Made by a program: the position numbers and the translations under genes. From positions 1 to 34,636 of the forward strand of contig CACZXN010000024.1 of NCBI GenBank assembly GCA_902785075.1: a DNA stretch of 34,636 nt. The letters run 5' to 3'. Each line of letters starts with the position of its first letter. Within the stretch, counting starts at the first letter, position 1. Origin of the DNA: an uncultured Bacteroidales bacterium (GTDB lineage Bacteria > Bacteroidota > Bacteroidia > Bacteroidales > Bacteroidaceae). Positions 1-34,636 of the stretch are shown in pieces. The notes beneath the pieces are model-generated. The model ran no database searches. It saw nothing but the letters and a program-made list of their open reading frames with translations, and was not told the DNA's origin.

Positions 1-1
1 G

Positions 2-208
2 CTCTGTGAAAAAAGCTACCTTCTGGCGAATGGCGTAACGAAGAAACAACCTTTCTACCAACTCACCAAGACCGAGTGCCTGTACATCGCCACGAAGTTG
101 AACTATGAGGCACATGCTAAGTTGGTGATGCGTTGGGAGGAGTTGGAACGTCATGGCGTCTTTTCGTCGATGAAATGGGGGAAAAATAGCGAAAAGTATC
201 ATATATGA
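2..208 (+). CDS. Rha-like phage regulatory protein, C-terminal part (cut by window edge)
   Basis: An open frame enters from the left edge and runs 68 codons to a TGA at 206-208. The part containing FYQLTKTECLYIATKL, followed by VMRWEELERHG, resembles the end of the conserved region of phage Rha-type regulators: Y-x-hydrophobic-T-K/R, then a hydrophobic stretch, then an amphipathic helix with W and E. Rha-family proteins are found on prophages and integrative elements and act as DNA-binding regulators or antirepressors. The N-terminal DNA-binding part lies outside the window, so the assignment rests on about 40 residues. The downstream neighbour is an AT-rich inverted repeat and then a hairpin row, which suits the edge of a mobile element. 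It could instead be another KilA-N/ORF6-type phage protein. Confidence 0.5.
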   Translation, partial: LCEKSYLLANGVTKKQPFYQLTKTECLYIATKLNYEAHAKLVMRWEELERHGVFSSMKWGKNSEKYHI

Positions 209-222
209 CTTAACGATGTTAC

Positions 223-269
223 ATATTTACAATAATATATAACGTATGATACATGTATATTGTAAATAT
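223..269. repeat. 12-bp AT-rich inverted repeat
   Basis: ATATTTACAATA at 223-234 is matched exactly by its reverse complement at 258-269, with a 23-bp spacer. The 8-mer TTACATAT also occurs in direct orientation just outside each arm. Together they look like an operator or recombination-site arrangement directly behind the Rha-like gene. Function is inferred only from position and symmetry. Confidence 0.5.
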
Positions 270-304
270 TACATATGATTAATAAGATAGAGGGGGTATG
301 AAAG

Positions 305-497
305 CCCGGGCTGAAACTTCAGCTCGGGGGCCTACAAGGATGCCAACAGCAAGAATGATAGTTAATGGGCGCAATTTGCGCTGGTTAATTACAAAGACAA
401 GAAGGTGAGCACCGCCCCGATTCGGGGCACTGCTTCTGCCAGCAAACTAAACATGTTGATTCTGAGGATAATGGAGTCGCGAAACGCGACACCATTG
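305..497. repeat. Row of four long, short-looped hairpins
   Basis: Four near-perfect inverted repeats follow each other. At 305-328 there are 11 pairs with one G-U and a 2-nt centre. At 360-390 there are 15-nt arms around one central base, with one mismatch and a few G-U pairs. At 407-435 there are 7 perfect inner pairs, a 2x2 internal loop and 5 outer pairs. At 469-497 there are 6 inner pairs, one A-A mismatch and at least 6 outer pairs around an AAA loop. Centres are 46-62 nt apart. Each has a GC-rich core such as GCCCCGA/TCGGGGC. They are not simple terminators because no T-tract follows any of them. They could be a structured RNA, a REP-like cluster or a secondary-structure-dependent DNA site. 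Confidence 0.6.
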
Positions 498-522
498 GTG
501 GCAAATTAGGGCGACGAACAGC

Positions 523-538
523 AAAAAACCGGTTTTTT
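523..538. terminator. A/T-flanked CCGG palindrome, weak bidirectional terminator candidate
   Basis: Six A, then CCGG, then eight T (the palindrome uses six of them). The sequence is perfectly palindromic and ends in a T-tract on the plus strand. It closes the hairpin row and lies just before the dnaX promoter, so it could insulate dnaX from upstream transcription. The pairing has almost no room for a loop, so the call is tentative. Confidence 0.3.
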
Positions 539-546
539 TTCTAAAT

Positions 547-574
547 CTCTAAACGCTAATCTCTCAACTCTGAA
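547..574. repeat. Heptad array in front of the dnaX promoter
   Basis: Four consecutive 7-mers, CTCTAAA, CGCTAAT, CTCTCAA and CTCTGAA, share the frame C-x-C-T-x-A-A/T. A C plus T-tract follows, then the -7 box begins 10 nt after the last heptad. The same layout, with nearly the same units, occurs at 27934-27961 in front of the CE1 esterase gene. Confidence 0.7.
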
Positions 575-584
575 CTTTTTTTTG

Positions 585-592
585 TAACTTTG
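585..592 (+). promoter_or_regulatory. dnaX promoter, -7 box TAACTTTG
   Basis: TAACTTTG matches the Bacteroidetes housekeeping sigma -7 consensus TAnnTTTG. The expected transcription start is near 598, giving a leader of about 20 nt before the ATG at 617. No TTTG is seen at -33. That position is occupied by the heptad array. Confidence 0.75.
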
Positions 593-616
593 CAGAGAAA
601 TTAAAATGAAGGAATC

Positions 617-2341
617 ATGGAAGGTTATATGGTGTCAGCACGCAAGTATCGTCCGATGACGTTCGACTCGGTAGTGGGGCAGGGTGCCTTGACTACGACG
701 CTGAAGAAGTCGATTCAGACGGGACATCTTGCGCATGCTTATCTGTTTTGCGGACCTCGTGGGGTAGGCAAGACCACTTGTGCCCGCATCTTTGCGAAGA
801 TTATCAACTGTATGTCGCCTACCGACGATGGTGAGGCTTGTGGTGTTTGTGAGTCGTGTATGGCTTTCAACGAGCAGCGTTCGCTGAATATCTATGAGTT
901 GGATGCGGCTTCGAATAATACGGTAGAAGATATAAGAAACCTGATTGAACAGACGCGCATTCCTCCTCAGATAGGTAAATATAAGGTGTTTATCATCGAC
1001 GAGGTGCACATGTTGTCGAATCAGGCGTTCAATGCCTTCCTGAAGACATTGGAGGAACCGCCTCACTATGTGATTTTCATTCTCGCTACGACAGAGAAGC
1101 ATAAGTTGCTGCCAACGATCCTGAGCCGTTGTCAGATATACGACTTCAATCGCATGACCATCAAGGACATTGTGGCTCATCTGCAGAAGGTGGCAGAAAA
1201 GGAGGGCGTGACAGCAGAGCCGGAGGCTTTGGCTGTGATTGCCGAGAAGGCCGATGGTGGTATGCGTGATGCGTTGTCGATATTCGACCAGGTCACTGCC
1301 TATTGCGACGGAAATATCACCTACAAGCAGACGATCGCTAACCTCAACGTGCTCGACTACGATTACTATTTCAAGTTGGTTGATTACTTCCTGGGAGGGC
1401 AGATTCCTGAAATCATGAGTACGTTCAACGAAATCATCAACAAGGGCTTCGAGGGCAATCATTTCATCAATGGGTTGAATGCTCACCTGAGGAACTTGCT
1501 GATGTGTAGGGACGAGAAGACGACCCAGTTGCTTGATACGAACGACAATGTGCGTCAGCGATACATTGAGCAGTCGAAAAAATGCAAGCCGCAATTCCTC
1601 TATCGTGCCATCAGAAAGTGTACGGATTGCGACATCAACTATAAGCTGAGCCAGAACAAACGGTTGTTGGTTGAGATTACGCTGATTGAGATAGCACAGT
1701 CAACTCAAGACGAAGGAGCTTCGGCGGGGCGTCGCCCTGCTAAGACATTAAAACCATTATTCAACAGAGCCGCAGTGAAGAAGTCAGTAGCTGCTGCTCA
1801 ACCTGCCGTTTCCACAACTGCAACTCCCACAACGGCAGCTCCCACAACTGCAGCTCCCACAACTGCAACTCCCACAACTGCAACTCCCACAACTGCAACT
1901 CCCACAACTGCAGCTCCCCAACAGGAAGCGCCCAACAAAAGTGCTCAACCTGCTCCGACCACAGCTCCTGTACCGGCTTTGCCAGCTGATGCTACGTTCG
2001 ACGAAGAGAACCTGACGCGAGCCATCAAAATCTTTTCGCAGACTTTGCCGCATGGAGGCATACGTGCCCAGTTGTTCCGTCTGACGCCACGACTGTTGGG
2101 TGCCGACTCGTTTGAAATCGAGGTCGATAATCCGGCCATTGAAGCACAGATGCGACAATACCTGCCACAACTGACGGAATATGTAAAGACTGCCCTGAAA
2201 ATGTCATCGGTACGAGCCGTCGTGAAAGTTGCGGAGTTCGACCCGACAATTGTGCTTACGAATGCACAATATTACGCAAAAATGAAAGAAAAGAATCCCG
2301 TTTTGGCAATTCTTGAGAAAGAAATGCAACTTCATCTCTAA
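617..2341 (+). CDS. dnaX: DNA polymerase III subunit gamma/tau
   Basis: Clamp-loader ATPase subunit of the replicative DNA polymerase. The N-terminal AAA+ module shows Walker A GPRGVGKT (residues 46-53), a zinc site with Cys65, Cys75, Cys78 and Cys81, Walker B VFIIDE (124-129) and the sensor/Arg-finger SRC motif (170-172). A Pro/Thr/Ala low-complexity linker (about 399-433) follows, encoded by seven 15-bp DNA repeats. The C-terminal part (about 450-574) is the diverged tau-like region. The start at 617 gives MEGYMVSARKYRP, matching the usual Bacteroidales beginning; a second in-frame ATG at 629 would cut this. I see no E. coli-type slippery A AAA AAG, so a frameshifted gamma form is not supported. 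It has its own promoter and is followed closely by the DivIC-like gene. Confidence 0.97.
   Translation: MEGYMVSARKYRPMTFDSVVGQGALTTTLKKSIQTGHLAHAYLFCGPRGVGKTTCARIFAKIINCMSPTDDGEACGVCESCMAFNEQRSLNIYELDAASNNTVEDIRNLIEQTRIPPQIGKYKVFIIDEVHMLSNQAFNAFLKTLEEPPHYVIFILATTEKHKLLPTILSRCQIYDFNRMTIKDIVAHLQKVAEKEGVTAEPEALAVIAEKADGGMRDALSIFDQVTAYCDGNITYKQTIANLNVLDYDYYFKLVDYFLGGQIPEIMSTFNEIINKGFEGNHFINGLNAHLRNLLMCRDEKTTQLLDTNDNVRQRYIEQSKKCKPQFLYRAIRKCTDCDINYKLSQNKRLLVEITLIEIAQSTQDEGASAGRRPAKTLKPLFNRAAVKKSVAAAQPAVSTTATPTTAAPTTAAPTTATPTTATPTTATPTTAAPQQEAPNKSAQPAPTTAPVPALPADATFDEENLTRAIKIFSQTLPHGGIRAQLFRLTPRLLGADSFEIEVDNPAIEAQMRQYLPQLTEYVKTALKMSSVRAVVKVAEFDPTIVLTNAQYYAKMKEKNPVLAILEKEMQLHL
1811..1915 (+). repeat. 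Seven 15-bp coding repeats in dnaX
   Basis: Seven tandem 15-bp units with consensus CCCACAACTGCAACT encode (S/P)TTA(T/A). Units differ at only one to three positions, so the array is young or homogenised. Because 15 is a multiple of three, copy number can change by slippage without a frameshift, altering only the linker between the ATPase and the tau-like region. Confidence 0.9.
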
Positions 2342-2344
2342 TTA

Positions 2345-2376
2345 TTTGGTGATTCGAAAAAAAATGACTAACTTCG
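2345..2376 (+). promoter_or_regulatory. Promoter of the divIC-like gene
   Basis: TTTG at 2345-2348 and TAACTTCG at 2369-2376 are 20 nt apart, the normal Bacteroidetes -33/-7 geometry. The -7 box has one deviation (TTCG for TTTG). The predicted start near 2383 leaves about 26 nt before the ATG at 2409. This would let the septum gene be transcribed separately from dnaX. Confidence 0.55.
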
Positions 2377-2408
2377 CAGCGAATTTTCAAAGGCTCTGTT
2401 ACTGATCA

Positions 2409-2705
2409 ATGAAACGAACATTCAAGCATTTCCTGATGAGATACAAATACGTGATTTCGATCGTCGTATTTGGTGTGCTGATTGGTTTTGTCGGCGATCA
2501 TTGTCTGGTGAAGCGTTATCAACAGAAACAGGAGATAGCCGAACTGAAGAGCCAGATCAACGAACAGAAGAGAATATACGAGAACGATAAGATAGATTTA
2601 GAGAGAATACATAACAATCCCGAAGCTGTGAAGCGTGTGGCGCGTGAAAAGTATTATATGAAGACAGAAGATGAAGAAATCTTCGTGATTGACGACGATG
2701 ATTAA
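2409..2705 (+). CDS. DivIC/FtsB-like septum formation initiator
   Basis: Small bitopic division protein of 98 residues, of the usual family length. A short basic cytoplasmic N-terminus (MKRTFKHFLMRYKY) precedes one membrane segment (about 14-30). A coiled coil with Lys/Glu/Gln heptads (about 34-66) follows, then the conserved block NNPEAVKRVAREKYYM (about 68-83) typical of DivIC/FtsB proteins. The end is strongly acidic (DDDD). Proteins of this family join FtsL and FtsQ/DivIB in the divisome and sit outside the membrane by their coiled coil. The gene lies between dnaX and a small membrane protein gene that starts 8 nt after its stop. Confidence 0.85.
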   Translation: MKRTFKHFLMRYKYVISIVVFGVLIGFVGDHCLVKRYQQKQEIAELKSQINEQKRIYENDKIDLERIHNNPEAVKRVAREKYYMKTEDEEIFVIDDDD

Positions 2706-2713
2706 CAAATTAA

Positions 2714-3106
2714 ATGAGTAAAGACAACGTATTAGGGTATATCGCAAATATTGGTGAAGTTTTGGTTTTAATTGGTGCCGCTCTTTGGATAACAGGATGT
2801 GAATTCTTAAACTATGTTTTTGCAGTAGGTACTTTGCTTTTTGCTATAGGCAGATTCTTTGAAAAACATCCTCAATCAACAATAACACTCCGCCGACTTT
2901 ACTTACAACGCACGATTGGTGTTGTCATACTGATCGTTGCCGCATTGCTGATGTTCTTCTATGAATACATCAACGGGATTGAAATCAGCGATTACAAAGT
3001 GCACGCCACCGCATCTGCGTGGTTGTTGCCATTCTTCATATTTGTAGTAATAGAATTATATACGGCATTTCGCATACCAAGCGAACTTAAAAAAGAAAAC
3101 AAATGA
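2714..3106 (+). CDS. Small four-helix membrane protein, function unknown
   Basis: A 130-residue protein with four hydrophobic stretches, at about 13-28, 33-44, 66-84 and 102-116. The first pair, rich in Gly and small residues (ITGCEFLNYVFAVGTLLFAIGRFFEKH), resembles the YrhK-like fold of small bacterial membrane proteins, but I am not certain of the family. There are no catalytic motifs. The stop overlaps the purB start in an ATGA arrangement (3103-3106), so translation of the two is probably coupled. It lies 8 nt after the divIC-like gene. Co-transcription with a division gene and purB seems to be positional rather than functional. Confidence 0.7.
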   Translation: MSKDNVLGYIANIGEVLVLIGAALWITGCEFLNYVFAVGTLLFAIGRFFEKHPQSTITLRRLYLQRTIGVVILIVAALLMFFYEYINGIEISDYKVHATASAWLLPFFIFVVIELYTAFRIPSELKKENK

Positions 3107-4440
3107 CACTATCCGAGTTAACAGCAGTTTCTCCCATCGACGGACGCTATAGAGGCAAGACCGATTGTCTGGCACCTTACTTTTCAGAGTATGCTTTGAT
3201 TAAGTATCGTGTAAGGGTAGAGATAGAGTATTTCATCGCATTGACGGCTTTTCTCAAAGTGTTTGAAGTCGGCAAGGTAGAATCGGCTTTGCGTGCCATC
3301 TACCAAAATTTTACGGAAGCAGATGCACAACGCATTAAAGATATAGAAAAGGTAACCAATCACGATGTGAAGGCTGTCGAATACTTCATCAAGGAGAAGT
3401 TTGACGAGATGGGCGGCTTGGAACCCTATAAGGAGTTCATCCATTTCGGATTGACCAGTCAGGACATCAACAACACAAGCGTGCCCCTCTCAATCAAGGA
3501 AGCCCTCGAAGACGTCTATTACCCAATGATGGACGAGTTGATTGCTCAACTGCAGGAATATGCAGATGCGTGGAAAGACATCCCGATGTTGGCAAAGACA
3601 CATGGTCAGCCAGCTTCGCCAACCCGTTTGGGTAAGGAAGTGATGGTTTATGTGTATCGACTGACCGAACAACTCAACGCCTTGAAGGCTTGCAAGATTA
3701 CAGCTAAGTTTGGTGGTGCTACAGGCAATTACAATGCTCATCATGTGGCATATCCTCAGATTGACTGGAAGGCATTCGGCAATCAGTTCGTAAGTGAGCG
3801 TCTGGGATTGGAGCGCGAGCAATGGACCACACAAATCAGTAATTACGACAATCTGGGAGCGGTGTTCAACGCAATGGCTCGCATCAATACCATCATGATT
3901 GACCTCGACCGCGATTTCTGGATGTATGTGTCAATGGAATACTTCAAGCAGAAGATAAAGGCAGGCGAAGTAGGTTCGAGTGCAATGCCTCACAAAGTCA
4001 ATCCAATCGACTTCGAGAATTCGGAGGGAAACCTCGGTATCGCAAACGCCATCCTCTCACATCTGGCAAACAAACTGCCTGTGTCACGTCTGCAACGCGA
4101 CCTTACTGATTCAACTGTATTGCGCAATGTGGGAGTGCCAATGGGACACATGGTGATTGCCATTCAGAGTTCGCTCAAGGGATTGCGCAAGCTGTTGATC
4201 AACGAGGCAGCCATCCAGCGCGACCTCGACAATTGCTGGGCAGTATGTGCAGAGGGTATTCAGACAATCCTCCGTCGTGAAGGCTATCCACATCCTTACG
4301 AAGCATTGAAGGCACTCACTCGTACGAACAATGCCATCACTCAGCAGAGTATTGCCGACTTTATCGAAGGATTAGAGGTCGGTGAGCAGGTAAAGGAAGA
4401 ACTACGGCAGATTACGCCGAACACATATTATGGAATGTAA
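3103..4440 (+). CDS. purB: Adenylosuccinate lyase
   Basis: Cleaves adenylosuccinate to AMP and fumarate, and SAICAR to AICAR and fumarate, in purine synthesis. The 445-residue protein shows the fumarase/aspartase superfamily signature SSAMPHKVNPIDFENSEGN (about 292-310), where the mobile loop serine acts as catalytic base. It also has the KTHGQPASPTRLG block with His167, and TSQDINNT (118-125) contributing substrate contacts. It belongs to the longer E. coli-like class of PurB. The start codon overlaps the stop of the preceding membrane protein gene (ATGA). The next gene begins 83 nt downstream, and I see no terminator between them. Confidence 0.97.
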   Translation: MTLSELTAVSPIDGRYRGKTDCLAPYFSEYALIKYRVRVEIEYFIALTAFLKVFEVGKVESALRAIYQNFTEADAQRIKDIEKVTNHDVKAVEYFIKEKFDEMGGLEPYKEFIHFGLTSQDINNTSVPLSIKEALEDVYYPMMDELIAQLQEYADAWKDIPMLAKTHGQPASPTRLGKEVMVYVYRLTEQLNALKACKITAKFGGATGNYNAHHVAYPQIDWKAFGNQFVSERLGLEREQWTTQISNYDNLGAVFNAMARINTIMIDLDRDFWMYVSMEYFKQKIKAGEVGSSAMPHKVNPIDFENSEGNLGIANAILSHLANKLPVSRLQRDLTDSTVLRNVGVPMGHMVIAIQSSLKGLRKLLINEAAIQRDLDNCWAVCAEGIQTILRREGYPHPYEALKALTRTNNAITQQSIADFIEGLEVGEQVKEELRQITPNTYYGM

Positions 4441-4523
4441 GGACACAATGTCCAATATACAAACACAGTATTTATGTGAATAAAGAAATTTAGTTAATTA
4501 ACACAAATCAATTTTAAGTGATT

Positions 4524-5762
4524 ATGGAAAATGAGAAATGGCACAACGATGCCAATGAAAAACGTCCTCAGCGTCCTCGTTTTACGCGAGTAGAGCGAGC
4601 TTACAGTGCAAATGGTAATTCAGGTGAACATGCATTCCGTCCACAAGGATTTGAGTCGCATGCAACGAATGGTGAACATCAAGGAAGCTATAACACACCT
4701 CGTCAGGGTGGTTATAATCGTCAGGGAAACGGTCAGGGCGGTTACAACAACAATCGTCAGGGTGGTTACAACAACAATCGCCAAGGTGGTTTCAACAATC
4801 GTCAGGGAAATGGTCAAGGCGGTTACAACAACAATCGCCAGGGTGGTTACAACAACAATCGCCAAGGCGGCTACAACAACAATCGCCAAGGCGGCTACAA
4901 CAACAATCGTCAAGGCGGTTACAATAAGCAGCGTCAGGGTGGTGGACAAGGACTGTTCCGCCAGCGTTCTGCCGATTACAATCCAAATGCAAAATACAGC
5001 TTAAAGAAGCAAATAGAATATAAGGAGTATCTTGACGACCCGAATGCTCCAATCCGTTTGAATAAGTTCCTTGCAAATGCAGGTGTATGCTCACGTCGTG
5101 AGGCAGACGAATTTATCCAGGCAGGAGTGATCAAGGTAAACGGTGAAATTGTTACAGAGCTGGGTACAAAAGTACAGCGCACAGATCAGGTTCACTTCCA
5201 TGACCAGTTGGTAAGTCTTGAGAAGAAAGTTTATGTGTTGCTGAACAAACCAAAGGATTATGTCACAACAGCCGATGATCCTCAGGCACGTAAGACCGTG
5301 ATGGATCTTGTAAAGAACTGTTGCCGCGAACGAATCTATCCAGTAGGACGACTCGACCGCAACACAACAGGTGTACTGCTCTTCACCAACGATGGAGAAC
5401 TGGCTTCGAAGCTGACACATCCAAAGTTCTTCAAGAAGAAAATCTATCATGTCTATCTCGATAAGAATTGCGCAGCAGCCGACTTGCAGAAAATAGCAGA
5501 GGGTATCGAACTCGAAGACGGTCCAATCCATGCAGATGCTATCAGCTACGCAAGCGATACTGACCGCAAGCAAATCGGTATTGAGATTCACTCAGGAAAG
5601 AACCGTATCGTTCGTCGTATCTTTGAAGCTCTCGGCTACAGAGTCATCAAACTCGACCGAGTTGTCTTTGCCGGATTGACGAAGAAAGGACTCAAGCGTG
5701 GAGATTGGCGATTCCTCACAGAGCAGGAAGTTGCGATGCTTCACATGAATACACAAGACTAA
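4524..5762 (+). CDS. Ribosomal large-subunit pseudouridine synthase, RluB/RsuA type, with repeat arm
   Basis: Converts a specific uridine of rRNA to pseudouridine. The S4 RNA-binding domain (about residues 176-225, starting IRLNKFLANAGVCSRREAD) and the RsuA-type catalytic domain follow a 140-residue low-complexity arm. GRLDRNTTG carries the catalytic Asp (Asp278 from this start), and later SGKNRIVRRIFEALGY is the conserved family block. The arm (about 60-140) is made of GGYNNNRQ units. A GTG at 4518 lies two codons upstream in frame, but the ATG at 4524 is the more natural start. The exact target uridine cannot be told from sequence; RluB (23S 2605) or RluE/RluF-like activities are possible. 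asnS begins 40 nt downstream. Confidence 0.92.
   Translation: MENEKWHNDANEKRPQRPRFTRVERAYSANGNSGEHAFRPQGFESHATNGEHQGSYNTPRQGGYNRQGNGQGGYNNNRQGGYNNNRQGGFNNRQGNGQGGYNNNRQGGYNNNRQGGYNNNRQGGYNNNRQGGYNKQRQGGGQGLFRQRSADYNPNAKYSLKKQIEYKEYLDDPNAPIRLNKFLANAGVCSRREADEFIQAGVIKVNGEIVTELGTKVQRTDQVHFHDQLVSLEKKVYVLLNKPKDYVTTADDPQARKTVMDLVKNCCRERIYPVGRLDRNTTGVLLFTNDGELASKLTHPKFFKKKIYHVYLDKNCAAADLQKIAEGIELEDGPIHADAISYASDTDRKQIGIEIHSGKNRIVRRIFEALGYRVIKLDRVVFAGLTKKGLKRGDWRFLTEQEVAMLHMNTQD
4701..4943 (+). repeat. 24-bp coding repeats (GGYNNNRQ) in the pseudouridine synthase arm
   Basis: Six exact GGYNNNRQ octapeptides plus shortened or altered copies (GGFNNRQGNGQ, GGYNKQRQ) are encoded by 24-bp near-identical DNA units. 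Third-position differences such as CGT/CGC and GGT/GGC show some divergence. The repeat keeps long open frames on the other strand and other frames, which are shadows. Confidence 0.9.
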
Positions 5763-5802
5763 GGCAGTTAGTGTAAAGTCTCAAATGTAAATAGTTAGAA
5801 CA

Positions 5803-7242
5803 ATGAAACGAACAAAGATAGTAGACCTGTTGAAACGTGAAGATTATGGCTCACAGGTCTGTGTGAAAGGATGGGTAAGAACCAAACGTGGTAGTAAAGC
5901 GGTTAACTTTATTGCGCTCAACGACGGCTCTACCATCAATAATGTGCAGGTAGTGGCTGACGTTGAGAAGTTTGACCCAGAGATGATGAAACTCATCACC
6001 ACTGGTGCATGCCTCAGCGTTGAGGGACAGATGGTGCAAAGCATAGGCTCTGGTCAAGCAGTAGAAATACAGGCAACCGCCATCGAGGTGCTTGGCGAGT
6101 GCCCTGCCGACTACCCAATGCAGAAGAAAGGACAGAGTTTCGAATATATGCGTCAGCATGCTCACATGCGTCTGCGTACCAATACATTCGGAGCTGTGAT
6201 GCGTATTCGTCACAACATGGCGATGGCTATTCATACCTATTTCCATGAGCACGGATATTTCTATTTCCATACACCACTCATCACGGCAAGCGACTGCGAA
6301 GGAGCAGGCAACATGTTCCAGGTGACAACCAAGAACCTGTATGACTTGAAGAAGGACGAGCAGGGTAAGATTATCTACGACGACGACTTCTTCGGACAGC
6401 AGACATCGCTCACGGTGAGCGGACAGCTTGAAGGCGAACTCGGAGCTACTGCACTTGGAGCTATCTACACCTTTGGCCCAACATTCCGTGCAGAGAATAG
6501 TAACACTCCAAGACACTTGGCTGAGTTCTGGATGATTGAACCTGAAGTGGCATTCATTGATCAGGAAGAGTTGATGGACCTTGAGGAAGATTTTATCAAG
6601 TATTGCGTCAAGTGGGCCCTTGACCACTGCAAGGATGACCTCAACTTCCTCAACAAGATGATTGACAACGGACTTATTGAACGCCTCGAAGGTGTGCTCA
6701 AGGAAACCTTTGTCCGACTGCCTTATACCAAAGGAATAGAAATACTGCAAGAAGCGATTAAAAACGGTCGTAAGTTTGAATTCCCATGCAATTGGGGTGA
6801 TGATCTTGCATCCGAGCACGAGCGCTACCTTGTGGAGGAACATTTCAAGAAGCCTGTCATTATGACTGACTATCCTCGCGAGTTCAAGTCGTTCTACATG
6901 AAACAGAACGAACAGACAGCAGATGGAGGTTCGGTTGGCTATCAGGGAGCAATCGCACCAGGACCAACGATGCAGGGTACGGACGTACTCTTCCCACAGA
7001 TTGGCGAAATCATCGGAGGTTCGGTACGTGAAGCATCTTATGACAAACTTATGGGAGAAATTGAACGACGTAAGATGGATATGACCCACCTGTGGTGGTA
7101 TCTCGATACACGTAAGTATGGCTCATGTCCACATGGAGGATTCGGATTGGGATTCGAGCGACTTATCCTCTTTGTGACAGGAATGCAAAACATCCGCGAT
7201 GTGATACCATTCCCCCGTACACCAAAGAACGCAGAGTTTTAA
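5803..7242 (+). CDS. asnS: Asparaginyl-tRNA synthetase
   Basis: Charges tRNA-Asn. It is a class IIb synthetase of 479 residues. The OB-fold anticodon-binding domain (about 1-110, [24 protein letters not shown]) comes first, then the catalytic domain. Motif 2 is [21 protein letters not shown]-like at about 228-248, and motif 3 is [12 protein letters not shown] at about 446-457. The ending PRTPKNAEF is typical for Bacteroidetes AsnRS. The last codons and the stop lie inside the stem and loop of the terminator at 7228-7256. It is the last gene of the plus-strand run that starts with dnaX. Confidence 0.97.
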
Positions 7243-7256
7243 CCTCTGCGTTTTTT
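7228..7256 (+). terminator. asnS intrinsic terminator overlapping the gene end
   Basis: AACGCAGAG (7228-7236) pairs with CTCTGCGTT (7244-7252), with a 7-nt loop and then a T-tract to 7258. The stop codon TAA (7240-7242) lies in the loop, and the last four sense codons plus part of a fifth form the 5' arm and the start of the loop. The AAAs before the stem can also pair with the T-tract, so it may act on both strands. Confidence 0.92.
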
Positions 7257-7300
7257 TTGTAATCGAACTGTTCGGATAGGATAATATTGACGATACAGAA

Positions 7301-8149
7301 TTAGCCGTTAGTCGTAACAATCTTGCAATTGGCTGGCTGGCGGATGTTTTCATCAAGGATTATCTCACCGATACTGTCAGCTTTGATGCTACCTGTCAGC
7401 GGATTCTTTACACTCACGATATGCCCCTTTATGTCAGCAGTTACTTCGCTGTATTCGAAGGCAAGGTCGGCATCTTCACCCATCGTGCAATCCTCCATTT
7501 GTAGGTCGTGTGCGTAACAGAGAGGTTGGGTACCAAGAACGTGACAACGAATCAGGCGCAGATTCTTACTATGCCATCCTAAGTATTCGCCATTGATTGT
7601 TGAGTCGTACACAGTGACGTTCTCTGTATTCCAAAAGGCATCTTTGGTATTGAGTGTTGAGTTGCGAATCACGATGTTACGGCTGTATTGGAACGAATAA
7701 TTACCTTGTAAAGTCAGATGATCAATCTCGATGTCTTCACAGTGCATCATGATGTAGTCAGCATGCTCTGCATTCACATCCTTCAGTTGGATATCCTTGC
7801 AGTGCCACAAGGTTTCTTGAGCATTGGGAAGATTTACGTTGCGGAGTTTCAGGTGTTCCATATCGCGGAACATCTTCGGAGCTTCAACGAGTGTATCGCT
7901 CATTTCTAGGTGGCGTGAGTACCACAAAGCAGCACGTGCTCCTTCTGTGAATAGGCAGTTGCTAATGATAAAGTGGTCATTGTGCCAGAAAGGGTATTTA
8001 CCTTCGAAACGGCAATGCTCAGCTGTTATGTCTTTGCATTCCTTAAGTGCCGACTCTCCTGCATGAATTGTCACGTCAATCAGTTGGAGATGATGTGAGG
8101 CAAACAAAGGCCGTTCTCCACCGAATTCATTGTTCTTTATAGTTGTCAT
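7301..8149 (-). CDS. DUF3737 family right-handed beta-helix protein
   Basis: A 282-residue cytoplasmic protein without a signal peptide or membrane segments. Its whole length is made of short beta-helix rungs with recurring patterns of the type W(H/N/Y)-x-(K/E)-N/D-hydrophobic (YPFWHNDHFIISNC, TLWHCKDIQLKDV, DAFWNTENVTVYDS, YLGWHSKNLRLIRC), the known look of DUF3737. The biochemical role of the family is unknown; pentapeptide/pectate-lyase-like folds are a loose structural comparison only. The start codon directly touches the heptad array 8150-8261, leaving no ordinary ribosome-binding region. It lies downstream of the MATE gene on the same strand. Confidence 0.88.
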   Translation of the reverse strand: MTTIKNNEFGGERPLFASHHLQLIDVTIHAGESALKECKDITAEHCRFEGKYPFWHNDHFIISNCLFTEGARAALWYSRHLEMSDTLVEAPKMFRDMEHLKLRNVNLPNAQETLWHCKDIQLKDVNAEHADYIMMHCEDIEIDHLTLQGNYSFQYSRNIVIRNSTLNTKDAFWNTENVTVYDSTINGEYLGWHSKNLRLIRCHVLGTQPLCYAHDLQMEDCTMGEDADLAFEYSEVTADIKGHIVSVKNPLTGSIKADSIGEIILDENIRQPANCKIVTTNG

Positions 8150-8275
8150 AGTTTATAGTTTACCGTTTACCGTTTACCGTTTACAGTTTACCGTTTATAG
8201 TTTACCGTTTATAGTTTACCGTTTACAGTTTACCGTTTACAGTTTATAGTTTATAGTTTACAGATGAAAGTTGAT
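8150..8275. repeat. Sixteen-unit heptad array [A/C]GTTTA[C/T]
   Basis: Sixteen uninterrupted 7-mers, each matching [A/C]GTTTA[C/T], fill 8150-8261. Two decayed units follow (AGATGAA, AGTTGAT). Only the two end positions of the heptad vary; the GTTTA core is invariant. The array starts at the base next to the DUF3737 start codon, so on the minus strand it is the gene's immediate 5' leader, reading as RTAAACK-type units. Confidence 0.92.
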
Positions 8276-8296
8276 AAATTGAATCTTGAATTATCT

Positions 8297-8331
8297 TTAG
8301 CTCTTAGTTCCTAGTTCTTAGTTCCTACTCC
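8297..8331. repeat. Five-unit heptad array, TTAGTTC type
   Basis: TTAGCTC, TTAGTTC, CTAGTTC, TTAGTTC and CTACTCC follow in strict 7-nt phase. The last unit merges into the GC-rich repeat at 8326-8392. The unit differs from the neighbouring array (8150-8275) but the period is the same. Confidence 0.7.
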
Positions 8332-8392
8332 CCTCCATAGAGGGAGGGGTAAGGGGGAGGGTCTTTTCTCCTAAGGGGGACTGGGGAGTCCT
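8326..8392. repeat. GC-rich REP-like element with a G-quadruplex motif
   Basis: CCCCTCC (8330-8336) can pair with GGAGGGG (8343-8349). The stretch 8342-8361 contains four G-runs (GGG, GGGG, GGGGG, GGG) separated by 1-3 nt, which is a textbook G-quadruplex motif on the plus strand. A second hairpin, GGACT-GGGG-AGTCC (8378-8391), is followed by T6 and looks like a plus-strand terminator. The element reaches into the MATE gene and supplies its last codons and stop. Confidence 0.7.
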
Positions 8393-9786
8393 TTTTTCGT
8401 TTTCTTTATCATCCTAATCAGCATCACAACCCCTCGAACACACAATTCCGAAGCCATTGCTATCCATACACCGGTTAGCCCCCATTGAGAAGCAACGAGT
8501 GCAGCAAATGGTATTCGAATGAGCCATATACTACCCAGTTGAATAATACTTGGCAAGAGTGTGTCACCCATTCCTACAAAAATGCTATAGCAGATAATAG
8601 AAGTCGCGAACATAGGTTCGGCAAAAGCTTCGATACGCAGAACGCGGGTGGTAAGTTGTTGGACATCAATATCGGGGGTCATTAAGCTCATCAAGTCGGG
8701 TACCGTGATGTACATCACGATTGCTAATAATGACATGATAGCGACTCCCATCCCCAGAGCAATAAAAGCGAATTTGTGGATAAGGTCATGTCTTTGTGCG
8801 CCAAGACTTTGTCCGATGAGTGTAGTAGCCGCCTCACCTATGCCGTATCCAGGCATATAGCAAAGACTCTCAATGGTGATTCCCATTGCGTTGGCTGCGA
8901 TGGCAACTGTGCCAAGAGGGGCAACGATGACTGTTGACGTAATCTGTGCAGCACACGAGATAATCCGCTCCAGTCCTATTGGAGAACCAATCATCAATGC
9001 TTTCTTCAGAACACGGTTCTCGGGCAGCAACTTACCTTTGAAGTCAAGACGTAACTCTTTTGATTTGCGACACATGTGGTAGATGAGATAGAGCGCACCA
9101 AGATGCCACGCAGTACATGTGCCTAGTGCAGCCCCCAAGACACCCAAACCTAATCCTGGGCAAGTGAACTGCCACCCCAGCAGGCTTATTTCGCGAGTCG
9201 GGAAGATGAAGAAAAAGTTGAACACCACATCGAATGCACAGATGATGACCGACAAGATACTTGGCAGTTTCATATCACCACTACAGCGGAGCATCCCAAC
9301 CAGGAGCATATAAACCATCATGAGCGGCATTGAACACACAAAGACAAGAAAGTAGATGCCAGCATCTTCAACAATATCCGCATTACCTCCTAACCAAATA
9401 GGCAGTTGACGGCTGATGCTGATACCGACTATCATGAGGAAACTACCGAAGATGAGAGCAGCTGTGAACGCCTGTCTCAATACGTCGTTAGCCTCCTTTT
9501 TCTTTTTGGCACCGAACAAATGTGCCACTTGTACCGAGAATCCTGAAGAAACAGCGCTACATACACCACCCATCATCCATGTGGACGTAGCGATAAGTCC
9601 AATGGAAGCAGTCGCATTTGCTCCCAAACTTCCTACCATAGCCGTATCAATATAATCCATCACGATGTTGTTGAGATTCGACAAGATAGCAGGCAGGCTT
9701 AGCATGAATGCAAGTCGAATCTGCTCACTAAGCCTTACGTGCTCTGTCGAGTGAATGGTATGTGCTAACCTTTCTTGTGTCGTCAT
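8371..9786 (-). CDS. MATE-family multidrug/toxin exporter
   Basis: Inner-membrane exporter that uses a Na+ or H+ gradient. From the chosen start the protein has 471 residues and about 12 membrane segments in two similar halves. The typical MATE opening is LSLPAILSNLNNIVMDYIDTAMVGSLG and the second half begins MIGSPIGLERIISCAAQ. The frame is open up to 9846, but a -7 box (TATCTTTG on the minus strand) lies at 9824-9831, inside that extension. The ATG at 9784-9786 (MTTQERLAH) is therefore the better start. The last residues (KKGLPSPP) and the stop are encoded by the REP-like element 8326-8392, suggesting that the original C-terminus was altered. The substrate is unknown. The gene is divergent from pepT. 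Confidence 0.93.
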   Translation of the reverse strand: MTTQERLAHTIHSTEHVRLSEQIRLAFMLSLPAILSNLNNIVMDYIDTAMVGSLGANATASIGLIATSTWMMGGVCSAVSSGFSVQVAHLFGAKKKKEANDVLRQAFTAALIFGSFLMIVGISISRQLPIWLGGNADIVEDAGIYFLVFVCSMPLMMVYMLLVGMLRCSGDMKLPSILSVIICAFDVVFNFFFIFPTREISLLGWQFTCPGLGLGVLGAALGTCTAWHLGALYLIYHMCRKSKELRLDFKGKLLPENRVLKKALMIGSPIGLERIISCAAQITSTVIVAPLGTVAIAANAMGITIESLCYMPGYGIGEAATTLIGQSLGAQRHDLIHKFAFIALGMGVAIMSLLAIVMYITVPDLMSLMTPDIDVQQLTTRVLRIEAFAEPMFATSIICYSIFVGMGDTLLPSIIQLGSIWLIRIPFAALVASQWGLTGVWIAMASELCVRGVVMLIRMIKKTKKGLPSPP

Positions 9787-9823
9787 TTCTTGGTATTTTC
9801 CTGAAATAGCACTATATTTTTTG

Positions 9824-9831
9824 CAAAGATA
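9824..9831 (-). promoter_or_regulatory. MATE gene promoter, -7 box
   Basis: CAAAGATA on the plus strand reads TATCTTTG on the minus strand, an exact TAnnTTTG box. The predicted start is near 9817, about 30 nt before the ATG at 9786. No good -33 TTTG is seen at the expected distance. Confidence 0.65.
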
Positions 9832-9850
9832 CGAAATAAAACACAAATTT

Positions 9851-9918
9851 TAATGCATAATCCATAATTATTTGCTAACTTCGCTGTCGATTGTAAATTG
9901 TACATTATAATTATTAAT
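9851..9918. repeat. Heptad-phased stretches around the pepT promoter
   Basis: TAATGCA, TAATCCA and TAATTAT (9851-9871) lie just before the -7 box. TTGTAAA, TTGTACA, TTATAAT and TATTAAT (9891-9918) lie in the leader. The period is 7 nt on both sides of the promoter, but the units are AT-rich and more degenerate than in the other arrays. Confidence 0.45.
9876..9883 (+). promoter_or_regulatory. pepT promoter, -7 box TAACTTCG
   Basis: TAACTTCG is one base off TAnnTTTG and the same variant as before the divIC-like gene. The predicted start near 9890 gives a leader of about 50 nt. Heptad units TAATGCA, TAATCCA and TAATTAT (9851-9871) lie over the -33 region. Confidence 0.5.
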
Positions 9919-9938
9919 AGTAAATTGCCAAAGAGAAT

Positions 9939-11165
9939 ATGGTAAATATAACAGAACGTTTCTTAAACTACACTAAGTTCGACACCCAGTCGAGCGAAGA
10001 GGGTGAAGGTTGCCCAAGTACACCGAAGCAATTGTTGTTTGCAGAGTTCTTGAAGAACGAGTTGGTTGCTGAAGGTTTGCAAGATGTTGAGATGGATGAG
10101 CACGGATATATCTATGCTACGCTACCTGCCAACATTGATGCAGATGTGCCTGTTGTGGGGTTTATTGCCCACATGGACACCAGCCCTGATTGTTCGGGTG
10201 CGGATATCAAACCCCGTATCGTCAAGGGCTATGACGGTAAAGATATAGAACTGAGCGATGGTATTGTTTCTTCTCCAGAGAAGTTTCCCGAACTGCTCAA
10301 CCACATTGGTGAGGACTTGATCGTGACGGATGGGCATACGCTTCTTGGAGCAGACGATAAAGCCGGAATCGCTGAAATTGTTCAAGCGATGGTGTATCTG
10401 CAGCATCATCCGGAAGTGAAGCATGGGAAAATCCGTGTTGCCTTCAACCCTGATGAGGAAATTGGTATGGGTGCACATTTGTTCGATGTGGAAAAATTCG
10501 GTTGTCAGTTTGCTTACACGATGGATGGTAGTGAGGTTGGAGAATTGGAGTTTGAGAACTTCAATGCTGCTTCGGCAAAGATTCGCATCAAGGGGGTCAG
10601 TGTACATCCCGGATACGCAAAGGGGAAAATGGTAAATGCTGGTAGGATTGCAACGGAGTTAGTGCAGATGCTTCCTCAAGATGAGACTCCTGAAACGACT
10701 GAAGGGTATGAGGGTTTCTTCCATCTTACTGGAATACAAGGTGGTTGTGAGAAGGCAGATGTGGCTTTTATCATAAGAGATCATCATCGTTTGAAGTTTG
10801 AAAAGCGCAAGGAGCGTATGGAGGAAGTGGTGGCAGTAATCAATGCGAAATATGGTGATGGGGTAGCTGAGCTCGATATGAACGATCAGTATTATAACAT
10901 GCGAGAGAAGGTTGAACCCATGATGTATATCATAGATATCGCTAAGAAGGCAATGGAAGAAGCAGGTGTTACTCCAAGAATACAAGCCATTCGAGGTGGT
11001 ACAGATGGGGCGCAACTATCGTTTAAGGGGCTTCCTTGTCCAAATATCTTTGCTGGTGGAATCAATTTCCATGGGCCTTTCGAGTTCGTGCCCATTCAGT
11101 CGATGGAGAAGGCGATGATGACTGTGGTGAATATCTGTAAGTTGGTAGCAGAAAAGGGGCATTGA
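9939..11165 (+). CDS. pepT: Peptidase T (tripeptide aminopeptidase)
   Basis: Cytoplasmic M20B metallopeptidase that removes the N-terminal residue from tripeptides. Length (408) and residue numbering agree closely with the studied PepT. Metal ligands are His78, Asp140, Glu174, Asp196 and His378. Asp80 follows the HMD motif and Glu173 is the catalytic base (NPDEE). The dimerisation lid lies between about 210 and 320. The S4-domain gene starts 2 nt after the stop, so the two are an operon. Its role is probably terminal digestion of imported peptides. Confidence 0.97.
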
Positions 11166-11166
11166 G

Positions 11167-11589
11167 ATGGAAGCAAGACTTGATAAATGGTTGTGGGCCG
11201 CTAGGATTTTCAAAACTCGCTCGATTGCTATTGATGCTTGTAAGAACGGCCGTGTGATGATGAATGGAGTGAAGCTGAAACCATCACGCATGATTAAAGA
11301 AGGCGACGAGATTCAAGTGCGCAAACCACCAGTTACTTATACGTTCCGTGTGTTGCAAGCCATACAGAACAGGGTGGGGGCAAAATTGGTACCGGAAGTG
11401 TTAGAGAATATCACAACTCCTGATCAGTATGAGTTGTTGGAAATGAATCGCATCAGCGGATTTGTGAACAGAGCTCGAGGAACAGGTCGTCCTACCAAAA
11501 AAGAACGCCGTGATTTGGACGAGTTTGTCCAGCCGGCATTCTTCGGAGATTTTGATTTCGACTTCGATGATGACGAAGATGATGAATAA
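11167..11589 (+). CDS. S4-domain RNA-binding protein, Hsp15 (HslR) type
   Basis: A 140-residue protein beginning MEARLDKWLWAARIFKTRS, the hallmark of the Hsp15/YrfH S4 family. GRVMMNGVKLKPSRMIKEGDEI completes the S4 fold (about 3-62). In E. coli, Hsp15 binds stalled 50S subunits carrying nascent chains; the same role is inferred here. Basic RGTGRPTKKERR is followed by an unusual acidic-aromatic tail (FDFDFDDDEDDE), which could shield the basic patch. It is translated right after pepT and shares a convergent terminator with pth. Confidence 0.87.
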   Translation: MEARLDKWLWAARIFKTRSIAIDACKNGRVMMNGVKLKPSRMIKEGDEIQVRKPPVTYTFRVLQAIQNRVGAKLVPEVLENITTPDQYELLEMNRISGFVNRARGTGRPTKKERRDLDEFVQPAFFGDFDFDFDDDEDDE

Positions 11590-11592
11590 AAT

Positions 11593-11627
11593 AAATAAAG
11601 GTGTAACGGAGTGTTGCACCTTTATTT
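11593..11627. terminator. Bidirectional terminator between the S4 gene and pth
   Basis: A 15-pair stem (11593-11607 with 11613-11627, one G-U) with a 5-nt loop has A-rich and T-rich flanks on both sides, so it can stop transcription from both converging genes. The last codon and stop of pth (11622-11627) lie inside the stem. Confidence 0.9.
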
Positions 11628-12185
11628 GTTATTATAGTTGTTCATTGCGAATGTGATGCCTGATAGGCAGAATGCTTTGATCATCTCGCATGCCACACCT
11701 ACCCGTTCGTCCATCCGCTCTAATTCTTCAGGTTCAAATTGACCCAGTACAAAATCAATTTGTGTGCCACGAGGGAAATCATTTCCTACTCCAAAGCGAA
11801 TGCGTGCCCATTGCTGTGAACAAAGAACGGATGCGATATTCTTCAATCCATTGTGACCACCATCGCTACCGTTGGGACGAAGTCGCAGTTTTCCGAAGGG
11901 GAGGGCGAGGTCGTCGCAAATGATGAGCAGGTTCTCGGGTTGGATATTCTCCTTGTTCATCCAATAGCGGACAGCATTACCGCTGAGGTTCATATAGGTG
12001 CTTGGCTTCAGTAGTATTACTTCAGCATTTTTCACACGACCCATTCCGACAAACCCATAGCGCTTGTCTTCAAACGAAATGTTGGATGCCTTTGCAAAAG
12101 CATCCAACACTCTGAATCCTATGTTGTGGCGGGTGCCATCGTATTCGTCGCCGATATTACCCAAGCCAACAATCAAATACTTCAT
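11622..12185 (-). CDS. pth: Peptidyl-tRNA hydrolase
   Basis: Releases tRNA from prematurely dropped peptidyl-tRNA. The 187-residue protein has the usual length. Catalytic His20 lies in TRHNIGF, Asn10 in GLGN, Asn66 in YMNLSG, and the Asp pair 91-92 in [19 protein letters not shown] (about 107-117) completes the active site. The position 11-12 pair is Ile-Gly where most families have Pro-Gly. It starts 10 nt after rplY ends, the classical rplY-pth pairing. The last codons overlap the shared terminator. Confidence 0.97.
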
Positions 12186-12195
12186 CGGTTGTCAA

Positions 12196-12816
12196 TTATT
12201 CTGCTGCACCATCTTCAGAAGCTGCTTCAGCTGCATCAGAAGCAGAACGAGCTGCACGTGTCATACGAACACCACATACGACAACTTCCTTAGGAGTAAC
12301 GATTTCGAGATTCTCGAACTGAAGTTCCTCAACCTTGATAGACTTACCAAGAGCGAGCTTTGTTACGTCGATATCCAATGTGTCAGGGAAGTTAGTGTAA
12401 AGTGCCTTTACTTTCAATTTGCGTACACTTGCTGAGAGCTTACCACCGGCTTTAACACCTTCAGCCAAACCGTTCAACTTGATAGGAATTTCAATGACAA
12501 CTGGCTTGTCTTCAGTAATCTGGTAGAAGTCGACATGAAGTGGACGGTCGGTTACGAAGTCTGTTTGAAGTGCCTTGAGGATTGCCTTTACTGGTTTACC
12601 ATCGAGGTTGAGGTTCACGATGTACACGTTTGGAGTGTAAAGCAACTTTGCAAGTTCCTTGTTTGTTACTGTGAACGACTTAGCTACAGGAAGGCCTTTC
12701 TCGTCCTTCTCAACACCATAAATAACGCATGGAACGAGGTCCTGCTTACGGATTTCGCGACTTGCCTTCTTTCCGAGGTCGGTGCGCAATGTACCGTTCA
12801 ATGAGATTTCTTTCAT
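12196..12816 (-). CDS. rplY: Ribosomal protein bL25, CTC (long) form
   Basis: Binds 5S rRNA in the large ribosomal subunit. The 206-residue protein has the N-terminal L25 domain (about 1-92, SLNGTLRTDLGKKASREIRK, VPCVIYG) and the TL5/CTC C-terminal domain (about 95-185, including DKPVVIEIPIKLNGLAEGVKAGG). An Ala/Ser/Glu-rich tail ends the protein. The long form is usual for Bacteroidetes. A leader of about 90 nt with a possible hairpin separates it from its promoter, which may allow autoregulation. It is co-transcribed with pth. Confidence 0.96.
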   Translation of the reverse strand: MKEISLNGTLRTDLGKKASREIRKQDLVPCVIYGVEKDEKGLPVAKSFTVTNKELAKLLYTPNVYIVNLNLDGKPVKAILKALQTDFVTDRPLHVDFYQITEDKPVVIEIPIKLNGLAEGVKAGGKLSASVRKLKVKALYTNFPDTLDIDVTKLALGKSIKVEELQFENLEIVTPKEVVVCGVRMTRAARSASDAAEAASEDGAAE

Positions 12817-12914
12817 TTTTTCTTTAATTTTTGTGTTACTATAAATTAAGTTGATGCTTAATTCGCCATCACACGTAGCCTTGCGGCTTTAGAGTGTTGC
12901 CCAAAAAAGCGGTG

Positions 12915-12922
12915 CAAAGTTA
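12915..12922 (-). promoter_or_regulatory. rplY-pth promoter, -7 box
   Basis: CAAAGTTA on the plus strand reads TAACTTTG on the minus strand, an exact match. The start should be near 12908, giving a 90-nt leader. That leader contains AGCC-GCAA-GGCT (12877-12888), a small stem with a GNRA loop, enclosed by a possible ACAC/GTGT pairing. Confidence 0.7.
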
Positions 12923-13108
12923 GTAAAAATAATTGAATTACGTTGTAAAATGGACGATAATTCTGTGAAATTGTTACTCTACTGCTATAAAACTTATTCT
13001 TTTGGCTTGTATTTGCTTCGTTTTTTGAGGCTTTTTATGCAATAAGGCGATGAGAATGAGTAAAGGTAGCGATGTTTGTTTTGCATATTTTGTGGTGGAT
13101 TGCATCAT

Positions 13109-13140
13109 AAAAAAACGAGCTAACTTCTCAGTCTGCTCGT
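13109..13140 (-). terminator. Intrinsic terminator, minus strand
   Basis: On the minus strand ACGAGC (13140-13135) pairs with GCTCGT (13120-13115), with a 14-nt loop, followed directly by T7 in 13115-13109. It is the nearest T-tailed terminator downstream of rho, about 260 nt after the stop. It could instead end a short transcript starting near 13162. Confidence 0.75.
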
Positions 13141-13305
13141 AGTTTATGAAAAAGTCTTTACCTTATAGCAAAACTATATTACTTATAGCTTATCGATTGC
13201 AAATTTATTCAATAATTATAAATAACACAAATTTTTTTGATGTTTTTTGGAACATTTCGTGAAATATTGTACTATAATTTCATTTTTTTGTCCCCTCTAC
13301 AAAGA

Positions 13306-13346
13306 AATCACCTCAAAACAGCAGATTGTGTCGCTTTGAGGTGATT
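13306..13346 (-). repeat. 12-bp-stem hairpin downstream of rho
   Basis: AATCACCTCAAA (13306-13317) pairs perfectly with TTTGAGGTGATT (13335-13346) around a 17-nt loop. It starts 52 nt after the rho stop. No T-tract follows on either strand, so it is not a standard terminator. A processing or mRNA 3'-end stabilising structure is more likely. Confidence 0.6.
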
Positions 13347-13397
13347 GAGGTGAGTTGGATAGCTTTTCAGCAGGCTTTGCATTATCCGTGCTTTGCT

Positions 13398-15503
13398 TTA
13401 TCCGTTCATTGTTGCGAGGAATTCTTCGTTGCTTTCTGTGCGTTCGATATGTTTCAGTATTGTATCCATTGCTTCCAAGTTGGTCATATCTGCAATATGA
13501 TTTCGAATAATCCACATTCTTCTGCGGGTATTCTCGTCTTGGAGCAGGTCGTCGCGTCGAGTGCTTGATGCGATGAGGTTTACTGCTGGGAAGATTCGCT
13601 TGTTTGCTAATGTGCGATCGAGCTGCAATTCCATATTTCCTGTACCTTTGAACTCTTCAAAGATGACTTCGTCCATTTTCGAACCTGTATCGATTAGTGC
13701 GGTAGCGATGATGGTGAGTGAACCTCCTCCTTCGATGTTTCGTGCAGCTCCGAAGAATCGTTTTGGTTTTTGGAGTGCATTTGCATCTACACCACCTGTG
13801 AGTACCTTTCCGGATGCTGGGCTTACGGTGTTGTAGGCACGTGCAAGACGGGTGATGGAGTCGAGGAATATGACGACATCGTGTCCGCATTCTACCATAC
13901 GTTTTGCTTTCTCCAATACCAGATTGGCTATTTTTACGTGATTGTCGGCTGGGGCGTCGAATGTTGATGCTATTACTTCTGCGTTCACGGTACGAGCCAT
14001 ATCCGTTACTTCTTCAGGACGTTCGTCAATGAGCAGCATCATCAAGTATGCTTCTGGGTGATTGCGTGCGATGGAGTTGGCTATGTCCTTCATCAGCAAT
14101 GTCTTACCTGTCTTTGGTTGTGCTACGATGAGTGCTCGCTGTCCTTTTCCGATAGGGGAGAAGAGGTCAACTATACGGGATGAAGGTGTGTCGCCTTTTC
14201 CGCTACATAATTTGAATTTTTCTTCTGGGAATAGTGGCGTGAGGTATTCGAATGGTACTCGGTCTCTTACGACAGATGGTGCGCATCCGTTGATTTTCTC
14301 AATGCTTACCAATGGGAAGAACTTCTCTCCTTCGTGTGGTGGGCGTATGGTTCCTTCGACAACATCACCTGTTTTCAATCCGTAATGTTGTACTTGTGAC
14401 GGGTTGACATATATATCGTCTGGAGATGTGAGGTAGTTGTAGTCGGAACTACGCAAGAATCCGAAGTCGCCTGAAAGGTCGAGCACACCAGAAACTGATA
14501 CGATGTTGTTGAAGTTATAGGGTTCAACATCGATGTTAGGCATGTCGTAATCTTCTTGATAAGATTCGTTGCCGCTGGTGGCAGATGCTTCCTGCGTTTT
14601 CGACTCGAACATGCTCTTGTCTTCGTGGTTGAATTGTCTGAAATAATTCAAAGGTGCATGTTCTTCTTGGTTCATTTCGTTAGGGATGTCTTCTACGATG
14701 ATGAAATCTGTATCGTCGTCGAATGGTTCCTGGCTTGCGTTCGAGCCACGGTTGGTTGGTGTGGAATATGATTCCTCTCCTTCCGTTGAAGCATCATCAG
14801 CAGCTTCTTCTTCTTCCTCTTCTGAGAATTTGGGGCTGAAATCCATGAGGGATGTCTTCTGGTGCGTTTTTGCCTCAGAGGCATCTCCGTTTTCTGCTGA
14901 GTCAAACAAGGTAGCCTGATTGTCTTTGTCCGTTGTTTCGGATTTGTTTTCTTCAGGAGCTTGCTCTGTTGCAGCTTGGTTTTTCTTAGGTCTGCCGCGT
15001 TTTTTCTTTGGCGTCTCTACAGTTTCTTCTGCAGTAGGGACTTCTGGAGCAGGTTCTGCGGGCTGTTCCTCTGTTTCAACAGGTTCGTCCTTCTTAGGTC
15101 TGCCGCGTTTTTTCTTCGCAGGCTCTGCTGCTGTTTCCACAGGAGTTTGTTCTTCAGTTGGCTTTGGCGCCTCTTCAGGATTGCCTTCTGTGTCCTTCAG
15201 CAGGTCTTTCTCTTCTTGGGACAAATCGTTGAATAGTGAGTTTGATGGAGCAGAAACCGTTGTCTGCTTTTCTATTTTTTTAGCCTTGAGTTGGTTTGCC
15301 GAGTAAACAAAATCGACCGTCTTAATTCTGTTTCGTTTTTTAGGCTTTTCCACCGCTTTTTGAGCAGCAGAAACGCTTTCGTGGTCGATAATGTCATACA
15401 TCAACGCTGCATGGTCTTTCTTGTTAGAACTGATTCCATACTCGTCTGCAATAGCTTGCAATTCTTCCAAGCTCTTGTTCTGTAGTTCTGATTTGCTATA
15501 CAT
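13398..15503 (-). CDS. rho: Transcription termination factor Rho with long disordered insert
   Basis: Hexameric RNA-dependent ATPase that ends transcription. The 701 residues compare with about 420 in E. coli. An N-terminal Rho_N helical piece (1-45) is followed by about 280 residues of disordered, acidic, Pro/Glu/Thr-rich sequence. This carries two identical basic AT-hook-like motifs KKRGRPKK (131-138 and 167-174). The OB-fold RNA-binding domain starts near 335 ([15 protein letters not shown]). Walker A is AQPKTGKT (461-468) and Walker B is [16 protein letters not shown]. Long inserts are known in Bacteroidetes Rho; in Bacteroides thetaiotaomicron the disordered part has been reported to drive phase separation. 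The promoter at 15643-15674 gives a leader of about 130 nt, suitable for autoregulation. It is divergent from engB. Confidence 0.97.
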
Positions 15504-15544
15504 TGTGTTGTTGATTTATAATCTCTGTGAGTTAGGCTATGTAC

Positions 15545-15572
15545 ACACTCCATACTCCATACTCCAATCCAA
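15545..15572. repeat. Heptad array in the rho leader
   Basis: ACACTCC, ATACTCC, ATACTCC and AATCCAA follow in 7-nt phase. The array lies between the rho promoter and start codon, so it is transcribed into the rho mRNA leader. Three units are strong and the fourth is decayed. Confidence 0.6.
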
Positions 15573-15642
15573 TATGTTGAGGAGGTGACATAAAATATGT
15601 GATAAAAGGAATTGATTTTTGGATTACCACCAAAATCGAATG

Positions 15643-15674
15643 CAAAAGTACGATAAATAAATCTATTACCCAAA
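15643..15674 (-). promoter_or_regulatory. rho promoter
   Basis: On the minus strand TTTG (15674-15671) and TACTTTTG (15650-15643) are separated by 20 nt, a full Bacteroidetes -33/-7 promoter. The start should be near 15636, leaving an unusually long leader of about 130 nt before the rho ATG. Confidence 0.75.
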
Positions 15675-15746
15675 TAATTTTTCCTTTTTTTGCAGAAAAT
15701 CTTTGTTTTTTCTGCATAATCAACCTGCTTTTCCCTATTATTTTAC

Positions 15747-15754
15747 TATCTTTG
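15747..15754 (+). promoter_or_regulatory. engB promoter, -7 box TATCTTTG
   Basis: An exact -7 box lies 20 nt before the ATG at 15774, so the leader is only about 13 nt and almost no ribosome-binding sequence is available. No -33 TTTG is found at the expected place. Confidence 0.65.
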
Positions 15755-15773
15755 CAGAAAATCGTAATTCAAA

Positions 15774-16373
15774 ATGATAATCAAGACAGCGGAATTTAAG
15801 GGTAGTAGTCCTAGGGCAGATATGTGCCCGGATACAGATTTGCCTGAATATGCGTTTATCGGAAGGTCGAATGTGGGCAAATCGAGTCTTATCAATATGC
15901 TTACGGGTAAGAGTAAGCTTGCGATGACTTCAAGCACACCTGGGAAGACGATGCTCGTCAACCATTTTCTCATTAATGGCAGTTGGTATCTGGTCGATTT
16001 GCCTGGATATGGATTTGCCCAGCGGGGTAAGCGCGAGATGGACAAGTTGTGGAACCTCATTTCCCATTATGTGCTTGAGCGTCGTCAGCTTACATGCCTT
16101 TGTGTCTTGATTGACATCCGTCATGAACCGCAGAAGAAGGATCTTGACTTTCTGGAATTCTTAGGCGAGAACGGCATTCCGTTTATCATCGTCTTTACAA
16201 AAGCAGATAAGATTTCCAAGACTCGGCAACAGGCAAATGTGGAACACTACATGAGCGTACTTTCGGAGCAATGGGAAGAACTTCCACCTTATTTTATTAC
16301 GAGCGCGCAAAGCCGATTGGGTAAGGAAGAACTTCTCAGCTATATCGACTCCGTCAACAGGAGTCTCAAGTAA
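15774..16373 (+). CDS. engB: Ribosome-biogenesis GTPase YihA/EngB
   Basis: Essential GTPase acting in large-subunit ribosome assembly. The 199 residues contain all G motifs: G1 GRSNVGKS (30-37), G2 Thr55 in STPGKT, G3 DLPG (75-78), G4 TKAD (142-145) and G5 SAQ (177-179). The length is normal. It is divergent from rho and probably monocistronic, with a candidate terminator at 16524-16546. Confidence 0.96.
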
Positions 16374-16438
16374 CACTCCTAAAAATCTAATTGCCATATC
16401 CTATAGGTAACATTCCTATTCTCTAAGGGCTGCCTCTG

Positions 16439-16501
16439 TTCCAAGCCTTTGAATATATATTCCAAGCCTTTGAATATATGTTCCGAGCCTTTGAATAGAG
16501 A
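16439..16501. repeat. Three 21-bp tandem repeats
   Basis: Units start at 16439, 16460 and 16481 with the common core TTCC(A/G)AGCCTTTGAATA. The first two differ only in the last base; the third has more changes at its end. The unit is 21 bp, three times seven, matching the period of the heptad arrays elsewhere in the window. Confidence 0.85.
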
Positions 16502-16523
16502 TTTCCCCTAAGGGTAGGATTTT

Positions 16524-16546
16524 TCTCACTTAGTGAGACGTCTTTT
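16524..16546 (+). terminator. Probable engB terminator
   Basis: TCTCAC-TTA-GTGAGA (16524-16538) forms a 6-bp stem with a 3-nt loop. CG and then a T-rich run (TCTTTTTCTTT) follow. It lies about 150 nt after engB. Moderate quality. Confidence 0.45.
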
Positions 16547-16668
16547 TCTTTAGTAGCATCTTCTTTTCTTTTCCGCGCAACAATAAAATAGTAGGGCGAA
16601 AATGTGCCAATAATTCGTATTTATGAGCTTTTTTTGGTAAAAATACTTGGCGGTATTTCTTTTTTTCG

Positions 16669-16676
16669 TATCTTTG
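16669..16676 (+). promoter_or_regulatory. Promoter of the 978-aa secreted protein, -7 box TATCTTTG
   Basis: An exact -7 box follows a T-tract. CTTGG near 16645-16649 is a weak -33 candidate 19 nt upstream. The leader would be about 42 nt and ends in AT-rich sequence, normal for strongly expressed Bacteroidetes genes. Confidence 0.7.
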
Positions 16677-16725
16677 CAGCGAAATAGTATTATTCATTAA
16701 TTAATCATTTTAACACTTACAGATC

Positions 16726-19662
16726 ATGAAGAAACTTTACATGGCTACTTTGTTGCTCTTAGCAACATCCTTGAGTGTAGGTGCACAGGACGCTCCTGTG
16801 GCTCCAGGTGGTGACCAACTCACCGATGGGAATACCTATACTTTCTTTTGTTACAGTAAGTTGGCTGGACAGATGATCCGTACAAGCTGGGATGGAGCAA
16901 TCTACTCTCCTGGTTCTGGTACTTCAGCTTTCACAGTCAAACTGACAGCTCAGGAGAACGACGACAAGACTTGGTCGTTCTACTATGATGACGAGACAAC
17001 TGAAGGAACAGTTCGTTACTACATGAACATCCCTTCAGGTACAGGTAACGTGAATGTTAAAGCTACAGAGCGTTGCGACTGGAACATCAGCGAAGGTCAG
17101 TACGAAGGCTTTTATTTCGTAGCTCCAGGTGCAGGAAACAACAGCAGCACATTTGGCTATAACATGCACATGAATGCAGGCAACGAATATGTTGTATCAT
17201 CATTCTATGGCGACGGATGGTATCCTGACTTCTATGGAGGCGTATTGCAGGACGAGTATGGAGACAACGTGTACATTTCGGACGATCCAGACGAGAATCG
17301 CGTAGTGATGGCCGACTCAAGCTCATGTAACTGGGCATTTGTGGAAGTTGACAACGTGCCAGCTTTCCTTGAGAAAGCCGATCTGTTTGCTTTCATCAAC
17401 AATTACTACAAGGCATATGTGACTGTTGAAAGCCCTGAGGATGGTTTTGTCGCTTCTTACAACGCAGCTTTAGCGCTCTACGACAAAGGTAATGTAAAGG
17501 CTGAAGACATCGATGCCCTGAAGGCTATATTAAATAATAAGGTGGCCCTCTACAACGAAATCAAGAAGTATGAAAACGACGAAGATGTGCAGACGGCACT
17601 TTCGAATGAAGTCCTTGCTGCACTCACAGCATTCGACGAGGAAACCGATGCCGACAAGGTAGCAGCAGCTTTGGAGACGTTTGCAAAGGCAGTAGCTGAC
17701 TTCAAGTTGGGTCTCGGCGATGTAACAGCTATGGGTCAGAATATGTCGTTCGAAGACCTTTCGGCACAGGGCGGTTCTACTACATCAAGCGTACAAGGTG
17801 CTCCAGCAGGATGGAATGTTTACATCAACGGAAAGCAGGTTACGACTGCCGACGAAGTTCGTAGTGCAGGTATCACAGCTTGGCACGGACAGAACGAAGA
17901 CGGAACAGGTGCAAAGGATGGCAACAACATCTTCGGAATCTGGAATGGAAGCATTCCTCAGTATGAGATAAGCCAAACTATCGAAGGTATGGAGAATGGA
18001 ACCTATACCATTACTGCTGCTTTGATGGTAGGAGCAAACGGAAGCGGCTCACGTCGTACGACTCAGCGTATCTTCGGTAACCTCAGCTCTACTTACTTCG
18101 GAATGGAAGACGAGTACAATCTTGAGCTACTCGACCTGTCAGAAGTATATGGATTCCAAGGAAATTCAGAACCTCAAACCGATACAGAACTTCAACCAAT
18201 CTCTGTGAAAGCATACGTTTTCGATGGAACACTTACATTCGGAGTACGTACTGACGCAAACTATGCAGCAGCAATGCGTACAGAAGGTAATGGTGCAGGA
18301 GGCGATGGTTGGTTCAAGGTTGACAACTTCCGCATCCATAAGGAAGGCTACAATGTGGATGATGCTCTTGAAGTTCTCGACTTCTTCAGATCAAGCCTCG
18401 AAGAAATCGTAACCAATGGCGACAAGAAGGTCTATGCAAACGTTCGCGATGTGGCAGAACAGTTACTCGCAAGAACAAGTAGCATAACTGCAAGCGATGA
18501 ACCAGTACTCATCAACGGTTCAATCATGGCTCTTCACGATGTTATCTCATCAGTAGCTGACGCAGCACGCGCTTACGATAAGTTAGGCAATGCAATCGCT
18601 AATGCATACGAGAACCTTGCAAAATATGATTCAAAGGCAGGTGCAGGCGAATATGCAGACGTCATTATGGCTGTAGAAGAGAAATGGGAGAACGAGGAGT
18701 ATAACTCAGAAGCAGAAATCGATGCAGCTATTCAGGAGTTGGCTGACGCACTTCAGGCATGCAAGGAAAGCGACACCATCGAAGCAGGCGATGACCTCAC
18801 TGAATACCTCAAGAACCCAAGCTTCGAAGACCTTTCTTCTCAAAACGGTAACAACTCAGACGGACCAGAAGGTGCACCAGCAGGTTGGCATCTCTTCATC
18901 AATGGTACAGAAGTCTTCACATCAGCTGATACCCGTGCAGCAGGTCAAAATAGCTGGTGCGCAATTAATCGTGGCGACAATCTCGAAGTAGAATTCGAGG
19001 GAGAAACATATACTCATCAGTATACAGATGGAGAGCATCTGTGGGGTGTATGGGCAGACAATGTTCCAACCGTTGAAATCTATCAGGAACTCACCCTTCC
19101 TGCAGGTATCTATCAGTTGACAGCTGATGTAGTTGTTCAGCACGATTGGGGAGGCATGAACATCACTACTCAGCGTATCTTCGGTAACGAATCCGTTCAG
19201 ATGTACGGTCGCGATTATGACTACGGTGAGAACTTCACTCCAGACATGCTCGACGCACAGACGCTCCAGCAGTACAACACCAACGAGCAGATTACTTACT
19301 TCTCATATGCAGGATATGACAATGATGTTTCATACGACTACACATCTCTTGCACGTCCTATGTCGCTCAACTTCCGAGTTGGCGAGGATGGCAAGGCAAA
19401 GATAGGTTTCCGTACGAATAATGTTGATGCAAGCGGTACTGAACATCCACACGCATGTGCTGGTTGGTTCAAGCTCGACAACTTCCGCCTCTCATGTCTG
19501 TATGTAGGCTTGGTTCCAAGCCCAGAGTTGCCAGAAGGTATCGAAGAATTGGCAGCAGAGAATGCAGGAGCTGCTATCTATGACTTAGCTGGCCGCAAGG
19601 TAAGCAAACTTGTTGACAAGGGTGTTTACATCCAGAATGGAAAGAAGTTGCTTGTTAAGTAA
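16726..19662 (+). CDS. Large secreted protein with duplicated carbohydrate-binding-like module and C-terminal sorting signal
   Basis: No family recognised. The 978 residues start with a clear signal peptide (MKKLYMATLLLLATSLSVGAQ, cut near residue 20). An aromatic-rich N-terminal region (30-210) comes next, then helical spacers (about 240-335 and 545-685; FIVAR/three-helix-like). Two copies of one beta-rich module follow each spacer, at about 338-537 and 696-921. Both copies share N-x-SFEDLS, GAPAGW-x2-(Y/F)ING, TTQRIFGN, GVRT/GFRTN and GWFK(V/L)DNFR(I/L), resembling galactose-binding-like jelly rolls. The tail (951-978) reads IYDLAGRKV...GVYIQNGKKLLVK, a type IX-like sorting signal. It is most likely a surface-anchored adhesin or glycan-binding protein. 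It stands alone between housekeeping genes. Confidence 0.85.
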   Translation: MKKLYMATLLLLATSLSVGAQDAPVAPGGDQLTDGNTYTFFCYSKLAGQMIRTSWDGAIYSPGSGTSAFTVKLTAQENDDKTWSFYYDDETTEGTVRYYMNIPSGTGNVNVKATERCDWNISEGQYEGFYFVAPGAGNNSSTFGYNMHMNAGNEYVVSSFYGDGWYPDFYGGVLQDEYGDNVYISDDPDENRVVMADSSSCNWAFVEVDNVPAFLEKADLFAFINNYYKAYVTVESPEDGFVASYNAALALYDKGNVKAEDIDALKAILNNKVALYNEIKKYENDEDVQTALSNEVLAALTAFDEETDADKVAAALETFAKAVADFKLGLGDVTAMGQNMSFEDLSAQGGSTTSSVQGAPAGWNVYINGKQVTTADEVRSAGITAWHGQNEDGTGAKDGNNIFGIWNGSIPQYEISQTIEGMENGTYTITAALMVGANGSGSRRTTQRIFGNLSSTYFGMEDEYNLELLDLSEVYGFQGNSEPQTDTELQPISVKAYVFDGTLTFGVRTDANYAAAMRTEGNGAGGDGWFKVDNFRIHKEGYNVDDALEVLDFFRSSLEEIVTNGDKKVYANVRDVAEQLLARTSSITASDEPVLINGSIMALHDVISSVADAARAYDKLGNAIANAYENLAKYDSKAGAGEYADVIMAVEEKWENEEYNSEAEIDAAIQELADALQACKESDTIEAGDDLTEYLKNPSFEDLSSQNGNNSDGPEGAPAGWHLFINGTEVFTSADTRAAGQNSWCAINRGDNLEVEFEGETYTHQYTDGEHLWGVWADNVPTVEIYQELTLPAGIYQLTADVVVQHDWGGMNITTQRIFGNESVQMYGRDYDYGENFTPDMLDAQTLQQYNTNEQITYFSYAGYDNDVSYDYTSLARPMSLNFRVGEDGKAKIGFRTNNVDASGTEHPHACAGWFKLDNFRLSCLYVGLVPSPELPEGIEELAAENAGAAIYDLAGRKVSKLVDKGVYIQNGKKLLVK

Positions 19663-19681
19663 TAAGTGTACGTTATTATAT

Positions 19682-19719
19682 AATAATGGAGGCTTTTCAA
19701 TTGAGAAGCCTCCATTATT
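19682..19719 (+). terminator. Strong terminator of the secreted protein gene
   Basis: A 17-pair stem (19682-19698 with 19703-19719, one G-U) has an AATT loop and is followed by T/A-rich sequence that is the start of the 21-bp repeat array. It lies 20 nt after the stop codon. On the minus strand it could also stop galE transcription. Confidence 0.9.
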
Positions 19720-19800
19720 TATTACTCTTCTTATTTTATTTATTACTCTTTTTGTTTTATCTATTACTCTTCTTGTCTTATCTTATTATTTCCTATCTTT
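19720..19800. repeat. 21-bp T-rich tandem repeat
   Basis: Three 21-bp units start at 19720, 19741 and 19762, each beginning TATTACTCTT and ending TTATT/TTATC. A decayed fourth copy runs up to the galE stop. The period is again a multiple of seven. The array fills the whole gap between the terminator and galE. Confidence 0.85.
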
Positions 19801-20816
19801 TACTCTTCATACCCTTTAGGGTTGTTCTTCTGGAAATTCCAAGAATCGCGGCACATATCCTCGATACCATATTGTGCTTCCCATCCGAGTTCAGCCTTAG
19901 CCTTCGCAGGGTTGCAGTAGCAGGTGGCGATATCACCGGGACGACGAGGTTTGATAACGTATGGAACCTTCAGCCCATTAGCTGTCTGGAACGCGTTGAC
20001 TACATCGAGAACAGAATAACCGTGACCTGTTCCGAGGTTGTAGATGCCAAGTCCACATTTGCGCTCTATAGCTTGAAGAGCTGCTACATGCCCAGCTGCA
20101 AGGTCGCATACGTGGATATAATCGCGTACACCAGTACCATCAGGGGTATCGTAGTCGTTGCCGAATACACCCAATTCCTTACGGATACCGATAGCCGTCT
20201 GGGTGATATATGGCATCAGGTTGTTTGGAATTCCGTTTGGATTCTCGCCAATGAGTCCTGACTTGTGTGCACCTATCGGGTTGAAGTAACGAAGGAGAAC
20301 TACATTCCATTCAGGGTCAGCCTTCTGTACATCTATCAATACTTCCTCGAGCATAGATTTGGTTTGTCCATACGGATTGGTGCAGTGTCCCTTTGGGCAT
20401 TCTTCGGTAATAGGAATCTGGGCAGGATCCCCATATACGGTTGCAGATGAGGAGAAAATGATATTCTTACATCCGTTCTTACGCATCACGTCAAGGAGAA
20501 CAAAAGTAGCATTCATGTTGTTCTCATAGTACTCCAATGGTTTCTCGCAGCTTTCACCAACTGCCTTGAGGCCAGCGAAGTGGATGACTGCATCAATATG
20601 ATACTGTTTGAAAACTTTGTCGAGCGCATCACGGTCGCGGACGTCTGCTTTGATAAATGGAACATTCTTACCAATGATTTTTGCTACTCGGCGCAATGCC
20701 TCCTCTTTCGAGTTAACAAGGTTGTCAACTACTACTACTGAGTGTCCGGCTTTGTCAAGCTCAATAATTGTGTGGGAACCGATGTATCCAGCTCCACCTG
20801 TTAAAAGAATTTGCAT
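19800..20816 (-). CDS. galE: UDP-glucose 4-epimerase
   Basis: Interconverts UDP-galactose and UDP-glucose (Leloir pathway) with bound NAD. The 338 residues match the family length. The Rossmann motif TGGAGYIGSH (6-15), the catalytic Ser in SSSATVYG (about 123-124) and the Tyr149-x3-Lys153 pair are all present. It follows manC at 33 nt and lies downstream of a beta-galactosidase gene on the same strand. It would feed released galactose into central metabolism or supply UDP-galactose for surface glycans. Confidence 0.97.
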   Translation of the reverse strand: MQILLTGGAGYIGSHTIIELDKAGHSVVVVDNLVNSKEEALRRVAKIIGKNVPFIKADVRDRDALDKVFKQYHIDAVIHFAGLKAVGESCEKPLEYYENNMNATFVLLDVMRKNGCKNIIFSSSATVYGDPAQIPITEECPKGHCTNPYGQTKSMLEEVLIDVQKADPEWNVVLLRYFNPIGAHKSGLIGENPNGIPNNLMPYITQTAIGIRKELGVFGNDYDTPDGTGVRDYIHVCDLAAGHVAALQAIERKCGLGIYNLGTGHGYSVLDVVNAFQTANGLKVPYVIKPRRPGDIATCYCNPAKAKAELGWEAQYGIEDMCRDSWNFQKNNPKGYEE

Positions 20817-20849
20817 AATACTTAGTTCTTGATTTTATGTATTTTACTG

Positions 20850-21953
20850 TTAATTATTCTGTTGAGTATGTAGGGTGACATCATTTACGAAGTTGCGGAT
20901 GGATTGTTGGTTGTCTTTCCTACAAATCATCAGGATATCAGGTGTGTCTATGACGGCATAGCCATGAAGATCTTGAATTGTGGCAATTTTGCCTTTTGGT
21001 AGTCTTATGATACAATCCGATGTGTCGTAGAGGAATGTTGTCTGATTCGACTTCGCATCTTCTGGAGGTGTGAGTACCACATTACCATCTTGAGTCTTCT
21101 GCATGATGTTGAACACTTGTGTCCACGTTCCCAAATCGCTCCATCCAAATTGACATTGCATAACGTCTACGTTATCTACCTTCTCAAGTACACCTGTTTC
21201 TAAAGGGATGTTAGGGCAAATCGAGAATGCCTGCTGAATGAGTGTAGGTATGTCGTCACCAACGGTAAGCATAGCCTGTACCCTTTGCAGAATATCCGAT
21301 ACTTCGCTAGATACTTGTCGGATTGTGTCGAGGAAGGTTCGTGCTCCCCAAAGGAACAATCCTGTGTTCCATAAGAACTCGTTGCTCTCTATGAACATTT
21401 TGGCAAATTGCTCTTCTGGTTTTTCTGTGAACGACTTTACTTGGAAGATATTGTCGGCACGTTGTTCGTTCATTTGGATATAACCAAACTGGGTTTCAGG
21501 GTGGGTTGGTGTAACACCAATTGTCAATAACCGCTGGTTCTTTGCTACATAGTCAAAACCATAACGCATGTCGTGCTCGAATGTCGACTCGTCTGTGATG
21601 AGTTGGTCTGCAGGAGTAACGAGCATGACTGCATTGGGATTGACACGCGTGAGATGAATTGCAGCCCACACTACACTCGGTACTGTGTTTCGTCGCATAG
21701 GCTCTAACAATAGGTTGGATGTAGGCAGTTCAGGTAGTTGCTGCAATGTCAGGTCTTTGTATAGTTCGTTCGACATTACGATGATGTTTTCTTTGTCGAT
21801 AAACTTTGCGTAACGTTTGTATGTCGCTTGCAGCAACGTTTCTCCTGTGCCAAGGATATCAAGGAATTGCTTTGGCATCTGCTGTCGGCTCGCTGGCCAT
21901 AGTCGGGTGCCGATTCCTCCTGCTAATATAATGCAATACTGGTTGTTTCGCAT
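20850..21953 (-). CDS. manC: Mannose-1-phosphate guanylyltransferase
   Basis: Makes GDP-mannose from GTP and mannose 1-phosphate. The 367-residue protein starts with the pyrophosphorylase signature LAGGIGTRLWPASRQQMPKQF (residues 10-30). FTEKP (about 178) and WNTGLFLW (about 195-202) are the usual sugar-binding blocks. It is the short form without the phosphomannose isomerase domain, so a separate ManA is needed. It lies between a GH2 gene (59 nt) and galE (33 nt), all minus strand, and probably serves capsule, lipopolysaccharide or protein glycosylation. Confidence 0.95.
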   Translation of the reverse strand: MRNNQYCIILAGGIGTRLWPASRQQMPKQFLDILGTGETLLQATYKRYAKFIDKENIIVMSNELYKDLTLQQLPELPTSNLLLEPMRRNTVPSVVWAAIHLTRVNPNAVMLVTPADQLITDESTFEHDMRYGFDYVAKNQRLLTIGVTPTHPETQFGYIQMNEQRADNIFQVKSFTEKPEEQFAKMFIESNEFLWNTGLFLWGARTFLDTIRQVSSEVSDILQRVQAMLTVGDDIPTLIQQAFSICPNIPLETGVLEKVDNVDVMQCQFGWSDLGTWTQVFNIMQKTQDGNVVLTPPEDAKSNQTTFLYDTSDCIIRLPKGKIATIQDLHGYAVIDTPDILMICRKDNQQSIRNFVNDVTLHTQQNN

Positions 21954-22012
21954 AAAGATTTATTAGTTATAAGGTAGTTATGTGTGAATATTCAAGTTTC
22001 ATTATTACTGTT

Positions 22013-25990
<3,978 letters not shown>

Positions 25991-25995
25991 TTATT

Positions 25996-26023
25996 AACTT
26001 TCAACTCTCAACTTTCAACTCTT
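25996..26023. repeat. Heptad array between the Na/Pi transporter and GH2 genes
   Basis: AACTTTC, AACTCTC, AACTTTC and AACTCTT follow in perfect 7-nt phase and end at the base before the transporter's stop codon (26024-26026). The units alternate between two forms. There is no -7 box in the rest of the gap, so this array is not tied to a recognisable promoter. Confidence 0.8.
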
Positions 26024-27733
26024 TCACTTATCTCCTTTGTCCTTTAAACCTGATGCCTCGATCACATTGATGATATAGTCGCCGAGTTTTTCGCACTCCG
26101 CGATGATATCCATATAGTAAACACCCATCTGGTAGTTGTAAAGGTGGTTGTTGATGTCGAAGATGTTTTGGTTCTTCAGTTGATTACGGTAGTTATTGAT
26201 TTCGTGTTCAAGATTATATGATTTGTTCAGGTCAGCATATTTCTGGTCATTTGCTTTCACTATGCTTGTCATAGCCAGCAAAGCATCATCGGCTAAGGCC
26301 ATCATATTCTGAATATGTTCATATTGTTTCTCTGTGAAATCTTCTGTTGTATGCTGACGTTTGCGATTCATCGAACGTGCCAGATTGTAGCATGCGTCTC
26401 CGATACTCTCTAATTCGCTTACCATACGCAACATGTGTTGTATCTCCGTCTTCGATTCCAAACTCAGTCGTCCTTCACTCACGCTGTTCAGATAGTTGGC
26501 AATTTGCACTTCCATCTTATCTGTGATACTTTCATATTTTTCGATACGCGAGAACAGTTTGTTGAAATCATCACCTTTTGTCGTATGGAGCAGTTCTTGT
26601 ACAAATCCGAACATCTTATAACATCGTTCTGCAAACACGGCAATCTCCTTCTTGGCATTCAGGATAGAGAGTTCTGGGGTCTGCATCAGGCCGGCAGTAA
26701 TGAAGCGTAGGCGCGATTCCTCGTCCTCTGCTTCTTGCTTTGGTTTGATTACCTTACATACAATTTTTTCTATGACGGGTACCAACCATATCATAATGAA
26801 TGTGTTGGCAATATTGAATGCTGAGTGGAAGGCTGGCAACACCAGGTTGCTATTTTCCTTTGCATACGTCATATCTGTAGCCAGCTTATCAACATCCACA
26901 CCAACTATCATACAAACCAACGAGAAGAACGGATGAAGAATGCAAAGTACCCAGAATACACCCGTAGTATTAATAAATAGGTGTGAGAAAGCTGTTCGTC
27001 GGGCACTCACATTCGCCCCTAAGGCCGCTATGTTCGAAGTAATAGTTGTTCCGATGTTTTCACCCAACACAAGAATGATACCCAACTCCACAGGCATAGC
27101 ACCCGTTGCACACATGGTCATCGTGATGGCCATGATGGCTGCTGAGGATTGTACGCAGAGAGTCAACACGGTACCAATCAGCAAGAACAACGCTATCGTA
27201 CCTATGCTACCGCTATTGAACTGAGAGAAGAAGTTGATGACATCCACATTCTTGTCCAATTCCATACCCATACCCGTCTTCTTCAACGTCACCAATCCCA
27301 GGAACAGGAAAGCCATACCGAACAGGAATTCACCGAAACTCTTGTACTTCTTCATGTAGATCATGATGATTCCCGCGAAAGCTGCGAAGTAAGCTAGCAC
27401 TCCAATATCGAATGTCATACCGAAACTCATAATCCATGCCGTCATGGTCGTTCCGATGTGTGCTCCTAAAATGATACTGATAGCTTGAGCCAGCGTCAGC
27501 AGACCTGCGTTAACGAACGAAACGGTCATCAGGGTCGTGGCGGTCGATGATTGGATGCTTGCTGTAACAAACATACCTGTGATAGCACCCATGAAGCGGT
27601 TCGCCGTCATTTTCTGCAACACATTTCGCAACTGAGGACCTGCCATCTTCTGCAAACCTTCACTCAACGTCTTCATACCGAACATCAGCAAGGCAAGCGA
27701 TCCAAGCAGGGTAAATACTACTACATAATCCAT
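26024..27733 (-). CDS. Na+/phosphate cotransporter, NptA type with PhoU-like domain
   Basis: Inner-membrane sodium-coupled phosphate transporter of 569 residues. The membrane part (1-320) contains two inverted repeats. Each has a QSS motif (61-63 and 195-197) followed by a G-x-x-IGTT motif (GAHIGTT 90-96, GENIGTT 224-230), the signature of the SLC34/NptA fold. The cytoplasmic C-terminal part (about 345-560) is helical and PhoU-like, probably regulatory. It is first of four minus-strand genes with gaps of 48, 59 and 33 nt. A -7 box (TAAATTTG, minus, 27804-27797) lies about 65 nt upstream of the start. Confidence 0.93.
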   Translation of the reverse strand: MDYVVVFTLLGSLALLMFGMKTLSEGLQKMAGPQLRNVLQKMTANRFMGAITGMFVTASIQSSTATTLMTVSFVNAGLLTLAQAISIILGAHIGTTMTAWIMSFGMTFDIGVLAYFAAFAGIIMIYMKKYKSFGEFLFGMAFLFLGLVTLKKTGMGMELDKNVDVINFFSQFNSGSIGTIALFLLIGTVLTLCVQSSAAIMAITMTMCATGAMPVELGIILVLGENIGTTITSNIAALGANVSARRTAFSHLFINTTGVFWVLCILHPFFSLVCMIVGVDVDKLATDMTYAKENSNLVLPAFHSAFNIANTFIMIWLVPVIEKIVCKVIKPKQEAEDEESRLRFITAGLMQTPELSILNAKKEIAVFAERCYKMFGFVQELLHTTKGDDFNKLFSRIEKYESITDKMEVQIANYLNSVSEGRLSLESKTEIQHMLRMVSELESIGDACYNLARSMNRKRQHTTEDFTEKQYEHIQNMMALADDALLAMTSIVKANDQKYADLNKSYNLEHEINNYRNQLKNQNIFDINNHLYNYQMGVYYMDIIAECEKLGDYIINVIEASGLKDKGDK

Positions 27734-27796
27734 AATATCATTTATGATTTCAATTATTTATTGTTTATGATCATCCTCTCTTGTTCAATTTTTTTG

Positions 27797-27804
27797 CAAA
27801 TTTA
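27797..27804 (-). promoter_or_regulatory. Promoter of the Na/Pi transporter gene, -7 box
   Basis: CAAATTTA on the plus strand reads TAAATTTG, an exact TAnnTTTG. The leader would be about 57 nt. CAAC at 27831-27834 is a poor and rather distant -33. This may be the main promoter for the transporter, GH2, manC and galE run. Confidence 0.5.
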
Positions 27805-27933
27805 GTATTTTTTGTGAAAAAGAGAAGACACACAACCGTTTTTTACATTATAATATCCTTTTTTTCTACAACAATACACCTATTTTGCAATTTTGGCATT
27901 TCTTTCACCTTTTAAATCATTCATTTTCCAATT

Positions 27934-27961
27934 CTCTCAACACTAAACTCTCAACTCTAAA
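27934..27961. repeat. Heptad array in front of the CE1 esterase promoter
   Basis: CTCTCAA, CACTAAA, CTCTCAA and CTCTAAA follow in perfect 7-nt phase. C, T7, C and G then lead to the -7 box, which begins 10 nt after the array. Unit sequences and spacing match the dnaX arrangement at 547-592. Confidence 0.8.
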
Positions 27962-27971
27962 CTTTTTTTCG

Positions 27972-27979
27972 TACCTTTG
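27972..27979 (+). promoter_or_regulatory. Promoter of the CE1 esterase, -7 box TACCTTTG
   Basis: An exact TAnnTTTG box, with a predicted start near 27985 and a leader of about 24 nt. No TTTG at -33; the heptad array covers that position. Confidence 0.7.
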
Positions 27980-28008
27980 CCGATGAAAACTAAATAATAT
28001 CTCTGAGA

Positions 28009-29178
28009 ATGAGAACCTTTTTACTCACATTCGTCTTATGTGCCATTAGTTGCACGTTTATTTCTGCACAGGGATTCCGTCGAGAGAACATGCCCGAAGG
28101 GTCCTACTCGCCAGTGACAAATATCAACCGTAACGGCTATCCCCGTGTGTTGGCCGACAACAGCGTCGTGTTCCGTGTGAATGCCCCTCAGGCACAGCAT
28201 GTGCAGATTGACCTTGGTGGTACCAAATACGACATGCAGAAAGGGGAGGGTGGTACTTGGATAGTGACCACGAAGCCCCAAGTGCCTGGATTCCACTACT
28301 ATTCACTTGTTGTCGATGGAGTGTCTGTTTCTGATCCTGCCAGTCAGACGTTCTATGGTTGCAGTCGTTGGTCGAGTGCCATTGAAATCAAAGAAACAGG
28401 TATGGACGACTTCGAGGTTCAGAATGTGCCACACGGACAGGTACGAACCGTCTATTACTATAGTAAAGTCGAAGAGGCATGGCGTCCGTTGATGGTCTAT
28501 ACTCCTGCCGACTACGATACGAACCGTGAACGTAACTATCCTGTTGTCTATATCCAGCATGGAGGAGGTGAGGACCATCGAGGATGGATGGAACAGGGGC
28601 GTACAGCTCAGATCATGGACAACCTCATTGCTCAGGGGAAGGCCGTCCCTATGATTGTGGTGAGTGCCAATAGTAATGTGCAGAGCCGCAATGGTGGTTT
28701 TGGTGGAGGATATAGCTGGGAAGGTATGCAGACGTTTCGCTCAGAAATCATCGAGAATGTCATCCCCTTTGTCGAGAAGACTTATCGTGTGAAGAAAGAC
28801 CGTAGGAGTCGTGCCATGTGTGGCCTCTCGATGGGTGGAGGTCAGTCCTTCTATATCGGTCTGCGCGACCCAGAGGTGTTTGCCAACGTAGGCGTGTTCT
28901 CTACGGGTATGTTTGGCGGTATTCAGGGGGCTTCGAACTTCGACCTCGAGAAAGAAGTGCCTGGCATACTGACGGCTACACAGAAATTCAATCAGCAGTT
29001 CGATGTGTTCTTCCTCAGTTGTGGAGAACAAGACCCTCGAATACAGCACACGCGTAATGTCGTGAAGAAGATGCGTGACGGCAAAGTGGAAGTCCGTTTC
29101 AATTCCTACCCAGGCGATCATGAGTGGCAAGTGTGGCGCAAGTCGTTACATGAGTTTGCACAATACCTGTTCAAATAA
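28009..29178 (+). CDS. Secreted CE1-type carbohydrate esterase with N-terminal Ig-like (CBM48/E-set) domain
   Basis: Signal peptide 1-20 (MRTFLLTFVLCAISCTFISA). The E-set/CBM48-like domain (about 45-130, VFRVNAPQAQHVQIDLGG) precedes an alpha/beta-hydrolase of the esterase D/feruloyl esterase group. The nucleophile elbow is GLSMGG with Ser274, the acid is probably Asp342 in CGEQDPR, and the His is 371 in PGDHEW. YIQHGGGED (181-189) forms the oxyanion region. Such two-domain enzymes remove feruloyl or acetyl groups from plant polysaccharides. It has no C-terminal sorting signal, so it is probably periplasmic. It heads a plus-strand run with DUF1294 and GH27. Confidence 0.92.
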   Translation: MRTFLLTFVLCAISCTFISAQGFRRENMPEGSYSPVTNINRNGYPRVLADNSVVFRVNAPQAQHVQIDLGGTKYDMQKGEGGTWIVTTKPQVPGFHYYSLVVDGVSVSDPASQTFYGCSRWSSAIEIKETGMDDFEVQNVPHGQVRTVYYYSKVEEAWRPLMVYTPADYDTNRERNYPVVYIQHGGGEDHRGWMEQGRTAQIMDNLIAQGKAVPMIVVSANSNVQSRNGGFGGGYSWEGMQTFRSEIIENVIPFVEKTYRVKKDRRSRAMCGLSMGGGQSFYIGLRDPEVFANVGVFSTGMFGGIQGASNFDLEKEVPGILTATQKFNQQFDVFFLSCGEQDPRIQHTRNVVKKMRDGKVEVRFNSYPGDHEWQVWRKSLHEFAQYLFK

Positions 29179-29187
29179 TCATGGCTT

Positions 29188-29496
29188 GTGGATAAACTGA
29201 TCATTCCTGCACTCATATCACTCCAACCCTTGGTGTTCATCTACTTGGCAGCCGTCAATCTGATTACCTTCTTCGTGTTTGGTATCGATAAGTGGAAGGC
29301 TCGTCGTTCCAAATGGCGCATCAGCGAGGTTACACTACTTGTATTGGCTGCACTTGGAGGAAGCATCGGAGCTTGGTTGGGTATGAGAGTCTGGCACCAC
29401 AAGACGAAGCATAAGAAGTTCAAATACGGCATTCCTCTTATTCTGGTAGTCCAGATTATCATTTTGATTTTGATTTTTTATAACATAAATAACTAA
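29188..29496 (+). CDS. DUF1294 membrane protein
   Basis: Small inner-membrane protein of unknown role, 102 residues from a GTG start. Family marks are FGIDKWKARRSKWRISEVTLL (32-52) and GGSIGAWLGMRVWHHKTKHKKF (57-78), flanked by hydrophobic segments (about 9-30, 48-66 and 80-98). The GTG at 29188 is 9 nt after the esterase stop. An ATG at 29181 opens a different frame with only four codons. Another in-frame GTG (29233) would give the family's more usual length of about 87, so the start is uncertain. It sits between two glycan enzymes but nothing links its function to them. Confidence 0.82.
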   Translation: MDKLIIPALISLQPLVFIYLAAVNLITFFVFGIDKWKARRSKWRISEVTLLVLAALGGSIGAWLGMRVWHHKTKHKKFKYGIPLILVVQIIILILIFYNINN

Positions 29497-29516
29497 ACGC
29501 AAAAAACTACTGAATT

Positions 29517-31103
29517 ATGAAAGCAAGATTGACTACCTTTTCCGGTTTTCTCGCGCTAATGCTCGGAGTGGTGATGAGTGTGAACGCACAACGCACACCT
29601 ACTATGGGCTGGAGTTCGTGGAACACTTTCGCGCTCAACATTAACGAGCAGCTGATTCGTCAGCAGGCCGATGCGATGCACAACACAGGACTGCAACAGG
29701 CAGGCTACCGATATGTGAATATTGACGACGGTTACTGGGATGGACGTGGTGAAGACGGACATCTCCGACTGAACACAAAACTCTTCCCTAATGGCATGCG
29801 TGCTTTGGTCGATTACATCCACTCTCTTGGACTGAAAGCAGGTATTTATAGCGATGCAGGCGACAACACTTGCGGTTCGGGCAACCGGCATGCGTGGGGT
29901 ATAGGAGTCGGATTTGCCGGTCACGAAGACCAAGACTGCCAACTCTATTTCCGCGACTGGGATTTCGATTTCATCAAAGTTGACTTCTGTGGTGGAAACC
30001 ACATGCGACTCGACGAGCGCGAGCAGTACACCAAGATCTCAAATGCCATCAAGAATTGCGGAAAGAAAGATATCGTCTATAACATATGTCGATGGGCTTA
30101 TCCCGGAACTTGGAGTGCTGATGTAGCCGACTCTTGGCGCACAACGGGCGACATCAACTCTTCTTGGCGTTCTGTCAGGGGAATCCTTGCAGAGAACCTC
30201 TATATGGCTGCCTACTGCCACGATGGTCACTACAACGATATGGATATGTTGGAGGTCGGACGTACTTTGTCGCAGATCGAGGACGAGACGCACTTCGGCA
30301 TGTGGTGCATCATGTCGTCACCTCTGCTTATCGGGTGCGATATGGCTAAGATACGTCCTGAATCGCTCAAGCTCATGTGCAACAAAGACCTTATCGCCCT
30401 GAATCAAGACCCTCTGCACTTGCAGGCTTACATAGCTGAAAAGCAGAACGAGTGCTTCGTCTTGGTGAAGGACATCAAGAAGCTGGGCGGAAAGGAACGT
30501 GCTATCGCTATCTACAACCCAAGCGATCAGGAGCAGACCATACAGCTCAATCCTAAATCCTTCGATCTCGGAGGAGCCATACAGTATGACGACTGCATTC
30601 AGCAGATTCCATATCTTTACGACCAGAATATCATCCCTATTCGCGTACCTGCTCACGGAACTAAGATTTATCGAGTAAAAGGTCAGAAGCGTTTGGAACG
30701 TACTCGCTATGAGGCTGAGACTGCTTGGCTCAGTCAGTATCAGGAGTTGCGCAACAATCAGTTTGCCCGCACAGCAATCTACGAACAAAAGGCAGAAGCT
30801 GAAGGGGGCTATATCGTTCGCTTCCTTGGCAACCGTGCAGAAAACGACCTGCAATGGCAGCATGTGAAAGCCTTTAAGGCAGGAAAACGTGTTATGACCA
30901 TCGGTTGTTTCACTTCAGAAGAACGTGAGATGGATGTCTATGTCAATGGTCAGTTTGTGCAGACCTTGAAGGTACCTGCCAGCAATGAGCGACAGACGGT
31001 GAAGGTGAATGTCACGTTGAAGAAAGGCGATAACGTCATCCGTATTGCTAATCCTCGCGGTTGGTGTCCCGATATCGATGGCATGACGCTCGCTCAGCTT
31101 TGA
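29517..31103 (+). CDS. Secreted GH27 alpha-galactosidase with C-terminal beta-sandwich
   Basis: Removes alpha-linked galactose, for example from galactomannan or raffinose-type sugars. Signal peptide 1-24 (ending SVNAQ). The GH27 barrel (26-300) has MGWSSWNTF (30-38), YVNIDDGYW (66-74), nucleophile Asp156 in KVDFCGG and acid/base Asp212 in TTGDI. The conserved disulfide-type cysteines Cys119, Cys141, Cys158 and Cys191 are present. An all-beta C-domain (about 300-390) is followed by a CBM35/CBM6-like module (about 392-528, starting RYEAETA and ending DIDGMTLAQL). It starts 20 nt after DUF1294 and ends at its own terminator. Confidence 0.94.
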   Translation: MKARLTTFSGFLALMLGVVMSVNAQRTPTMGWSSWNTFALNINEQLIRQQADAMHNTGLQQAGYRYVNIDDGYWDGRGEDGHLRLNTKLFPNGMRALVDYIHSLGLKAGIYSDAGDNTCGSGNRHAWGIGVGFAGHEDQDCQLYFRDWDFDFIKVDFCGGNHMRLDEREQYTKISNAIKNCGKKDIVYNICRWAYPGTWSADVADSWRTTGDINSSWRSVRGILAENLYMAAYCHDGHYNDMDMLEVGRTLSQIEDETHFGMWCIMSSPLLIGCDMAKIRPESLKLMCNKDLIALNQDPLHLQAYIAEKQNECFVLVKDIKKLGGKERAIAIYNPSDQEQTIQLNPKSFDLGGAIQYDDCIQQIPYLYDQNIIPIRVPAHGTKIYRVKGQKRLERTRYEAETAWLSQYQELRNNQFARTAIYEQKAEAEGGYIVRFLGNRAENDLQWQHVKAFKAGKRVMTIGCFTSEEREMDVYVNGQFVQTLKVPASNERQTVKVNVTLKKGDNVIRIANPRGWCPDIDGMTLAQL

Positions 31104-31123
31104 TTTGCGCTTTATAATTGATG

Positions 31124-31160
31124 AAGGGAATCGGTTTGTGCCGGTTCCCTTTATTCTTTA
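31124..31160 (+). terminator. GH27 terminator
   Basis: An 11-pair stem (31124-31134 with 31141-31151, one T-G) with a 6-nt loop is followed by TTATTCTTTA. It lies 21 nt after the stop codon. Confidence 0.85.
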
Positions 31161-31185
31161 GCGTTCGTGAACAGTTTGTTCCCCA

Positions 31186-31216
31186 AAAAGAAAATGCAGT
31201 CAGAACGACTGCATTT
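31186..31216 (-). terminator. Terminator of the second GH2 gene
   Basis: AAATGCAGTC (31192-31201) pairs perfectly with GACTGCATTT (31207-31216) around a 5-nt loop. On the minus strand it is followed by TCTTTTT. It lies 30 nt after the GH2 stop, facing the GH27 terminator. Confidence 0.88.
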
Positions 31217-31245
31217 ATTTGTGCTTACCCATTTTGTTCATTCAG

Positions 31246-34254
<3,009 letters not shown>

Positions 34255-34283
34255 CTATTTTCGTTTATCGTTGATTTCGAGGA

Positions 34284-34314
34284 CAAAGGTAATAAATAAT
34301 TGATAATTGACAAT
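34284..34314 (-). promoter_or_regulatory. Promoter of the second GH2 gene
   Basis: On the minus strand ATTG (34314-34311) and TACCTTTG (34291-34284) are 19 nt apart, an exact -7 with a near-consensus -33. The start should be near 34277, giving a short leader of about 23 nt. The -33 falls inside the heptad array 34298-34325. Confidence 0.7.
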
Positions 34315-34325
34315 TGGGAATTGAG
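34298..34325. repeat. Heptad array in front of the second GH2 promoter
   Basis: AATTGAT, AATTGAC, AATTGGG and AATTGAG follow in perfect 7-nt phase with an invariant AATTG core. Read on the minus strand, four heptads precede the -7 box by 6 nt, the same general layout as at dnaX and the CE1 esterase. Confidence 0.75.
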
Positions 34326-34473
34326 AAATAATGACAAATGTAGTGAAAAAAAGTCAAAAGTCTTAGATAGTTGATTGTTAGTAGCTTCAAGTATTGGGTT
34401 TCTGGGTTGAAGCCTTCGGTGTGTATCTTGAACTGCGCAATGTGCTCAAAGGCCTGGTAGGAAAAAAGTGTGA

Positions 34474-34633
34474 AGAGTCTCAGTCTCAAATCTCAGTTCG
34501 AAAAAATGGATACCCATCACATCGAAAAATCGTTCTTTTTCTTCTTGTAACTTATTGTTATATAATAAGTTATATATAATATATAATATATAATAAGGAA
34601 GAATGGGATACCTTAAAAAACAACTGAGACTCT
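34474..34633. repeat. 11-bp inverted repeat bracketing AT-rich DNA
   Basis: AGAGTCTCAGT at 34474-34484 and its exact reverse complement at 34623-34633 enclose 138 bp containing an A/T hairpin and a TATATAA run. It could be the ends of a small non-autonomous element, but the right side is cut by the window and no target duplication can be judged. Confidence 0.4.
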
Positions 34634-34636
34634 GAG

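Follow-up and report, generated by a model that had tools for sequence, protein, structure and literature searches.

Heptanucleotide arrays in register with the -7 box of candidate promoters in an uncultured Bacteroidales bacterium and its relatives

Promoters of sigma-ABfr, the primary sigma factor of Bacteroidota, carry a -7 TAnnTTTG box and a -33 TTTG element, and the accessible part of the thetaiotaomicron sigma-ABfr promoter description mentions no repeat. According to the accessible sections of 2 reports on repeats, heptanucleotides predominate among long simple repeats in the majority of genomes surveyed, with slippage being the proposed cause (Mrazek 2007, as cited in PMC4679880), TAACTGA arrays lie mostly within several nucleotides of start codons (PMC4679880), and the G-rich heptads of Xanthomonas and Nostoc are under-represented between divergent genes (PMC4692102). 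Among the titles listed in a literature search, with most subscription journals outside its scope, there was no paper on heptad arrays at Bacteroidota promoters; parts of PMC6749651 and PMC7366714 were also drawn on.

Here, we describe heptad arrays that lie next to candidate promoters of an uncultured Bacteroidales bacterium. The window, i.e., the whole 34,636-nucleotide stretch of DNA that was analyzed, is one contig of a 2.9-Mb, 105-contig assembly that is 85.5% complete (G000). Named full-length relatives of the dnaX product are Prevotella-like, with 57% identity or less (records near the window's own genome possibly lay outside the search), and the host organism is probably Prevotella-like as well. 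Together with 60 further stretches of the same genome (1.19 Mb), the window makes up a sample of 1.23 Mb. Sampled stretches were first contigs and long contigs of the relative G004 rather than random draws, a few loci being near-duplicates, and boxes, gene starts and promoters were predicted by simple rules. At a lag score of at least 14, period 7 led the intergenic tandem arrays in the 1.23 Mb (47 intergenic and 9 coding), ahead of periods 8 (17 and 6), 11 (16 and 1), 9 (11 and 9) and 15 (5 and 6); periods 4, 5, 6, 10, 12 and 13 yielded 0 or 1 intergenic array each, and the arrays of period 14 (30 intergenic and 7 coding) were re-detected heptads. Thus, heptads are a general trait of this genome, in which tandem 7-nt units exceed those of other periods and are mainly intergenic, as expected of heptanucleotide simple sequence repeats.

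Repeats of other kinds were also encountered. Tandem repeats of 21 bp, mostly outside predicted genes, occur in the window (16439-16497) and in 9 of the sampled stretches (L042, L043, L049, L051, L057, L073, L074, L075 and L083), with some of the units being self-complementary, e.g., TGTTGCAGGTCGTGCAACCTA and GTTTCATAGTACGAAACATAC. An AAGTTAT array with near-identical flanks is present at 3 loci (L031, 54-79; L078, 779-797; L081, 54-79), in 2 cases near the contig start, and may belong to a repeated mobile element. Intragenic tandem repeats of the window comprise 15-bp units within dnaX (1812-1922) and 24-bp units (4716-4943) within the open reading frame (ORF) at 4518-5762. No Rfam match at gathering scores was obtained within the window.

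Upstream of dnaX (617-2341, plus strand; DNA polymerase III gamma/tau, Pfam DNA_pol3_delta2 and DNAX_ATPase_lid), four heptads, CTCTAAA, CGCTAAT, CTCTCAA and CTCTGAA (547-574; lag-7 identity 0.72), are followed by a linker that reads C + T8 + G (575-584) and by the candidate -7 box TAACTTTG (585-592). An equivalent arrangement precedes the esterase gene (28009-29178, plus strand; Pfam Esterase PF00756, labeled CE1 in an earlier, sequence-only reading of this DNA) and consists of the units CTCTCAA, CACTAAA, CTCTCAA and CTCTAAA (27934-27961; lag-7 identity 0.76), the linker C + T7 + CG (27962-27971) and the candidate box TACCTTTG (27972-27979). Reading both loci confirmed that four heptads, C plus a T-tract and TAnCTTTG succeed one another at the 2 promoters, as had been claimed, with array end and box being separated by 10 nt in each case. 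The GH2 beta-galactosidase-like gene (31246-34254, minus strand; assigned by Pfam) has, also as claimed, an array of another sequence, CAATTCC, CAATTGT, CAATTAT and CAATTAT (about 34296-34327, minus strand; lag-7 identity 0.80), the last AATT core of which lies 6 nt upstream of the candidate box TACCTTTG (34284-34291). A second candidate box on the same strand, TACATTTG (34335-34342), is located upstream and shows weaker heptad periodicity (0.64).

Lag-7 identity was computed over positions -38 to -7, counted from the first T of the box as 0. When these promoter regions are modeled as an order-1 Markov chain, the values for dnaX, esterase and GH2 have probabilities of 1.1e-4, 3.5e-5 and 5e-6 per promoter, respectively, and the 3 stand out among the 9 box-bearing upstream regions of the window, the box at 34335-34342 ranking fourth. 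All 3 promoters possess the -7 TAnnTTTG of sigma-ABfr-type promoters but not the -33 TTTG, with no TTTG at -28 to -17. The lack of the latter at dnaX and esterase, already pointed out in the sequence-only reading, therefore holds, yet such absence is common among other window boxes: TTTG is found in only 1 of the 5 other box regions with low lag-7 identity, so that its absence at the 3 promoters is not special on its own. Measured from the AACT/AATT core, the offset to the box is 8 at dnaX and esterase and 6 at GH2, which corresponds to 2 registers 2 nt apart; the difference between gaps of 10 and 6 nt is partly apparent, because it depends on where the unit end is drawn. Heptad arrays without an adjacent canonical TAnnTTTG box occur in the window too. 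These include about 16 GTTTACM-type heptads that extend as far as the start codon of an ORF on the minus strand (8148-8260) and are not promoter-locked, an AACTTTC/AACTCTC array between 2 minus-strand genes (25996-26020), and arrays at 8297-8324 and 15547-15566, which have no canonical box nearby.

The association between arrays and the -7 box extends to the sampled DNA of the same genome and 3 relatives (G000, G004, G007 and G012; 2.15 Mb), where 37 of 153 intergenic heptad arrays have a box within 12 nt of the array end on either side, whereas placing arrays at random within these intergenic intervals gave 7.3 (SD 2.6), with a maximum of 17 in 1,000 placements. Farther away, 3 boxes were counted at 20-32 nt and 2 at 33-45 nt versus 7.4 and 7.3 expected. 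Near arrays of other periods in the same 4 genomes, boxes were rare (period 8, 2/29; period 9, 0/24; period 11, 2/22; periods 5, 6, 10 and 12 together, 0/13), except for period 14 (24/97), which re-detects heptads. When the 86 arrays in the 1.23 Mb were read both ways, TAnnTTTG was found 0 to 13 nt after the array end 19 times in 172 oriented arrays, as compared to 1 match with the motif reversed and 0 and 1 with 2 scrambled versions. Boxes at 4-7 nt numbered 12 in G000, 10 in G007, 3 in G012 and 2 in G004; G009, with few arrays in its 200-kb sample, had none and showed no peak.

The sequence-only reading had suggested that the array belongs to the promoter, e.g., as an upstream element read by sigma or a bending or phasing signal, and is not random low complexity, and that a peak of array-to-box distances would support this idea. 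Such a peak is present in the sampled DNA of this genome and its 3 relatives. Because the distances are peaked, with specificity for period 7 and for 14 as its multiple, and keep a register, the position of the arrays supports a promoter role; the suggestion does not carry over to G009 or to most arrays, since 116 of the 153 are away from a canonical box, and heptads are thus not solely promoter parts. Random low complexity is ruled out by the register and by the other-period and reversed-pattern controls. With a slightly different box window, box-bearing arrays made up 18/29 of those between divergent genes, 10/98 of those between co-directional genes and 4/12 of those between convergent genes. 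Judged by eye from their translations, the genes downstream of array promoters resemble housekeeping genes without a common function, and tRNAs. As side observations, heptad-array promoters appear by eye to directly precede apparent tRNA genes at 2 loci (L076, minus strand, 3531; L252, minus strand, 7168), and base composition differs by context: box-less co-directional arrays of the 4 genomes, read with the flanking genes, mostly have more G than C (55 to 30), and box-linked arrays read toward the box mostly have more C than G (22 to 13).

The register is evident from several tallies. Removal of redundancy reduced 51 box-linked arrays to 35, and in these, the one of the seven columns that is richest in T, with the last unit excluded, lies at -14 in 21 arrays, at -13 in 8, at -15 in 4 and at -18 in 2. 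In 1.75 Mb, three AATT cores with 3-nt spacers gave 17 matches, and the distance to the box is 6, 13, 20 or 34 nt in every case. In whole-genome searches, the triple AATT pattern was matched in 16 of the 17 genomes of the genus, and among the matches listed for G001-G007, 82 of 101 boxes are at offset 6 modulo 7, a tally that omits 4 boxes overlapping another listed box (2 of the 4 being at 6 modulo 7). The corresponding AACT pattern was matched in 7 of the 17 genomes, with 41 of 70 boxes at 6 modulo 7 and 12 of 70 at 1 modulo 7. The esterase box is among these AACT boxes, at offset 8 and hence in the second register; for dnaX, the array of which is too imperfect for the pattern, offset 8 was established by reading. 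A single 10-nt gap therefore does not describe the arrays in general: there are at least 2 registers, the length of the T-tract varies, and we replaced the universal gap with the 2 registers.

Arrays in register recur in other genera, 4 genomes of which were searched (G030, G138, G282 and G155), with AATT being tallied in G030 and G138. Offset 6 modulo 7 accounts for 18 of 19 AACT boxes in G030 and for 42 of 55 AATT boxes in G138, and the AATT boxes of G030 are divided between offset 6 modulo 7 (16/36) and offset 8 (11/36). Compared to its reversed control, the AACT pattern is in excess in G030 (32:3) and shows no excess in G138 (1:1), G282 (2:1) or G155 (6:7). When generalized to three AWYT cores at offset 6, the pattern yields 1 to 43 matches per genome in all 17 members of the genus, versus 0 or 1 per genome for its reversed form, and at least 1 match in 117 of the 251 family genomes drawn. 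Strong carriers are found in g1, g6, g11, g13, g15 and g30, alongside relatives without any match, and even within the genus g11 the occurrence is patchy, with 42 matches in G138 and 0 in G026.

Pairs of divergent TAnnTTTG boxes display a spacing of their own. The outer distances of 83 pairs (G000, G004, G007, G009 and G012) cluster, mostly at 40, 59-60, 89-90 and 99-101 bp, and the strongest of 12 periods tried is 10.2-10.4 (nR2 about 26), with none at 7; it thus appears that divergent promoters stay on the same face of the helix. A single array with the palindromic AATT core can serve 2 divergent boxes, in which case the match on one strand starts 28 nt from that on the other and the outer spacing is 60 bp (shared arrays at G001 C59; G004 C39 and C41; G007 C38; G010 C26; G138 C1 and C4). 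Pairs with at least 1 AACT array span 100 bp (G006 C18; G007 C8, C58 and C65).

To find out what the arrays may stand in for, we compared them with ordinary candidate promoters from the samples of the genus, in 85 of 305 of which TTTG starts at -24 (55) or -23 (30). Within -27 to -17, TTTG is found in 1 of 35 array promoters versus 90 of 275 others (p = 5e-5), a deficit that is partly built in, because a repeat of other words is hardly able to contain TTTG. Over -38 to -7, the G+C profile of 46 array promoters, pooled with the second register of dnaX and esterase not separated out, correlates with that of 265 non-array promoters at r = 0.787 at zero shift. Off register, the correlation falls to 0.42 and 0.33 at shifts of -1 and +1 and is negative at -4 and +4, and phase scrambles gave a mean of 0.41 and a maximum of 0.756, with 0 of 2,000 reaching the observed value. 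The two profiles agree well at -33, -20 and -13 but poorly at -27. The profile of ordinary promoters is not itself 7-periodic (autocorrelation of 0.05 at lag 7). The view that promoters in general share a heptad periodicity was accordingly rejected, lag-7 identity being 0.326 versus 0.315 at lag 8 once arrays were dropped. Among the 5 core positions, AWYT is enriched in the 305 ordinary promoters at -17 only (31 versus a mean of 13.3 per position), the counts at the others being 19 at -10, 4 at -24, 9 at -31 and 16 at -38. The arrays are bounded: in 32 of 35, the left edge is at or inside -40, and lengths above 40 bp are seen in 2 of the 37 arrays linked to a box versus 30 of the 116 others (p = 0.009). 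Stronger conservation of cores than of spacers within arrays was considered and dropped, adjacent-unit identity being similar in both kinds of columns (0.87-0.95).

Collectively, we favor, with a probability of about 0.47 and hence short of even odds, the reading that, at box-linked arrays, a simple 7-bp repeat that arose by slippage and was kept where it fell in register has rebuilt the upstream half of an ordinary primary-sigma (TAnnTTTG) promoter. The arrays would be generated by the bias toward 7-nt slippage that has been proposed for bacteria, and about 4 to 5 units would fill the region from -38 to -7. In the main register, this would bring A/T-rich cores near -38, -31, -24, -17 and -10, with the G/C-bearing spacers falling near -34, -27, -20 and -13, and ordinary promoters of the same genomes tolerate G/C around -33, -20 and -13 too, albeit not at -27. 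Arrays in register beside a -7 box may supply a working spacer, -33 and proximal upstream region without TTTG, and those retained could later be replaced by other words. RNA polymerase would read the array region, the array would take over the function of the -33 element, and selection would act in its retention.

Orthologous promoters reveal how freely the words change. For the 3 window genes, 31 orthologous loci were read, 18 of which have a box (19 boxes in total). For dnaX, 11 of 15 loci in the genus have one (TAnnTTTG or TAnCTTCG), 1 of the 4 box-less loci being cut by a contig end; arrays of 3 different words are present in G000 (CTCTMAA), G013 (TCAATGK) and G006 (CATAACT), 2 box loci without an array have TTTG at -23, and 6 have neither. 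The 7 esterase loci include arrays in G000, G013 (ACATTNT, the weakest, 0.64) and G009 (GCATCCT), 1 box without an array but with TTTG at -28, and 3 loci without a box. Among the 9 GH2 loci, only G000 has an array; TTTG is found at -25 in G009 and at -24 in G013, and 6 loci are without a box. Overall, TTTG is present in 0 of 8 orthologous boxes with lag-7 identity of at least 0.64 (3 or 4 of the 8 being the window's own) versus 5 of 11 below this value, the other 6 of these 11 array-less boxes also lacking it. A sequence-conserved binding site is ruled out, since orthologous dnaX and esterase promoters differ in array word. Across arrays, 5.3% of pairs within a genome have identical units versus 2.0% between genomes (a difference given without a significance test) and 0.4% for letter-shuffled units. 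The leading words among the matches listed are AACTCCT in G007, AACTCTA in G006 and AATTGTC in G003, and several different words are found at promoters within one genome.

The most serious rival is neutral slippage seeded by the promoter itself. The last unit, with its A/T-rich bases and the T-tract by the -7 box, would alone be functional and the upstream units would be passive copies, so that the register would be inherited from the seed, because it is the functional last unit that is copied upstream. This account draws on the reported abundance of heptanucleotides as the most common long repeats and on the polymerase slippage proposed for them (Mrazek 2007 in PMC4679880; PMC4692102; accessible parts of both), and is in line with unit identity being even across columns, with a single core position (-17) being enriched in ordinary promoters and with the patchy occurrence. 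However, growth of a repeat within the -33 to -7 interval would be expected to disturb promoter spacing and hence to be depleted, yet it is precisely there that arrays are enriched, being scarce 20-45 nt away. Furthermore, array length is bounded near -38, the G+C profile fit spans -38 to -7 and thus reaches beyond the last unit, and local seeding does not predict the same words at many promoters of one genome. We deem the seeded origin possible, though on the unlikely side. With similar reservation, we consider a stronger version of a promoter role, namely, a promoter class set by period and register rather than by fixed sequence, in which many words serve, each genome having characteristic ones, and which is possibly read by a heptad-binding partner of RNA polymerase at housekeeping genes and tRNAs of Prevotella-like Bacteroidaceae; at present, such a class appears doubtful.

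Alternatively, an oligomerizing DNA-binding protein, akin to the omega repressor on 7-bp parS heptads, might cover the array and control or help the promoter, with the words co-evolving with it. Contiguous 7-bp units that overlap promoters, four being needed for full effect, reproduce the omega/parS geometry (PMC9499535, accessible part), and the clustering of words by genome (5.3% versus 2.0%, no significance test) points in the same direction. On the other hand, one genome carries several words at its promoters and the downstream genes, judged by eye, form no obvious regulon. Searches for the omega family PF07764 matched 0 of 17 genomes but equally 0 of 14 control genomes, which is no sign of its absence. 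We regard this explanation as improbable. Slightly less probable still is a DNA-shape element, in which 7-bp phasing would provide a path or flexibility that positions the polymerase independently of base contacts: A/T tracts that recur about every 10 bp upstream of -34 in candidate promoters (by eye) and divergent boxes at multiples of about 10.3 bp would suit it, but the DNA helical repeat is about 10.5 bp, bends from successive heptads should largely cancel because 7 bp differs from that repeat, and the arrays mostly stop near -38.

If arrays indeed replace the -33 half, as in the reading that we favor, promoters could be built from a slippage-prone repeat, the sequence of which is free and the register fixed. 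This would open a fast mutational route to promoters and provide a natural experiment on the requirements of the polymerase from -38 to -7. Heptanucleotide repeats, which are usually discussed in terms of slippage or of phase-variation switches, would then also be able to form part of constitutive promoters, and the register rule could aid promoter annotation in this group.

Among known systems, parS of omega (ParB of pSM19035) likewise consists of contiguous 7-bp repeats that overlap promoters, at least four being needed for full activity (PMC9499535, as far as accessible), whereas the window units and the listed units do not match its WATCACW consensus and comprise several different words. 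The intergenic heptanucleotide repeats represented by TAACTGA (PMC4679880) and GGGAATC (PMC4692102) are, in the accessible parts of these reports, similarly tandem, 7 nt in length, mostly intergenic and made of genome-characteristic words. Neither the TAACTGA unit nor its position at start codons (MacGregor 2015) is matched by the arrays described here, judging from the window units and the listed units, and, unlike the G-rich heptads, box-linked arrays are in register with the -7 box and frequent between divergent genes (18/29). With sigma-ABfr promoters, they share the -7 box and the placement before genes; unlike these promoters, they nearly always lack the -33 TTTG (found in 1/35) and carry phased heptads.
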